From Acidobacteriota bacterium (GTDB taxonomy: Bacteria > Acidobacteriota > Blastocatellia > UBA7656), in the NCBI GenBank assembly GCA_038040445.1, contig JBBPIG010000004.1:204190-268189 (forward strand): a stretch of DNA of 64,000 nt, in the 5' to 3' direction. The position numbers and the translations under genes are program-made. Below the pieces are notes generated by a model that saw nothing but the letters and a program-made list of their open reading frames with translations, was not told where the DNA came from and did not search any database. Positions 1-64,000 of this stretch are shown here, piece after piece; the first letter of the stretch is position 1, and each line of letters opens with the position of its first letter.

Positions 1-48
1 CGCATAGGTGTGAGAGTCCTTTTCGTTGGAAGTGGGGGTCTGGCCCGC

Positions 49-1140
49 CTATCTTGCAGTGTAGTATCCACGCCGCGCGCGTACTTGAAGGCCCGGCCGC
101 TTGACCTCTACGCGAATCGCTCTGAACGTGCCGGGGCGCGGCTCGACCTTGCTGTAGTAAGTCAGCACATACTGCGCTCGAACCTCCGCAGCCAGCCGCT
201 TGTATATTTCGTCCAGGTCGCGTGTTTCCTTTTTCTGGTCTTCGTAGATGGGTGGAAAGAATGCGCGGCCGCCGGTGTCTTCGCACATCGCCTTCAACAC
301 GAACTCACCTGCCAGGTCCTGAACGTTAGGCGAAGGCGCAACACCCGTCGAGTGCACGCCGTAGATAACCGCGTCCGATTTCTGCGCTTCGTTGAGCGCT
401 TGCGCCAGCGTTGAAGTCGAGACCGTATCGGTGCCGTCTGACAGGACCACCATCACGTGCCGCCCCTCCGCGGGGCGCAGATATCTGGCGGCCGATATCA
501 TTGCGTCATACAGCGCGGTCGCGCCTTGCGCCTTTAGCTGTCCAAGCGCGTTGACAAGCTGATCGACGTCAGAAGTGAACTGCAACTCGATCCTTGCTTC
601 GCTCGATACGCTCATCAGCGCGGCCTGATCGCCCCGGCGCATCACGTTTCGAAAGAACTGGGCCGCCGCCCGTTGCTCGAAGTCAAAGCGGTGCCGTATC
701 GAGCCTGAGGTATCGAATAAGAAGATCAGCCGCAACGGGATCTGCCCTTCGCGATAGAAGCCGGCGATGTCTTGAAGTGAGTTGTCCTCGTACAACTCGA
801 AATCTTTTTCGGTTAGATCGTTGACCTGATTGCCGGCCGAATCGGTGACCGAGGTAATCACCGTGACCAGATCGGCTTTCAGCTTTATGGGTTTGTCTTC
901 CTGCGAGTCTTCGGTGGCGCGGCGCGGACGGGTTTCTTCGGCGGGAGGCGAAACGGGCCGGCGTCCTTGCGATTGCGAAGGCGGTTGAGGTTTCGGAGGC
1001 GGAGGCGTTGGTCTGCCCGACTGGGCAAACGCGAAGGCAAAAGGTAAAAGGAGAAAGGCAAAAGGAAAAAACATCAGCAGCGCTTGAACGTCGCGTCCGA
1101 GGTTTTTCCTTTTTACTTTTGCCTTTTGCCTTCGAATCAT
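49..1140 (-). CDS. Secreted VWA-domain protein, acidobacterial VWFA-related type
   Basis: 363 aa. Probably an exported protein with a von Willebrand A fold; the partner is unknown. A basic n-region and a Phe/Leu/Ala-rich hydrophobic stretch (about residues 20-40) are followed by a Pro-rich linker (42-70), an N-terminal beta domain, and a VWA domain whose MIDAS motif DTSGS lies at about 143-147. An LSDGTDT segment follows about 100 residues later. I chose the ATG at 1140 because it overlaps the trmFO stop as ATGA, which suggests translational coupling; an in-frame ATG at 1188 lies inside trmFO. The signal-peptide DNA is an A/G-rich inverted repeat. The family assignment is from memory of the domain pattern. 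Confidence 0.85.
   Translation of the reverse strand: MIRRQKAKVKRKNLGRDVQALLMFFPFAFLLLPFAFAFAQSGRPTPPPPKPQPPSQSQGRRPVSPPAEETRPRRATEDSQEDKPIKLKADLVTVITSVTDSAGNQVNDLTEKDFELYEDNSLQDIAGFYREGQIPLRLIFLFDTSGSIRHRFDFEQRAAAQFFRNVMRRGDQAALMSVSSEARIELQFTSDVDQLVNALGQLKAQGATALYDAMISAARYLRPAEGRHVMVVLSDGTDTVSTSTLAQALNEAQKSDAVIYGVHSTGVAPSPNVQDLAGEFVLKAMCEDTGGRAFFPPIYEDQKKETRDLDEIYKRLAAEVRAQYVLTYYSKVEPRPGTFRAIRVEVKRPGLQVRARRGYYTAR
1034..1133. repeat. A/G-rich inverted repeat inside the VWA signal-peptide coding region
   Basis: The left arm (about 1034-1066) and the reverse complement of the right arm (about 1100-1133) both begin CGAAGGCAAAAGG and continue as AAAAGG-type units. On the coding strand one arm encodes the Lys/Arg-rich n-region and the other encodes the Phe/Leu/Ala-rich hydrophobic core. 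Confidence 0.7.
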
Positions 1141-2495
1141 ATCCTCGCTTCCGACGCTGCTGCCTTCGAGAGATACGCCGCGCGCCATTCTTCAAAGTCC
1201 TTCAACGCAAGCTCGACCTGGAGATGGCGCCGGTCGACTTTGCGCCTGAGCCGCCGCCGGTCTGCTTCGTCCAACGGCAGCAAAAGCGCGAAGGTTATGT
1301 TCATCGGCTGAAAGTTCCTGACGTCTGCGTTCGCGATGTAATTCGTAAGGCTCCCCATCGCGCTCCGGCGGGGCGGGGCCTGCGGCTTGCGCCCGCGCGC
1401 AAGTTCAGCCGCGTGCACGCCCGCCATGAATCCTGTCGCCATCGCTTCGATGTATCCCTCGACGCCGGAAATCTGTCCCGCGAAGAGAACGCGCGGCTGA
1501 GCGCGCATTTGCAACGTCTCGGTGAGCACAGCCGGCGCGCAGATGAACGTGTTGCGATGAATCTGACCGTAGCGAATCATCTCAGCTTGTTCGAGTCCGG
1601 GGATTAAACGAAGCACGCGCTTTTGCTCGCCGAACTTCAGATGGTTTTGAAACCCGACCAGGTTGTAGCTGTCGGCCATCAGAGTTTCCTGCCGTAGCTG
1701 TACAACCGCGAAGGGCTGCCGATCGGTGCGCGGATCGCGAAGGCCAACCGGTTTCATCGGTCCGTAACGCAACGTGTCGCGGCCGCGACGCGCGATTTCC
1801 TCGATTGGCAAGCAGCCTTCGAAATACATCGTCTTCTCGAACTCGTGCAGCGCAACTGACTCTGCCGCGAGCAGCGCGTCGTAGAAGCGATCGTACTCCT
1901 CTTCATTGAACGGGCAGTTGAGGTAGTCGTCCCCGCCCTTTCCGTAGCGCGCCGCGCGAAACGCAATTTCGCAATTGACCGACTCCGCATCGACTACCGG
2001 CGATATCGCGTCGTAGAAGTAAAGTTGTCCGGCGCCGGTCAGTCTGCTGATCTCTTCAGTAAGCGCAGGCGATGTGAGCGGGCCGGTGGCGATAACAACC
2101 GGTCCCTCGAGTTGCAGAGTTTGAACTTCTTCGCGCAGCACTTCGATGTTCGGATGAGAAGCGATTCGGCGGGTGACCTCTTCAGCAAACCGCTCGCGAT
2201 CAACCGCGAGCGCTGAGCCTGCGGGCACCGAGTTCTGGTGAGCTACGCTGATGAGCAACGATCCCCCGCGGCGTAGTTCCTCCTTGAGAAGATATGGCGC
2301 GGTGCCGGGCTCATCCGTCTTCAGAGAATTCGAGCACACGATCTCACCAAGGTTCGCGGTCTCGTGAGCGGGAGTCGGACGCACAGGGCGCATCTCGTAC
2401 AGCCGAACTCTGACGCCGCGCTCGGCAGCTTGCCAGGCGGCTTCCGAGCCGGCCAGCCCGCCGCCGATTACTGTTATTTGTGGGTCGTTGGTCAT
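1137..2495 (-). CDS. trmFO: Methylenetetrahydrofolate-tRNA-(uracil-5-)-methyltransferase TrmFO
   Basis: 452 aa, normal for the family. TrmFO forms 5-methyluridine at position 54 of the tRNA T-loop, using 5,10-methylenetetrahydrofolate as carbon donor and FAD. The N-terminus has the dinucleotide-binding motif GGGLAGSEAAW (about 8-18), followed by the family-typical EIVCSNSLKTDEPGTAPYLL block that holds a conserved cysteine. The central region has the AISPVVDAES and YLNCPFNEEEY segments, and the C-terminal part has the GQISGVEGYIEAMATG block. The ATG at 2495 begins the FAD fold directly. It is the first gene of a two-gene unit with the VWA protein, which starts inside its stop codon. Confidence 0.95.
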   Translation of the reverse strand: MTNDPQITVIGGGLAGSEAAWQAAERGVRVRLYEMRPVRPTPAHETANLGEIVCSNSLKTDEPGTAPYLLKEELRRGGSLLISVAHQNSVPAGSALAVDRERFAEEVTRRIASHPNIEVLREEVQTLQLEGPVVIATGPLTSPALTEEISRLTGAGQLYFYDAISPVVDAESVNCEIAFRAARYGKGGDDYLNCPFNEEEYDRFYDALLAAESVALHEFEKTMYFEGCLPIEEIARRGRDTLRYGPMKPVGLRDPRTDRQPFAVVQLRQETLMADSYNLVGFQNHLKFGEQKRVLRLIPGLEQAEMIRYGQIHRNTFICAPAVLTETLQMRAQPRVLFAGQISGVEGYIEAMATGFMAGVHAAELARGRKPQAPPRRSAMGSLTNYIANADVRNFQPMNITFALLLPLDEADRRRLRRKVDRRHLQVELALKDFEEWRAAYLSKAAASEARI

Positions 2496-2645
2496 CTGAG
2501 ATCAGTTGATAGGGCTCGATGCTGAGTTCGCTTCGATTCTAGCATTCGCGCGCGAGGGCTATCAAACTACGGGACTGAGCAGGACGGTTCAATAGCATTG
2601 GAAGACCGCCGTTGAGGTGACGCGCGCGTGCTACAATCACGGGCA

Positions 2646-3398
2646 ATGGACAGAGAACGACTCAAGAAGCTGCTGGAACAGGTGAAGGCGGGGCGCGTTG
2701 ACGTCGACGAAGCCGTCGACAAGATGGCGAGCCTGCCTTACGAAGACATCGCCTTTGCGCGAGTCGACCACCATCGCGACCTGCGGCTTGGGTTTCCTGA
2801 AGTCATTCTTGGCCAGGGCAAGACCGCTCAACAGATCACTCAGATCGCCGAGCGGATACTGACCAACAGCTCGAACCTTCTTGTCTCGCGAACGACAGAA
2901 GAGGTTTTCAGCCACGTTCGCGAGATCGCGGCTGACGCTGAATTTCATTCGGAAGCACGGATGATTTCTGTCCAGCGAGATAGAACTGAACGCGGAGACG
3001 GAACGATCGCCATCATCTCGGCAGGAACGTCTGACATTCCGGTCGCGGAAGAAGCAGCAGTCACCGCGACGGCGATGGGGAACCGGGTTTCGCGCGTCTA
3101 CGACGTCGGGGTTGCGGGCATTCATCGGCTGATGGGAGCCCGGCCGGAGTTCGAATCCGCTCGTGTGATCATTGTTGTGGCCGGGATGGAAGGCGCGCTG
3201 CCGTCTGTGGTAGGCGGGATGGTTTCCGTGCCGGTGATCGCAGTACCAACGAGCATCGGCTACGGCGCGTCGTTTGATGGGCTGGCGGCGTTGCTTGCGA
3301 TGCTCAATTCGTGCGCTTCGAATGTAACTGTGGTGAATATCGATAACGGCTTCGGGGCGGGTTTCGTTGCGAGTTTGATCAATCGTAAGAGGAAGTAG
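2646..3398 (+). CDS. larB: Nickel pincer cofactor biosynthesis protein LarB
   Basis: 250 aa. LarB carboxylates and hydrolyses nicotinic acid adenine dinucleotide in synthesis of the nickel-pincer nucleotide of lactate racemase-like enzymes. The N-terminal helical part ([16 protein letters not shown]) precedes a PurE-like carboxylase fold with [10 protein letters not shown] (about 125-135), GVAGIHRL, a Gly-rich [15 protein letters not shown] segment and a C-terminal NIDNGFGAG segment. I start at the ATG at 2646; an in-frame upstream ATG at 2628 would add six residues. larC and larE are not in the window, so a solitary LarB with another PurE-like job is possible. It converges on yqeY across a hairpin repeat. 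Confidence 0.85.
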
Positions 3399-3403
3399 CT
3401 CAG

Positions 3404-3452
3404 GAGTCCGTAGTAGTCAGTGTTAATGCCGTCTGACTGAGGACTACGGACT
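3404..3452. repeat. AGTCCGTAG-family hairpin between convergent genes
   Basis: AGTCCGTAGTAGTCAG is followed after a short loop by a near-perfect reverse complement ending GACTACGGACT (14 of 16 positions pair). It lies between the larB stop and the yqeY end, where it could act as a bidirectional terminator. The yqeY stop codon lies inside it. Confidence 0.75.
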
Positions 3453-3896
3453 AGTGAGTTTCGCCTTGACCATATCGCTGAGCGCCTTTCCATCAACCGT
3501 CTTGCCTTCAAGCTTCGGACGCACCGCCTTCATCACCGCGCCCATGTCCTTTATCGACGAAGCTCCCAGTTCTGCGATCGTTTCTTCAACTGCCCGAGCT
3601 ATGTCCTCTTCAGAGGCGGATGCCGGCAGGTAAGTCTGAATGATTCGCGCTTCGTTCTCTTCTTTGAGGGCAAGTTCTTCGCGGCCACCGGCTCGAAACT
3701 GCTCGGCAGCATCGCGACGCTGCTTCAACAGCGTGTTTAGCACCTTCATCGCTTCGGTGTCGTCGACCGCTCCCGGCAATTCTGTCTCGCGGAGCGTGAG
3801 CGCGGTCTTGACCATTCGAAGCGCGCTGAGCCGCTCGGCTTCTCTGGCCTTCATAGCTTCGGTTAGGTCGCGATTGATCTGATCAACAATTGGCAT
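3444..3896 (-). CDS. yqeY: GatB/YqeY-domain protein
   Basis: 150 aa, full family length. It resembles the tail domain of the GatB amidotransferase subunit; these free-standing proteins are thought to act around tRNA or tRNA-dependent amidation, but the role is not firmly known. Visible hallmarks are the N-terminal INRDLTEAMKAREAERLSALRMVKTAL helix region, the QRRDAAEQFRAGGREELA segment and the C-terminal DMGAVMKAVRPKLEGKTVDGK block. Its final codons and TAG stop fall in the AGTCCGTAG repeat shared with the larB end, so the last residues (TSP) may be repeat-derived. Confidence 0.9.
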   Translation of the reverse strand: MPIVDQINRDLTEAMKAREAERLSALRMVKTALTLRETELPGAVDDTEAMKVLNTLLKQRRDAAEQFRAGGREELALKEENEARIIQTYLPASASEEDIARAVEETIAELGASSIKDMGAVMKAVRPKLEGKTVDGKALSDMVKAKLTSP

Positions 3897-4209
3897 TTAT
3901 GTCTCCAAGAGTAACGAGCTGGTTTCAGAAAGCTTACAGACAGAAAGGTTGAACTTCATGTACTTGGGCGCTGCACAACTCAACGCGCGCACCGCCGGTC
4001 GCCCAATCACCAGTCTATGCGTTGCTCCATCTTCAAACTCTCCTCAAGATACATCGTTGCAGTTCCCTGCATCAAGATCAGGTGATACCCTCCCTCCACT
4101 GGCTTGCCGGGATGTATTCGCCAGCCCGATTCATTGACAAACCCTCAACCCAAAAGTAACCTTCTGATTGAACGTTCATCTCCTGATATCCGTTTAGCTG
4201 TTCACCATT
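3897..4209. other. Intergenic stretch without a convincing gene
   Basis: It separates divergent yqeY and lepB. Both strands contain short open frames, including about 45 codons on the minus strand ending near 4000, but none has a start with a good ribosome-binding site or a family motif. I saw no clear terminator or structured RNA. Confidence 0.5.
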
Positions 4210-4863
4210 ATGAAGCACGCAATCTACCCTGGCATTGCCCCTGAAGACGATCCCGACATTGAAGTCACCTATCCGGAAGAGCCGTCCGCCTCCGCCGGGC
4301 TGTGGACCGAGGTCAAGTCGATCACCCGCGACATAATCTTCGCCGCGGTGATGGCCGTGTTGATCGTCGTTTTCGTCGTTCAGCCCGTTAAGGTCGAAGG
4401 CACTTCGATGCAACCGCGCCTCGAGAATGACGAGCGCATCTTCGTCAACAAGTTTGAATACAACTTCACTCCGATCGAGCGCGGCGACATAGTCGTGTTC
4501 TGGTATCCGGAAGATCCGACGAAGTCGTTCATCAAACGCGTAGTCGGCTTGCCGGGTGAGAGCATCGATATGGACCAGTTTGGCCACCTCACGATAAACG
4601 GGCACGCAATCGAGGAGCCTTATCTGGCGCCCGAACGCAACCAGGCGGCTCGCTCGCGCTGGAACCAGGTGCGCGCCGACTTCAAGTACGTCAAGCCACA
4701 TTATTATTTTGTGATGGGCGACAACCGCGATGCTTCCAACGATAGCCGCTCGTGGGGGTTGGTGCCTGAAAAATACATCTACGGCAAAGCGATGTTTCGA
4801 TACTGGCCGTTTCCGCGAATCGGATCGCTGAACGGCACGGTTGACATCGAGGACGAACGGTAG
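4210..4863 (+). CDS. lepB: Signal peptidase I
   Basis: 217 aa. Inner-membrane serine protease that cleaves signal peptides from exported preproteins, in keeping with the many secreted hydrolases nearby. One N-terminal membrane segment (about 41-58) precedes the catalytic domain. The nucleophile is Ser66 in the VEGTSMQP motif and the general base is Lys109 in [12 protein letters not shown]. The family box [14 protein letters not shown] lies at about 170-183. The N-terminal 35 residues are acidic and Pro-rich, with a single membrane anchor as in many short bacterial forms. The gene is read on the same strand as the following TPR gene, about 85 bases away. Confidence 0.96.
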
Positions 4864-4949
4864 CAGAGACCTTAGGTAGCATGGACTTTAGTCTGTGTCT
4901 CTGTCTCGCGACGAACGCACAGATCAAGATCGATGCTACACTTCATCTA

Positions 4950-6212
4950 ATGCGCTCCAGGCTGACGCCCCTAGTCAAACTCTTCTACAATCCGCTTCAA
5001 GCGATGTCTGAAATCTCGGCCGGGGCGCCGTACATCACAGGCGCCGCGCTCTCGCTCGTGGCAACCTTCGCTTACTACGAGGTGCTCAGCGGAAGGCTCG
5101 TTAAAATCATCAACGCCTTCAGCCGCGAGCGTTCGATGGGATTGTTCGCGCCATTCCTCCTGTTTATCTACCGTGTCGTCCTGGGTATGATCGGCCACGC
5201 TGCACCAGTGCTATTTCTGGTTGTTGTGTTCGTTCCCGCGTGCCTGCTGGCTGCAAGCTTGATCCAACGACGAGCGAGCTTCAGCGTGCTGCTTCGTCAA
5301 GAGTATGCCCCGCTGGCGAGTTGCGCGCTGTTTGCTTGGGCGGCCGCGCACTTGATCATGCTGATTCCGGCGACCTTGATGTTCGAGCCGGGAGGCCCAG
5401 ACGCCGCGGCGCTGGAAGCCACGCTCCGGCTCGTCCCGCTGCCTTACTTCGTCTTTCTGATGTTGATCGGCGTGCGCGTTGTGCTGCGCGCGAGCTATGG
5501 TCAATCAGCGGGGGTCGTGGTGCTCGGGTCGCTGTCATTGCTCGCTCTACCGCTCCTTCCAAAATTGCTTTTCATACTGACCTCTCCGTTTCTGCTCATC
5601 CTTGTCATCATCCTGCTAAGAAACTTGTTGGGGGATATGGTGAGCGCGCAGCGCGCGCGTGAAGATTTCAAGCGAAACCTCGAAGCCGCAACGTTGAACC
5701 CCGCCGACGCCTCGGCGCATTACAACCTCGGGCTGATCTACCAACAACGACGCCAGTATGAGGAAGCCAAGTCGAGCTTCAATCGGGCAATCGAGATCGA
5801 CTCCGAAGAGACCGACGCGCATTATCAACTCGGCCGGATCGCTAGCGAAGAAGGCAGACTCGCCGATGCGATCAATCACTTCGACGCCGTGGTTAGCCGC
5901 AGCCCCGAGCACAGCCTGAGCGAAGTGTGGCGCGAGATCGGCCACGCTTACTTTGAAGCCGCGCAGTACCAGGACGCGCGCGCGGCTTTCGAGCGATTTA
6001 TCGATAAGCGGCCGTCGGACGCAGAAGGCCGCTATCGTTATGGGCTGACGCTTCATCGATTGGGCAGGTCTGATGATGCGGCTACTGAGATGAAGGCTTG
6101 CATTGAAGCGGTGCGCACGTCGCCGGCTTACAAGTACCGGGCTGAGAAACATTGGGCAAGCGAAGCGCAGGCTTTCTTGCGTTCGCAGGGCGTGGTGGTG
6201 GGTGGTCAGTGA
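4950..6212 (+). CDS. Membrane protein with C-terminal TPR repeats
   Basis: 420 aa from the ATG at 4950; an in-frame ATG at 4881 would add a Cys-rich stretch with no obvious function. The N-terminal half has about five to six hydrophobic segments and looks like a Yip1-type membrane domain. The C-terminal half has TPR units, visible as SAHYNLGLIYQQRRQYEEA, DAHYQLGRIASEEGRLADA and later EVWREIGHAYFEAAQYQDA and GRYRYGLTLHRLGRSDDA. TPRs normally bind proteins, so it may be a membrane-tethered scaffold facing the cytoplasm. No enzyme motif is seen and the partner is unknown. Confidence 0.8.
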   Translation: MRSRLTPLVKLFYNPLQAMSEISAGAPYITGAALSLVATFAYYEVLSGRLVKIINAFSRERSMGLFAPFLLFIYRVVLGMIGHAAPVLFLVVVFVPACLLAASLIQRRASFSVLLRQEYAPLASCALFAWAAAHLIMLIPATLMFEPGGPDAAALEATLRLVPLPYFVFLMLIGVRVVLRASYGQSAGVVVLGSLSLLALPLLPKLLFILTSPFLLILVIILLRNLLGDMVSAQRAREDFKRNLEAATLNPADASAHYNLGLIYQQRRQYEEAKSSFNRAIEIDSEETDAHYQLGRIASEEGRLADAINHFDAVVSRSPEHSLSEVWREIGHAYFEAAQYQDARAAFERFIDKRPSDAEGRYRYGLTLHRLGRSDDAATEMKACIEAVRTSPAYKYRAEKHWASEAQAFLRSQGVVVGGQ

Positions 6213-6298
6213 CGAAGGATGACCAACTGGGGGATAAACTTGCTCCGCGATGTCGTCTCCGGCTAACAGCTCTTGCGCGAACCTCGATAAGGAATTCG

Positions 6299-6376
6299 TT
6301 GAACGCAATCCTGGCAATTGAAGACGCACGAATCTGGCGACGACGAGGCTTTGGCGCCCCGAAGCCGAAGTCATAG
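6299..6376 (+). pseudogene. carA: Displaced 5' fragment of carA
   Basis: A TTG with ATAAGG six bases upstream opens a 25-codon frame beginning LNAILAIEDARIWRRRGFGA, which matches the first 20 residues of the intact carA at 6853 at 14 positions. The DNA stays similar to about 6390, but two extra bases after GGCGCC shift the frame into a TAG at 6374. It is a decayed carA start, separated from the working gene by an MntA/HEPN remnant. Confidence 0.85.
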
Positions 6377-6413
6377 GCAATGAGTTATACTGACGACTGC
6401 GAGTGAGGAATAG

Positions 6414-6817
6414 ATGGCACGTCGTCAACCCAGCGAGAGACGGATAGAAACCTCCAGGCGCGTAGCACGGCCGCTAAAGCTCACCCGAAGTCTGCAGCGC
6501 AATCAGATCAAGCTTGTGTGCAGCGAGATAGCGCGCGAGTTTCATCCCGACAAAATCGTGCTCTTTGGTTCTCACGCCTATGGCAACCCGCGCCTCGGGT
6601 CGGATATTGATCTGCTGGTTGTAATGCCATTCGAGGGAAGCCCGTTCCGACAGGCGTCTGTAGTTCTCGGCCACGTGGTACAGGCCATTGGCATAATGCC
6701 CTTGGATTTGCTCGTGCGTACTAGCCAGCAGGTACAGGAAGAATTCAGATGGGTGACAGCTTTATGCGAGAGATCATCAAGCGGGGACGGGTAATGTATG
6801 AAGCCGACCACTCTTGA
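6414..6817 (+). pseudogene. mntA: MntA-type minimal nucleotidyltransferase, frameshifted near its 3' end
   Basis: Antitoxin-type nucleotidyltransferase. In characterised MntA/HepT pairs this protein AMPylates the HEPN RNase toxin to silence it. The catalytic block reads VLFGSHAYGNPRLGSDIDLLVV, with the GS motif and the DxD aspartates. The frame opened at the ATG at 6414 runs to a stop at 6794 (126 aa), but its last 18 residues are out of register. One base appears lost near 6750: shifting frame there gives MGDSFMREIIKRGRVMYEADHS, the usual tail, ending at 6817 and overlapping the HEPN start as these modules normally do. The active site is intact, so it could still make a protein with an altered tail. 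Confidence 0.8.
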
Positions 6818-6848
6818 GTGGATCAGCATAGATTCTGAGAAAGGATTA
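6798..6848 (+). pseudogene. Truncated HEPN-domain toxin start
   Basis: ATG at 6798 opens [16 protein letters not shown], the usual beginning of HEPN-domain partners of MntA antitoxins. After about 16 codons the sequence turns into the ribosome-binding site and start of carA, and the frame stops at 6878. More than 100 codons of the toxin are missing. Confidence 0.75.
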
Positions 6849-6852
6849 TTCA

Positions 6853-8013
6853 CTGAACGCAATCCTAGCACTCGATGACGGAAGAGTATGGCGAGGCCGC
6901 GGCTTCGGCGCCGAAGCCGAAGTTGTCGGCGAAGTGGTATTCAACACTTCGATGACCGGCTATCAGGAAATCCTCACCGATCCTTCTTACTGTGGGCAAA
7001 TCGTGACGATGACCTATCCGCTCATCGGAAACTACGGCGTAAACGACGAAGACCAGGAGTCGCGCCGCGTGTTTGCCGAAGGCTTCATCGTGCGCGAGCT
7101 GTCGCGCACCTATTCGAACTGGCGCGCCGGCGAGTCGCTCGATGAATACCTAAAGAAGGCCGGTGTCCCCGGCATTTCCGACATCGACACACGCTCGCTC
7201 GTTCGGCACATCCGCGAGCGTGGCTCGATGAGAGGATGTCTTTCCACTTCCCAGACCGACGAACAAGCTGTGACCGAGCGAGCTCGCAGCGCGCCCGAGA
7301 TGATCGGGTCAGATCTCGCCTCGGTAGTCACATGCCGCGAGCCTTATGTGTGGACCGACGATCAATCCCATGCTTATGGCTCGCCGCGACTGCTTCACCC
7401 AAACGCCAAAGACGGCGCAAAGAACGCCCCGCGCTTTCATGTGGTCGCGTATGACTTCGGCTTGAAGCACAACAGCCTTCGCAACCTCGCGGCGCTCGGC
7501 TGTCGCGTGACCGTGGTCCCCGCTCACACTTCTGCTGAAGACGTGATCGCGATGAAGCCCGATGGTGTGTGGCTGTCCAACGGCCCGGGCGATCCCGAGC
7601 CGCTGACCGGCGTTGTGACCAATCTGAAAAGGCTGATCGGCCGCTACCCGATCTTTGGCATTTGTCTTGGGCATCAACTTATGGGTCTCGCGTTCGGCGG
7701 CCGCACTTATAAACTGCCGTTCGGGCATCACGGCGGGAACCAACCTGTGAAGGACCTGACCACCGGGCGGGTGGAGATCACGGCACAGAATCACGGGTTC
7801 GCTGTTGATGCCGACTCGCTTCCTGCCGATTGCGAAATCACGCACATCAACTTGAATGACAATACGGTCGAAGGTCTCAGGCACCGAAGCCTTCCGGTTT
7901 ATTCGGTTCAGTATCACCCGGAGGCAGGGCCTGGCCCGCACGATCCATCGCACCTTTTTGACACATTCGTCGTCACTATAGAGCAACACTCTCGGCCCAA
8001 GTCTGAGCTTTAA
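6853..8013 (+). CDS. carA: Carbamoyl-phosphate synthase small subunit
   Basis: 386 aa if it starts at the CTG at 6853. It hydrolyses glutamine and passes ammonia to CarB for carbamoyl phosphate, used for arginine and pyrimidines. The family N-terminus [20 protein letters not shown] begins right after this CTG, and AGAAAGGA ends seven bases before it; the only ATG or GTG in reach (GTG at 6934) would delete 27 conserved residues. The glutaminase domain has [10 protein letters not shown] (nucleophile Cys), the HHGGNQPV loop, and [11 protein letters not shown] near the C-terminus (catalytic His and a following Glu). carB is not in the window. The upstream region is an insertion scar, so its promoter was probably replaced. 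Confidence 0.95.
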
Positions 8014-8169
8014 GCTCAGCAGAGCCGGAACACGTACTCCTTTGAAGCAGATTGCTCGATATTGCTTGATAAAGACCGGCAACCAGGAGGGCCATTAGCG
8101 AATCATACTGCTGGCTCCTTATTACGAGGAGAGCAAACAATCACAGAACAAACGGAAAGGTAGAGTCGG

Positions 8170-8769
8170 ATGAAACCTCGAAAAATCACGCGAAGGAGCT
8201 TGCAGGCAGGATTGCTTGCGTTGGCAGTCAACCTGATCGCCACTGCGCCGGCAGTCGCCCAGTCTGCGCACAGCTTTCCAAACATAAGAGTCAAGAATTT
8301 CGGCCAGCTCGACGAACGCTTTTATCGAGGCGCGCTGCCCAAAGAGGGAGACTTCAAGGACCTTGCTGCGTTGGGTATCAAGACAGTTATTGATTTGCAG
8401 GATGAACCAGTCAGCTATGAAAAGCGCGCCGCCGAAGCCGCAGGAATGCGCTACGTCAACATTCCAATGAGCGATTCCAGACCTCCGCGAGAGGAGCAGA
8501 TCGAACAGTTCTTGAAGCTTGCAAATGATCCGGCAACCGGAACGTTCTACGTGCATTGCCTGGGCGGCCGTCACCGAACCGGCGTGGCAGGCGCCGTCTA
8601 CCGCATGAACAAGTACGGATGGGATTTCGATCAGGCTTACAAAGAAATGAAGGACTTTGACTTCTACACGCGCTGGGGTCACGGCGCGCTGAAAGATTAC
8701 GTGATGGACTACGCCGGAAACCTAAAGTCGATCGAGGTGTCGGCAGGCCACTCGAGCGTCAACAAATAA
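8170..8769 (+). CDS. Secreted dual-specificity/tyrosine phosphatase-like protein
   Basis: 199 aa. An N-terminal signal peptide (about 1-30, ending AVAQ) places it outside the cytoplasm. The Cys-based phosphatase signature HCLGGRHRTG is at about 129-138, giving Cys130 and Arg136 in the CX5R loop. The IKTVIDLQDE segment before it is typical of the dual-specificity or MTM-like group. Asp102, in NIPMSDSRPP, is a possible general acid. The substrate cannot be read from the sequence; phosphoprotein, phosphoinositide or inositol phosphate are all known for the fold. A strong hairpin with T-run follows at 8779. Confidence 0.85.
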   Translation: MKPRKITRRSLQAGLLALAVNLIATAPAVAQSAHSFPNIRVKNFGQLDERFYRGALPKEGDFKDLAALGIKTVIDLQDEPVSYEKRAAEAAGMRYVNIPMSDSRPPREEQIEQFLKLANDPATGTFYVHCLGGRHRTGVAGAVYRMNKYGWDFDQAYKEMKDFDFYTRWGHGALKDYVMDYAGNLKSIEVSAGHSSVNK

Positions 8770-8778
8770 CCGAACACC

Positions 8779-8808
8779 AAAGGCCGCTCCGGCTTCGAAG
8801 CGGCCTTT
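8779..8808 (+). terminator. Rho-independent-type terminator after the phosphatase gene
   Basis: AAAGGCCGCT, a ten-base loop, then AGCGGCCTTT: a perfect ten-base-pair stem ending in a short T tract, ten bases after the stop codon. Confidence 0.85.
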
Positions 8809-9019
8809 CCTCTCTGGTGACGATCATAGTCACCGCTTCCTACCGTACGATACAGGCGTACAGTCTCTCTCGTTCCGTGTACGCTTGCGAGACAGCCCGC
8901 CTGAATTCAGTCGCAACAACGAAGCAAAAACACCCTAAATCGCCCTCCTTATGTGGAATGCGGTTTGTCCTTAAATCGGATGGAGTAATAACCGAATTTT
9001 TGCCAAGGGGGAAACGACT

Positions 9020-10006
9020 ATGTTGCTTCGAGGAAAGGTTCGCCGCTTCACGCTCGCGTTGACAGTACTGACGTTGGGTCTATCCGCCCATGCCGCGGAT
9101 GACAAATCAGACAAATCAAAATCTAAGGACAAGGATCGCGCCGTGGGCACGCCGGTGCTTTGGCGAGAACCTGCCGATATCACTTCGCTCAACTTGCTGC
9201 TTGGACCCGGCGGCGAGGAGATGAAGCCCGATGTCAGTAAAGTCACTTTCATCAAGGAGGAGAAAGGCGGATGGTCCAAGAAGTATCGAGTCGTCGACGG
9301 CGGCGGCCATGAATGGGTGGCGAAGATCGGCGTCGAAGCCCAGCCTGAAACGGCAGCCACTCGATTGCTCTGGGCCGCCGGCTATACCACGGACATCAAC
9401 TACCTGGTGCCCAGCGTCACGATCGAAGGGTTGGGAACTTTTAAGAACGTGAGATTCGAAGCGCGGCCGAAACACATCAAGCGACTAGGCGAATGGCAAT
9501 GGGACCACAACCCATTCGTCGGCACGATGGAGCTTCAAGGCTTGAAGGTCATGATGGTGTTGATCGGCAACTGGGACATCAAAGACAGCAACAACAAAAT
9601 TCTGCGCGTTCACAACGAACAGACTGGAGAAGACGAGCTGCGCTACATGGTAAGCGATCTCGGCGCGACCATTGGCAAGACCGGTGGGCTCATCACCCGA
9701 AGCCGCAACCAGCCGGCGGATTTCGCCGAGGCGAAATTCGTCGATGTGCTAAAGAACAATCGAATCGACTTCCACTATAGCGGAAAACGGAAGGATATGG
9801 TTCGCGACATCACTATCGGCCAGGCCAGGTGGATCGGGCAGTTGTTGTCGCGCTTGAGCGACGAACAAATTAGCGACGCCTTCCGCGCCGCCAACTACAG
9901 CCCGCAAGATGTCGCGATGCTGGCCCAAACGGTGCGCGGGCGAATAATAGAACTGGCCGCACTTCCGCAATCTCAAACTGCTGGCGGCAGCGCTATTCAA
10001 CGATAG
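9020..10006 (+). CDS. Secreted protein of unknown function with a faint kinase-like pattern
   Basis: 328 aa. Signal peptide (1-25, ending AHAA) and a Lys/Asp-rich linker (28-40). The body has EWVAKIGVE at about 98-106, NWDIKDSN at 184-191 and YMVSDLGATIG at 209-219. The order Lys, then NxDxKxxN, then DLG resembles atypical kinases of the HipA or FAM20 kind, but I cannot establish this by eye. An AAGGGGG ribosome-binding site precedes the ATG. There is no operon partner: the next gene is convergent and the previous one ends in a terminator. Confidence is high that it is a gene and low for any activity. Confidence 0.75.
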   Translation: MLLRGKVRRFTLALTVLTLGLSAHAADDKSDKSKSKDKDRAVGTPVLWREPADITSLNLLLGPGGEEMKPDVSKVTFIKEEKGGWSKKYRVVDGGGHEWVAKIGVEAQPETAATRLLWAAGYTTDINYLVPSVTIEGLGTFKNVRFEARPKHIKRLGEWQWDHNPFVGTMELQGLKVMMVLIGNWDIKDSNNKILRVHNEQTGEDELRYMVSDLGATIGKTGGLITRSRNQPADFAEAKFVDVLKNNRIDFHYSGKRKDMVRDITIGQARWIGQLLSRLSDEQISDAFRAANYSPQDVAMLAQTVRGRIIELAALPQSQTAGGSAIQR

Positions 10007-10062
10007 CGGACACCGGGTCGGGCGAGGACAGTGACTCGCTCGACCGCGCGATCGAGCCGGCT

Positions 10063-11427
<1,365 letters not shown>

Positions 11428-11545
11428 CGTGTCCTCCGAAGAAAACCTTCGAGATGTCTGTCAAAAGCGCGATTAGTTTGCCGCTTGACAGCCATCGTCG
11501 CAAGCCATAACGTCGCTGCGTGCCCGGCGAATGTTCTCTTGCGAA

Positions 11546-11576
11546 AGCCAGCAGGCAGGATGCCTGCGCTCCCAGG
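11546..11576. repeat. Short palindromic repeat upstream of the serine hydrolase
   Basis: GCAGGCA-GGA-TGCCTGC (11551-11567) is a perfect hairpin inside a CAGGATGCCTGCGCTCCCAGG-type element. I recall similar interspersed repeats in other environmental genomes. Its end runs into the GGAGG used by the next gene. Confidence 0.55.
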
Positions 11577-11588
11577 GAGGTTAAGACG

Positions 11589-12692
11589 GTGCTCTATCGA
11601 TTTCAAAAACACACTACTTCATTGATGGCGGTCTTGGTTCTTCTGGTCGCTTCCGTCCAGGCTCAACAAACGCAAGGTCTCCCTGCCGACAAGCTCGAGA
11701 AGATCGAGAAAGCGATCACCGCGCAGATGTCGCGGCAGGGGATACCCGGACTCTCAATAGCTGTCGTAGTCGATCACAAGCTTCGATGGTCGAACGGCTA
11801 CGGGACCGCGGATGTCGAGAACTTTGTTCCCTCGAAAGCGACTACGGCATATCGGCTCGGCTCGATATCGAAGCCGATCACCGCAGCGGCGGTTATGCAA
11901 TTGGTTGAGCGTGGCAAGCTAGATCTGGATGCGCCGATTCAAAAGTACTGCCCGGCGTTTCCCGCAAAGCAATGGCCAGTCACCGCCCGGCTCCTGCTTG
12001 GTCACGTGGCCGGCGTCCGTCACTACAAAGGCGAGGCCGAGTACGGCAGCACTCGTCACTACAACAGCGTTGTCGAAGGACTCGACATGTTCAAGGACGA
12101 TCCGCTTCTGTTCGAGCCAGGCACAAAGTATTCCTACACGACTCACGGTTTCGCTGTTTTAGGTTGCGCAGTCGAAGGCGCTTCAGGAATGAGTTTTCCA
12201 GACTATGTGCGTGAAAACGTCTTCAAACCGGCGGCGATGGATCGCATTCGAGTAGACAACGTCGCGGACATCATTCCGAATCGCGCGCAAGGCTATGTGA
12301 AGACTCAAAGCGGCGAGTTGCACAACTCCGGCCTGGCCGATACCAGCTACAAGATTCCCGGTGGAGGTTTCATCTCTACTGTAGAAGACCTGGCCAGGTT
12401 CGCGATCGCAATGCAGACCGGCGCGCTTGTGAAGAAGGAAACGCTCAACCAAATGTGGACATCGCTTAAGACTCGCGACGGCAAGGAGACAAGTTACGGA
12501 TTGGGATGGAGAGTGGACGAGCGAAACGGAATGAAGGAAGTGCAACACGGCGGCGCTCAACAGCGAGTGAGCACTATGCTGTACACGATTCCCGAAAAGG
12601 GATTGGCCGTTGTGCTGATGACGAACCTTGAAGGAATCGGCGGCGGACTAGCGAGTCTTTCGAGGCAGATTGCTGACATTGTGCTCAAGTAA
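11589..12692 (+). CDS. Secreted serine hydrolase (beta-lactamase/penicillin-binding fold)
   Basis: 367 aa from GTG at 11589, chosen because GGGAGG ends about nine bases upstream; an ATG at 11520 lies before the ribosome-binding site. Signal peptide to about residue 26 (VASVQAQ). Class C beta-lactamase/DD-peptidase-like motifs are visible: SxxK in LGSISKPITAA, a Tyr motif in KYSYTTHGF, and HGG in VQHGGAQQ near the C-terminus. Such proteins may be esterases, D-aminopeptidases or peptidoglycan peptidases; the sequence does not say which. It converges on the prolyl oligopeptidase gene across a nested inverted repeat. Confidence 0.85.
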   Translation: MLYRFQKHTTSLMAVLVLLVASVQAQQTQGLPADKLEKIEKAITAQMSRQGIPGLSIAVVVDHKLRWSNGYGTADVENFVPSKATTAYRLGSISKPITAAAVMQLVERGKLDLDAPIQKYCPAFPAKQWPVTARLLLGHVAGVRHYKGEAEYGSTRHYNSVVEGLDMFKDDPLLFEPGTKYSYTTHGFAVLGCAVEGASGMSFPDYVRENVFKPAAMDRIRVDNVADIIPNRAQGYVKTQSGELHNSGLADTSYKIPGGGFISTVEDLARFAIAMQTGALVKKETLNQMWTSLKTRDGKETSYGLGWRVDERNGMKEVQHGGAQQRVSTMLYTIPEKGLAVVLMTNLEGIGGGLASLSRQIADIVLK

Positions 12693-12695
12693 TCA

Positions 12696-12768
12696 GGCCA
12701 CGAAGGACTCAAAGACACGAAGATTCACAAAGTCTTTGTGCTACTTCGTGGCTTCGTGTCTTTGTCCG
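12696..12768. repeat. Nested inverted repeat of CACGAAG/CAAAGACACGAAG units
   Basis: An inner palindrome CACAAAGTCTTTGTG is flanked by CAAAGACACGAAG on one side and CTTCGTGTCTTTG on the other, with CCACGAAG units nearby. It lies between convergent genes and may terminate both. Confidence 0.65.
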
Positions 12769-12774
12769 TTCGGC

Positions 12775-14883
12775 TTATTTACCCATCACTCCCAACTGCC
12801 AGAACAAGAAGCTCAACTCATCCGTCTGATCTTCGATTATCTGACTCACCGGCAAGCCACCCGAGTGACCAGCCTTTGTGTTGTAATGCAAGAGCACCGG
12901 CCGGTCTGATCCGGTCGACGCTTGCACGAGCGCCGTCATCTTGCGCGCATGAAGCGGAGCCACTCGCGTGTCCGCGTCGCCGGTGACGAACAGCACCGCC
13001 GGGTACTTCTCGCCTTTCTTTACGTGTTGGTAAGGCGAGTAGGCGTGAATGTACTTGAACTGCTCGGCGTTTTCCGACGAGCCGTACTCGGGAACCCAAA
13101 ACCGCGCCACCAGAAAACTCTGATAGCGAACCATGTCCAGCAGCGGGTAAGAGCACACCACCGCCTGAAACAAACCGGGCCGTTGAGTCATCGCCGCTCC
13201 AACAAGCAAGCCGCCGTTCGAGCCGCCCGATATCGCGAGCTTCGAAGGATTCGTGTACTTGTTCTTGATCAGCCATTCAGCGGCGCCGATGAAGTCGTCA
13301 AAAACGTTCTGCTTGTTCGCGAGCATTCCCGCCTTGTGCCATTTCTCACCAAACTCGCCCCCGCCGCGCAGATTCGGCAACGCGTAGACTCCTCCGCTCT
13401 CGGCCCAGTACGCCGCGAGCGACGAGAAGCTTGGCGTGAGCGTCACGTTGAAGCCGCCGTAGCCGGTGAGAAACACCGGATTATTCCCGTCGAGCTTCAG
13501 ACCTTTCTTGTAAACCAGAAACATCGGGACCCTGGTCTTGTCTTTCGATTCATACCAGACTTGCTTCACTTCGATCTGATCGCTCTGTACCGGTACGTTG
13601 ATGCGCGCAAACACTTCCTGCTTACCCGAGGCCACTGAGTAGCGATAAATGGTGGTCGGCTGAGCGAACGAGCTGAAGGTGTAAAAGCCTTCGTCGCGGT
13701 CCCAGTCGCCGATCATCCCGCTCGAGCTGCCGAGCGTCGGGAAAGCAATCTCGCGAACCTGCTTGCCGGACGGATCAAACACCTTGATCGTGGCGGCGAC
13801 GTTCTCGAGATAGCTAACGAACAACTTGCCGCCGACCGCCGAAACACCACTGATCACGGAAGGGCCTTCGGGAACAACCTCGCGCCAGTTATCGCGCGTG
13901 GGTTTCTTCAAATCGACGTCGAAGATGTGACGATTGGGCGCGTTCCAGTTAGTCAGCAGGTACAAATGATCGCCGGCGATGTCCGTCATGAAGCCTGCGT
14001 TGATGTCGTTGACGATTGGCGTGATCGGACCGTTGGTCGTGAGGTCCTGGAAGTAAAGCTCAGTCTTATCGCCCGCGGACCCGTGGCTCGCGACCAGGAA
14101 AAGATAATGGCCATCGGGCGACACACTTGCTCCTACGAAGACCTGGGGACCGTACCCTTTGCCGAAGACTTCCACATCCTTTGAAACATCCGAGCCCATC
14201 GCGTGATAGAAGATGCGCCCGCCAACGTTGTTAGTGAATCGCGAATAATAGAAGCCGCTCTTGTCAGGCTTGAGCGAAACTCCTATGCGGCCCTTTGGCA
14301 ATCGGTCGGGAAGATCCTTGCGAGTATCGACGTCCATCAGCTTAACGGAGACTTCATCTTCTCCGCCTTGCCGCACGCCGTACACCATCAGCTTGCCGTC
14401 TTCTGAGATATCTTGAATCCCGACCGACGTCATTTGATCGGTGCTCATCGTGTTCGGATCGAGCAACACTTCATCTTTCCCGTTGAATCCGTTTCTGATG
14501 TATAAGACCGGCTGGTTCTGATCAGCGCGACGCTTCGAAAAGAAGTAGCGGTTGGCGCGCGCTCTCGGAACGCCGATGGTGTCGATCTTCAGCAGTTGTG
14601 TCAGGCGTTCGCGAATCTTGGTTCGAATCGGCAGAGCTCCGAGCGTAGCCGCGGTGTACTTGTTTTGGGCGCTGATCCACGCTCGCGTATCGGGGCTGTT
14701 CTGGTCTTCGAGCCATCGATACGAATCCGTGATGGTAACGCCGTGAAGCGTTTCCGCGACGTTATCAACCCGGGTCACGGGCGGAGTCTTGTGCTCCTGG
14801 GCGGAAACTACAAAACCAAGTTGTGTCAGAACCATCGCAAGCAGGAACATCGCAGTAGATCGGACAAAATTCTTGTATTCCAA
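12775..14883 (-). CDS. Secreted prolyl oligopeptidase (S9A)
   Basis: 702 aa, the usual length. It cleaves short peptides after proline. A signal peptide (1-28) precedes the N-terminal strand region (VAETLHGVTITDSYRWLED), the beta-propeller (about 110-420) and the alpha/beta hydrolase domain. The nucleophile is in SGGSNGGLLVGA, the acid in GDADTRVAP and the histidine in TKAGHSGG. The start is TTG at 14883, with GAGGT six bases upstream; the first ATG in frame is 11 codons later, in the middle of the signal peptide. The neighbouring M24 and M28 genes suggest extracellular peptide degradation. Confidence 0.93.
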   Translation of the reverse strand: MEYKNFVRSTAMFLLAMVLTQLGFVVSAQEHKTPPVTRVDNVAETLHGVTITDSYRWLEDQNSPDTRAWISAQNKYTAATLGALPIRTKIRERLTQLLKIDTIGVPRARANRYFFSKRRADQNQPVLYIRNGFNGKDEVLLDPNTMSTDQMTSVGIQDISEDGKLMVYGVRQGGEDEVSVKLMDVDTRKDLPDRLPKGRIGVSLKPDKSGFYYSRFTNNVGGRIFYHAMGSDVSKDVEVFGKGYGPQVFVGASVSPDGHYLFLVASHGSAGDKTELYFQDLTTNGPITPIVNDINAGFMTDIAGDHLYLLTNWNAPNRHIFDVDLKKPTRDNWREVVPEGPSVISGVSAVGGKLFVSYLENVAATIKVFDPSGKQVREIAFPTLGSSSGMIGDWDRDEGFYTFSSFAQPTTIYRYSVASGKQEVFARINVPVQSDQIEVKQVWYESKDKTRVPMFLVYKKGLKLDGNNPVFLTGYGGFNVTLTPSFSSLAAYWAESGGVYALPNLRGGGEFGEKWHKAGMLANKQNVFDDFIGAAEWLIKNKYTNPSKLAISGGSNGGLLVGAAMTQRPGLFQAVVCSYPLLDMVRYQSFLVARFWVPEYGSSENAEQFKYIHAYSPYQHVKKGEKYPAVLFVTGDADTRVAPLHARKMTALVQASTGSDRPVLLHYNTKAGHSGGLPVSQIIEDQTDELSFLFWQLGVMGK

Positions 14884-14911
14884 TTGATACCTCGCATTTC
14901 CAGAGATGAGA

Positions 14912-15280
14912 TCAATCAGCCTCTTCGATCCCCTTCGCCGGACGTATTCGCACCCGCCCTGGTGAGGCCGTCACGATGGCCCCTGATTCCAAGCCGGTCC
15001 CGTGCAAAGCAAGCACTCGAAGACAGACAGTTGACTGTTGCCTTGCGCCAAGGCTTACGAGTCGCACTATGCCGCAATGAGGTTTCCCAAACACGATCGC
15101 CAACTCACCGAAGTCCTTGTCCAGCGTCACCAAGACGCGGTCCTCGTCGTAGGCTCTCGCCAATGTCTCATCGTCCCCGGGGTCTTCTGACCAGTCGCCC
15201 GACCAGACGACGTCGTAGCCCGCCGCTCTAAGCTCTACGGCAACGCCACCCCAGACACATGTGTCGAGGAGGAGTTTCAT
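14912..15280 (-). CDS. DUF5615 PIN-like toxin
   Basis: 122 aa. PIN-like putative RNase, the toxin half of a DUF433/DUF5615 pair. The start LLLDTCVWGGVAVELRAAG and the later ARAYDEDRVLVTLDKDFGELA segment give the acidic residues expected of the PIN fold (Asp6, Asp near 49 and the TLDKDF aspartates). The start codon overlaps the stop of the DUF433 gene by four bases (ATGA), so the two are translated together, antitoxin first. Activity is inferred from the family arrangement and is not shown here. Confidence 0.8.
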   Translation of the reverse strand: MKLLLDTCVWGGVAVELRAAGYDVVWSGDWSEDPGDDETLARAYDEDRVLVTLDKDFGELAIVFGKPHCGIVRLVSLGARQQSTVCLRVLALHGTGLESGAIVTASPGRVRIRPAKGIEEAD

Positions 15281-15528
15281 GCACCCGACTCGACAAGAAG
15301 TGGCTCTATGCGCTCGTGACCAACCAGCCTGTGCGCGTAAGCCAGACAGGCCTGAATGTCCTCAGCTTCAAGCCACGGGTAGCCTTCAAGGATGGTTTCT
15401 TGGGTGTCGCCGGCAGCGAGCATGCCCAGCACGTGCTCGACGGCAAGCCGTCGTCCGCGAATGATCGGTTTGCCGCTGAAGATTTGGGGGTTCACCGTTA
15501 TGCGTTTGAGTAGTTCTGCTTCTTCCAT
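15277..15528 (-). CDS. DUF433 antitoxin-like protein
   Basis: 83 aa, full length. DUF433 proteins have a small winged-helix or homeodomain-like fold and pair with DUF5615 toxins. The diagnostic run is ITVNPQIFSGKPIIRGRRLAVEHVL at about 10-34, followed by the LEGYPWLEAEDIQACLAYA helix. GGAG precedes the ATG. It is probably both antitoxin and autorepressor of the pair. Confidence 0.85.
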   Translation of the reverse strand: MEEAELLKRITVNPQIFSGKPIIRGRRLAVEHVLGMLAAGDTQETILEGYPWLEAEDIQACLAYAHRLVGHERIEPLLVESGA

Positions 15529-15593
15529 CGTTACTCCTCAACGAATCCTAGCATGCGAAGCACTCGCAAACACGTGGCAAGCGGCTTCCCTTC

Positions 15594-17786
15594 TTACTTG
15601 CCTTCCAACAACCGGGCCGCCGCCTCGATCTGCGACGCGAGTGACTGAATCGCCGCGCTCGCATTCTTGACCCCCGGCTCGACCTCGTTCCAATTCTTTT
15701 CTTCGATCGCTTCGCGCACTCCTGGAATCGTCTTCACGCCGTAGCCGGTGTAAAAGCCCGGCGCGTAAATCTGATGTCTGAACCACGGCCGCCGGGGGAG
15801 GCCTTGCTCACTGGTCAGCTTCCTCTCGGATTGATAGAGCAGTTGGTTGAGCGACTTAGCTTGCTTCACCTGCTTGAAGCCGCTCGCGCTAGCTCTTCCA
15901 AGTGCATCTTCATACCTGCGGGCGCTTTCACCGAGCGATTTCACGGCCGACTTCAAAGGCGAGAGGTCGATATCTCTCTGCCGCTTTCCTCCCATCGTGA
16001 GCTTGTAGATTTCATCCACGTAGCGGCCTATCGTGTCCGCCAGATTAGTGAACTCAAAAGGCAGCACGTCAGCGCTCGCAAGCCGCATCACGATCGTGCC
16101 GTTCACTTGAGACAGCGCGCGGCCGTGCTCAAACGTCGGGTCGCCGAACTTGATGTACCAGGCGAACGAATCGTAGACCGAGTGATAAATGCCGCCCCCG
16201 CCATCCCCGCCGAAACCCGTATTCATCGAGGCGATTCCCAGGTGCTGAAGAAACGGCGTGTAGTCCGAGCCCGAACCCAGCGCGCCGATGCGAAGGTCCG
16301 CGCGCTCGTTCAACTCTTTCTTGTCTTCGTCGGTTCGCGCTTGCTCGACGCGGCGCTCCTTCATCGCGTCCCAGACAGACCTCTTGGCGCCCGGCTGCTG
16401 CACATCGCGCGCGACTTCGTTGATGAAGCGCTCAAGCGAATGCGACCCACCAACGTTCAGCCGCCCCTTGCCGGTGCTGTCCGAGTTGAGATATGCCACT
16501 GCCTTTTGCTTGAGCTCATCGGCGTGAGTCTCAACCCATTCAGTCGAGCCCAGCAGTCCTTGCTCTTCGCCGTCCCATGCACACATGATGATCGTGCGCT
16601 TTGGCCGCCAGCCCTGCTTGAGCAGCTCGCCCAGCGCGCGGCCTGTTTCCAGCACCGTCACCATTCCGCTGGTGGGGTCCTCCGCGCCGTTGACCCACGC
16701 GTCGTGATGATTCCCCGAGATGACCCACTCATCGGGATAGGCGCCGCCCTCGATTCTTGCGATCACGTTGTAGAGTGTCTTCATCGACCAATCGAAGGAG
16801 ACTTTCAAGCGCACACGCGCAGGTCCGCCGCCGATGTGATAAGTGATGCCCAACGCGCCGCGCCACGCATCGGGAGCAACCGGGCCGGTCAGCTCGCGAA
16901 GCATCGGCAATGCATCTCCGTATGAAATGGGCAGCACTGGGATCTTGGTTATGACCTCGGCTTGTTCGCGAGGGATTCGCCGCGCGCCTTTGACCGCGCC
17001 CCAGCCGGGCGTCAACGGATCGCCCGGATGAATTGGCATATCCATCACCGATCCACGCTGGGCGCCTTGCTCGGGCCGATAAGGTCCTTGAGGGAAAACG
17101 TCTCCTTGATAGTAGCCGTCGTCTTTAGGATCGGAATAGATCAAGCAGCCGATCGCACCGTGCTCGGCGGCCACCTTGGGCTTGATGCCGCGCCAGCTCC
17201 CGCCGTAGCGCGCGATCACTATCTTGCCTTTTACGTCGACTCCAAGCTTCGCGAGCTCTTCGTAGTCGGCAGGCACGCCGTAGTTCACATAGACAAGCTG
17301 CCCGGTCACATCGCCGTCTATGGAATAAGCGTTGTAGGTCGGGAGTTGATTCGCATCGCCCGAGTCCGGGTCTTCGGCGATTGCCGGCTCTTTAAGCCTT
17401 GCGCGGAAGTGTGTGGGCTCAAGCATCTCGAGCACACGCTCGGTCGGAGTCGGGAACAACACCTCGAACTCTTCGAGCTTGGCGTTGATTCCCCATGACT
17501 TGAACTTGTCGCGAATCCACTCAGCGTTCTGCTTGTCATAAGCCGAGCCGGTGTGATGAGGCTCGGCCGACAGGTGCTTCATGTACTCGCGCAGAAGCTC
17601 CGGCTTGGGAAGGGCGCGCATTTTCTCTTCCCAGTTGCTCTCGACCGCCGAGTTGGCGTCGGTGAACCCGCGGAGCGAGCGGGCCTTCCCGTTTGTCTGT
17701 GCTGCAACTGTGGGAGCCAGACCGTTGAGAGCGATGACGAAAGACGCAACTATGCCGGTGATTGTCTTGAGCGTGTGACGGTGCAT
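15594..17786 (-). CDS. Secreted M28 metallopeptidase (glutamate carboxypeptidase II-like)
   Basis: 730 aa from the ATG at 17786, preceded by AGGAGGATCACA; the frame is open for 36 more codons upstream without a good start. Signal peptide (1-29). The order follows the PSMA/transferrin-receptor group: N-terminal segment, PA domain (about 115-290), M28 zinc domain with NHHDAW, DPTSGM, DGEEQGLLGSTEW and IYHSVYDSF as ligands and catalytic residues, then a C-terminal dimerisation domain. It probably releases amino acids from extracellular peptides. It is monocistronic, ending about 65 bases before the DUF433 start. Confidence 0.92.
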   Translation of the reverse strand: MHRHTLKTITGIVASFVIALNGLAPTVAAQTNGKARSLRGFTDANSAVESNWEEKMRALPKPELLREYMKHLSAEPHHTGSAYDKQNAEWIRDKFKSWGINAKLEEFEVLFPTPTERVLEMLEPTHFRARLKEPAIAEDPDSGDANQLPTYNAYSIDGDVTGQLVYVNYGVPADYEELAKLGVDVKGKIVIARYGGSWRGIKPKVAAEHGAIGCLIYSDPKDDGYYQGDVFPQGPYRPEQGAQRGSVMDMPIHPGDPLTPGWGAVKGARRIPREQAEVITKIPVLPISYGDALPMLRELTGPVAPDAWRGALGITYHIGGGPARVRLKVSFDWSMKTLYNVIARIEGGAYPDEWVISGNHHDAWVNGAEDPTSGMVTVLETGRALGELLKQGWRPKRTIIMCAWDGEEQGLLGSTEWVETHADELKQKAVAYLNSDSTGKGRLNVGGSHSLERFINEVARDVQQPGAKRSVWDAMKERRVEQARTDEDKKELNERADLRIGALGSGSDYTPFLQHLGIASMNTGFGGDGGGGIYHSVYDSFAWYIKFGDPTFEHGRALSQVNGTIVMRLASADVLPFEFTNLADTIGRYVDEIYKLTMGGKRQRDIDLSPLKSAVKSLGESARRYEDALGRASASGFKQVKQAKSLNQLLYQSERKLTSEQGLPRRPWFRHQIYAPGFYTGYGVKTIPGVREAIEEKNWNEVEPGVKNASAAIQSLASQIEAAARLLEGK

Positions 17787-17931
17787 TGTGATCCTCCTGA
17801 GTTGGACGGCAAGTATATCCACCGCACACCGTGGGGTGCAATCTCGCCGAAGACATCGCCTCATGGACTCCCGACCGATTGTTAGGATACTCAATTGTGT
17901 TAAACTTCAGGGCAGCACGCGAGTTTGTTGA

Positions 17932-18204
17932 ATGAAAGTTATCAAAACAGAAACTAAAAGTCAGTCTACCGCGACGCGAGGGAAACCAAAGCGCGTCGCC
18001 GTTTCATCGGGGCGGTCGCATCCCACCAACGGGAAGGGATCACCCAACGAGATCGCGCTTCGGGCCTGGGAAATGACTTACGCGAATCGCGAGCGTGTGC
18101 TGGGAAACCTTGAACTGCTCGGCTATAGCAGTCTTGTCAGCGCCACGCGCAAGGCAATCAGGAAACAGCAAAAGGTCAAATCTCGCAAGCGACGCCTCGA
18201 TTAG
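17932..18204 (+). CDS. Small basic protein, probable antitoxin of the following PIN gene
   Basis: 90 aa, rich in Lys, Arg and Ser. I recognise no family. The first 45 residues look disordered and basic, the rest (about 46-80) looks helical (NEIALRAWEMTYANRERVL). It lies 38 bases upstream of a PIN-domain gene on the same strand, the usual place for an antitoxin. That role is inferred from position only. Confidence 0.6.
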   Translation: MKVIKTETKSQSTATRGKPKRVAVSSGRSHPTNGKGSPNEIALRAWEMTYANRERVLGNLELLGYSSLVSATRKAIRKQQKVKSRKRRLD

Positions 18205-18242
18205 CTTCAAGGCTCAATTCGCAGGGATCCTCCAAAGGCTCG

Positions 18243-18689
18243 ATGGCGACCGTTACATACGACACATCAGCGATAATAGCGTACAAACCCACCGAATTCC
18301 CTTCCGGTTTCCTTATGTCTGTTGTAGTGATTCAGGAGCTGACTGCAGGAGCTGCAGATAAGTCAGAGGTTCAACAATGGGACGCTGCACGACGCGCCTA
18401 CGAGAAAGCGGGAGCACTGCTGGTCCCGACGGGCGAAGACTGGTGGTTGGCAGGGAAAGTGCTCAATTCGCTCTTGCGAGGTCTGAAGTCTAAATCCGGC
18501 GGCCGAACGCCCCGGCTCTCCGCATCCGAAAAGCAGCGCATCGTTCGCGATGTGTTGATTGCACGCACGGTGCGTCGCGCCGGCGCTTTGCTGGTGACCG
18601 AGAATCTGCGCGACTTTAAGATGATCAGGCGCTTCTGCGCCGTTCGTGTGATCAGCGGAGCGGACTATTTTGGTCGCAGATCTCAGTGA
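18243..18689 (+). CDS. PIN-domain protein, probable VapC-type toxin
   Basis: 148 aa. Divergent PIN ribonuclease. The N-terminal strand VTYDTSAIIAY supplies Asp7, SVVVIQELTAG the conserved Glu, and the C-terminal RDVLIARTVRRAGALLVTENLRDF block has the remaining acidic residues in the expected order. Targets of VapC-like enzymes are tRNA or rRNA in studied cases; none can be read here. It forms a two-gene unit with the small basic gene upstream. Confidence 0.75.
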   Translation: MATVTYDTSAIIAYKPTEFPSGFLMSVVVIQELTAGAADKSEVQQWDAARRAYEKAGALLVPTGEDWWLAGKVLNSLLRGLKSKSGGRTPRLSASEKQRIVRDVLIARTVRRAGALLVTENLRDFKMIRRFCAVRVISGADYFGRRSQ

Positions 18690-18819
18690 CCTCCGCGAAG
18701 AAACTCAATCATCGGGCTGGCTGCGAATCCGGTGGGCAAACGCCTGATGCTGACTCTCGTTGCGCTCTCCGATAATCGAGACTTCTGTCGTCAATTACTC
18801 AACCAAAGGTGGAACAACT

Positions 18820-20136
18820 ATGGTCAACGCACGCGCTTCAAGGGTTCTTCTCTTCGCTTTGATTCTAGTTCTGTGCTCATCGGCGCTTGGTCAGTCGAAC
18901 ATCGTCACCGCGATTAAATGCGGGCGGCTAATCAACCCCGTAGACGGCTCGGTCACCGCGAATGCCGTCATCATCGTACGCGGTGAACGTATCGAACAGG
19001 CCGGCGCGGGCCTCAGTATTCCCAGCGGAGCGAAGATCATTGATCTCTCGGCTTACACGGTCTTGCCGGGGTTGATCGATTGCCACACTCACGTCTTGCT
19101 TCAACCTGAAGACGAGAAAGGCGCGCCGCCCGTCGTCACCAAGTCGCAAGCTTTTCGCACCGTGCAAGGAGTCGCCGCTGCAAAACGGGATCTGGAAGCC
19201 GGGTTTACGACCATGCGCGACCTCGACAGCGAAGGCGCGGGCTTCGCCGACGTGGCTATTCGCGATGGGATCAATCGGGGAATCATTCCCGGGCCGCGTC
19301 TTTTCGTCTCGACCTACGCTCTCACGATAACCGGCGGGCACATGAATAATGCCGGGCTGAACCCGGACATCGCGATTCCCGAGCCTGCGACGCTGACGGA
19401 CTCACGCGACGCGATGATCGCCGAGATACGACGCGAGGTGAAGTACGGCGCCGACTGGATCAAGCTCTATGCAACGGGCACGCTTCGACACGTCGATCCG
19501 GTGACGCTCGAATCGCTCAGCCAGGTGTCGCTGGACGAAGTGAGAGCCGTCGTCGCCGAAGCCTCGCGCTGGCGTCGCGACGTTGCGGCTCACGCTTACG
19601 GAGGCGAAGGCGCGAAGAACGCGATTCGCGGCGGCGTGCGTTCGATCGAGCACGGCATGTTGATGGACGACGAAACGTTGAAGCTGCTCGTCGAGCACGG
19701 AACCTTCTGGTGCCCAACGTTGTCGGTTTACCTGCCCGAGTCAACAGAGGACAACACTGAGATGCGCCGCCGAATAGTTGCTCATCACAAAGAGGTCTTT
19801 CAAAAAGCGATGCGAATGGGGGTGAAGATTTGTTTCGGCACGGACGTGGGCGCCTTCGAGCACGGGACCTCGGCGCGTGAGTTCTTGAAGATGGTCGAGT
19901 ACGGGATGAAGCCGATTGATGCAATTCGGTCGGCGACAACGCGCGCCGCGGAATTGCTTAGGATGGAAAAGCAGATCGGCAGCGTGGAAACTGGAAAGCT
20001 TGCGGACATCATCGCCGTGGAAGGCGATCCGCTGGCTGACATCAACGCGCTGACTCGCGTGACGTTTGTAATGAAAGGTGGAAAGGTGTTCAAATTATGG
20101 TCTTCTATTGCACGAACCTGGGTAATGGTCCTGTAG
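18820..20136 (+). CDS. Secreted amidohydrolase, with an altered C-terminal end
   Basis: 438 aa from the ATG at 18820, preceded by AAAGGTGGA; the in-frame ATG at 18760 has no comparable site. Signal peptide (1-26). Metal-dependent amidohydrolase barrel of the imidazolonepropionase/prolidase-like group: HxH in GLIDCHTHVLL, a GFTTMRDLDS loop, Lys in DWIKLYATGT, His in AAHAYGG and SIEHGM, Asp in FGTDVGAFEHG. The composite beta domain ends normally at VMKGGKVFK, where the family usually stops, but here the frame runs on for 14 unrelated residues into a CHRD-gene fragment. Function is probably retained. Confidence 0.85.
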   Translation: MVNARASRVLLFALILVLCSSALGQSNIVTAIKCGRLINPVDGSVTANAVIIVRGERIEQAGAGLSIPSGAKIIDLSAYTVLPGLIDCHTHVLLQPEDEKGAPPVVTKSQAFRTVQGVAAAKRDLEAGFTTMRDLDSEGAGFADVAIRDGINRGIIPGPRLFVSTYALTITGGHMNNAGLNPDIAIPEPATLTDSRDAMIAEIRREVKYGADWIKLYATGTLRHVDPVTLESLSQVSLDEVRAVVAEASRWRRDVAAHAYGGEGAKNAIRGGVRSIEHGMLMDDETLKLLVEHGTFWCPTLSVYLPESTEDNTEMRRRIVAHHKEVFQKAMRMGVKICFGTDVGAFEHGTSAREFLKMVEYGMKPIDAIRSATTRAAELLRMEKQIGSVETGKLADIIAVEGDPLADINALTRVTFVMKGGKVFKLWSSIARTWVMVL

Positions 20137-20357
20137 GGACGCAGCTCTGCCCCGGGACTACGTCGGGTAGCGTCAGCGGAAGAATCACGGCAGCCGACGT
20201 TATCGGAGGCGCGGCAGCACAGGGAGTCGCTGCGGGAGAGTTCGCCGAAGTACTGAGAGCCATTCGCGAAGGCGCCGTATACGTCAACGTGCATACAACC
20301 CTCTTCCCTGGAGGCGAAATCAGAGGCCAGCTCACACCGGGACCTCAAAAGCCGTAA
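20097..20357 (+). pseudogene. 3' part of a CHRD-domain gene
   Basis: Frame +1 relative to the amidohydrolase tail. It reads FYCTNLGNGPVGTQLCPG, then GEFAEVLRAIREGAVYVNVH and FPGGEIRGQLTPG, the C-terminal half of a CHRD domain (secreted, found in chordin and bacterial homologues). The signal peptide and the first half of the domain are missing. The ATG at 20097 lies where the amidohydrolase sequence stops being typical, so this looks like a deletion joining two genes. A product from this ATG would not be exported. Confidence 0.75.
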
Positions 20358-20402
20358 TCACTCATAGTCGCGAGCCGGATGGCCGCGGAATTACCGATGA
20401 AT

Positions 20403-20445
20403 AGAGCCGCTCTTCTGAAACTTCAGTCGAGCGGCTCTGCTGTTT
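20403..20445 (+). terminator. Rho-independent-type terminator
   Basis: AGAGCCGCTC, a sixteen-base loop, GAGCGGCTCT, then TTTT at 20442-20445. It follows the CHRD remnant and faces the end of the convergent nitroreductase gene. Confidence 0.75.
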
Positions 20446-20480
20446 TCAGCGAAGTTCGCCTGGATCTTTCTTTAGGTTGC

Positions 20481-21614
20481 TCATCCTTCCGGATAAGGCG
20501 CACCCCACTTCCCGGCGAATGCAATCTCGCCAATCGCCTTGCGCTCGCGCGAGGCGAGTTCTTTTCCGCGTAGCTTTTCGTCCAGTTCACCAAGGTTGCC
20601 CCGATAAGGATAGCCGATAGCAATCATCGCAATCGGAGTGAAGCCTTCCGCAATTCCAAACTCACTTCGCGCGCGGTCGGCGTCGTAGCCCGCCATCGGA
20701 TGAGCCGCAAGTCCCAGTTCAACCGCTTCCAACAACAGATTCTCCGTGGCGAGTCCTGTATCGTGCTGCGCCCAGCGATTGGGCTTACCGCTTTGCTCGA
20801 AAGTTTCGCGGGCAACGGACAACATCAACACCGGAGCCTTGCGCGCCCAGGCGTTACCCTCGGTCAAACAGTCTCGGGCCTTGGCGAGCGCGTCCAGGTC
20901 AGATCCATCAAACACCAAAAAGCGCCTCGGCTGATCGTTGAAACACGACGGCGCCCAGCGCGCCGCTTCGAGCATCGTCAGCACTTTTTCGCGCTCGACA
21001 GGCCGGCCTTCCTCGAACGCTCGCGGACTCCAACGACGGGGCATCAGTTCGTTGATGGGATAATCCGTTTGCGCCGGCTTCTCGGGATAGATCGATACTA
21101 CGTCTGAAGACACAGCGGTGAAGATGTCATCAACCTCAACTCCAATGTGGCGAAGGTGACTGGCCATATGCATGACGTAGTCATCGAGCACGAACCCGAG
21201 CGACATCGGCTCTGACCCGCCGACGCTCAGGGTGTGCGCCCAGGCAGCATCGGGCGCTGATTCACCGGCGGCCAGGAGCTGCGAGTTTCCCGCTCGCCAC
21301 CACGCTATCAAATCATTCCAGTCGCGATTCTGATAGCCATGCAGCTCAACCCATCGGTCGCCGTCGTAACCAGGCAGCGCGAGATTGTCTTCGAGTTGCG
21401 CGCGCACTATTCGTTGATGATTGTTGGCTGCGGAATCAATCAAGTGACCCAGTTCCTCCTTCGCCGACCAGCTTTCAGGCGAGAGCTTGACGGCGGCGCG
21501 TTCGCGTGAAGTTGCGGCGAGGCGCCCAGGGACTGCGATAATCGCGTACCGAAGCTGCGCTAAGCCGCGCGGCGCGAAGAGAGGTTCTTGCCGGTTGTGT
21601 GGTTCTTCGCTCAT
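20481..21614 (-). CDS. DinB-nitroreductase fusion protein
   Basis: 377 aa with two parts. Residues 1-165 are DinB-like: a four-helix protein with WSAKEELGHLIDSAANNHQRI, a DWNDLIAWW helix and DYVMHMASHLRHIGVE; the His residues after GHL and in HMASHLRH fit the metal triad seen in DinB/YfiT folds. Residues about 180-377 are a flavin nitroreductase: PINELMPRRWSPRAFEE, ARWAPSCFNDQPRRF (FMN binding), HDTGLATENLLLEAVELGLAAHPMAGYD, MIAIGYP. These folds are normally separate proteins. No stop or frameshift separates them and the linker is short. Possible role: thiol or xenobiotic detoxification (inference). Confidence 0.85.
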   Translation of the reverse strand: MSEEPHNRQEPLFAPRGLAQLRYAIIAVPGRLAATSRERAAVKLSPESWSAKEELGHLIDSAANNHQRIVRAQLEDNLALPGYDGDRWVELHGYQNRDWNDLIAWWRAGNSQLLAAGESAPDAAWAHTLSVGGSEPMSLGFVLDDYVMHMASHLRHIGVEVDDIFTAVSSDVVSIYPEKPAQTDYPINELMPRRWSPRAFEEGRPVEREKVLTMLEAARWAPSCFNDQPRRFLVFDGSDLDALAKARDCLTEGNAWARKAPVLMLSVARETFEQSGKPNRWAQHDTGLATENLLLEAVELGLAAHPMAGYDADRARSEFGIAEGFTPIAMIAIGYPYRGNLGELDEKLRGKELASRERKAIGEIAFAGKWGAPYPEG

Positions 21615-21721
21615 CTGACCTCGTTGTGGTTACGTCATCTTAAGGACAAATGATTTGTATCACGTCGACTCTTTGGCAGCCAGCGCTTTGGACCGAGCCG
21701 ATCAAGGTGATATTTAGGCTG

Positions 21722-22041
21722 TGGCGATCAAGGTGATATTTGGACTGCGCCGCCCTCATTCAAGCCGTTTGTCATTCGTGCGTTTGGCGGCGCTTTGGCT
21801 TCGCGGCCAGGCGAATATGTGGAAGCGAAGCACTCCTACGAATCGCGGCAAGAAACAAAACGCCGCCCGTGGATGCTGGCGCCTGCTGGCTTCGTGCGGC
21901 GCGGTCCAAAGCCCCGCAGCAATCAAGGAGCGCCTCGCTTCCCCGTATTCGCCTGGCTCCGAAGCCAAAGCGCCGCCAAACGCGCGAATGACAAACGGCT
22001 TGAATGAGGGCGGCGCAGTCCAAATGTCAGCTTGATCGCCA
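21722..22041. repeat. 320-bp near-perfect palindrome
   Basis: Arms 21722-21838 and 21925-22041 are 117 bases each and differ at about ten positions when one is reverse-complemented, with no gaps. The centre is about 86 bases. Outer ends read TGGCGATCAAGGTGATATTTGG. A 17-base copy of part of this end, CGATCAAGGTGATATTT, lies just outside at 21700-21716. The arms contain ATTTGGACTGCG, also found in the repeat at 47088. No transposase or gene is visible inside; the open frames simply mirror each other. Confidence 0.9.
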
Positions 22042-22155
22042 CGAGTGTCGGTAGTATTCTGCGGTTCTTCGCGAGTTGGTTTCGTCAGCCGAATTAACTT
22101 TCCATTCCGAGGTTAACGATCTCTGTGAAATTCGTCTTCTCTCGAAAGGTCCACT

Positions 22156-24681
22156 ATGCCACGATTGATGATCGCTCTCTTGATAACAGTTATCGCCCTG
22201 CCGCCTCTGGCTGTTGTCGCGCAAGAAAAGCCGCAGGATAAAACCATCAGCGCCCGCACCGTAGGCCTTCAAAAGCTCGACGGCTACGTCCCGCTGTACT
22301 GGGACGCCAACGGCGGAAAGATGCTGATGGAGATCTCGCGCTTCAACGCGGAGTTCCTCTATCAAGTTTCGCTTCCGACCGGCGTCGGCTCCAATCCTTT
22401 GGGACTCGACCGCGGGCAGCTCGGAGCTTCGCAAGTCGTGCGCTTCGAACGCATCGGGCCGAAGGTGTTGATGATAGCGGCGAACTATCGTTACCGCGCG
22501 ATATCGCCGGAGGCCGCCGAACGCCGCGCTGTAGAAGAATCATTCGCGCAATCGGTGTTGTGGGGATTCAAAGTCGAGGCCTTGGAAGGCGACCGCGTTT
22601 TGGTTGACGCGACTGCGTTCTTTCTGCGCGACGCACATGGCGTGATCGACCGGCTGCGGCAGGCGAGACAAGGTCAGTATCGCCTCGATGAAACCCGGAG
22701 CGCGTTCTTCCTTGCGCGCACGAAGGCCTTCCCGAAAAACACGGAAGTCGAAACCATTTTGACGTTCTCATCCGACGGCGACCCCGGGCCGCTCGTGCGT
22801 GAGACCGTGCCCTCGCCTCAGTCGCTAACCGTCCGCGAACACCACTCGTTGGTCGAACTGCCCGGCGATGGCTACAAACCCCGCAAGCTTGATCCGCGAG
22901 TGGGTGTGCACGGCATAACCTTCAACGACTACGCTTCGCCGATCATCGAGCCGGTCGAGAAGCGCTGGATCGCGCGTCACAGGCTTCAGAAGAAAGACCC
23001 CACCGCGGCCATTTCCGAGCCGGTGAAGCCGATCGTCTACTACGTCGACAACGGCGCGCCGGAGCCGATTCGCAGCGCGTTGGTCAATGGGGCGGCGTGG
23101 TGGAACGCGGCGTTCGAAGCCGCCGGTTTCAAGAACGCCTTTCAAGTGAAGGTCCTGCCGGAAGGCGCGGACCCGATGGACCTGCGCTACAACATGATCA
23201 ACTGGGTGCATCGCTCGACTCGCGGCTGGTCATATGGAGGAAGCGTCACCGATCCGCGAACGGGTGAGATCATCAAAGGCAACGTTACCCTGGGCTCGCT
23301 AAGAATTCGACAGGACTACATGCTGGGGACCGGTCTGATTCCGGCGTTCGCAGCCAACGGCCAGGGTGAAGGCGAGTGTGAGTTCGGCGCGGCCGCGGAT
23401 CTGGACTACCTCACGGACCTCGATCCCGCGACCGATGCGGCGGCGATGTCGCTGGCACGGATACATCAGTTGTCCGCGCACGAAGTCGGGCACACTCTTG
23501 GGCTGGCGCACAACTTCGCGGCGAGCACTTATGGCCGCGCCTCGGTGATGGACTACCCCGCGCCGACGGTCGAAATAAAGAACGCCAAGTTGGATCTGTC
23601 AAACGCGTACGCGGTGGGCATCGGCGCTTACGACAAGTTCGCGATCAAGTACGCCTACTCCGAATTCGCTCCGGGCGCGAACGAATCGGCTGAGCTTGAA
23701 CGCATACTGCAAGAAGGCGGTGCGGCGGGGATGTTGTTCATCTCGGACGCGGACGCGCGCCCGCCTGGCGCCGCTCATCCGCTTGCGAATCTTTGGGACA
23801 ACGGTGACGACCCGATAGCGACGCTTCGACACGAGATGGAAGTGCGACGCATCGGGCTTTCGGAATTCGGATTGAAGAACATTCCGACGGGCACCCCGTT
23901 GTCGTTGCTCGAAGCCAGGCTGCTTCCGCTCTACTTGCATCATCGCTATCAGCTTCAAGCGGCGGTCAAGTCCGTCGGAGGAGTCTACTATACCTATGCC
24001 GTGAAGACGGCTTCAGGAGCCAATCCTGCCAAGGTGCAGGAAATCGTTTCGCCCGCGCGGCAGCGCGACGCGCTCGCCGCGGTGTTGGAGACGATAAAGG
24101 TTGACGCGCTCGCAATCCCGCCGCGAATACTCGATCTGATTCCTCCGCGGGCGTTCGGTTACGAGGGCGGAACTACTGAACTGTTCAGCAAGCGAACCGC
24201 CCCGACGTTCGACCCCATTGCGGCGGCCACCATCGCGGCGGACTTTGGCGTCTCGGGATTGCTCGATCCGAACCGAGCCGCGCGGCTGATCGAGTTCCAC
24301 TCACGCAACGGCGCGAACCCCGACTTCAAAGAAGTGGTCGACGCGTTGGTCGGAGCCACCTGGAAGACCGCAACACCGAAGAACGCTTATCACGCGGAGA
24401 TCGCTCGCGCGGTGCAGAGCTTGACGGTTAACCAACTGATGGAGCTTGCGGCTGATTCCGCCGCCTCGACGCAAGTTCGAGCCGTCGCAACGGAGACACT
24501 TCGCGGATTGAATTCCTGGTTGAAGCTTCCGGCCTCGGGGGCGAGCAACGCCGCGCATCGAAACGCCACACGCGAAGACATCGAACGTTTCCTGGCGCGC
24601 CCCGATGCCACGCGCAAGCAGACTCCGCCGTTGCCCACGCCACCCGGCGACCCAATCGGGTCGAAGGCATCCAAGAACTAA
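22156..24681 (+). CDS. Secreted zinc-dependent metalloprotease (large HExxH type)
   Basis: 841 aa. Signal peptide (1-22, ending VVAQ). The N-terminal half (about 30-260) is a beta-rich domain of the DUF5117/DUF5118 kind, with [13 protein letters not shown] and [18 protein letters not shown]. The catalytic site [13 protein letters not shown] is at about 443-455: an HExxHxxGxxH zinc motif followed by a SVMDYPAP Met-turn, as in metzincins. The C-terminal third is of unknown fold. The ATG is preceded by GAAAGG. It is 30 bases upstream of an alpha/beta hydrolase on the same strand. Such genes are frequent in acidobacteria and Bacteroidetes; substrates are unknown. Confidence 0.9.
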
Positions 24682-24710
24682 CCTGAACGCAGAAGGAGAC
24701 CTCAAACACT

Positions 24711-25508
24711 ATGCCGTACGCCGACAACTCTGGGGTGAAAATCTACTGGGAGGAGCAGGGAGAGGGCGACCCGATTCTGCTCATTATGGGGCTGGGCTAC
24801 ACGATGGACATGTGGTATCGCACTGTGCCCGCCGTCTCCAAACACTATCGGACGATCAGCTTTGACAACCGCGGCGTTGGGCGCACCGACGTTCCTCCCG
24901 GTCCTTATCCCATTGCTGCGATGGCTGCGGACGCGGCCGCGGTTATGGATTCAGCGGGAGTGACTCGCGCGCACGTTTTTGGTATATCGATGGGTGGAAT
25001 GATCGCGCAAGAATTCGCGCTTCAATATCCGGAGCGCACGCGTTCGCTCATTCTAGGTTGCACCAGTCACGGCGGACCACAGTCGGTGCTGGCCGATGCG
25101 GAAGTGATCACCACGCTGATGGCGAGAGGAACAATGTCCGCCGAAGAAGGGATTCACGCGATGATCCCTTTCATCTACGCTCCCTCGACTCCGCTCGAGC
25201 GGATTGAAGAGGATCTCGAAATCAGACGGCGAACGTTCCCGACGGCTCAGGGCTACTTTGCGCAGGTTCAGGGAATCTTTGCGTACGAATCTCTCAACCG
25301 CCTGTCTCAACTCAAAGTGCCCACGCTGGTCGTGCACGGCGAATCAGACCGGTTGGTTCCGCCCGAGAACGGCCGGCGTCTTGCGCGGCTAATAAGCGGC
25401 GCGAAATTGGTGATGATCCCCGTTGCAAGCCACATCTTCCCGACCGATCAACCAGACGCGGCTCATGACGCGATCCTGGGTTTCCTCGCCGAGCAAAGCG
25501 CAACGTAA
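24711..25508 (+). CDS. Alpha/beta hydrolase
   Basis: 265 aa, cytoplasmic (no signal peptide). Classical fold: oxyanion loop LIMGLGYTMDMW, strand with DNRGVGRTDVP, nucleophile elbow GISMGGMIA (Ser near 94), acid in HGESDRLVPPENG and a His in VASHIFPTDQPD near the C-terminus. It resembles the 3-oxoadipate enol-lactonase/haloperoxidase-like group, but specificity cannot be assigned. AAGGAGA precedes the ATG. It may be co-transcribed with the metalloprotease, though no shared pathway is evident. Confidence 0.88.
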   Translation: MPYADNSGVKIYWEEQGEGDPILLIMGLGYTMDMWYRTVPAVSKHYRTISFDNRGVGRTDVPPGPYPIAAMAADAAAVMDSAGVTRAHVFGISMGGMIAQEFALQYPERTRSLILGCTSHGGPQSVLADAEVITTLMARGTMSAEEGIHAMIPFIYAPSTPLERIEEDLEIRRRTFPTAQGYFAQVQGIFAYESLNRLSQLKVPTLVVHGESDRLVPPENGRRLARLISGAKLVMIPVASHIFPTDQPDAAHDAILGFLAEQSAT

Positions 25509-25535
25509 GAGTGTGTAAGAGTCAGACTTCCCGGG

Positions 25536-25731
25536 AATCCCCCCAACGGAGTTGGGGGATCGTTCATACTCAGCCTACAAGTGCGAGGCCCCCGCCGCTT
25601 CCCTCCTGATTCCTCTTTCGCGCGCCACTCGCGGCGTGAGTGGCGCGCGAAAGAGGAATCCCGAAGAGAGGGAGTAGACCCTTTGGCTGTAGGCTAGGTA
25701 TGAACAATCCACCAACTGCGTTGGTGGGATT
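25536..25731. repeat. 196-bp composite palindrome
   Basis: The core hairpin has a perfect 22-base stem, ATTCCTCTTTCGCGCGCCAC plus TC (25609-25630) against 25638-25659, and a 7-base loop. An outer stem pairs GTTCATAC and AGCCTACA (25562 on) with TGTAGGCT and GTATGAAC (to 25705). Each end carries a small hairpin: CCCCCAAC-GGA-GTTGGGGG at the left and CCACCAACTGCGTTGGTGG at the right. It fills the gap between convergent genes. Confidence 0.88.
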
Positions 25732-25743
25732 GAACAGCGACGC

Positions 25744-27096
25744 TCAGCGAAGTGTCAGGCTGTGACCCTCGGCCGACGGGAGCGAAACTCGAAGCAGCGT
25801 TGCAAGCGTTGGAGCGATGTCTCGCATATCTATCTGACCCAGGTCACGGCCCGCCGCGATGCCAGGACCGGCGATGAAGAACGATGAGTTCATCTCGGCT
25901 ACATCGGGCGCGTAACCGTGGGTCCCTCCAGGTCTGACTGCCCCCGTCGCCGGCCCTTGAAGCTTCGAACCAAGCCGATAGCCCGATCGCAACGCAACAA
26001 CAAATAAAGCATCCGGGAAACCACCCAGCCCGCGAGCCGCGGCGCGATCGACGACTTTCGCTACGCCCGATGCCGGGTCGCTGGCCAGCCGGTTCAGGAC
26101 TTCGCCCGCGATCTTTCTCGCTTCACTGTCGGCTTCATCACGAAGCATGATTCCGGCCGAGCCCCCTCCGTACCAGGCGAACGCGCGCCAGGATTTTACT
26201 TTTCCTTGCTCGTTCAACTCGATCAGTCCCGCTTCGCGAAGCGCCGAGTTCAAATTGACTTCTTTGTCGGTTAGCTTGAAGCCATGGTCCGACACCACGC
26301 AGATGATCGCGCGGCCGTTGCCGATCTTCTCGGCCGCCTGGCGAAGCTGACCGACGATCGAATCTATCTTCTCGAGCCAAACAAAGGTCTGCGCACTGTA
26401 AGGACCACTTCGATGTTCCTCGTCGTCGAGGCTGCCAAAATAAGAAAGATGAAAACGCGGCTTCTTCTTTTCGAGAAGGTAGACATTGAAAAGCGCGCGT
26501 CGAACGTCGCCCGCGACAGAATAGTCGTTCCCATCTGTGTAAGGACCGACGGCGGCTTCGGCTTCGCGCAGAAGTCCCGGCGTTGACAGCGCGCGAATCA
26601 CCTTGCGGTCTTCAGCGTTGTCGGCGCGCCAGTACTGAGCGATGTTGAAGCTGATGTTCGCGCCAACTGTGACCGGCCAGTCTACGCTGGCTGTCGCGAT
26701 TCCGGCCTTCGCGCATGCGTCCCACAGGGTCGGAACTCTTATGTCCTCGGCGTACCAGTACCAGCCGTTCAGGTTCTTGCTGTAGGGATCGAACGGCGAG
26801 TTGGCGATGACGCCATGTCTGGCCGGAGAGACGCCGGTGACCATCGTCGTGTGACTCGGATAGGTGACGGTTGGCAGCACACCGGTAACCCCGGAAGCGT
26901 AAGCGCCCCCGGCAACAAGCTTTCTCAGGTTCGGAATTTTTAAGCCGTGCTTGTCGGCTTCGAGCACGTAGTCCGGCTTCAACCCGTCGATCGAGATAAG
27001 CACGACGGGCACGGCGGCAGGATTCTGCGCCTCCGAAGCGAACCACATTGGCTTAATAAGAGTCAGCAGCAAGCTCGCGAACACGATCCTTCTCAT
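25744..27096 (-). CDS. Secreted alkaline phosphatase-superfamily phosphodiesterase
   Basis: 450 aa with an N-terminal signal sequence (1-24). Nucleotide pyrophosphatase/phosphodiesterase group. The metal-binding and nucleophile regions are VVLISIDGLKPDYV (Asp) and VLPTVTYPSHTTMVTGVSPARHG (Thr nucleophile after Pro). The second metal half has ICVVSDHGFKLT (Asp-His) and a distal HGYAP histidine. It probably hydrolyses phosphodiesters or phosphonates outside the inner membrane. GGAGG lies just before the ATG at 27096. It converges on the alpha/beta hydrolase across the composite palindrome. Confidence 0.9.
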   Translation of the reverse strand: MRRIVFASLLLTLIKPMWFASEAQNPAAVPVVLISIDGLKPDYVLEADKHGLKIPNLRKLVAGGAYASGVTGVLPTVTYPSHTTMVTGVSPARHGVIANSPFDPYSKNLNGWYWYAEDIRVPTLWDACAKAGIATASVDWPVTVGANISFNIAQYWRADNAEDRKVIRALSTPGLLREAEAAVGPYTDGNDYSVAGDVRRALFNVYLLEKKKPRFHLSYFGSLDDEEHRSGPYSAQTFVWLEKIDSIVGQLRQAAEKIGNGRAIICVVSDHGFKLTDKEVNLNSALREAGLIELNEQGKVKSWRAFAWYGGGSAGIMLRDEADSEARKIAGEVLNRLASDPASGVAKVVDRAAARGLGGFPDALFVVALRSGYRLGSKLQGPATGAVRPGGTHGYAPDVAEMNSSFFIAGPGIAAGRDLGQIDMRDIAPTLATLLRVSLPSAEGHSLTLR

Positions 27097-27118
27097 TCAT
27101 ACCTCCGGGCGGCGTAGA

Positions 27119-27236
27119 CCTGTGAGGGCGGCCCTCCGTGGCCGTACTCGGCGCCGATCACTTTTACCGCAACTAATCGCGTTTGGCAAAAAACAAAACG
27201 GGGGGAGGGCGGGCCACGGACGGCCGCCCTTACAGG
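27119..27236. repeat. Inverted repeat, GGGCGGCC...CCGTGGCC family
   Basis: CCTGTGAGGGCGGCCCTCC plus GTGGCC (27119-27143) pairs at 23 of 25 positions with 27212-27236. It sits between the divergent phosphodiesterase and arsR genes. Loop about 68 bases. Confidence 0.8.
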
Positions 27237-27253
27237 CGTTCCTGAAAAAGTTC

Positions 27254-27283
27254 TTGACGCGATTCAGGTATTTCTAGTATTCT
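27254..27283 (+). promoter_or_regulatory. Sigma-70-type promoter of arsR
   Basis: TTGACG (27254-27259), an 18-base spacer and TATTCT (27278-27283). The predicted transcription start falls on or next to the ATG at 27290, so the mRNA is probably leaderless; no ribosome-binding site is present. Confidence 0.6.
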
Positions 27284-27290
27284 GGAAATA
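27269..27290. promoter_or_regulatory. Candidate ArsR operator over the -10 element
   Basis: A 22-base imperfect palindrome, TATTTCTAGTATTC on the left half with the right half ending GGAAATA; 14 of 22 positions are symmetric, including both 6-base ends. It covers the -10 box, as expected for autorepression by an ArsR protein. Confidence 0.55.
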
Positions 27291-27631
27291 TGAACAGCGA
27301 GGGGACGGCACGGTATGCAGATATGTTCGCGGCGCTCGGGGCCGAGCCGAGACTTCAGATAGTCCGGCTCCTGCTCTCAGCCCACCCGGACGGGATGATC
27401 GTCGGCGACATCCAAACCGAGCTTGAAATACCAAACTCGACGCTGTCTCACCATCTCGAAAAGCTCAGGATGGAGGGGCTGGTGATCGCGCGGAAAGACA
27501 AGCAGTGGTTGTGGTACTCGGCAAACGCCGACGCGCTTCAAGACCTGCTCGGTTTTCTCTACGCCGAATGCTGCACACGCAGCAAAGTGGTCGAACCGGT
27601 TAAGATCACTTCTCCAAAGGCCCGAAGGTAG
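27290..27631 (+). CDS. arsR: ArsR-family transcriptional regulator
   Basis: 113 aa, a typical winged-helix repressor. The recognition region is IQTELEIPNSTLSHHLEKLRMEGL (about 41-64), the wing RKDKQWLWYSAN. Cys94 and Cys95 near the C-terminus (YAECCTRSK) are plausible arsenite or metal ligands. It heads a same-strand group with a cupin protein and arsM, so arsenic response is likely, although no arsB or arsC pump/reductase is in the window. A promoter and palindrome lie directly upstream. Confidence 0.88.
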   Translation: MNSEGTARYADMFAALGAEPRLQIVRLLLSAHPDGMIVGDIQTELEIPNSTLSHHLEKLRMEGLVIARKDKQWLWYSANADALQDLLGFLYAECCTRSKVVEPVKITSPKARR

Positions 27632-27680
27632 ACGCGAAGCCGGATGAGGCGGTCAGTTAACAGAAAAGGGGGAATCGCAC

Positions 27681-28487
27681 GTGAATGGTATCGAACGAGA
27701 TAAGGGGACGCTTGGTATAAAGCACATCTGCGCTTTGTTGACCATTTGTCTATTCACGGCTCAGGCATTGGCTCAAGACCCTTTGAAGACCTTGCCTCAA
27801 GCCTACAAACTCCACTTTGAAAACGATTGGGTGAAAGTGACGCGGGTTCACTACGCGCCCAACGAAAAGCTTCCGCCACATCAACATACGCAGACCGCAT
27901 CCGCGTATGTTTACTTGAATGACAGCGGCCCGGTCGTCTTCAAACACATTGGCCTGGCGTATGGGGCGGTCACTCGACCTGCAACCAAGGCGGGAAGCTT
28001 CCGCCTTTATCAAGGGCTGAAGGAGATTCACGAAGTCGAGAACCTGTCGGACCTTCCAAGCGAATTCTTGCGGGTTGAGCTCAAAACCGAACCGTTGAAC
28101 GAGAAGACCCTGCGGGGCCGTTTTTATCGCGAAGCTTCTCCGGCCGGTGAGAACTTTCAAAAAGTGCAGTTTGAAAATGAACAGATACGAATCAGCCGTT
28201 TGGTTTGCGCACCCGGCAAGTCGCTGGAATTCTCTACCAACGCAACCGAGCCGGCTTTGCTCGTAGCGTTGATCCCATCGAATTTCAAGGTGGACGAAGG
28301 TAAACGCAAGACCGGCGCGTTGAGACTCGAGATGGGTCAGACAAGATGGATCGCAGCCGGTCAGCAACAGAGATTCGAGAATGCCGGCAACGCACCGGCG
28401 GAGTTGCTGCGCTTCGATTTCAAAACGAAACCTCTCGCTAAAGACGTGCTCGAAAAGAACAATAAACACGAGCATCCGAAAAAGTGA
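27681..28487 (+). CDS. Secreted double-cupin-like protein
   Basis: 268 aa from GTG at 27681, preceded by AAGGGGG. Signal peptide ends about residue 31 (ALAQ). Two related halves: the first (about 38-135) has [16 protein letters not shown], a cupin-like metal-binding strand, and [19 protein letters not shown]; the second (about 150-265) repeats the theme with [19 protein letters not shown] but lacks the histidines. It sits between arsR and arsM, but nothing in it shows a link to arsenic. Function unknown. Confidence 0.7.
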
Positions 28488-28545
28488 GAGTTGTTCCTGA
28501 TATGAACAGGATCGCCACCAAGAAAGCGAAAAAAGGAGATGAACA

Positions 28546-29409
28546 GTGTCAAAGCAAATTGAAGAAGCAGTACGAGACCGATACGGTTCATTTGCCGAAA
28601 GCGGGCTCTCAAGTGAGCACGCGGGAGTGCGAGCGGTTGCCGAAGCATTCGGATACTCAGCCGAAGAGCTCTCCTCCATACCGGCCGAAGCCAACATGGG
28701 GTTGTCTTGCGGGAACCCGACGGCTTCCGCGCATCTTCGCCCGGGCGAGGTCGTGGTCGATCTCGGTTGCGGAGGCGGGCTTGATATTTTCCTCGCCTCA
28801 CCCAAGGTTGGTCCCGAAGGCCGGGCAATCGGAATCGACATGACGCCCGAGATGATCGAGCGCGCTCGCAGAAATGCGGAGAAGGGAGGCTACACCAACG
28901 TCGAGTTTCACCTGGCGAAGATCGACCATCTGCCGCTCCCGGACAACTCTGTTGACTGCGTGATCAGCAACTGCGTCATCAACCTCGCACCCGACAAGCA
29001 AGCCGTCTTTCGAGAGATCGTCCGCGTGCTCAAACCCGGGGGAAGGCTTGCAGTGAGCGACATCGCGCTCAAGAAGGAGCTGCCGCCTGAAGTGTCGAGC
29101 GATCTACTGGCGTACGTGGGGTGCGTGGCCGGGGCGATTCTAACCGGCGATTACAAACGAGGCCTGTTGGAAGCGGGGTTCGCGCACGCGGAAATCGTGG
29201 ATACAAAACGCGATCTCAACGTCTACGACAAGATCGACAATCAGCAGGCCTGTTGCACGCCTTCAACAGCGTTGCCGGTTGCGGCGACCGGTTGTTGCGC
29301 GCCGGCTGAAACCTCGGAACGCAATCACCTGACCGACCTGCTGAGCCGCTACAGAGTCAATGACTATGCTGCGAGCGTTCGTGTGTACGCGGTTAAGCCG
29401 GCTGCTTGA
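28546..29409 (+). CDS. arsM: Arsenite methyltransferase
   Basis: 287 aa from GTG at 28546, with AAAGGAG upstream. SAM-dependent enzyme that methylates As(III) to methylated, often volatile forms. Motif [14 protein letters not shown] lies at about 70-82, with [14 protein letters not shown] after it. The three cysteines that bind arsenite in ArsM can be placed at Cys55 (MGLSCGNP), Cys143 ([10 protein letters not shown]) and Cys193 (VGCVAGA). The C-terminal part adds two CC pairs (236-237 and 250-251) that may take up metal. It follows arsR and a cupin gene. Confidence 0.92.
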
Positions 29410-29621
29410 TTGTCAGGTTTGAATCGTACGCCGAACCTAATCGAGATCCGTTTCGGGCTTTCTACGAATTAGCCCAGGCGTTCAGAGACTGTGTCAACAC
29501 CCGAGAATCCCACCCACGGCAGAGGGGTTCCCCACACTGCTGTGTGGGGTACCCCCAACCGAGTTGGTGGGACTGTGGGTAGCCGCTGTAAGAGCTGTCG
29601 CCCTTTTCAGCAGCCTGCTAG
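29410..29621. repeat. Intergenic stretch with a cluster of small hairpins (GTTGGTGGG family)
   Basis: CCCCACAC-TGCT-GTGTGGGG (29530-29549) and CCCCCAACCGAGTTGGTGGG (29552-29571), preceded by AATCCCACCCACGG (29506 on). They resemble the end hairpins of the composite palindrome at 25536-25731. No gene is seen in this stretch. Confidence 0.75.
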
Positions 29622-29752
29622 GGCCGCCGGGCACGGGTCGTTGCACACCCAACCCGAGCGACCTTATTGCGAGTCGGCTTAGCAGCCTCTTCCCCGCGAA
29701 CGGTCCCGTTAGCCTTTGTGAAAGCGACGCGCCCTCGGTGCCGGCGGCTCGA
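29622..29752 (-). pseudogene. secA: Remnant of a secA 3' end
   Basis: Read on the minus strand, one frame gives [15 protein letters not shown], then GEEAAKPTRNK, aligned with [25 protein letters not shown] of the intact secA at 44173-47034; the DNA match continues to the degraded SEC-C region (GTGCAACGACCCGTGC). It has small gaps and frameshifts. It begins directly at the stop codon of the VIT-VWA gene. Confidence 0.8.
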
Positions 29753-32023
29753 TCAAACAACTTTATAGACTTTGCCTTTGAAAACGACGACGACTTTCTT
29801 GCCCAGCGAGAAAAAGTCGGCCAGCTTCGGCTCTTTGGCAATCAGGTTGAAGAACTCCTCGCTGGCGAATTGCACCTCGATTTTCGGCAGTGTTGACGAT
29901 TCCCTGAGCCGGGTGTCCACCCACTCCTCGCCTTTCAATTGAAACGTCTTGTCGCCGACTGTGCGAATGTTGGTGAGGTAGGATTCGGGGCTTTCCAGCT
30001 TATCCGACTCCTTCATTTTCTTTTCCGTCTTGCTGTACACAACGGCGGACTCGCCCGTGACCGTTACCTGCTCGAAGGTGCGGCCTATTCCGCCTACTGA
30101 ACCAGCCCCTCGCGACATGCTGTCCAAAGCGCGGCGTTGTTCCATCGGGATGATTCGTCGTCCGATGTCTTTCATATCCTCGGTCACAAGGAAAGACGTG
30201 TAAGGAGTGACGATGCCGTAGCGCGTGCCAAGCTGAATGATCTCGTCTTTCAACTCTCTGTTCTCGCCGTTCAAGCGAATCTGTTCGAGCAGGTATCCAA
30301 CTCTTCGCGTGGCCCACAGTCGCGCCAGGAACGGATTGTCGCCGCGTTCCTCCGGGAAGCTTTGTTTGCCGAACGTGAAGACTTCTTCGCGCGCCCCGAC
30401 CTTGCCTGTCAGTCGAACGGTAGTGGAGTTCATGCTGTTTTTGTATCGCCCTACGATGACCAGTTGCGAGTTCTTGAACAAATCGCCGAGCGTGCGCGGG
30501 TAAGTCAATTCCGTTTCGACTCCGCCGAAATCGAGTTTCAAATCCGACAGCACCGGATAGTTCACCCGTGCGAAGAAATTCGAGACTTTGACTTCGAGGT
30601 CTTCCTGCGGCTCGAGGTAATCGCTCGCGCCGCGATTGTCCGCCGAGAGTTTATCCAGCAGGTTGGTGTTGACATCGTAGCCGACGCCGAACGAAAACAG
30701 CCGCACGCCCGCGCGATTCGCGTCCGCTACGTTCTTGATTATCTGCTTCACGTCCGTCGCGCCAACGGTCGGCAAGCCGTCCGTCACAAAGACGATCATC
30801 GCCGGACGCTCGCTGGATTGAAACTGCTTGAACGCCTGCACGAGCGCGTCGTTGATGTTGGTGCCACCTTCGGCTCGCAGGTTCGCGATGAATTTGAGGC
30901 CGGATTGCTTGCCGTCTTGGTTCGCTTCGACGAGACCTGCTTTCATCAGATGCTCTTCGCCTGAAAACGAGATGATGTTGAAGCGGTCGCGCGGCGACAG
31001 CGACTCGACGCCGAATTTCAGCGCGGCTTTCGCTTTGTCTATCTTTTCGCCGCTCATTGAACCGGAGGTGTCGAGAATGAAGACGATGTCTTTGGCGGCG
31101 CGTTCCTGCTCGCCGATGTTCGACTTCGGCGAGATGAGCATAAGGAAATAGCCGTCCTTGCCCGGCTCGCGGTTTGTCAAAAGCGACAGGCCGAAGTCTT
31201 TTTCCGAAAGCGAATAGTAGAGTAGAAAATCTTTCTGCGTGTCTTCGCCTTTGCCTTCAAAGCTGAGACGAGCGCGGCGCTCGCCGTCTTTGTTGACGGA
31301 GAACTTGTGAGAGGGCGAGAAGATGTTTTTCAAATCAATTGGCGAGGTGATCTCGACGCTGGCGGCGATTTCTCGAATGGGCTGCGGCTGAATGCGGCGG
31401 CCTGAGCCAAGCTCGTAGCGATAGCTCACGGTGCCGCCTTCGTTCTTGAGCACCTGAGAGTAGGTCAGCTCGATCTTCTTGGTACTGCGCGGCTCGATGG
31501 GAAACACGCTGGCCTGAAACAAGTCCTTGCCTGCGTACTCGAGCAGTCCAGGATCAATCTGGCGGCGCACGATTTCGTTGTAGATTTGCCGCGCCTTTGC
31601 TCTTTCAACGATCTCGGCGGCCATGCGTTTGTCGCCATCGTAGATAGCGAAGTCCGAGATGGACGCGCTCTCCGGGATGGGGAAGAAGTAAGAGCCCTCG
31701 AGCCGATACGGCGTGTCGTTCTCGAAGACCTGCTCGACTTTTGTGGTCGCGACCTGCGCATCAATTTTGGTAGTGATCTTCACCGATTTGATGTTGAGCA
31801 CTCGCGGAATTGGAACAGGTCTTGGCATTGGGATCGGAGGGCATCTTCGGCACTCCTGCGGCAGGATCACACCTTGTCCGTAAGCGGAAGTGGCGCCGAA
31901 AAGCAGCAGCGCGAATAGAGTCAGCATTCTCGGTCTTGATATCGGTCTCAGTAGAGGGAGCATTCTCAGTCTCAATAGAGCAAGCATTCCCGGTCTCAAT
32001 AGAGCAAGCATTCCCAGTCTCAT
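29753..32023 (-). CDS. Exported VIT- and VWA-domain protein
   Basis: 756 aa from ATG at 32023, preceded by AGGAGAG. The N-terminus is a long Leu/Arg-rich repeated segment leading into a signal peptide that ends at about residue 49 (TSAYGQ). Then comes a VIT domain (about 80-210), a VWA domain with MIDAS VFILDTSGSMSG (about 290-302), and a C-terminal beta region of about 350 residues. Inter-alpha-trypsin-inhibitor-like bacterial proteins of this kind are exported, but their role is not established. The stop codon abuts a secA remnant, so the 3' flank has been rearranged. Confidence 0.88.
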   Translation of the reverse strand: MRLGMLALLRPGMLALLRLRMLPLLRPISRPRMLTLFALLLFGATSAYGQGVILPQECRRCPPIPMPRPVPIPRVLNIKSVKITTKIDAQVATTKVEQVFENDTPYRLEGSYFFPIPESASISDFAIYDGDKRMAAEIVERAKARQIYNEIVRRQIDPGLLEYAGKDLFQASVFPIEPRSTKKIELTYSQVLKNEGGTVSYRYELGSGRRIQPQPIREIAASVEITSPIDLKNIFSPSHKFSVNKDGERRARLSFEGKGEDTQKDFLLYYSLSEKDFGLSLLTNREPGKDGYFLMLISPKSNIGEQERAAKDIVFILDTSGSMSGEKIDKAKAALKFGVESLSPRDRFNIISFSGEEHLMKAGLVEANQDGKQSGLKFIANLRAEGGTNINDALVQAFKQFQSSERPAMIVFVTDGLPTVGATDVKQIIKNVADANRAGVRLFSFGVGYDVNTNLLDKLSADNRGASDYLEPQEDLEVKVSNFFARVNYPVLSDLKLDFGGVETELTYPRTLGDLFKNSQLVIVGRYKNSMNSTTVRLTGKVGAREEVFTFGKQSFPEERGDNPFLARLWATRRVGYLLEQIRLNGENRELKDEIIQLGTRYGIVTPYTSFLVTEDMKDIGRRIIPMEQRRALDSMSRGAGSVGGIGRTFEQVTVTGESAVVYSKTEKKMKESDKLESPESYLTNIRTVGDKTFQLKGEEWVDTRLRESSTLPKIEVQFASEEFFNLIAKEPKLADFFSLGKKVVVVFKGKVYKVV
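31909..32020. repeat. 24-bp tandem repeats encoding the N-terminus of the VIT-VWA protein
   Basis: On the coding strand, units of the type AGACYGGGAATGCTTGCTC plus TATTG occur two to three times with drift, then shorter partial units. They encode repeated (R)(L/P)GMLALL. Confidence 0.85.
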
Positions 32024-32603
32024 GATCTTTCTCTCCTGAACTCGCGGGCGGATAGTGGGTCGATACTCATCGATGATTCGTTGTGTTGTCTCATTCACTC
32101 TTTTGAACGCCGGAAGATTTCGTTCTTGCGATTTGGTGGGTTCGGCAGCGATCTCACACGAACTGAATATGGTATCGCCGCTGGCGCAGAATCGATTCCC
32201 GTGCCCAAAACCGCCGGAGCTAAACAGTGAGTTACTCAGTCAAACAGCGCAGAGCTTTCCGTCTACTTGCTCGCCCCTGGACACCTCCCGCATCGAAGAC
32301 CCTTTCAAACCCCATAGTCATTACCCACCCCTCTGCATTATCTTGCGTTCATTTCAAGAAGCTGTACGAGTTAGCGAACCGACAAGTCCAGACCTAGCGA
32401 AGAAAAGCAGGCTAACCTGTCATCTCCTACTTCCTGCTCAGGGCTATCAGCCCAAAGCAGGCTCGCTGTTCAGAGTCAGCCCGTGCGGACGTTGCTCTGC
32501 TTGGCAATTCATTTTGCCGCGGAGCCCGCAATGATTAACCTAAGTCCGAGAGAAATTGACGGGTAGCCCCGGTTTGAGATGCGCGTGCTTTCCGCCACTA
32601 TGC
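32024..32603. other. Intergenic stretch, no supported gene
   Basis: About 580 bases between two minus-strand genes, visibly less GC-rich than its surroundings. Open frames exist on the plus strand but with no start signal or family motif. It may carry the VIT-VWA promoter at its left end. No clear terminator. Confidence 0.5.
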
Positions 32604-33371
32604 TTACCTTCCTTTGCTGAGTACTTGATTAATGTACTCTGAATGGTCACTCACATTAAACGTGCCAAACCTATGCAGCTCAAGTTCTGTCAATAAGCTC
32701 TGGAGGGCGGCTGAATTTTCATTCACGTCGTGTAGGTTGAAGCCCCCGAGAATGGAAAGCACTTGGTTCACCTTTGCGTTGATTCTTCCATCCGCGGCGA
32801 TTTGCTTCTCTATCTCATTACGAATCTTAGGAGAGCAATTCAGAATCACGTCGCATAGGTAGAGTACTGTCCAGACTAACGTTTGCTCAACCCGCGGCTT
32901 CTTGAGTTCTCGGGGCAGGGCATTCAATGTTTCTGTAGCGCGCTCGTTCTCATAGGAGAGGTAGTCAAAGCCGCGCTCCGTCATAAACCTATTTAGAGGC
33001 ACGTGAGAAACAAGTGAGGTTAGATAGGATGCGATCTTGTCATAGAATCTAGATGCCTCACTGACACCTTTGAACCCATTCAGATTCAAAATCCAGTGCA
33101 TTATTTCGTGCGCTACTAAGATCTCATTTACCGCGTCAGTATTCTCCAAAAACACCACCAACATCGGCTGCCCATTGACTAGCTCAGGTACTGCGGTGTT
33201 AAGCTCACCTCTGTCGCCCGATAATTTTGGGTGATCGCGCCGATTGATGATGGTTACAGGCAATTGTGGCAGGCCGTATTGCTTTTCTGCCAATGATACC
33301 CACTCGTCCATCAAAAGGGCTAATTTACCAGATGCTGTAAAATGCCCATACATCTCACCTTGCAATGGCAT
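32604..33371 (-). CDS. Unknown protein with an HExxH motif
   Basis: 255 aa. I recognise no family. NEILVAHEIMHWILNLN (about 82-98) contains HEIMH, the pattern of a zincin metallopeptidase; a candidate third ligand is not obvious, though ENERATET (Glu) lies about 50 residues on. No signal peptide or membrane segment. The DNA is more AT-rich than its neighbours, suggesting a different origin. It lies downstream of the CHAT operon on the same strand after a 453-base gap, so a role in that system is possible but unproven. The start at 33371 has AGGA upstream; a 58-codon frame (33320-33496) overlaps it and could mark a frameshifted N-terminus. Confidence 0.65.
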   Translation of the reverse strand: MPLQGEMYGHFTASGKLALLMDEWVSLAEKQYGLPQLPVTIINRRDHPKLSGDRGELNTAVPELVNGQPMLVVFLENTDAVNEILVAHEIMHWILNLNGFKGVSEASRFYDKIASYLTSLVSHVPLNRFMTERGFDYLSYENERATETLNALPRELKKPRVEQTLVWTVLYLCDVILNCSPKIRNEIEKQIAADGRINAKVNQVLSILGGFNLHDVNENSAALQSLLTELELHRFGTFNVSDHSEYINQVLSKGR

Positions 33372-33824
33372 AGTCGATCCTGTTCGGCCGCGGTGAAAAT
33401 AACAAAGCTTAGGTCACCTGCAAAACTTTCTATGAAAGATTTCTCCGTCCAGAGTTCCCAGATCTCCGGCGGAATGCGGTTTCGAAGCCTTCTCATAAGC
33501 CTCCACCTAATTATTCTTGCAGCGATGTTGAGATCTTGGTCTGTTCAATTCCCGCCTCAAAGATCGTGGCACTTGGGGCAACAAATCTTCAAGGAATTGT
33601 TTTCTCCAGGAGCCTGAACGACCCTAGAGGGAATAGAACAACAGTGCACGCGCTCGGGCAGCCCGTCCTCGGCAACGGTCCGCCAATTCAAGATTCGGAG
33701 TCTTATCTTGCATTCAAATATCGTAGCAGACTTTGCGGTAGATTCTCGCTGGGGATCACTTGATGTTTCTTCAGCATCCTCTCGAGCGGTATCTCGGGTG
33801 AGGTGATTCCGCATACTCTCGACT
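33372..33824. other. Gap after the CHAT operon with only weak small open frames
   Basis: Minus strand: 33557-33814 (85 codons, ending ICCPKCHDL) starts 11 bases after the sigma-54 activator stop, and 33320-33496 (58 codons, MRRLRNRIPPEIWELW at its start) follows. Neither matches a family I know. They may be real small genes or the remains of one broken gene. Confidence 0.4.
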
Positions 33825-35177
33825 CTACTGGTCCGGTCTGGCCCGTGCCGCCCGGATCTCCTCAAGCTTCTTGTAAAACTGTGACCGACTCAACCCTGCG
33901 AGCTCCGCCGCCCGCGTGACGTTACCGCCTGCTTCGGCTAACACGGCGCGAAAGTATGCAGCTTCGGCTCGATCGACGAAGTCGCGCCAGCTATCCATTG
34001 CTGGATTGAAACTCACGGAATGTGCGGGCCGAGACGATTCGCGAGTTCGAACGCTCTCTTGAAGAACGGCCGCGCTAATATGCCCGGTCGGGGCGTCCGC
34101 GTAGATCGCAGCCTTCCTAATCATCAGGCGGAGCTCACGCACGTTACCGGGCCAGTCGTAGCGGAACAAACATTCAACGGAGCCGGGCGCGGCTGTTAGG
34201 TTAGTCTTGTGTTCGGTGTTGTACTCGCTCACAAAATGACTTGCGAGCAGCGGAATATCAGGCATTCGCTCTCGTAATGGCGGCACTTCCAGCGCGAACC
34301 CTCGAATCCGCTGGTACAGGTCCATTCGGAATCTCCCCGCTGCACACTCCTCAGTCAGGTTCCGGTTCGTCGCAAGAACGATACGAGCCTGAATCTTCTC
34401 CCATCGACTTCCTCCTACGCGCATCACTTCGCCTTCCTCAATCACATGGAGTAGTTGAGCTTGCGCCGCCAGATCGAGTTCTCCGATTTCATCCAAAAAG
34501 ACGGTGCCGCTTTGAGCTTCAGCAAGCAGGCCCCGACGCGCCTGCGTCGCCCCCGTGAACGCCCCGCGCTCGTGGCCGAAGAGTTCGCTTGGCAACAGCT
34601 CGCGACTGTGTTGAGGGCAGTTAACGGGCAGAAACGGGTTGGGTCTCCCGCTTCGTTCGTGAATCTCTTTTGCGACTAATCCTTTTCCAGTTCCGTTTTC
34701 GCCGAGAATCAAGATCGTTTCTGAAATCGGCGCAAGCTTGTCGATGTGCCGATACAACTCTCGCATCTGTGGGGTTCCGCCGCGAAGGGACCCGCAATGC
34801 AAAGGATGAATGCTACCGTCCAGTATGAATTCAGCAAGTATGCGCTCGGCGACGTGAGCGGCTGTCCAGCTTCGTGGCGTAATCACTTGCGAAGCCCCGC
34901 ATTCATGTAGTATCCGCCGAGAACTTGGCTGAGCGGTGCAAAGAAGTAACGAAGGCTCCGATCCAATGAGTTCTCTGAGCGAGGATACCTCCTCGCCTAC
35001 ATCAACAACGCCCTGTTTCGGAATCACCGCGATGGCTTTATCCACTTGGACGGAGAGGCCCGCGTTGCGAAGACTCGAATCCAATTGCAGCGAAACGACG
35101 TCCAGGTCGTACTCGTTGAGGACCGTTGCAACTTCATCGATTGGAAAGTCACCAGGTGCGAACAGAACGATGGGCAT
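33825..35177 (-). CDS. Sigma-54-dependent transcriptional activator
   Basis: 450 aa. Bacterial enhancer-binding protein that uses ATP to open sigma-54 promoters. Residues 1-120 resemble a receiver fold but lack a clear phospho-acceptor Asp (VLFAPGDFPIDE at the start, VITPRSWTAAHVAE at the end). The AAA+ domain has Walker A GENGTGKG (159-166), the sigma-54 contact loop GAFTGA (205-210), Walker B VFLDEIGE (226-233) and an Arg finger region. The C-terminal Fis-type HTH is GGNVTRAAELAGLSRSQFYKKL (about 417-438). It is the last gene of the CHAT operon. A sigma-54 promoter and paired palindromes before the first gene suggest that it switches on its own operon. Confidence 0.93.
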   Translation of the reverse strand: MPIVLFAPGDFPIDEVATVLNEYDLDVVSLQLDSSLRNAGLSVQVDKAIAVIPKQGVVDVGEEVSSLRELIGSEPSLLLCTAQPSSRRILHECGASQVITPRSWTAAHVAERILAEFILDGSIHPLHCGSLRGGTPQMRELYRHIDKLAPISETILILGENGTGKGLVAKEIHERSGRPNPFLPVNCPQHSRELLPSELFGHERGAFTGATQARRGLLAEAQSGTVFLDEIGELDLAAQAQLLHVIEEGEVMRVGGSRWEKIQARIVLATNRNLTEECAAGRFRMDLYQRIRGFALEVPPLRERMPDIPLLASHFVSEYNTEHKTNLTAAPGSVECLFRYDWPGNVRELRLMIRKAAIYADAPTGHISAAVLQESVRTRESSRPAHSVSFNPAMDSWRDFVDRAEAAYFRAVLAEAGGNVTRAAELAGLSRSQFYKKLEEIRAARARPDQ

Positions 35178-35185
35178 GGCTACCT

Positions 35186-36628
35186 CTATCGATCCGCGTA
35201 GAAAGCCTTGGGGCCTACGCCACTATAGCCTGCTGCGATCAGGTCGGTACAGCCGACGTGGTAAGCATTGAGCATTTCCTGCGTGTCGCCGTGGGTCAGA
35301 AGCGCTGCTCGCACGACGGGCGTTGCAATGAGTCTGCAGGCTTCCGGTGGCACATCCTCTTCGAATCCTATTGCTAAACCGGTCCCGGCCTCCGCAAAGC
35401 AACGAGCAATCGCGGTTGACCTGCACGCCGAAAAAACCGCGAGGGGAAGAGCGCTGCCGTAGGCAGTGAAGCAAGCAAGCCACTCCGCAGGCTCCGCGAA
35501 CCCTCCCGAACCTGCTTCTTGGAGACCTCTCTCGCCATCACCATGACCAAGATAGACCCAAGCCGTCAGTGTCGAAAATGATCTCAACACTTGTGCGAGG
35601 TTCCCTCGCGTTATTGCTTGATGGGCTCGATACAGAGTACCTGGAGGCCTTTCGTATGCAATCGCGCCGGCATCGCGCGCGGCTTCGAAGTACTGGCCAT
35701 ACTCAGAGGCTGGATCGAAACTGCTGGTGACGAGCAAGCCTGGTCTCTCTTGTGCGGTGGGCGGCGCGAAAATCGGGTCCTTGATAGTTACCCGCTGGCT
35801 CGCACACGTTCGAGTTGTGGTTCGTCGATGGCTTGTCGTATTAAGCTGAGCCATAAGGTAGCGCAGCTCAAAGTGGCCACGGCATCTAAGAAGCGCAAGG
35901 TCGTGGTCGCCCTGACACATTGCACGCAAATCCGCTGAAGGGTGCACACCGAGGGCCGACACGAGATAGCGGCTTGCAGAGTAACGAGTGCGAGCATCTC
36001 TTACCAACTCGGTTTGATCGACGGCGCCCTTGTCCACGACGATTACAATGTTCGCGTCGCTACGTGGCTCCACCGGGTATATCACAAAAGGATCGAGAAA
36101 GGCTGGCAAGCGGCGTTTCAAATCGGCGAGATGACACTTCCAATTGCCGGTGAAGATCCGTGACCCTAGAACCTCTTGCCGCAGTTTCGATAGCTCCGAC
36201 GCCCGGCTCAGATCGATCGGATCCACTGGATTGAATCCCGAGCGGTCGATATCAACTTGAATGATATCGGTTGTTCCCTGCTCTTGTGCGGTCTTGAACC
36301 AATGTGACATGGAGGCGTGGTCGTCGATCTGACCTGCCGAAACTCTTATCCGCCGGTCTGCGACAATGTAGATGTCCGACCCCCAACAGTAGTCTCGCGC
36401 CGTCCGGAGCAGCCTTTCCATGAAGAAGGAATCCCAAGCCAGGAAGTGGTCACCCAACGGACACAGAAATACATCTACCGCCGGCCAGTCGCCCTGGGCG
36501 GCGCGCGATTCGAACTGGAGCGCGGCGTCTCTCCATTCATCAAGCTGGAGGTCGAAGGCCGATCGCACTGTCCAGGCGCAAAGCGGCTCGTGTCCGCCCT
36601 GCGGCAGTATGATGACGTCGGTTGACAT
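35186..36628 (-). CDS. CHAT-domain (caspase-like) protease
   Basis: 480 aa. The C-terminal half is a CHAT peptidase: catalytic His362 in TAWVYLGHGDG and Cys402 in LAVFSACRSTAIA, forty residues apart as expected for this clan CD fold, followed by the DTQEMLNAYHVG helix. The N-terminal 270 residues match no family I know (starts with VIILPQGGHEPLCAW, has VDVFLCPLGDHF); it may be a sensor or partner-binding part. No signal peptide. The gene lies 15 bases after the REC-GAF protein and 8 bases before the sigma-54 activator. In known systems CHAT proteases cut a partner after a trigger; here the target could be the activator, the kinase or the HExxH protein (inference). Confidence 0.88.
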   Translation of the reverse strand: MSTDVIILPQGGHEPLCAWTVRSAFDLQLDEWRDAALQFESRAAQGDWPAVDVFLCPLGDHFLAWDSFFMERLLRTARDYCWGSDIYIVADRRIRVSAGQIDDHASMSHWFKTAQEQGTTDIIQVDIDRSGFNPVDPIDLSRASELSKLRQEVLGSRIFTGNWKCHLADLKRRLPAFLDPFVIYPVEPRSDANIVIVVDKGAVDQTELVRDARTRYSASRYLVSALGVHPSADLRAMCQGDHDLALLRCRGHFELRYLMAQLNTTSHRRTTTRTCASQRVTIKDPIFAPPTAQERPGLLVTSSFDPASEYGQYFEAARDAGAIAYERPPGTLYRAHQAITRGNLAQVLRSFSTLTAWVYLGHGDGERGLQEAGSGGFAEPAEWLACFTAYGSALPLAVFSACRSTAIARCFAEAGTGLAIGFEEDVPPEACRLIATPVVRAALLTHGDTQEMLNAYHVGCTDLIAAGYSGVGPKAFYADR

Positions 36629-36643
36629 TCAATCCTCTACTTC

Positions 36644-38302
36644 TTACTTCGCCAGAGTGTCGGGCTTAGGGAAACTGATGACGAATCTGTGGCCGGCGTC
36701 ACCTTCGATTTCGTCGGAACGATCTTCGAGCCGGCCGCGATATTTCACTTCGACGATCATCTTGGCCAGGTAAAGCGGCAGGTGAATACCCGGTCCCTTG
36801 TCCTTCTCCAGGACAGACAGAGGGACCGCTTGAGAAAACGGGAAGAAGAGCTGGCGGCGAAGCCGCTCGGGTAGTCTGCGGCTGCGGTCTTCAAGCGTCA
36901 CTTGCGGACCGTCCGGAGTTTCAGTACATCGGACACTTATTAGGTGAGGCATTTCTGAGGAGGCCTCAACGCGTCGTCGCGCGAGCCATTGAAGTAATCG
37001 CGAGGCTACAATGAAAAGGTCCTCGCGCGTCGCCAGGACCTTGCAGTCCCCGTCCAGGTCGATGGCGATTTGGTCCTTCGGCTGGTTCCTGACAATCTCT
37101 TCCCAAGCCGACGAAACAAGTCGGGACATCGAGACTGTACGTTCCGGAGGCGTCGCACGGGTGGTTTCAGTTTCCTTGTCCTCATCGTCGGTTAGAGACG
37201 TGAGCATCTCACCCGTGTCGCGAAGGTCTTCAGCAAGGGATTGGAGTCTGCGAAAGTGCAGTCCTCGCGGAGCTTCGTCGGAATCTTCGGCGTCTGATAG
37301 GACGTCCAGTTGCTCCTGACCTATAAAGAGACAGAGGCGAGCCGTCGCGCGGAGCACTTCCCGCCGACGTTGTATGGCAGACACGCCAAGCTGGGTGAGG
37401 ACTGTGAGCAAGTGTTCAACGACCGCCGGACGAAGATATCCGCCCAGCACTTTGCACAATTCGAGCGCGTTCTCGCGAAGAGGATTCTGGCCAGCGTCCC
37501 CGTCAAGGAAGCCGACCGAAAGTGTAAATCCTCTGCCGCTTGATAGAGGAAGAAACGCGGTGTCTCTGAACCTTTCTGCAATGCTCCAAGCCTGCGCATT
37601 ATCCATGCCGCCTAGCTTCGCTGAGTCAAAAACGAAGGGGTGCGTTCGGTTTGCCTCGCCGTGAACTAAGCCCTGTAAGGTCTTGTAGACTGGGTCCTCA
37701 CTCTCGGGCAAGTTGGCGTTTCCAATGCAGATTGTGACCCCGTTCACCACCGTCGCGAGAATGACGAACGGCACTCCGGCGACCGCCTCGAATGCGGGCG
37801 CCAAGACTTGTCGGCAGAATCTGAGCACCGCATCGGCCCGGTCTCGACTGGCGTCCGCTATCACGCCAATCTCTTCCGCGGCGCCCGGTCTCTCAACGCT
37901 CAGCGCTCGCCTAAGCATGAGTCCCCGCACGTGCCTAATAACCTGGTTCTGCGTGTGCTCTTCCTTGTGCAGGTAAGCTGCTACTCCCAGCTCTACGGCC
38001 AAGCGATAGTAATCTACTTCCGAGAAGGCTGATGTGATTAAGAACTCCGGTCGCCATGCAGGTCGCGAAGCGCGAACTTCGAGACCAAGGTCTGCGCCCG
38101 TGATTGATGGATACTGGCGGTCCTCCAAGCGCATATCCAAGATCATCACTCCGAGTTTATCGCCGAGTTTGTTTACTAGTGCGCGGGCCGATTCCACACT
38201 TCCTGCGCTCTCCACGCTAAAGCCGCGCATCTCTAGTGCCGTGTGTAATGCCAGTCGTTGAGAGTCGTTGTCCTCAACAATCAGGATCGTATCGCTTATC
38301 AT
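36644..38302 (-). CDS. REC-GAF-histidine-kinase-like regulator
   Basis: 552 aa. Receiver domain (1-125) with acid pocket Glu10-Asp11, phospho-acceptor Asp56 in VMILDMRLED, Ser/Thr at 90-91 and Lys113 in AYLHKEE. A GAF-like domain (about 145-290) follows. The C-terminal part (about 300-552) is histidine-kinase-like: helices with LRDTGEMLTSLTDDE instead of an obvious HE box, then an ATPase-like fold with EKDKGPGIHLPLYLAKMIVE at about 500-519. No DNA-binding output domain. It starts inside the stop of the sensor kinase (ATGA overlap), so the pair is translationally coupled. Probable phosphotransfer partner of that kinase, passing the signal on by protein contact. Confidence 0.85.
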   Translation of the reverse strand: MISDTILIVEDNDSQRLALHTALEMRGFSVESAGSVESARALVNKLGDKLGVMILDMRLEDRQYPSITGADLGLEVRASRPAWRPEFLITSAFSEVDYYRLAVELGVAAYLHKEEHTQNQVIRHVRGLMLRRALSVERPGAAEEIGVIADASRDRADAVLRFCRQVLAPAFEAVAGVPFVILATVVNGVTICIGNANLPESEDPVYKTLQGLVHGEANRTHPFVFDSAKLGGMDNAQAWSIAERFRDTAFLPLSSGRGFTLSVGFLDGDAGQNPLRENALELCKVLGGYLRPAVVEHLLTVLTQLGVSAIQRRREVLRATARLCLFIGQEQLDVLSDAEDSDEAPRGLHFRRLQSLAEDLRDTGEMLTSLTDDEDKETETTRATPPERTVSMSRLVSSAWEEIVRNQPKDQIAIDLDGDCKVLATREDLFIVASRLLQWLARRRVEASSEMPHLISVRCTETPDGPQVTLEDRSRRLPERLRRQLFFPFSQAVPLSVLEKDKGPGIHLPLYLAKMIVEVKYRGRLEDRSDEIEGDAGHRFVISFPKPDTLAK

Positions 38303-41160
38303 ATTTGATCCTCCGGTCTAGGTTTGGGAAATCGAATGGTGAATCTGGTGCCGCCAGGACCAGGGTTCGTTAGCTCGATTCCAGCACGATTCTCTCGCAA
38401 GGAGCGATCCACGAGGTACAGGCCCCATCCGCCGCTGCCTGGCTTTGTGGTCTCACCCAATTCAAAGATGCGATCTCTTATGTGGTTGGCGACGCCCGGA
38501 CCATCATCGGTCACATGGCAGAGCACCACATCCCCAACGTCGTCAGCGTCAATCCGGATTGTGCCGGCGCCGCTCAACGCATCGCTAGCATTGTGTACAA
38601 GATTAGCCAGGGCGAGTCCCGCAACGTGAAATGGCACATCGATCACCAGATCAGGAGCAACTGTCACGGTGAGAGCGATCTGACGCTGACTAAGGAGAAC
38701 CTCAAACAGCTTCCGGGCGTGTTGCGCTGCGTCTGCTAGCGAGCAGGGTCGATGCGCATCCAACTTGGTGACGTTAGCGATTGGGCTGAGGAGTTGCAAG
38801 AGATTCGTGGTCGAATCGCTCATCAGAGCTATGAGCCTACTGAGTTGTTCATCACACTCGATCCTTCCGAGTGCAACAGCATCCTTCAGGGTGCTCGCTG
38901 GACCCTGCAATCCCTTCACCATATTGGTCAACTGATGGATCAGCGTTCCCGTCGTTACGGCGACCGTGGCCAACCCCTGATACTGAGCGGCATCTGCCTG
39001 GAGTCGTTGAAATTCGATTGCAGCGGTTATTCTTACTAAAGCGGAATCCGCAATGTCACCAAAGTATTCAAGAAACAAGCTCCATGGCGAATGGAAGGTC
39101 AGCTCGGGGCCGAAGCCTTCGCGCTCCACTCCCATCCAAACGCGACCCTTAGTGTTTGGAAGCGTAATCCTGACGAGTTGATTACAGTTACCTCCCTCCG
39201 AATACTGATGAATCAATGCGATGGCGTCACCATCACCGGCGCCCGGCCCCAAGCTTTTGACAATCGCGATTGCCTCCTCGTCTCCTAAGAGCTCTTCGGT
39301 TCCCGGCTGTGTTGATACTACCCACCTCAGACCGGCTTTGCCGGCAATCTCTTGGACCGCTTTGAACCAGGCAGCGACATTGGTCGCTTCCTTTTGGTTG
39401 AGACGCACGCCAAGCTCCTTCAATAGGTCATCAAAGTACTTGCGGGCCGAGTCAAGAAGCGCATCGGAAACCAATGAGGCTACGGCTCTCCGATGAACGT
39501 AGTTGGTTCCTAGCGAAGGATGCGATACTTCGTCAAGGCCAGATGGCACGAGCAAGATGAGTTCACCTAGGAAAACATCAGGGGTTGGTTCCGCCGATCG
39601 CATCGCCACTAGGTGACTCCGGGCGATCTCGGTAGTTTGATGTCCGTCGTCATCAACTACAGAGGACCAAACTTGATTCAAACGGCCTCTAACGTCTTGT
39701 TGGAGGATATCGCGGTAGGCAGGGTCCGCCGCCTCAATCTTGCGAAAAGATCTGAATCCCTTATCCACCAGAATGCAGGTGCCGAGAGGCGAGAGAACGT
39801 CGTGCAGGATCTGCGTCATTTTCTCAACCGACCTTTCAATGTCCGCCATCGGCTGCTCTACCTGTAACCTCGAAAAGCCATAGCCAAGCTGGTCGAGGGC
39901 CGCGAGCTCCCGATTGGATTGAACCGCCGGAGCCACTAGATCGGCCAACTGTCTTATGTGTTGAAGCGCTGTCGCGCTATACGCCGCGGTTTCCCAGATT
40001 ACCTTCAGACATCCGATTACAGCGCCATGAAATCGAATGGGCACCGCAACAATTGAGGAATGGTTGTCCTGAGGTTCGAATGCGTGCGCGGTGAATGACT
40101 TCTCCCAGTTCGGTCGAGGGTATCTGAACTCCTGTCCCGTTTCAAATACCTCTTCCTGAATGCTGTCGTACGTCGGGGGAAAGAGGGTGCTCCCGCGTCC
40201 ATCCCCGGATTGCTTTCGTACGTCCCAACTCAAGGTCTTGACCCGCCCTAGCGTAGCCCCCGGAAGTCTTAAAGATAGTTCGGTGCGGTCCGCTCCAACG
40301 CTCTCCGCGATAGATCGCACGATGCCAGGGCCTTCCAGATACTCCGCCTTGCCGGCAGTAATGCCACTCATCATCTTCTTGACGTCGCCCGACGACACTA
40401 CAACTAGAGTTCGCATGAGGAGAAAAAACGCCGACACGAAAAGGCCATACTTGAGCGGCCAGGCAGCGAGAATGGTCAGAGCGTCCAAGAAGTGTAATGC
40501 GTCGTGGGGTCCGTCATTTATGTCGAACTGATGCATCAACTCAATCACCCATCTCCATTGACTTGAGGCGATAATTGGGTTGAACCCGTAAACCACCTGC
40601 ACTAGCGCGTAAACGCTGCCGACATTTATGGCGATGGCCGCAAGGATGGGGCGGCGGCGAAATCCAATGTTAGTGAATGTGGCGTAAATGACCAACCCAA
40701 GACAGGCGGCGGAGAAAAGAGCATCTGGCATTCGAGACCATAAGAAGGCGTCGCCGGGAAGCCCGCAAAGAATTGCAAGAACAGCAATGCACCAAGCTAG
40801 CTTCGGTACCGCCGGCCTTCTGTCCAACAGATCGAATGCCGCTGCGAGAAATAGCAGATTGTTTGCGGTTGAAAAGAAAAGATTCAGCACACGAAGGATC
40901 TGGTAAATGGATTCTCCTGCACTTGTGGAGGTTTGGACGGCCGCCATGTGATAGCCGCCACGCTGAATTATGTATTGTATTGCAAGTAGTGCGAATCCCC
41001 ACGCGAAGAACTTCGCCCAGCGCTCGGCCGACAGTGCGAAGTACCGAAGGATAAGAATCACCACGGCGAAGAATCCCGCCATCGCCGCCGTCAAGATCAT
41101 CAAGACGTGCCGGTACTCGTTGACGAAATCAAGCGCATCCTTTAGCAAGTCGGAAAACAT
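38299..41160 (-). CDS. Membrane sensor histidine kinase with GAF domains
   Basis: 953 aa. N-terminal sensor with about seven hydrophobic segments (15-270), a GAF domain (about 290-425: FEPQDNHSSIVAVPIRF), a second GAF-like region (about 440-585), a third sensory stretch (to about 720), then the kinase core. The phospho-acceptor is probably His742 in TLIHQLTNMVKG. The ATPase domain has the N box LANLVHNASDAL (851-862), G1 VTDDGPGVA (883-891) and G2 GSGGWGLYLV (908-917). The layout recalls PrsK-type kinases, but no PEP-CTERM genes are present. It is followed, with a 4-base overlap, by the REC-GAF regulator and preceded by the phosphoesterase gene. Confidence 0.9.
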   Translation of the reverse strand: MFSDLLKDALDFVNEYRHVLMILTAAMAGFFAVVILILRYFALSAERWAKFFAWGFALLAIQYIIQRGGYHMAAVQTSTSAGESIYQILRVLNLFFSTANNLLFLAAAFDLLDRRPAVPKLAWCIAVLAILCGLPGDAFLWSRMPDALFSAACLGLVIYATFTNIGFRRRPILAAIAINVGSVYALVQVVYGFNPIIASSQWRWVIELMHQFDINDGPHDALHFLDALTILAAWPLKYGLFVSAFFLLMRTLVVVSSGDVKKMMSGITAGKAEYLEGPGIVRSIAESVGADRTELSLRLPGATLGRVKTLSWDVRKQSGDGRGSTLFPPTYDSIQEEVFETGQEFRYPRPNWEKSFTAHAFEPQDNHSSIVAVPIRFHGAVIGCLKVIWETAAYSATALQHIRQLADLVAPAVQSNRELAALDQLGYGFSRLQVEQPMADIERSVEKMTQILHDVLSPLGTCILVDKGFRSFRKIEAADPAYRDILQQDVRGRLNQVWSSVVDDDGHQTTEIARSHLVAMRSAEPTPDVFLGELILLVPSGLDEVSHPSLGTNYVHRRAVASLVSDALLDSARKYFDDLLKELGVRLNQKEATNVAAWFKAVQEIAGKAGLRWVVSTQPGTEELLGDEEAIAIVKSLGPGAGDGDAIALIHQYSEGGNCNQLVRITLPNTKGRVWMGVEREGFGPELTFHSPWSLFLEYFGDIADSALVRITAAIEFQRLQADAAQYQGLATVAVTTGTLIHQLTNMVKGLQGPASTLKDAVALGRIECDEQLSRLIALMSDSTTNLLQLLSPIANVTKLDAHRPCSLADAAQHARKLFEVLLSQRQIALTVTVAPDLVIDVPFHVAGLALANLVHNASDALSGAGTIRIDADDVGDVVLCHVTDDGPGVANHIRDRIFELGETTKPGSGGWGLYLVDRSLRENRAGIELTNPGPGGTRFTIRFPKPRPEDQI

Positions 41161-41169
41161 GCTTTTGCT

Positions 41170-42519
41170 CTAATCACGCTGCCACTGTCGGTCGCTCGAA
41201 TCGAACCGCCAACTCGCCAGTGTCGACGGACCAGTATCATCCCATTGCACCAAAGCAGCGTCAGTTGTCTCGCTCTGAGAGTCGAGAGTCACACGCGCGA
41301 AAGTTGGCCGAGTCACACCTTCATCGCGGCCGTTCAAAAGCCCTTCGAGGAACTCACGCCAGTCCGCATCAGAAGCATCGCCGGGGGGCAGGCGTAAGAG
41401 ACGACCCCACGTCCCGGTGTTCAGGTAGAGCCCCGCTCCGAGTCTGTACGCCTTCGCCGAGTGCGTATGGCCGTGAATGACAAGGTCTGAGCCTTGTTTA
41501 AGAAGGTAGGTCACTACCTCACTCACACTGTCCGGCGTTTGCAGGTCAAAGAAGTCATCTTCCGCCGCAACTTCGCGCAGCTTCGGAATCAGCCGCTCGA
41601 TTCGGTCCGCTTGAGAGGCGCGTCTTTTGGGCTCGCGTTCCATCTCTTCCAGCCAGGCAACCAGTTTCTGCTTCCTCGTGCTCGTGTGATTTGTAGACCT
41701 CACGATTCGTGCCGGGTCCGATTGGATCTCAAGTTCGGTGATCGCCGAGCGCACGGCGGAACTCAGCCAGTGTTTCAGGGCAGGGAGCAGCTTGTATTGT
41801 TCCTTGCGTTCGAGGAATGCAAACATAATGGGAATGACCGCCTCGCGTTCTGGCTTGAGAAGATAAAGCCAGGGATACTTTTCGCGTAACTCTATGAGGT
41901 ACTCGACGACCAGCTTGCTGCCGGGCGGCGGAGTGTACTTATGATTTTCCAAGAGACCTCTGCTAGCCAGACTGGACGCTCTTCGGAGAGCGTCGTGGTC
42001 GATTCGGTTCCAATCATCAAACATCTCTCCATGTTCGATCAGCGCAGTTGCTTCGCCGACTCGAATCGTCGCGGCCTCGCTGTGAACAAGCCATCTCACC
42101 GGCGGAGCCGCCGCAGACCAACCAAGCCTCTGTTCAATCACTTCTCTCACCGAAGGAAAGGCGAGTTCAGGGTCGTGATTACCGGCCATCCAAATGACGT
42201 TGTGCTCGGGTGAGCGCGCGAGCCGGCCCAATGCGTCGAAGACCTCGGGATGTTTCTCGAGGATCGATGCAGTCCTGGCAGGGGCCCCTGCCGGGTGAAG
42301 CGCCTTTTCGGCGCGTTCACAGTGCTCCACTACGAGAAAGTCGAGGATGTCGCCCGCAAGCACCATCGTAGCGTTGGGAGCTTCTTCAAAGACCCACGTT
42401 AAGAAGCTGGTCAACTCGGCGTCGGCTTGGAACATCCCTTTGCCTTGCTCGGCTGCCATGTGTATGTCGCTCAGCACGATTAAATCTTCAGCTTTCCACA
42501 TACATCGAAATCCAAACAT
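41170..42519 (-). CDS. Calcineurin-like metallophosphoesterase
   Basis: 449 aa. Two-metal phosphoesterase with all standard motifs: DxH in VLSDIHMA (Asp18, His20), GD in VLAGDILDF (56-57), GNHD (113-116) and GHTH in VIHGHTHSAKAY (about 350). Between motifs III and the GHTH block is a long insert (about 185-310) with helical, charged sequence (ADRIERLIPKLREVAAED), which may bind a partner or nucleic acid. ATG at 42519 or 42501 could start it; neither has a strong ribosome-binding site, so coupling to the small ORF 31 bases upstream is possible. First large gene of the CHAT operon. Substrate unknown; nucleotides or nucleic acids are family options. Confidence 0.88.
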   Translation of the reverse strand: MFGFRCMWKAEDLIVLSDIHMAAEQGKGMFQADAELTSFLTWVFEEAPNATMVLAGDILDFLVVEHCERAEKALHPAGAPARTASILEKHPEVFDALGRLARSPEHNVIWMAGNHDPELAFPSVREVIEQRLGWSAAAPPVRWLVHSEAATIRVGEATALIEHGEMFDDWNRIDHDALRRASSLASRGLLENHKYTPPPGSKLVVEYLIELREKYPWLYLLKPEREAVIPIMFAFLERKEQYKLLPALKHWLSSAVRSAITELEIQSDPARIVRSTNHTSTRKQKLVAWLEEMEREPKRRASQADRIERLIPKLREVAAEDDFFDLQTPDSVSEVVTYLLKQGSDLVIHGHTHSAKAYRLGAGLYLNTGTWGRLLRLPPGDASDADWREFLEGLLNGRDEGVTRPTFARVTLDSQSETTDAALVQWDDTGPSTLASWRFDSSDRQWQRD

Positions 42520-42550
42520 TAGAATGCATCACGGAAAAGATCGAGGTTGG

Positions 42551-42715
42551 TCACTCTGGGGGCAAGGTTCCGTCGTCCAAAGAGGCTTCGTAATCAGCGC
42601 AGACCAGCCTCAGCTTGCGGTCGTAGGTTGATCGAATGCAGATGCTGCTTCGCGGACGGTTCGCGCGGAACAGTCGCGCGTTCAAGGGAACGAGCAAATG
42701 ACTTTGATGCTTCAT
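42551..42715 (-). CDS. 54-residue small protein at the head of the CHAT operon
   Basis: ATG at 42715 with AGGAGG five to six bases upstream, the best ribosome-binding site of the operon. The product starts MKHQSHLLVPLNARLFRAN, has two cysteines and an acidic tail ending SLDDGTLPPE. No family recognised. It lies about 25 bases after the predicted sigma-54 transcription start and 31 bases before the phosphoesterase, so it is probably the first gene of the transcript or a leader ORF. Confidence 0.55.
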   Translation of the reverse strand: MKHQSHLLVPLNARLFRANRPRSSICIRSTYDRKLRLVCADYEASLDDGTLPPE

Positions 42716-42750
42716 GGGGTCCTCCTTTTCAATCCCTGCCCCCGTCCAAA

Positions 42751-42766
42751 GGCAATTTATTCGCCA
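42751..42766 (-). promoter_or_regulatory. Sigma-54 (-24/-12) promoter of the CHAT operon
   Basis: Minus strand reads TGGCGAATAAATTGCC, against the consensus TGGCAC-N5-TTGCW: TGGC and TTGC are both exact and the GG and GC dinucleotides are spaced correctly. The predicted start is near 42740, 25 bases before the small ORF. Confidence 0.7.
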
Positions 42767-42840
42767 GGCAGAAACGAAGCAAGAACTCCCCTAGATCGAG
42801 GCTTTAGCCGCGAGTCGATCTGAATTGCAGTATGAGATTG

Positions 42841-42875
42841 TCCGGTGGAACGGACGCTCAATCCGAGTAATCGGA
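42841..42875. promoter_or_regulatory. Two phased TCCG-N6-CGGA palindromes, candidate enhancer
   Basis: TCCGGTGGAACGGA (42841-42854) and TCCGAGTAATCGGA (42862-42875), 21 bases apart centre to centre, or two helical turns. They lie about 108 and 129 bases upstream of the predicted sigma-54 transcription start, the usual distance for an activator site. Confidence 0.6.
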
Positions 42876-42916
42876 CAGGAAACGGGTCTATTCATAAGAG
42901 ATGGGGAGTTCAGCCT

Positions 42917-43060
42917 CGGCGTCAAACCCGAAGTTCAATCTAAGCTGTTCCTTCAGCCCTATGATGAGTATGCGCATCAGGTCGTCTTCGAGTGAAAGGA
43001 AAAACCGGGATGAGCCTGGATCACCTTGCCGCCCCGAGCGTCCTCGAAGCTGATGGTGGG
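42917..43060 (-). pseudogene. secA: Internally deleted secA fragment
   Basis: Two blocks match the intact secA. 42917-42966 matches about 44725-44768 (GCGTCAAACCCGAAGTTCAA and more), and 42967-43060 matches about 45113-45203 (CGTCTTC-AGTGAAAGG, GATGAGCC-GGATC). Between them about 345 bases of secA are missing. Both blocks keep the secA orientation. Confidence 0.85.
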
Positions 43061-43384
43061 GATTGAGGTCTTGACTTTCTGCCCCAAAAGCAGGACTCTG
43101 CCCTTCGCTCTACGATGCTCCAGTAGTCGTTCAGTACTACACCAACGAGACGGATCTTGAGACGTATGCCGAGGAGCTTCGAGAGTTCCTCACGCGTATG
43201 GGGCAGGAAGCGAGGCAAGGGGCTGTGGGACTTGTGATAGATCGGGATTACCTTGAAGTATGCAGGTGGCAGCTCAGATTCTCGAAGACGCTACGGCGAG
43301 TTACATTCCGCACCGTCCGACTGTGAAGGGTCGGGCGCTAGAACACAACCTCAAATGTGGTGAAGCACCCAAATGGATCGAGGG
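43061..43384. other. Degenerate stretch between the secA fragment and vapC
   Basis: No frame with a start signal or family motif. The plus strand around 43120-43260 reads like eroded coding sequence but cannot be assigned. Confidence 0.4.
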
Positions 43385-43849
43385 CTACGGGTGATTGTTA
43401 GGGTCATCAACTGAGAGCCCTTCTGCTTGAGCCGCGCTGTTCAGGTCCGCGTCTGCTGAAACAAAAGCGAAGTTACTAACTCCGGCGGAAGCTAATTCGG
43501 ATTGAACTGCCAACGCGGTCGCCAACTGGATGGAGTCGTAGCCGCGCAAACCATGAGCCTCGGCCAACTTCATCGCATGGTCAACAATATTCATCGTGAG
43601 TGACGCGACCTCATATTCGCTTTTGAAGTGTTGTTTGAAGGCAACGATAGCCACGGATGACGACTGACTGGACATCTGGCCGATAAGGCTCTTACGAGTG
43701 AGGGCCGCCGCCATCTCGGCACCTGTTGCGATTGAGATGAAGACTTCATTATTAGCAGCGGCGCCGGTTATGCCTACGACCCATGAACTTCCGGTCTCTC
43801 GCGCGTATCGCTTCACGAGCGCGCTGGTATCGAAATAGAAAGCTGCCAT
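43385..43849 (-). CDS. vapC: PIN-domain toxin VapC
   Basis: 154 aa. PIN ribonuclease: N-terminal AFYFDTSALVKRYARETGSSWV (Asp6), a conserved Glu in IATGAEMAAALTRK, and the C-terminal HGLRGYDSIQLATALAVQ and FVSADADLNSAAQAEGL segments that complete the acidic site. VapC toxins cut specific tRNAs or rRNA in studied organisms. It follows vapB with a 1-base overlap (TGATG), so it is translated only with the antitoxin. Confidence 0.92.
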   Translation of the reverse strand: MAAFYFDTSALVKRYARETGSSWVVGITGAAANNEVFISIATGAEMAAALTRKSLIGQMSSQSSSVAIVAFKQHFKSEYEVASLTMNIVDHAMKLAEAHGLRGYDSIQLATALAVQSELASAGVSNFAFVSADADLNSAAQAEGLSVDDPNNHP

Positions 43850-44109
43850 CAGCGCCGTTCTCTGATTATCATTTCAGAAAGGGGCTCGCCTTGAAATTCG
43901 ACAGGGCTGAAGTCTGTTTGCGCTGATCCGGGTTCCTTGGCCGCCAGCAAGCCTGTGGTACGCATACGCTCAATAGCGCGAGCGATGTTTGTCTCTTCAA
44001 TTTGGTGCGAAAGACGGTCGATAACTTGCGCGATAGTCACTCCGCTGTCTTTTGCCTGGTCTTCCAACCGGGCGTAAACTTCATCGTCGATGTTTACCGT
44101 TCTGCTCAT
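43849..44109 (-). CDS. vapB: VapB-type antitoxin
   Basis: 86 aa. Starts SRTVNIDDEVYARLEDQAKD, a ribbon-helix-helix DNA-binding pattern, followed by a flexible C-terminal part that should cap VapC. Probable autorepressor of the operon. It lies 63 bases downstream of the secA stop, on the same strand. Confidence 0.85.
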   Translation of the reverse strand: MSRTVNIDDEVYARLEDQAKDSGVTIAQVIDRLSHQIEETNIARAIERMRTTGLLAAKEPGSAQTDFSPVEFQGEPLSEMIIRERR

Positions 44110-44172
44110 GCCTCACCTGCCAAAGCGTCCGAATTTGCACTATCTTAGCACACACAAGGAAGTGATCTGTGA

Positions 44173-47034
44173 TCACGCGCCGTGGCATTTCTTATACTTT
44201 TTACCGCTGCCGCAAGAGCACGGATCGTTGCGGCCGATGCGAGGTCCCTTGTTGCGAACCGGCTTGGCGGCTTCTTCTTCGCCCCCAGCAAAAGCCGTCT
44301 CGTTCGCTTTTGTGAAAGCCACACGGCCTCGGCGTTGGCGGCGGCGGCGCTCGAGCAACTGTTGCTCGACGGGCGCGGTCACTTGCACCTGGAAGTTGAA
44401 CAGGTATCGAATTGTCTCAGTGTCGACGCGCTCCAGCATCGCCTGAAACAGGTAATATGACTCCCGCTTGTACTCAACCAGCGGGTCCTTCTGCCCGTAC
44501 CCCCGCAAGCTGATCCCTTCCTTCAAGTGGTCGAGCGCCAGCAGGTGGTCCTTCCATTGCGCATCTACAATGTTGAGCATGATGTAGCGCTCAAGGTTGC
44601 GAAGCGCCTCGACGCCCAACTGAACTTCTTTCTCCTTGTACTTCTCTTCGATCTTGGGCCAGATCACCTCGCGAGCCTCTTCGGGGCTCATCTCCAAGAG
44701 ATCCAGGTGTTCGCCGTCCGCGTCAAACCCGAAGTTCAATCTAAGCTGTTCTTTTAATCCTACGATGTCCCATTCGTCCGCACGCTGCTCCTTCGGCATA
44801 TACTGATCGATCAAACCCTCGAAGTTGTCTTCAGCAATGCTGAGAACGTAGTTGCGCTGATTGATGGCCTGCTCTTCAGGCGTGTCACCTTCAAACCCGA
44901 TCAACAGGTCACGACGCAGACCATAAACAGTCTCGCGCTGTTTGTTCATCACGTCGTCGTATTCGAGGAGGTGTTTGCGGATTGAAAAGTTGTGTCCCTC
45001 GACGGACTTCTGCGCGCTCTCGATTCGCTTCGACACAAGCCGCGATTCGATGGGCACGCCTTCTTCCATGCCGAGACGCAGCATCAAGCCCTTGATGCGC
45101 TCGCCGCCGAAAATCCGCATCAGATCGTCTTCAAGTGAAAGGTAAAACCGTGATGAGCCCGGATCGCCCTGCCGTCCTGAACGTCCGCGAAGCTGATTGT
45201 CGATACGTCGAGACTCGTGCCGCTCGGTGCCCAGGATGTGAAGCCCGCCGACACTGACAACATCCTTGTGCTCGACATCAGTGGTTTGCTTGGCGCGAGC
45301 AAGCGCGTCGTTCATTTGGCGCTCGCTGGCTTCGTCGGGGTTAATTTCTTTTTCCTTCAAATACTGCTTCGCTAGAAACTCCGGGTTGCCGCCGAGCAAG
45401 ATGTCGGTTCCGCGGCCGGCCATGTTAGTCGCAATCGTCACCTGCCCTTTTCGACCGGCCTGCGCAACGATGTCGGCTTCGCGAGCCGCGTGCTCAGGCT
45501 TGGCGTTCAAAACGTTGTGCGGCACGCGCGCCTTCTTGAGCCGAGCCGCCAGCCCTTCAGAGTTTTCGACCGACACGGTGCCTACCAGCACCGGCTGGCC
45601 CTTCTCGTGGAGCTCTTTGATCTCGTTGACCACCGCGTCAAACTTTTCCCGCTCGGTGCGATATATCACGTCGGAAAAGTCCTTGCGGACCATTGGCTGG
45701 TTGGTCGGCATTACCGCAACGTCCAGCTTGTAGATGTTGGCGAACTCGGAAGCTTCGGTTTCAGCGGTTCCGGTCATGCCGGCGAGCTTCGCGTACATGC
45801 GGAAATAATTCTGAAGAGTGATCGTCGCCAGGGTCTGGTTCTCGGCTTCGATCTTCACAAGTTCTTTTGCTTCGACGCCCTGGTGCAACCCATCGCTCCA
45901 GCGCCGGCCGGGCATGACGCGTCCGGTGAACTCGTCGACGATGATGACCTCGCCGTCTTTGACTATGTACTGCTTGTCGAGGTGATAAAGCGAGTGTGCC
46001 TTGAGCGACTGCTCGACGCAGTGCAGCAGATCCATGTTTGCGGGATCGTAGAGATTGTCGACGCTGGTGAAGCGCTCGGCAACCTCGACTCCCTCTTCGG
46101 TGAGCGTGGCGCTGTGCTGCTTCTCGTCGACGTGATACAGCAGCCGCGCGTCCTGCTTGAGATCGACGTCGCCATTGGTCGCGCGAATCTCTGCGATGCG
46201 TCTCTGCTGTTCCGCCTTCAGCTTAATCATGCAGTCGTTGGCGATGTAATACTTCTCGGTCGAATCTTCCGAGGCGCCTGAGATGATTAGCGGGGTTCGC
46301 GCTTCGTCGATCAGGATCGAGTCGACTTCGTCCACTATCGCGTAGTAGTGGCCGCGTTGCGTCATCGCGGAAGGCTCGAACTTCATGTTGTCGCGCAGGT
46401 AGTCAAAGCCGAATTCATTGTTGGTCCCGTAGGTGATGTCCGCGCGGTAAGCCTCCTGCCGTTCGGAATCATCCATGTCGTGCTGTATGCAACCCACGGT
46501 GAGTCCAAGGAAGCGGTATATCTTACCCATCCACTCGGTGTCGCGTTTGGCCAGGTAGTCGTTGACGGTCACGACGTGCACTCCGCGGCTGGTGAGCGCG
46601 TTCAAATATGCCGGCAGAGTCGCAACCAGCGTCTTGCCTTCGCCGGTCTTCATCTCGGCGATGATCCCGCGATGAAGCACCATCCCGCCGATGAGCTGAA
46701 CGTCGAAGTGGCGCATGCCGGTCGCGCGCACCGAAGCTTCTCGCACGACGGCGAACGCTTCGACCAATATCTCGTCGAGCACTTCATCGAGCGCCGCTCG
46801 CAGCGCCTTCTTTTGCTCGTCGGCGGTACCGCCCGTCAGCTCGGCGCCGGCCATGCGTTTCTCAACAAGCTCGCGGAACGTGATGGTTTTCGCGCGAAGC
46901 TCTTCGTCGGAGAGGCGCTCCATCTCCGGCTCGAGGGCGTTGATCTCACTGACGATGGGCCACAAGCGCTTGAGCAAACGCTCGTTCGCGCTGCCGAAAA
47001 TCTTAGTTGCGGCTTTGTTCAATAGTGCGGTCAT
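44173..47034 (-). CDS. secA: Preprotein translocase ATPase SecA
   Basis: 953 aa. Motor that drives unfolded preproteins through SecYEG. Walker A is [15 protein letters not shown] (about 103-117), followed by the [12 protein letters not shown] block, the Walker [16 protein letters not shown] and the [17 protein letters not shown] helicase motif. It ends in a SEC-C zinc motif, [13 protein letters not shown], which contacts SecB or ribosomes. Length and motif order are complete. Two secA fragments lie elsewhere in the window (29622-29752 and 42917-43060), both in the same orientation. Confidence 0.98.
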
Positions 47035-47400
47035 ACGATAGTGATTCTAGGTGATGGCATAGGGTGAGTCAACGAGTGGCAACCGGCGGTAGAGTCCTAA
47101 TCTTGTGTTGGTATTTGCAGGTGCCCTGGCGCACGACTGATGACGGCGACGAAATATTTGGACTGCGGCGGCCTTTGTGCGTTGCCGCCGCTTTTTGGTT
47201 ATCGCCCATGAAACGACAGAAAGCGGTGGCAATGCAAAGACGCCACCGCAGTCCAAATACGCGGTCGCCCGATAGTGTCCTAGTCGACCAACCCAAGATT
47301 AGGACACTACCCAATCGGCGGCACGGGGCATCATGTGTGGCCGGCAAGGATAGCCGGAGCACACAGCCTTCTTGGTCAGGATTCCAAACTGAACCAACCT
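47035..47400. repeat. Intergenic stretch dominated by a nested inverted repeat (47088-47311)
   Basis: Outer arms 47088-47113 and 47287-47311 (GGTAG-GTCCTAATCTTG-GTTGGT) pair at about 23 of 25 positions. Inner arms of about 39 bases start ATTTGGACTGCGG on one side and end CCGCAGTCCAAAT on the other; the left one folds again on GCGGCGGC/GCCGCCGC. The ATTTGGACTGCG end is shared with the palindrome at 21722. No gene is seen. Confidence 0.85.
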
Positions 47401-48003
47401 CTATCGTTCATTCTGGTCAGGACCTTTTAAGTGTCTCGTCGTTTCTTCGGTTACGCTAAAGTTGGGAGGATCAAGTCCAGCCGTGTCGGCTGATCGCAGG
47501 AAATGAGGATCCGTCTCCCTCTCTAAAGCGCCCAGCTTTGTGGATGCCTGGCTGGCAGCGCGAACAAGTTTTCTACTCACCACCACGCCGTTAAACACTA
47601 GCCCGATCCCAATGCAGAGAGGAATCACACCGACAACCCAAAGACGGCGAAGGATCTCCACCGCATCCGGCGCGACATTGCCACTCAAAATGATTCCTTG
47701 CATAAACACATAGAGAAAGATCGCCACCCCAATGCCGACGCTTGCCGTGATGACACCAGCTTTGATTTCCCTGGAGCGCTGTATCTCGGAAGTAGTCCCG
47801 CGCAGTCGCTCAAGCTCTTCTTTGCGTCTCTTACGTTCCCCTTCGGAAAGGAACATCTCGGCGACCCAGGTCCTGCTCCAATCGAATTTCTCGCCCGTCT
47901 CGCGTGTCGCTACCGCCTGGCGTACGGCGTACAAATTCGCTCCGCACAATTTGCAGAACTTCAACTCGTCGCTTTGATTGGCGCCGCATTGTGGACAGAA
48001 CAT
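47401..48003 (-). CDS. Zinc-ribbon membrane protein
   Basis: 200 aa from ATG at 48003, which has AGGAG upstream and opens exactly at the domain MFCPQCGANQSDELKFCKLCGANL; the frame is open for another 76 codons but without a good start. The CxxC-CxxC zinc ribbon (3-21) is followed by a charged helix (ERKRRKEELERLRG) and two membrane segments (about 90-110 and 125-145), with a polar C-terminal tail. Such proteins are common in acidobacteria; function is unknown. Confidence 0.8.
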   Translation of the reverse strand: MFCPQCGANQSDELKFCKLCGANLYAVRQAVATRETGEKFDWSRTWVAEMFLSEGERKRRKEELERLRGTTSEIQRSREIKAGVITASVGIGVAIFLYVFMQGIILSGNVAPDAVEILRRLWVVGVIPLCIGIGLVFNGVVVSRKLVRAASQASTKLGALERETDPHFLRSADTAGLDPPNFSVTEETTRHLKGPDQNER

Positions 48004-48562
48004 CGAGCACTCCTGTCTTACATCCCAGAGGAATAGGAGGACTATAAGCGATATGTTCTCCGGAGTCAGCCGATCCTTAACGGCCGCGGCGACAAGAGGT
48101 CTTTCACAGGCAACAAACGGTTTGTTCAACGGAGCACGATCAAGGCGCCGCCCAACATCAAGGCCGATCCAAAGTAGAGCAGACTCAAGCGCCGCGACGA
48201 AGCAGATCACGCCCGACAACACGCACACCATTAGCCAACTGGGCGCCGGAGCCTGAACGGGTGATTGCGAGCCGCGAAAGAACTCGAAGAAATTTATTAT
48301 TGACTTAGATATGGGTGAATGTTAGAAATGGCGCGTCACAAAGCAACAACCGATACTTGAGAGTTTGTAGAGACTTAATCCCGGCTTCGGATTGTTTGAC
48401 CCCTTTTGCCGCCCGCCCCTCGACAGTCTCGCAATTCTCTCCTCGTCCCCAAAACGCCAATGCCCCTTCGATGCAATCTGCGATGGCGAGTTCGTCGCTC
48501 GGCTACTTCATTCGCCCGTCCGAAATCGTGAACAAGTCGAGCACCTTCCCCGGGGGACACAC
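48004..48562. other. Gap between the zinc-ribbon gene and pilM, no supported gene
   Basis: Hydrophobic open frames occur on the minus strand around 48130-48230 but lack start signals. The pilM promoter must lie in the right half; I cannot point to a convincing box. Nothing else is seen. Confidence 0.5.
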
Positions 48563-49627
48563 ATGTTTGGCAAAAAGAAAAAAGGCGTCGTTGGACTCGA
48601 CATCGGTTCAAGCGCGCTGAAGGCGGTCGAGCTCAAGCACACGCGCAACGGGTACGAGCTGGTCCACATGGCTCATCAGAATCTTCAATCAGACACGATC
48701 GTCGACGGGCACATAATCGACCTCAATCATGTGAGCGACTCGATTAGCCGCCTCTGGAACGAGCAAAACATAAAGACCGATCAGGTGGCCACGTCGCTTT
48801 CGGGGCACGCAGTCATTGTAAAAAAGATATTGCTTCCGTCAATGCCCGAAGAGGAACTCGACGAACAGATTCACTGGGAAGCCGAGCAGTACATTCCGTT
48901 CGACATCAACGACGTTAACCTCTATCACGAAATCATAGGCCACGATGCGTCGGGTCAGAACATGGACGTTCTCCTGGTCGCCTGCAAGCGCGACAAGATC
49001 GCGCAGTTCACTCAGGTGATCTCGCAGACGGGCAAGCAAGCGGTCATCGTGGACGTCGACGCCTTCGCGCTGCAAAACGCATACGAAGTAAACTACCACC
49101 CCACGCCTAATCAGACAGTCGCGTTGTTGGACATCGGCGCTGCGGTAATGACGATCAACATAGTTCGGGGCGCGACGTCGATCTTCACTCGCGACATCTC
49201 GGCAGGCGGAAACCAGTACACTGATCTTCTTCAAAAAGAACTGAATCTCACATTCGAGCAAGCCGAAGCGCTCAAGCGAGGCGCAACCCCGGACCAGCAG
49301 CTCTCGATGGAGCAGATACAACCGGCGATTCAGAGCGTGTCCGAAATGCTGGCGCTCGAGATTCAGCGCACGCTGGATTTCTTCCGGGCGACGGCTGTTG
49401 ACTCACCGGCAATTGACCGAATGTTGATAGCCGGCGGCTCGTCGAAGGTCTATCAATTGACCGAGTATCTGGCAGACAAGTTTCAGATGCCGGTTGAGCG
49501 ATTCGACTCATTCCGCTCGATCAAAGTCGACTCGAAGAAGTTCGACGACGAGTACCTGAGAGAGCTTTCACCGAATATGGCCGTGGCCGTCGGGCTGGCG
49601 GTCCGAGTGGCGGAGGTGACGCAATGA
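48563..49627 (+). CDS. pilM: Type IV pilus assembly protein PilM
   Basis: 354 aa from ATG at 48563, where the conserved MFGKKKKGVVGLDIGSSALKAVEL begins; the frame is open upstream without similarity. Actin-like cytoplasmic ATPase that docks on the PilN N-terminus. Visible pieces are the phosphate-1 loop GLDIGSSALKAV, the adenosine-binding IAGGSSKVYQLTEYL region near 290 and the PVERFDSF tail. It is the first gene of pilMNOPQ; its stop overlaps the pilN start by four bases. Confidence 0.95.
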   Translation: MFGKKKKGVVGLDIGSSALKAVELKHTRNGYELVHMAHQNLQSDTIVDGHIIDLNHVSDSISRLWNEQNIKTDQVATSLSGHAVIVKKILLPSMPEEELDEQIHWEAEQYIPFDINDVNLYHEIIGHDASGQNMDVLLVACKRDKIAQFTQVISQTGKQAVIVDVDAFALQNAYEVNYHPTPNQTVALLDIGAAVMTINIVRGATSIFTRDISAGGNQYTDLLQKELNLTFEQAEALKRGATPDQQLSMEQIQPAIQSVSEMLALEIQRTLDFFRATAVDSPAIDRMLIAGGSSKVYQLTEYLADKFQMPVERFDSFRSIKVDSKKFDDEYLRELSPNMAVAVGLAVRVAEVTQ

Positions 49628-50349
49628 TCAGAGTCAATCTACTTGGAGGGACCGCCGAGCATCGCGTTTCCGTGCAGAAGACAAAAGTCGCGGCGCGCCG
49701 AGGACAGCAGCTTTTCATGCTGGCTAGCGCGCTTCTCATTTTTCTGATCGCGATCGGCGGCGATCATCTTTGGACCAACAGCGCGCACGCCGCCGCGCAA
49801 GCCGAGCTCACTCGCGAAGAGGAAGAAGCCAAGAAGCTTGAAGCCGACATTAAGCGCAAAGACGAGTTGGAAGCCGAGTTGAAACAGGTCGATGAACGCA
49901 TCAGGGTCATCAAGCAGCTTCGAGCCGAACAGAAAGGCCCGGTCGCCATGCTCTCGGCGATCAACGAGCGAATGCCTGGCGGCCAGGCTGATTTCCGCCT
50001 CGAGGCGATCGTACAGAAGGGCAGTCACCTTCAGATCATCGGCACCTCGCTCAACCAGCAAGTGATCGCTGACTTCTCGCGTCAGCTTGAATTCTCAAAC
50101 GGGCTGTTCAGCAACTTGATGCTTTCGATCGAAGGCAAAGAGGTGAAAGTCGAAGACTTGTCCGACAGGGCCGAGAAGAAAGAGTCGGATAAGCAAGAGG
50201 CCGGCAAAAAGGGCCCCGCGGCTAAGGACGCTGATAAGAGCGCTGAGATCCCGGACGTGGCCCGAGTGTTCCAGTTCACGATCGACTGCGACTACAACAA
50301 GCCGCGCGCGGAAGGCGCGGGGCCCGCATCAACGCCACCGGGCAAGTGA
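49624..50349 (+). CDS. pilN: Type IV pilus protein PilN
   Basis: 241 aa. Short cytoplasmic N-terminus with the PilM-binding motif IRVNLLGG, one membrane helix (about 35-52), a coiled coil (EEEAKKLEADIKRKDELEAEL) and a periplasmic ferredoxin-like domain with INERMPGG. A Lys/Glu-rich insert (about 178-202) near the C-terminus is unusual and probably flexible. Part of the inner-membrane alignment complex. Confidence 0.93.
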   Translation: MIRVNLLGGTAEHRVSVQKTKVAARRGQQLFMLASALLIFLIAIGGDHLWTNSAHAAAQAELTREEEEAKKLEADIKRKDELEAELKQVDERIRVIKQLRAEQKGPVAMLSAINERMPGGQADFRLEAIVQKGSHLQIIGTSLNQQVIADFSRQLEFSNGLFSNLMLSIEGKEVKVEDLSDRAEKKESDKQEAGKKGPAAKDADKSAEIPDVARVFQFTIDCDYNKPRAEGAGPASTPPGK

Positions 50350-50361
50350 AGGAGAGGATTT

Positions 50362-51048
50362 ATGGCAGCGACGATGACTACTGTAGTGAAGGGCGCCGAA
50401 GAGAGAGGCAGCTTCTTCACGCGTATGCCGTGGTACTACCAGATGGGCGTGCTGCTGTTGCTCTCGGGCTTGCTGATCTTTGCCGCTGATTATCTGCTTT
50501 ACAGCGAGAAGCGCGCCGAGACAGTCAAGATCGAGGACAAGGTTCAACAGCTCAAGGCTAAGAACGCGCAGGGCAGCATAATCCGTCAGAACCTGCTGGC
50601 AACCGAGCAGACGCTAAAAGAGAAGCGCGAGGAGATTGACCGACTCCGCGACCTCCTTCCCGATCAGGTCGAGATATCCCGCGTCTACGACAGCCTCAAA
50701 GACTTCCTGCGCGAGCAGAAGCTCGAGCTGAAACGGTTCGTGCACATGAAATCGGTTTCCGCCGACTTCTACACGGCCCAGCCGATTCAGATCGAAGTCA
50801 CCGGGTCGTACGACTCGCTCGGCCAGTTCTTCTCACGTCTGGGATTCTATTCGCGCATCTTGAGCGTGAGCGAGGTCGAGATCAAGAAGGCGGAGGACAG
50901 CGGACAAGAGGTGGGCCGATCGGTAAACGGCTCGTTTGTGGTGACCGCTTACTACATCGCGCCTGAGAACCTCGAGAAGCTGACCTCGACGAAGCCCGCC
51001 GCGCTGCCGCCCGCTACACCGGCTGCGTCAGGGATTAAGGCGAAATAG
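50362..51048 (+). CDS. pilO: Type IV pilus protein PilO
   Basis: 228 aa. One membrane helix (about 28-47), a coiled coil (about 55-100, TLKEKREEIDRLRDLLP) and a C-terminal ferredoxin-like fold with the GSYDSLGQFFSRLGFYSRIL pattern typical of PilO. It forms heterodimers with PilN. GGAG lies before the ATG; 12 bases after pilN. Confidence 0.93.
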   Translation: MAATMTTVVKGAEERGSFFTRMPWYYQMGVLLLLSGLLIFAADYLLYSEKRAETVKIEDKVQQLKAKNAQGSIIRQNLLATEQTLKEKREEIDRLRDLLPDQVEISRVYDSLKDFLREQKLELKRFVHMKSVSADFYTAQPIQIEVTGSYDSLGQFFSRLGFYSRILSVSEVEIKKAEDSGQEVGRSVNGSFVVTAYYIAPENLEKLTSTKPAALPPATPAASGIKAK

Positions 51049-51061
51049 CGGAGTGGGTGTT

Positions 51062-51682
51062 ATGAAAGCAAAAACCATCAAGAGAATGACATCGAACATC
51101 CTGCTTGTTTTGACTATGGTGGTCATGGTTTCGGCGCAGGATAAGCCGGCGGTCAAGCCGGATGCCCCGCCTCAGCCTCAACAGGTGAACACGGGTAAGG
51201 AATATCTCGGACCGACCGCCGATTCGATTCGGCCATATAGATCGTCCGGCAAGGACCCGTTCAAGAGGACCATCAAGCCGAAGACCCCGCGCGGGAAACA
51301 GCAGCAGGCTCGCCTGCTCGGGTTTCCGTCCCTTGACGTCCGGCGCGCCGAGTTCCGGCAGAAGGTGGATCAAGCGCGGGCGCGCGATGGGGCCGAGCCC
51401 GATCCGGTCTCGCAATACCTGGTTTCAGAGCTTGATATCACCGGCGTCTTCCGCGACGATCGCGGATTCGGCGCGTTCGTGAGAGCGCAACCCACGGGCA
51501 CCATGTTCTTCGTGCGCAACGGCGCGCGTTGCTACAACGGCGAGGTGATGCGCATCGGCGCCGACGCCTCCGATCCCGCCGGCGCGAAGGTCATGTTTCG
51601 CGAAGTGTCCTACCAGGAAGTCAACGGGAAACAAACGCCTCAGGAGCGCATAGTGACAAAGGCGCCGGGGGAGAAGAAGTGA
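51062..51682 (+). CDS. pilP: Type IV pilus protein PilP
   Basis: 206 aa from ATG at 51062. N-terminal export signal (1-26, ending VSAQ) with no lipobox cysteine, unlike many PilP lipoproteins. A Pro-rich disordered stretch (27-75) is followed by the beta-sandwich HR domain, where SELDITGVFRDDRGFGAFVRA and VMRIGADA lie. PilP links PilNO to the secretin. Position after pilO supports the call more than similarity does. Confidence 0.85.
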   Translation: MKAKTIKRMTSNILLVLTMVVMVSAQDKPAVKPDAPPQPQQVNTGKEYLGPTADSIRPYRSSGKDPFKRTIKPKTPRGKQQQARLLGFPSLDVRRAEFRQKVDQARARDGAEPDPVSQYLVSELDITGVFRDDRGFGAFVRAQPTGTMFFVRNGARCYNGEVMRIGADASDPAGAKVMFREVSYQEVNGKQTPQERIVTKAPGEKK

Positions 51683-51869
51683 GCCGTCTTGTGTTAGCAG
51701 AGGATCGCACTATAATCGCTTGCAGCGTTTGATCGGCCGATGATCGGCGATGAGCTGCACTAAAAACATTCGGGTGAGAAGATGCATTCAAAGTGGCCGG
51801 GCGGACAACGGAATCAATCAAGCCCTCCAAGGTCGCGTCCGCTTAGCTTCGATGATGAGAGGGGAAACA

Positions 51870-54857
51870 ATGACTAAGATTGCCAGGAGGCTTGTCGTAT
51901 CACTGGTGCTGCTCGCGCTTGTGAGCAACATAAGCGTGTTTGCAGGATTGAACCGAGGCGCGAGGGCCGAGGCGTTCGCTTTGGTGTCGCTCAAACACCA
52001 GACCGAGGGATCGCTGACCCGCATCCTGATCGAGTCGAGCGCACCACCCCTCTACACAGTTTTCAGACCGACGGACCGGCTGATCGTCGTTGATCTACCG
52101 GGCGGCGAGGCTTCTCGTCTCGCGCCCGAATACAGCATCAAGAGTGCACTGGTCGACTCGATCATGGTTCGCCAGACGCGGATCGGCGGCAGCACAACGG
52201 CGGGGCGCGCGATGGCTAGAATTGAGGTCCGCGTTCGAGCCGGTGCTCGCGACCGCTCAACAATTGATGGCAACACGCTGGTTCTCGAAATCTCTGCTGA
52301 CACCAAGACGGCGCCAGCCGGAGCGAAGATCGAGAAGGACACCCCCGCTACCAGGGACGCAAAGCGTGCGAGCCATAGCGATACGCGCGCGGCGGTGCCA
52401 GGCGTGATGGTGTACTCCGCTCCAGTTGCTAAGAGTTCGCCGGCGGCCGGCACAGAGCCCGCAGTCGAGAGCGTCAAGCCTCGGCCGAGCGACTTAAAAC
52501 CGGCCACGGTTATCCGCGCGGTTCGCTCGGAAGCGGCCGGCGGCGGCCTAAGAATCGTGGTCGATACCGACGGCGCGGCGCAGTACAAGGATTTCGTGCT
52601 GCCTAACCCGTGGCGCGTAGTCGTCGATATCACCGGCGTGCATTCGGCGTTCGGCAACAAGACTACCGTTGTAGATTCGGCTTCAGTCGAGCGCTTCCGC
52701 GTAGGCCAGCCGAGCCCGAGCGTCGTTCGGATAGTGCTCGACACCAGGTCTAAAGTTTCATATCGCGTGGTTCGCGAGGGTGCAGCGCTAGTCATCATCG
52801 TAGGCGACACGGGCAGTTCGCGAGAGGACAGCGCGAAACCCAAGGTTGAACTCAAAGCGCAGCAGAACGGTGATCCGGTGAAAGACGCTGCTGAGCCTCA
52901 GCACAAGCCCGAGGTAAGAGTCGCCGGTGATCGCATCGAGAACAAAACCGATAACAAGAAGCCGGCTGATCAAGACGCAAAAGACACGATCACGCCATCT
53001 AATCTGATTGCTCAAGCGAACACACAAAGCACGGGTCAGCGAGTTACCCCTCAGCCTAACAGATCGCTGCCTTTGCCTTCGCAGTCAACAGCACAGCAAG
53101 GCTCCGGAAAGCCCACGGCTCCACCGGCGCAGCCTTCCGTTATTCGCAGCGCGATGGACGTTCAGCGGCCGGCTCAACCCAACTCAGGGGCGCCGAGGCG
53201 CAGCGAGCTCGCGTTTTGCGACCCGAGCTACGTCGGCGGAATGATAAGCTTCGACCTGCGTGCAGGCGTCGACATCCGCGACATGCTTCGGTTCATCTCG
53301 CAGCAATACGGCGTCAACTTCATAGTCGACAAATCGGTGACCGCCGTGCCGGTGGATATCCGGGTGACCGACATACCGTGGAATCAAGTGATGGAATCCG
53401 TGCTGCGCGCGAACCGCCTCGGCGCGGTGTGCGAAAGCAACGGCCGCATTATCAGAATAGCCACACTCTCAGCCGTGAAAGAAGAAGAGGAGCAGCAACG
53501 AGCGATAGTCGAAGAAAAGGCCAAGCAAATCCCGCTCGTGACCAAGATCATTCACCTCAAATACGCTCGCGCTACAGGCGCGCTCGGATCCAGCGGCGCA
53601 GGCGCGTCGGGTCGTGGCGGTGGAGGCGGAGGGTCGAGTAGCGGCACGGGAGGCGGAGGCGCCGCCGGTAAGGGATCGCTGCTTTCGATAGTCGACAGCC
53701 GGTTGAGCCCGCGCGGGCGCAGCGAAGTCGATAGCCGCACCAACAGCCTGATCATTACCGACCTTCCTGAATACACACAGGTGATCGAGGAGATGATCGC
53801 CAAGCTCGACCGGCCCGAGCCTCAGGTCGAGATCGAAGCGCGAATAGTGATCGCCAACCGAAACTTTCTCCGCGATGTGGGCACCGAGCTGGCAGGCGGA
53901 GCGTTTGCCAAGAGCGGACGCGGGGGGTTATTCGAGACCACGCCCGTTGCAATCAACGGCACCGGACTGGCTGCTGGAGGCAAGGATGCTGGCAGCTCTG
54001 GCGGCTCCTCGGGAACTGGTACTGGCACAGGCACGGGCAGTGGCTCGGGAAGCTCTTCAAGCAAGGGCCTGGGTCCAAACCTGATCGGTCCTTTTGCGGA
54101 CACCGCCCTTCGCGCGGGAGTTGCAAACACAGTTTTGAGTTTGACCACCGGCGCGATCGGAACCGGCATTCTATCCTTGGCGCTGTCGGCGTCCGAAACC
54201 AAGGGCCAGATACGAACTATCGCCAGCCCGCGCGTAACCACGACTGACAACAAGACGGCTGAGATAGTCAACGGAGTTCAGATACCCGTGCAGACGGTCT
54301 CGAACAATACGATAACGACGACGTTTGTGACTGCTGCCCTGCGGCTTGAAATCACACCGCAGATAATCGAGGAGAACGGCCAGGTTCTGATGCACGTCGT
54401 TGCCGAAAACAACACTGTGAATTTCTCGCTTGCCGGACAGTTCAACAACGGCACGCCGGGCATCAATACTCAATCGGCTGAATCGACCGTGCTGGTTGCC
54501 GACGGTGGGACTACCGTAATGGGCGGGATCAACATCGACACGGAGGGGCACTCGATCAACCGGACTCCTGGAGTCTCGCGCATCCCGCTGCTCGGCGAAT
54601 TGTTCAAGAAACGACAAACCCGTCGTGATACCGATGAGATCCTGTTCTTCCTGACGCCGCGCATTGTGAGAAATGACGGCAGTGTTGGCCCGCGAGTTCC
54701 GCAACGCAGCTCGGTTGAGGGTATGCCTAATCCGAACGCCCCGCAGCGAGCGGTTGTTACGCCCGCGGCCGGCGCATCGGACACCAAGCAAGATCCCAAG
54801 ACGGCTCAGCCAGCTCCGCCGCCTATCACCGCCGCAAGCGGAAAAGCGGGACACTAA
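51870..54857 (+). CDS. pilQ: Type IV pilus secretin PilQ
   Basis: 995 aa from ATG at 51870, with AGAGGGG upstream. Outer-membrane pore for the pilus. Signal peptide, two AMIN domains for peptidoglycan (about 35-130 and 210-310), a Pro/Gln-rich linker, STN/N0 domain (VGGMISFDLRAGVDIRDMLRF, about 450), N1 domains and the secretin channel with the C-terminal VSRIPLLGELFKKRQ. Two Gly/Ser/Thr runs interrupt the N1 and secretin regions, at about 53620-53670 and 53985-54065; the second is inside the channel domain. A 167-base gap from pilP contains no clear terminator. Confidence 0.95.
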   Translation: MTKIARRLVVSLVLLALVSNISVFAGLNRGARAEAFALVSLKHQTEGSLTRILIESSAPPLYTVFRPTDRLIVVDLPGGEASRLAPEYSIKSALVDSIMVRQTRIGGSTTAGRAMARIEVRVRAGARDRSTIDGNTLVLEISADTKTAPAGAKIEKDTPATRDAKRASHSDTRAAVPGVMVYSAPVAKSSPAAGTEPAVESVKPRPSDLKPATVIRAVRSEAAGGGLRIVVDTDGAAQYKDFVLPNPWRVVVDITGVHSAFGNKTTVVDSASVERFRVGQPSPSVVRIVLDTRSKVSYRVVREGAALVIIVGDTGSSREDSAKPKVELKAQQNGDPVKDAAEPQHKPEVRVAGDRIENKTDNKKPADQDAKDTITPSNLIAQANTQSTGQRVTPQPNRSLPLPSQSTAQQGSGKPTAPPAQPSVIRSAMDVQRPAQPNSGAPRRSELAFCDPSYVGGMISFDLRAGVDIRDMLRFISQQYGVNFIVDKSVTAVPVDIRVTDIPWNQVMESVLRANRLGAVCESNGRIIRIATLSAVKEEEEQQRAIVEEKAKQIPLVTKIIHLKYARATGALGSSGAGASGRGGGGGGSSSGTGGGGAAGKGSLLSIVDSRLSPRGRSEVDSRTNSLIITDLPEYTQVIEEMIAKLDRPEPQVEIEARIVIANRNFLRDVGTELAGGAFAKSGRGGLFETTPVAINGTGLAAGGKDAGSSGGSSGTGTGTGTGSGSGSSSSKGLGPNLIGPFADTALRAGVANTVLSLTTGAIGTGILSLALSASETKGQIRTIASPRVTTTDNKTAEIVNGVQIPVQTVSNNTITTTFVTAALRLEITPQIIEENGQVLMHVVAENNTVNFSLAGQFNNGTPGINTQSAESTVLVADGGTTVMGGINIDTEGHSINRTPGVSRIPLLGELFKKRQTRRDTDEILFFLTPRIVRNDGSVGPRVPQRSSVEGMPNPNAPQRAVVTPAAGASDTKQDPKTAQPAPPPITAASGKAGH

Positions 54858-54859
54858 GA

Positions 54860-54930
54860 ATTTCCGATTGCCGATCGCGGATTGCAGAATGATCTGTTTT
54901 TCGCGATCGCCAATCGGCAATCGGCAATCA
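54860..54930. repeat. GATTGCCGAT-type inverted repeat
   Basis: GATTGCCGATCGCG in the left half is answered by CGCGATCGCCAATC in the right half, followed by CGGCAATCGGCAATC. It lies between the pilQ stop and the roadblock gene. Confidence 0.7.
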
Positions 54931-54931
54931 T

Positions 54932-55300
54932 ATGGGGTTCACTGACACGCTCACCGGCCTCGCCAATCGCATCGAAGGATGCGCCGCCGTCGTCATCCTG
55001 GGCATCGACGGCATACCCATAGAGCGGCACGTTCAAGACCTGGATGCTTCACTGGATATCGAGACGGTCGCTACCGAGTTCACAACACTGGTGAGGCGCA
55101 GCATGCGCACCGCTTCAGACACCGAACTCGGCGATTTGCGTGAGATGGTCTTCGCGACCGACACGATGAGCTTTCTGCTTCGGCCTATCACCTCTGAATA
55201 CTTTCTGCTACTGGCGCTCAATCCCGGCGGCAACGTGGGGCGCGCGCGTTTCGAATTGCGCAAGGCGCAACTCGCGATGGAAACCGAGTTCGCGATTTAG
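54932..55300 (+). CDS. Roadblock/LC7-domain protein
   Basis: 122 aa, a single roadblock domain: GLANRIEGCAAVVILGIDGIPIE at the start and a C-terminal helix with RARFELRKAQLAME. Such proteins bind small Ras-like GTPases (MglA in motility). Position after pilQ suggests a part in pilus polarity or motility control, but no GTPase gene is in the window. Confidence 0.85.
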   Translation: MGFTDTLTGLANRIEGCAAVVILGIDGIPIERHVQDLDASLDIETVATEFTTLVRRSMRTASDTELGDLREMVFATDTMSFLLRPITSEYFLLLALNPGGNVGRARFELRKAQLAMETEFAI

Positions 55301-55344
55301 ACATCGAACGGTGGCCGCTCCGGTGAACGGTCATTTGAGCCGCC

Positions 55345-55632
55345 TTAGGCGGAGCGGGTTCCAGTCTTGTTGCGTTGCCGCACGGCCTTCCAGAATTCGG
55401 TGCGAGAAAGACCGCGGCCAGCCTTAATACTCTTCCGCGACTTGCTCAAGATTGCTTTGAACCGCGGCGAACGACTGAGAAGCAATTGTTCCAGATCATC
55501 GTCATCCGCGGGAGACAGCAGCACGGCGACTGGTTTCCCATTTCGCGTGATAACGACCGGTCCTTTGCTTTCGCATTCTTCCAAGTAAGCACTGAGTCGC
55601 GCTTTGACGTCGGCTACAGAGGCGATTTTCAT
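55345..55632 (-). CDS. Phd/YefM-type antitoxin
   Basis: 95 aa from ATG at 55632. Phd pattern: KIASVADVKARLSAYLEECES followed by GPVVITRNGKPVAVLLSP, which binds DNA as a dimer; the C-terminal half is basic and should wrap the toxin. Its start overlaps the toxin stop by four bases, so the toxin is encoded first, the reverse of the commonest order. Confidence 0.85.
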   Translation of the reverse strand: MKIASVADVKARLSAYLEECESKGPVVITRNGKPVAVLLSPADDDDLEQLLLSRSPRFKAILSKSRKSIKAGRGLSRTEFWKAVRQRNKTGTRSA

Positions 55633-55952
55633 AGCAGAATCTCCTTGCCACCGATGAATAGTCGGTTCCCCTCTTTTACACCGATGGCTAACACGTCTAC
55701 CGTGCTGTCTTCCAGGTCTACTTCGTAAAATACGCGGAAGCGGTTCTTTGGCCCGAAACGAAGTTCCCAAGTGGCTTCAAAAGGGGCCGGCGGTTCGAGA
55801 GGCTTACGATTCCGGGTTTCTTTCTCCGGCGTATAACTCAATTGCTCGTCGAGCGTTCGTTCGATCAGACCGTGATACTTGCGCTCAATGGCGTCAAGGT
55901 GGTCAACAGTTTCCGGCGCGAATATTAGCTCAAACTTAAGGCGGCGTGGCAT
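55629..55952 (-). CDS. RelE/ParE-family toxin
   Basis: 107 aa. LKFELIFAPETVDHLDAIERKY, the PFEATWELRFGPKNRFRVFYEV strand pair and a VLAIGVKEGNRLFI end fit the RelE/ParE fold. It would cut mRNA on ribosomes (RelE) or poison gyrase (ParE); the sequence alone does not decide. Paired with the Phd-type antitoxin. Confidence 0.82.
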   Translation of the reverse strand: MPRRLKFELIFAPETVDHLDAIERKYHGLIERTLDEQLSYTPEKETRNRKPLEPPAPFEATWELRFGPKNRFRVFYEVDLEDSTVDVLAIGVKEGNRLFIGGKEILL

Positions 55953-56004
55953 TGACTAGAATTATAGTCAACTGAGTATTCGCGTCAATCTGGCTTTGAC
56001 ACTT

Positions 56005-56152
56005 AGAAACGCGTGTTGTGTAAGACACTGTTCGAGGGTACTGCACCTCTTACCGAACAAGGTCCTCGCCGATGCATTAGCCACGACGACCAGTTAGCGC
56101 GAACCAAGTCAGCGTCCATCGTATCCTCGTCGAGGTAGAGGCGAATTTTCAT
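56005..56152 (-). pseudogene. Truncated DUF5615 toxin start
   Basis: ATG at 56152 overlaps the DUF433 stop as TGATG and reads MKIRLYLDEDTMDADLVRA, the standard DUF5615 N-terminus. After about 19 residues the similarity ends; the frame runs out at a TAA near 56005. About 80 residues of the toxin are missing. Confidence 0.8.
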
Positions 56153-56442
56153 CAACCGCTCTGCTTCTCTTGCACACACTCCCGCTCAATGCGGTCAGCG
56201 CTTGCTTCATCGGCGGCGATCTCAGCTTCGATTTCATCTCGGTTAGCGTGGTAGTAGGCTAGCGCGCCATAGACTTGTGCTTCGGTTAAGTGGCCATACC
56301 GGCGCGCGATTTCTTCCGGGCTATGGCCTAGCTTGTACCATATAGCGATGCGATGAACCGTGATTCCCGTTCCTGCAATACAAGGCCTGCCATGCCGTAT
56401 TTCAGGAGCGCTTACAATCAGCGAGCCTATATCGGTGCTCAT
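56152..56442 (-). CDS. DUF433 antitoxin-like protein, partner toxin broken
   Basis: 96 aa. Family run IVSAPEIRHGRPCIAGTGITVHRIAIWYKLG (about 8-38), then EIARRYGHLTEAQVYGALAYYHAN. Intact. Its toxin partner, read directly behind it, is truncated, so this is an antitoxin without a working toxin at this locus. It shares only the family pattern with the DUF433 gene at 15277. Confidence 0.88.
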   Translation of the reverse strand: MSTDIGSLIVSAPEIRHGRPCIAGTGITVHRIAIWYKLGHSPEEIARRYGHLTEAQVYGALAYYHANRDEIEAEIAADEASADRIERECVQEKQSG

Positions 56443-56654
56443 AGTTGTGCTCCTTCAGTCGATGCCGAGTGATCAAAGCTTTAGCATTATACATCAGGAG
56501 CTTCGCGCCGGTCTGGCATAGAACGATGTGCATAGGCTTCCTTCTGACGGAATGCCCGCAGGCTTGCAGCAGTCCGCATTAATCCTCTAAGCTGGCAAGT
56601 TGGCCCGAGGGCCGTATTCGTGACATACTGACACGCGAAGGGAATCAAACTCAG

Positions 56655-57212
56655 ATGAACGCAAATGACATCCGGCGCGGGATGATTATTATTTACAACA
56701 GCCAACCGTACCGAGTGCTCGACTTCCAGCATCGCACGCCGGGCAATCTTCGCGCATTCGTTCAAGCTAAGCTGCGAAGCCTCAAGAACGGCTCCTCGAC
56801 CGAAGTCCGGTTCAGCTCTACCGAAAACATCGAGCGCGCCTCGCTTGAAGATCACGAGATGGAGTACCTTTATGCCGACGGTGACATGCACCATTTCATG
56901 AACACCGAGACTTATGACCAGATCGCGCTGGATGCTGAGTCGCTCGGCGACGCGACCAACTATTTGACTCCCGGCACAAAGATTCAAGTCGAGTTTTTCG
57001 AAGGCGCGCCCATAGGGGTCGAGCTCCCTCCCGCGGTCGAGCTGACCGTCGTCGAGACTACACCCGAGTTGAAAGGCGCGACGGCTTCCAACAGCCCCAA
57101 GCCCGCGAAACTCGAAACAGGCGTGACCGTCCAGGTGCCGCCGTTCGTAAAGGAAGGCGACCGTATACGGGTCGATCCTTTGAAGGGCGTCTACCTCGAA
57201 CGCGTGAAATAG
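56655..57212 (+). CDS. efp: Elongation factor P
   Basis: 185 aa, full length, three beta-barrel domains. It rescues ribosomes stalled on polyproline. Conserved features: [67 protein letters not shown]. The loop tip is TPGNLRAF: Asn31 stands where E. coli EF-P has the modified Lys34, so lysylation by the EpmA route is not possible here. It is 3 bases upstream of waaA. Confidence 0.95.
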
Positions 57213-57215
57213 TGA

Positions 57216-58658
57216 ATGTACCTCCTCTATAGCCTCGTCCTCTCGTTGCTGTTTCTCGCTCTGCTGCCCTATTTCGTCTATCAAGCCGCGCGTCACCGCA
57301 AGTATGCCGGCAGCTTCAAAGAGCGAATGGGCTGGCTGCCCGAGTCACTGCACGGCGACGGCCGAAAGACAATCTGGGTGCACGCCGTTTCGGTCGGCGA
57401 GTTTTTGGCGGCGCGGCCGTTGATCGACCGGCTCAAGACCGATCTGCCCGGCCATCGCATCGTGGTCTCGACGACGACGCTCACCGGCCAGCGGCTCGCG
57501 CGGTCCCACTCGAACCTGTTCGACGGCGCGTTCTATTTTCCATTCGATTGGAAGTTCTCTGTGCGCCGCGCGCTCGATCAGGTCAACCCCGGTATCGTGG
57601 TCATCCTCGAGACCGAATTGTGGCCCAACTTCTCACACGAGTGCCGGACGCGCGGCGTGGTGACAATCCTGGCGAATGGCCGGATCTCACCGCGTTCATT
57701 TCGTCGATATAGGCGCGTGCGCTCTTTCATGAGACGGGTGTTCGAAGACTTCTCACTAGTCGTCATGCAATCAGAAGCGGACGCGGATCGCGCGCGTCAA
57801 CTCGGCGCTCAGGCCAGCCGTGTGCGAGTCTTCGGAAACCTCAAATACGATCAGCCGGGGGATGGGGGTCGGGGGCCGGGGGTTAGGGAAGAACCGCATG
57901 ACGCTTCCAACCCCCAATCCCCATCTCCCATCCCCTCTTGTGAGATCGATCGTCAATTCGGACTCTCCTCATCGCCCAATCTGATCGTCGCGGGCAGTAC
58001 AGCTCCAGGGGAGGAAGAGCTGCTGCTTGCTGTTCTGGAGCAGGTACGCAACCGCCCCGGGCTTGAGAGCGCTCGGCTGTTGATCGCTCCCCGTCATCCT
58101 GAGCGGTTCAATGAGGTAGCAAGCTTGATGGCGCGATCGAGTTTCACATTCGCCCGCCGTTCGCATGAGAAGGTGAAATCAGCGATCGAGACCGGCGGCG
58201 CCCGCTCTGACTTGTCCTTTGAAACGGAGTTCGGCGCAGGCGATCCGACGGGCCCGCGAGCTGCAGACTTAATCCTGCTGGACACGATAGGTGAACTCGC
58301 ATCGGTCTACCAATTCGCCGCGGTAGTCTTCGTTGGTGGCAGCCTGGTTCCGCGGGGCGGGCACAACATCATCGAGCCAGCCGCTTTTGCGAAGCCTATT
58401 ATCGTCGGCCCGCATACCGAGAACTTCCGGCAGATAGTCTCGGACTTCGCGCGCGCAGACGCGGTTGTTCAGATCAGTGAAAGGGGCGAAGACGTTGTGA
58501 ATTGTCTCGCGCGCGAAATGATCGGCCTGTTGTCCGATCGGGAACATGCTCGCGCGTTGGGCGAGCGCGCGCGCGACATCTTGCTTAGGAATCGAGGGGC
58601 GACTGAACGCACCGTCGCAGCAATTGAAGAAATCATGAAGAACAAGGGTAGTCAGTAG
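57216..58658 (+). CDS. waaA: 3-deoxy-D-manno-octulosonic acid transferase (Kdo transferase)
   Basis: 480 aa, about 50 longer than usual. Inner-membrane-anchored GT30 enzyme that adds Kdo to lipid A precursor. N-terminal anchor (1-22), then VHAVSVGEFLAARPLI, VVSTTTLTGQRLA, ILETELWPNF in the acceptor domain and VFVGGSLVPRGGHNIIEPAAF in the donor domain. Residues 214-240 (about 57857-57937) are encoded by a palindromic insert that keeps the frame. The stop codon TAG lies in the AGTCCGTAG repeat that follows. Neighbour of lpxK, so an LPS gene pair. Confidence 0.95.
   Translation: MYLLYSLVLSLLFLALLPYFVYQAARHRKYAGSFKERMGWLPESLHGDGRKTIWVHAVSVGEFLAARPLIDRLKTDLPGHRIVVSTTTLTGQRLARSHSNLFDGAFYFPFDWKFSVRRALDQVNPGIVVILETELWPNFSHECRTRGVVTILANGRISPRSFRRYRRVRSFMRRVFEDFSLVVMQSEADADRARQLGAQASRVRVFGNLKYDQPGDGGRGPGVREEPHDASNPQSPSPIPSCEIDRQFGLSSSPNLIVAGSTAPGEEELLLAVLEQVRNRPGLESARLLIAPRHPERFNEVASLMARSSFTFARRSHEKVKSAIETGGARSDLSFETEFGAGDPTGPRAADLILLDTIGELASVYQFAAVVFVGGSLVPRGGHNIIEPAAFAKPIIVGPHTENFRQIVSDFARADAVVQISERGEDVVNCLAREMIGLLSDREHARALGERARDILLRNRGATERTVAAIEEIMKNKGSQ
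57857..57935. repeat. In-frame palindrome inside waaA
   Basis: A G-rich arm (57857-57891, starting GGGGGATGGGGGTC) pairs with a C-rich arm (57904-57935, ending CATCTCCCATCCCC) with a 12-base loop. The arms meet at GGGAAG...CTTCC. The 26 or so residues it encodes are Gly/Pro/Ser-rich and absent from usual Kdo transferases. Confidence 0.8.
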
Positions 58659-58777
58659 TCCGTAGTCCGTAGTCCGTAGTCAGTGGCTCTCTTACGCAGC
58701 ACTACGTTACTAACCACTAACTACTGACTACGGACTACGGACTACTGAACTACGGACTACTGAACTACGGACTACTG
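58646..58777. repeat. AGTCCGTAG/AGTCAGTAG repeat cluster between waaA and lpxK
   Basis: Direct copies of GTAGTCCGTAGTCC on the left, then inverted copies such as GACTACGGACTACGG and GAACTACGGACTACT on the right. The waaA stop (TAG) is part of the first unit and the lpxK GTG follows the last. It belongs to the same family as 3404-3452. Confidence 0.9.
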
Positions 58778-59863
58778 GTGATCATCGGCAAAGACGAAAA
58801 GCTCAAGCGCGCCCTGCTGTGGCCGCCTGCCAAGCTGTACGAGCTTGCGGTGCGCCTGCGAGTGGCCGCTTACGAGACTGACTACCTGAAGCCTAAGCGG
58901 CTCGATGCGACGGTGATCAGCGTGGGAAACATGACGCTTGGCGGCTCGGGTAAGACGCCTGTCGCACACTACGTTGCGCGCTACCTCAAATCCGAGCAGC
59001 ACTCGGTCGCGCTGCTGACCCGAGGCTACCGGCGCGAGTCGTCAGGTATGCGAATCCTGAATGATCCCGCGAACGATAGCGGGCCCGGAGCAGCGAAGTC
59101 ATATCGAGAGTTCGGCGATGAACCGCTGATGCTCGCTCGCTCTCTGCCTGATATTCCGATCATCGTCAACAAGGACAGGTATGAAGCGGGACGTTGGGCC
59201 GAGCGGAAGCTAGGTTCAGAAGTATTAGTGCTCGACGACGCTTATCAGCACCTGGCGCTGGCACGCGATCTGAACCTTCTGCTGATTGACGCGACTGATC
59301 CGTTCGGCGGATTCGAGATGCCCCCGTTTGGCCGCCTGCGCGAACCGCTCTACGGCATGAAGCGAGCGGACGCCATAATCGTCACTCGCGCCGACCGGCC
59401 ATTCGATCAGGGTCAGACTCAAGCGATCATCAAGTATTATTGCGGCGAGAGAATACCGATAATGTATCTCTACTCGACGATCACCGGGTTGCGGCACCTG
59501 GCAACCGGCGAGGTCTATGAAGCCGGGAACTTTGGCGGCTGGAATACAGCCGTCGCCTGTGGCATCGCTAACCCACGAGCCTTTACCGAAGATGTTCTTC
59601 AAGCCGGCATCAACATCGTGAGCGAGAGCTTCTTCGCCGACCATCATGCTTTCGGCCAACAAGACCTCGATCAGATTAGCCGAGACGCGCGGGAAGCAGG
59701 AGCAGATGCTATTGTCACCACCGAAAAAGATGCTGTGCGGCTGGAAGGCCTGACGCACGGTGATGTCCCGATCTACGCGGCTCAACTTGAACTCCAAAGT
59801 GATGATGAAGTGCGGCTGAAGAGTCTGCTGCTAAGAACCGTAAGCCACAAGGCACACAGCTAG
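58778..59863 (+). CDS. lpxK: Tetraacyldisaccharide 4'-kinase
   Basis: 361 aa. Phosphorylates the lipid A disaccharide to give lipid IVA at the inner membrane. The P-loop is SVGNMTLGGSGKTPVAHYV (about 47-65), followed by LLTRGYRRESSG, a VLDDAYQHLALARDLNLLLIDA block (the usual DDGFQH with a Tyr in place of Phe) and the C-terminal DHHAF and TTEKDAVRL segments. Start GTG at 58778 lies directly after a repeat cluster; no good ribosome-binding site is seen, so translation may couple to waaA or start inefficiently. Confidence 0.95.
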   Translation: MIIGKDEKLKRALLWPPAKLYELAVRLRVAAYETDYLKPKRLDATVISVGNMTLGGSGKTPVAHYVARYLKSEQHSVALLTRGYRRESSGMRILNDPANDSGPGAAKSYREFGDEPLMLARSLPDIPIIVNKDRYEAGRWAERKLGSEVLVLDDAYQHLALARDLNLLLIDATDPFGGFEMPPFGRLREPLYGMKRADAIIVTRADRPFDQGQTQAIIKYYCGERIPIMYLYSTITGLRHLATGEVYEAGNFGGWNTAVACGIANPRAFTEDVLQAGINIVSESFFADHHAFGQQDLDQISRDAREAGADAIVTTEKDAVRLEGLTHGDVPIYAAQLELQSDDEVRLKSLLLRTVSHKAHS

Positions 59864-59884
59864 GCTCGGTTGGCTTCGGGCGGG

Positions 59885-60526
59885 TTACGTTACGCCGGCG
59901 AGACGGATAATTCCTCGAGCGCGTTCGGCTATCGCCGCGTAGTTTTCATTCTTCAGATCGCCGCTTGTGAACAGGCGGCTTCCAACTGCGATCGCGAAGG
60001 CGCCGGCGTTGAAGTAGTCGATGATGTTCTCGGGGCCAACTCCGCCGGCAGCCGTAAGCCGAACATCGTTGAGCCGCGACGTGATTGCCGCAACGTAGTC
60101 CGGCCCTCCCAACGACGACGCCGGGAACAAGCTCACCATTGGCACGCCCATCGCCCACGCAGTCGCGACTTCTGTCGGAGTGAGTGCGCCGATCACGGGG
60201 GCCACGTGCGCGCGGCGGCAGGCTTCGACCAGCGTAGTGCTCGTGTGAGGCATCGATATGAACTGCGCCCCGGCCTTGATCGCGCGGTCCATCTGGTCGT
60301 GGTTCGTCACCGAACCCGCGCCCACACAGACGCGGTCGCCGTAGCGATGACGCAAATCCGAGATCACCCTGAAGCTGCCCGGCGTAGCGAGCGCCACTTC
60401 GACGAGCTTGATTCCACCGACGATCGCAGCCTCGGCTGCTAGCACCGCGGACTCGGCCGACCGGGCGCGCACCACGGCAAACACCCTGTGAGCCTCGACA
60501 GAAGTGACGAGTTCAGCGTCTTTCAT
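59885..60526 (-). CDS. KDPG/KHG aldolase-like protein lacking the catalytic lysine
   Basis: 213 aa, class I aldolase barrel of the Eda family: VFAVVRARSAESAVLAAEA, GIKLVEVALATPGS (Glu43 conserved), VCVGAGSVTNHDQMDRAIKAGAQF and a GGVGPENIIDYFNAGAFAIAVGS C-terminal phosphate site. The Schiff-base Lys of Eda sits in a KFFPA/KLFPA motif; here the aligned motif is SLFPA, so Ser132 replaces it. Also TLRT is ALAT. It is therefore unlikely to be a normal KDPG aldolase. It is followed on the same strand by nothing related and preceded by a cyclase-family hydrolase, 48 bases away. Confidence 0.85.
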   Translation of the reverse strand: MKDAELVTSVEAHRVFAVVRARSAESAVLAAEAAIVGGIKLVEVALATPGSFRVISDLRHRYGDRVCVGAGSVTNHDQMDRAIKAGAQFISMPHTSTTLVEACRRAHVAPVIGALTPTEVATAWAMGVPMVSLFPASSLGGPDYVAAITSRLNDVRLTAAGGVGPENIIDYFNAGAFAIAVGSRLFTSGDLKNENYAAIAERARGIIRLAGVT

Positions 60527-60574
60527 AACTGGCTAATGACATATGACGAATAGGACCAATAGGACCAATTTCTT

Positions 60575-61198
60575 TTAATTCTGCCGAAGAACGACGCGAG
60601 CAGGAGCGCCGTCACCGTCCTTGACCTTCAGGGGCAGACAAATCAACTCATAGTCGCCGGCCTCTACGTCACGCAGATCGAGCCCTTCTACGATTATTGT
60701 GCCCGCGCTCAGCAGCGCCATGTGGGTCTCCGGCTCCCCTCCGAACTTGTCCACGGACAGGTAGTCGATCCCAACCAGCTTGATGCCGTCTTTCACCAGT
60801 GACCGAGCCGCTCCCGGCGTCATGTAGACATAGTCCTCGACGAAATTCTTCTTGCTCCACAGGTACGAGTTGCGCGTCTTGAACAGCACTCGAGCGTCAA
60901 CCGTGAAGTCGAACTCTTCGAGCACCGCTTCATCGATGAATGGAGCAGTCACCTCGACTACTCGAGCGCGTCCCATCAGCAACTCGAGCGGGAGCTTGTC
61001 TACTGTGATGCCTCCGTCGATGAGGTGGAACGGCGGATCCACGTGCGTTCCGGCGTGCGAGCTGAAAGAGTAGCGGCTCAGATTATATTTCGCGTCGTCT
61101 TCGTTAACTTTCGTTCTGCGATTGATCTTTACGTGTGGATCGCCCGGATAAACTACCAGTTCCTTTGAGAGAGGGACCGTCACATCATAGATTTTCAT
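60575..61198 (-). CDS. Cyclase-family metal hydrolase (kynurenine formamidase-like)
   Basis: 207 aa. The metal motif SSHAGTHVDPPFHLIDGG (about 46-63) is the family HxGTHxDxPxH signature; DVTVPLSKELVVYPGD opens the protein. Related enzymes hydrolyse N-formylkynurenine or cyclic amides. Tryptophan catabolism neighbours are absent, so the substrate is open. It may share a transcript with the downstream aldolase-like gene. Confidence 0.88.
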   Translation of the reverse strand: MKIYDVTVPLSKELVVYPGDPHVKINRRTKVNEDDAKYNLSRYSFSSHAGTHVDPPFHLIDGGITVDKLPLELLMGRARVVEVTAPFIDEAVLEEFDFTVDARVLFKTRNSYLWSKKNFVEDYVYMTPGAARSLVKDGIKLVGIDYLSVDKFGGEPETHMALLSAGTIIVEGLDLRDVEAGDYELICLPLKVKDGDGAPARVVLRQN

Positions 61199-61490
61199 AC
61201 CCGCTGGCCTTTCCTTGTACCCGACGCATGCTATTTCGCGCTTGTGATGCTTGTCAAACTAAGAATGCGCGACGCCCTTGCGACAAAATAATGCGAGAAG
61301 GAGAAAAGAAGAATTCTGACGCCTTAAGATGGGTTGTGAGGTTCGGACGCCGAGTTTCAGCCAATCGATGTTCGATTGATCATGTATGATGGCACTGCGA
61401 TGTCGTTGGCCGGGCAAGCGCACGGCTTCGAAACGGTGGTCAACGATCGATCATCGCGGAATTGTCTCCCAGAGCCCCTTTCATACCACC

Positions 61491-63770
61491 CTATCTCCTG
61501 CGGACGCTTTGCTTCAGCTCTCCCAGCAGGTCCGACACGCGGCGGGTTTCGCTCTCGTCAAGTTGTGCGCCGCCGAATCGCACGCGGTTGTACAACGTGG
61601 TTATCTCGCGAATCGGTGAAAGCCCGGAAGCGGCCGCGAACTCAACCGGTGTCTGATAAGGTTGCTTCACCAGCCCGGCCCGCCGCGCGATCGCCAGCAT
61701 CTGCTCGTAGAAGAGGATCGCCGACTGTCTATAGTCGCGCTGCGTCACCCTGCGCCGCCACATCGGCAAAATAAAGAGCCGGTGCCACCACGGTCCGTAG
61801 CCGGTTGGTGGAAGACCTCGGCGTTTCCTGTAAGAGAGGACTACGTACAACGACACGATCGATAGAGCGAGAATAGCGAGAGCGCTTGTAAGCTTGAGCA
61901 ATTCGCCTGCGCTCCAGCTCCGGTCCATGATCAGCTTGTTCAGCATCCTCCGCGTCCACAGTTTCGCGTCGAGATAGTAGACAAGAAAACGATCCTTAAT
62001 GCTCAGCAGCCGGTGCTGCAGATCGACCATGATTGAAGCTTGCTCGTCGCTGTCCAGCGTCACGATGTAGTCGAGCCAGAACACTTCCATCGCGTCCGCG
62101 TACTTTCTCAACCGCGCCAGCAACCCGCCCTGCGTGTAGTCGTTGATGCCTGCCGAAGGCGTCGGATCGAACTCGATCCACGCATCGCTATGAGGGAAGT
62201 ACGCCTCAACCCATGAGTGCGCGTCGCTCTCGCGGACGGTATACATATCATTGAGGCTGTTGTACTCGCCCATCTGAAACCCGTTGACTATGCGCGCTGG
62301 AATGTCGAGCGTCCGCAGCATTATCGCCATCGCGGTGGCGAAATACTCGCAATGACCTTCACGAGTAGCGAACAAGAACTCTACCAGCGGATCGTCTTCA
62401 CCGGTTTTCAGATCGAGTGTGTAACGAAAGTTGGTCTTCAAATAGGTCTCGATCGCCCTCGCTTTGTCGTAGGGAGTTGGGGCGTTACGGGCGATATCGT
62501 GAGCGAGTTCGAAGATTCGAGAGTCCAACTTGCGCGGAGGCAGCATATATAGCCGTTTGATATCGTCGGGTGACGCGGCCGGCGCGTCGGCTCGGAGTTC
62601 CTGGTCGGTTGGAACGCTTATATCGGATGTGATTGCGTAGCCTATCCGGCCCTTCAGCCCGGCCGCCGACAGCGCGTTGGTGTATTTGTCCCGGGACAGC
62701 GTCGCCAGTGGACCCTGAAACGCCAGGGCCTTCTGAGCTGCAAAAAGCGCGGGAGAATCGAGCGGCTCCAGAACGAATCTTTGCTGAATCAGAGCCGGCT
62801 GGCTGCTCGGCCGGCCCTTCAGCGGGTGCCTGTACCAGAACTGACCGTCTTTACCGACTATTTCGCCGTCCGAGATCCCTCCCTGGTTAACACTGGCCTG
62901 CCGCCCTGGCTCGGGTGTGACGCTCCACATCCGTCCGTCGTAGTCGTCGAACGCCACGCCGCGCCAGCGCAGGTACCGTTGAGGCTGACGATCCAGACGT
63001 ACTCGCATGGCGACCCGCGAGCTTTTTTTGATTTTGGCGACTTCCCCGAGCTTGACGCGGTCGGAAAACCCCGTGATGGGCTGGCCTTCACCCATGCCCC
63101 CCGCGACGCCGCCTCCCCCAAGTCTCGGTATCAAGAAGAAGAACGGCAGCGTCAGCGCGGCGACGATGAAGGTTTGCGCCACCGACGCTCCGAGAAGATA
63201 GCGCACCCGGCCGCTTGCTTTCGTGCTAGCGGGGCCTTCCTTTGCGCGATATTTGACCCGTTGCGGTTGCTTGAGCGGAGTGACGATCTCCTCTTCGAGA
63301 TGACCCACCTCGCGCCGCGCTCGGCGGATTTCAAAGGCAGCCAGAGTGGAGATGAAGCAGAACAGGAAGGTCGCGAGCGAGGCTACGAACATGGCGTCGA
63401 ACGTCAGGCCTGCGGCGAGCAGCATCTGAAAGAACGCGATCAGGTACAAGAATACCCAGTCGCGGTCGCGCTTGTTCTGGAAGAGCTTGGCCGCCGAAAC
63501 AAACAGAGTCATGTGCACGAGCGCAAGAATACGATTGCTGAGCAGCGCTCCATCGATGAAGACGAACGGCACATAAGCTACGCTGAGCGCGCGCCACATC
63601 CACTCGCGCAGCCGCAGGCGGGTTGCGCCGCGGATGTCCCGGTAGAGGCAAACGACCACGGCAATCGAGTACAGGGCGATTGATAGGCCGTCGAGCTCGC
63701 CGGTCAGCGCTATCGCAAGAAACGCGGTGATGACGAGCGCATATGAAGTTGTCCTGAAATAAGATTCCAT
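61491..63770 (-). CDS. Transglutaminase-like membrane protein (TgpA/DUF3488 type)
   Basis: 759 aa. N-terminal part with five to six membrane helices (about 10-215), periplasmic DUF3488-type region, then a transglutaminase domain with Cys in TREGHCEYFATAMAIMLR, His in ESDAHSWVEAYF and Asp in WIEFDPTPS (about 470-545). One more membrane helix (about 615-635) and a C-terminal DUF4129-like domain (YDYR-type helix: RDYRQSAILFYEQMLAIARRAG). Such proteins are usually encoded next to MoxR and DUF58 genes, which may lie beyond the right edge. The ATG lies at the end of a repeat unit and has no good ribosome-binding site. Confidence 0.92.
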   Translation of the reverse strand: MESYFRTTSYALVITAFLAIALTGELDGLSIALYSIAVVVCLYRDIRGATRLRLREWMWRALSVAYVPFVFIDGALLSNRILALVHMTLFVSAAKLFQNKRDRDWVFLYLIAFFQMLLAAGLTFDAMFVASLATFLFCFISTLAAFEIRRARREVGHLEEEIVTPLKQPQRVKYRAKEGPASTKASGRVRYLLGASVAQTFIVAALTLPFFFLIPRLGGGGVAGGMGEGQPITGFSDRVKLGEVAKIKKSSRVAMRVRLDRQPQRYLRWRGVAFDDYDGRMWSVTPEPGRQASVNQGGISDGEIVGKDGQFWYRHPLKGRPSSQPALIQQRFVLEPLDSPALFAAQKALAFQGPLATLSRDKYTNALSAAGLKGRIGYAITSDISVPTDQELRADAPAASPDDIKRLYMLPPRKLDSRIFELAHDIARNAPTPYDKARAIETYLKTNFRYTLDLKTGEDDPLVEFLFATREGHCEYFATAMAIMLRTLDIPARIVNGFQMGEYNSLNDMYTVRESDAHSWVEAYFPHSDAWIEFDPTPSAGINDYTQGGLLARLRKYADAMEVFWLDYIVTLDSDEQASIMVDLQHRLLSIKDRFLVYYLDAKLWTRRMLNKLIMDRSWSAGELLKLTSALAILALSIVSLYVVLSYRKRRGLPPTGYGPWWHRLFILPMWRRRVTQRDYRQSAILFYEQMLAIARRAGLVKQPYQTPVEFAAASGLSPIREITTLYNRVRFGGAQLDESETRRVSDLLGELKQSVRRR

Positions 63771-63788
63771 AGAACGACGGACGACGGA
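63758..63788. repeat. 31-bp direct repeat, copy 1 (over the transglutaminase start)
   Basis: AATAAGATTCCATAGAACGA followed by CGGACGACGGA. An identical 31-base copy ends at 64000. The copy includes the start codon and next four codons of the transglutaminase gene. Confidence 0.9.
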
Positions 63789-63837
63789 CGACCGATGACG
63801 GACGAGTGGTCCTCCGTCTCCGGTCGCCCGTCACTTG

Positions 63838-64000
63838 TCACAGGTCTTCCATAAAAACAACGTGCGCGCTACGCCAAATATGCGCGGGGATAGTTCCCTT
63901 TCTTGCCGGCGTGATCAAAACCTTGAACCGGCGGTCGTCGCGAAGCACAGGCACCTCGTCAAGCAGACGAATAAGATTCCATAGAACGACGGACGACGGA
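63838..64000 (-). CDS. Partial open frame at the window edge, unknown
   Basis: The frame enters from the right edge and ends at TGA 63838-63840. It reads LIRLLDEVPVLRDDRRFKVL and ends SAHVVFMEDL. No start is visible. It looks like real coding sequence, but the first codons fall in the second copy of the 31-base repeat, so this could be the 3' end of a gene or a fragment left by duplication. I cannot name a family. Confidence 0.45.
   Translation of the reverse strand, partial: PSSVVLWNLIRLLDEVPVLRDDRRFKVLITPARKGTIPAHIWRSAHVVFMEDL
63970..64000. repeat. 31-bp direct repeat, copy 2
   Basis: Identical to 63758-63788, 212 bases away. It runs off the window edge, so the match may be longer. Confidence 0.9.

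Follow-up and report, generated by a model that had tools for sequence, protein, structure and literature searches.

How is an operon controlled that encodes a CHAT-like (caspase-like) protein together with a sigma-54 activator? The genes in question lie on the minus strand of the window, by which we mean the whole analysed stretch of 64,000 nucleotides, and the initial annotation had placed a sigma-54 promoter with a paired enhancer in front of them. The proposed -24/-12 element TGGCGAATAAATTGCC (42751-42766, minus strand) reads TGGC-N7-TTGC from 42766 to 42751, with exact TGGC and TTGC at the claimed spacing: GG-N10-GC is correct for a GG at -24/-25 and a GC at -12/-13. Taking the C at 42752 as -12, position +1 would fall at 42740, 25 nt 5' of the ATG (42715) of a 54-aa open reading frame. 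As a bare string, TGGC-N7-TTGC is unremarkable, with 2 copies in the 64-kb window and 2.7 expected. A scan of the region 42520-43390 revealed no sigma-70-like promoter and no terminator.

The genes behind this element are tightly spaced and all face the minus strand. The 54-aa open reading frame (42715-42551), overlooked in the initial annotation, would follow the promoter as first gene of the operon. It has a good ribosome-binding site, with AAAGGAGG upstream, and is weakly similar to a small open reading frame in the same place in a homologous operon, L021 (PRSSICIRS and PRRSISIRS, respectively; shuffle p about 0.03), and we regard it as a possible small gene. It is followed by genes for a calcineurin-like metallophosphoesterase (41170-42519; PF00149, 6e-8), a membrane sensor histidine kinase with a GAF domain and a conserved HQxxN box (38299-41160), a response regulator composed of a receiver and a HATPase-like C-terminus (36644-38302; PF00072, 1.5e-10) and the CHAT-like protein (35186-36628). 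The last gene (33825-35177) encodes, as had been stated, a sigma-54 activator. This protein combines a degenerate receiver, an AAA+ domain containing GAFTGA and a Fis-type HTH, and is a candidate ligand of the palindromes described below. Directly upstream of the operon and co-directional with it lies a VapBC-like pair of genes for a PIN-domain protein and a ribbon-helix-helix-like small protein (43385-44109). The gene at 32604-33371, shortly after the last gene of the operon, encodes a protein without Pfam match whose HEIMH motif is zinc-peptidase-like.

For the CHAT protein, the predicted fold (mean pLDDT 78) had SAVED-CHAT 8tl0 as its best match (E 9e-8), with caspases lower in the list, and the His362/Cys402 dyad is invariant in five homologues. 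The Pfam CHAT profile did not match the window protein; its cut-off is 24 bits, and the L021 and L028 proteins scored 13. Since the assignment is made by fold and dyad and not by Pfam, we use the label 'CHAT-like': according to the structural model, the product of 35186-36628 is a caspase-like fold with a catalytic His/Cys pair. The term 'CHAT operon' of the initial annotation hence stands by fold and dyad and not by the Pfam profile. The activator matches PF00158 (1.5e-56) and HTH_8 (6e-9) and carries Walker motifs and GAFTGA (GSFTNA in L016, another homologous operon). Its N-terminus has no Pfam match and is predicted to adopt an alternating beta/alpha, receiver-like fold, in which the alignment reveals no conserved acidic pair and no beta3 Asp. 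The model of the whole activator matches NtrX, NtrC4, FleQ and VpsR structures, its AAA+ part being of low confidence.

We searched 162 genomes of the class for the activator N-terminal domain and found it in four, namely the window genome, G304 (L016), G488 (L021) and G412 (L028). The five main genes are retained in order in L016 and L021. In L028 the kinase, regulator, CHAT and activator genes are retained and a small open reading frame replaces the phosphoesterase gene. A related operon in G057 (L017:3607-11271) consists of kinase, regulator and CHAT genes with a trypsin-like gene in front, and contains neither the activator nor a sigma-54 site. Judging from L017, the regulatory part seems to be an add-on that can be separated from the kinase-regulator-CHAT operon. 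The occurrence of the operon is sporadic, since its phosphoesterase is absent from the only other genome that represents the genus. Homologues outside the class were not found in plasmids, viral contigs, a sample of 396 genomes of the phylum and two further phyla (28 and 395 genomes, reached via other loci), an empty answer that came without a positive control. Relatives of the activator at L003-L012 had no CHAT, kinase or phosphoesterase match nearby.

Comparison of these operons speaks for the promoter. Sites were scored with an approximate sigma-54 matrix, under which each strand carries a background of 0.07 sites per kb that reach at least 11 and 0.03 that reach at least 13. By this approximate measure the top sigma-54-like site upstream of the operon reaches 11.3 bits in the window, 13.2 bits in L016 (TGGCATAACAAGTGCT), 14.1 bits in L021 (TGGCATAGCTAATGCT) and 13.9 bits in L028 (TGGCACACGACATGCA). 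A strong site is found upstream of all four operons with the activator (the window and 3/3 homologues), and the chance of all four is well under 1e-5 by our rough product of per-region chances. Upstream of the kinase gene in the activator-less L017, no sigma-54-like score above 2.5 was obtained. RpoN is encoded in the window genome (PF04552, E 1e-57, contig C34). Because the site is conserved in every activator-bearing homologue and absent from the activator-less relative, and because RpoN is present, the sigma-54 reading of the initial annotation is well supported, and 42766-42751 is, as far as the sequence can tell, likely a sigma-54 promoter.

Sigma-54 promoters with activators of the NtrC family (NtrC, NifA, PspF, FlrA/FleQ type) combine the -24/-12 element with sites for the activator that share one helix face and lie between about -80 and -150. 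Upstream of the element in the window lie two TCCG-N6-CGGA palindromes, the proximal one TCCGGTGGAACGGA (42841-42854; minus-strand reading TCCGTTCCACCGGA) centred at -107.5 and the distal one TCCGAGTAATCGGA (42862-42875; minus-strand reading TCCGATTACTCGGA) at -128.5. The centres are 21 bp apart, in helical phase and within the range of about -80 to -150, in agreement with the positions of roughly 108 and 129 bases upstream given before. In the 6.7-Mb genome there is one exact pair of this kind, and the reversed-pattern control has none; with looser pair spacing it is still the sole pair in the genome, and the reversed control then gives 1 match. Palindromes with 4-bp arms and N6 number 283 in the window, and neighbouring ones with identical arms are expected 0.38 times per 64 kb; 2 such pairs were seen, one of them the TCCG pair. 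The plus-strand open reading frame that overlaps the palindromes (42825-42995) had no NCBIfam match, and no RNA family scored above threshold at the locus. The inverted repeat AGATCGA-N15-TCGATCT (42793-42821, no strand), which had been suggested as a bend or extra site, was rejected as a functional element: with 87 such 7-bp-arm repeats in the 64-kb window, or 1.4 per kb, it is at chance level and probably not a part of the promoter.

Conservation of the palindromes is uneven. When the four operons were compared, the TCCG-N6-CGGA motif that the initial annotation had proposed to look for near sigma-54 promoters of homologous operons was clear in L028, loose in L021 and absent in L016. In L028, TCCGGCAATCCGGA stands at -104.5 and is followed 19 bp further downstream, at -85.5, by the imperfect TCCGGCAAACCGAC (Markov-shuffle p about 0.003). 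The L021 operon offers no more than TCCG-N7-CGGA, at -138, and the upstream region of L016 contains no convincing TCCG palindrome. The idea of a paired enhancer is supported by its position and phasing and, in part, by conservation, but the palindromes are less conserved than the sigma-54 site. The L021 activator is the closest to that of the window (52-53% identity) but the palindrome is not conserved there, which speaks against a simple one-to-one reading of activator and palindrome. The recognition helix differs between L028 (RHHTQFYEYM) and the window (LSRSQFYKKL), yet the palindrome is common to both. A genome-wide search for TCCG-N6-CGGA followed after 60-90 bp by TGGC-N8-TGC gave a single match in G000 and a single one in G412, each time at the homologous operon. 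Across the 162 genomes, a single TCCG palindrome with a sigma-54 site was not enriched over the reversed-pattern control.

Tandem TCCG pairs occur at ten places in the 162 genomes, five of them with the exact 21-bp period. Perfect intergenic pairs, mostly TCCGAAATTTCGGA, precede three genes (L072:9255-9289, L073:9820-9852 and L074:9756-9788): G092 has two of them, both for TonB-type outer-membrane receptors, and G003 has one, for a GAF-PAS histidine kinase. The pairs are located at -131.5/-110.5, -116.5/-97.5 and -126.5/-107.5 relative to sigma-54-like starts, that is 97-132 bp upstream. As in the window, 95-109 bp separate the pair centre from the sigma-54-like site (9.7-12.2 bits) on its downstream side. 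According to the search of the 162 genomes, G092 and G003 do not contain the operon activator, which makes it likely that in the class a different activator reads a TCCG-N6-CGGA enhancer. The G092 and G003 pairs share an AAATTT core that is missing from the window palindromes, where only the 4-bp arms match fully, and hence the binder may differ. Taken together, the sequences suggest that a class-wide tandem TCCG-N6-CGGA sigma-54 enhancer probably exists. As enhancers, we discarded the tandem pairs at L063, L064, L065, L067 and L069, which are inside open reading frames or repeats, and the one at L066, which lies just before a 16S rRNA gene and has no close sigma-54 site. In G417 a tandem pair (L076:458-492) close to the end of a contig immediately precedes a 16S rRNA gene, and in G439 TCCGCGTTTGCGGA occurs many times within a coding region (L077:9566-9601 and nearby), a repeat family and not an enhancer.

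Sequence evidence from four operons thus covers the promoter with its palindromes, the joint conservation of promoter and activator gene, and the anatomy of the operon. The start of transcription, the binding, the identity of the binder, the feedback and the signal belong to a model that we infer. RNA polymerase with RpoN would sit closed at 42766-42751. The two TCCG-N6-CGGA palindromes, separated by two turns of the helix and lying some 95-115 bp 5' of -12, would be bound by an activator, which would loop over and open the promoter with its AAA+ ATPase. This activator would most likely be the product of the operon's own last gene, which would create a positive feedback switch, and the CHAT/phosphoesterase cargo would stay off in the absence of a signal, which would come from the linked kinase/response regulator pair or from a ligand that binds the degenerate receiver. 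The module would probably be silent until the activator fires. Autoregulation by the last gene is plausible because the activator gene and the promoter travel together, and we lean towards it with some reserve. With similar, moderate confidence we favor the overall view that the six-ORF operon is driven from 42751-42875 by a sigma-54 promoter and its tandem upstream activating sequence, most likely via the operon's own activator and in positive feedback. More tentatively, the operon might be a self-contained, sporadic CHAT effector module in which the pseudo-receiver activator binds the tandem enhancer and ignites its own operon, and all-or-none feedback gates cell-death or stress effectors.

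The perfect tandem pairs in front of sigma-54-like sites of unrelated genes in G092 and G003 allow for a different binder also in the window: the promoter would be sigma-54 dependent, a different, class-conserved activator would bind the tandem palindromes, and the operon's activator would act elsewhere or indirectly. We consider this rather unlikely, since the AAATTT core of those sites is missing from the window, their sigma-54-like sites are weaker than or similar to that of the window, and a dedicated activator fits the presence of a single such pair in the window genome better than a global one.

Another reading accepts the sigma-54 site and takes the palindromes as chance occurrences, or as sites of an unrelated repressor or other factor, with activation via other sites. 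It would fit the abundance of 4-bp-arm palindromes in the window and the lack of a clear TCCG pair in L016 or L021; however, same-arm pairs are rare, the distance of the window pair is the classical one for enhancers and the same palindrome stands equally far upstream in L028, so that we judge it improbable. The sigma-54 promoter itself might be a chance TGGC-N7-TTGC, the operon then being served by a promoter of the sigma-70 type or by transcripts that read through from the VapBC-like pair. The string indeed occurs at chance frequency, and the VapBC-like pair points in the same direction with no terminator-like site in between. This is nevertheless improbable, given that a sigma-54 site accompanies 4/4 activator-bearing operons, that it is absent from the activator-less L017 and that no sigma-70-like match was found in 42520-43390. 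We therefore retain the sigma-54 promoter with a tandem enhancer, most likely served by the operon's own activator, as the preferred reading.

The architecture of the promoter is textbook; less usual are its cargo and the tandem TCCG motif that recurs across the class. With known sigma-54 tandem-enhancer promoters the window shares the -24/-12 element and the distance and helix face of the activator sites, but its cargo is a CHAT/phosphoesterase/kinase operon. Sigma-54 promoters are strictly off without an ATP-driven activator, and caspase-like effectors behind such a promoter would therefore gain a tight safety catch. A literature search for work in which CHAT operons or operons of Acidobacteria are controlled by sigma-54 found none. 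A tandem TCCG-N6-CGGA enhancer common to several sigma-54-like promoters of the class offers a concrete binding-site hypothesis. According to the available portions of two papers, FlrA-like activators use palindromes of the GTCA-N6-TGAC type, with 4-bp arms and N6 (PMC4641369), and many clostridial sigma-54 activators use TGT/ACA repeats with 10-12 bp spacers (PMC6615313); the TCCG-N6-CGGA arms of the window are not described in these portions. Like FleQ, FlrA and VpsR, the window activator has a receiver-AAA+-Fis layout with a predicted receiver-like fold that, by alignment, lacks the phospho-acceptor Asp, but its N-terminus has no Pfam match and its gene sits inside an effector operon.

The effector genes also recall conflict systems. 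The CHAT fold is shared with SAVED-CHAT systems (best match 8tl0), and calcineurin-type phosphoesterases, as encoded in the window operon, occur as effectors in vWA/MoxR systems (PMC7159879). In contrast to these systems, the window genes are encoded together with a histidine kinase/response regulator pair and a sigma-54 activator. Histidine kinases are not reported among vWA-associated effectors (PMC7159879), and the window operon has no vWA or MoxR gene. In G057, another metallophosphoesterase is encoded beside a trypsin-STAND-like ATPase gene (L022:1942-5048), an arrangement that resembles conflict-system gene pairs.
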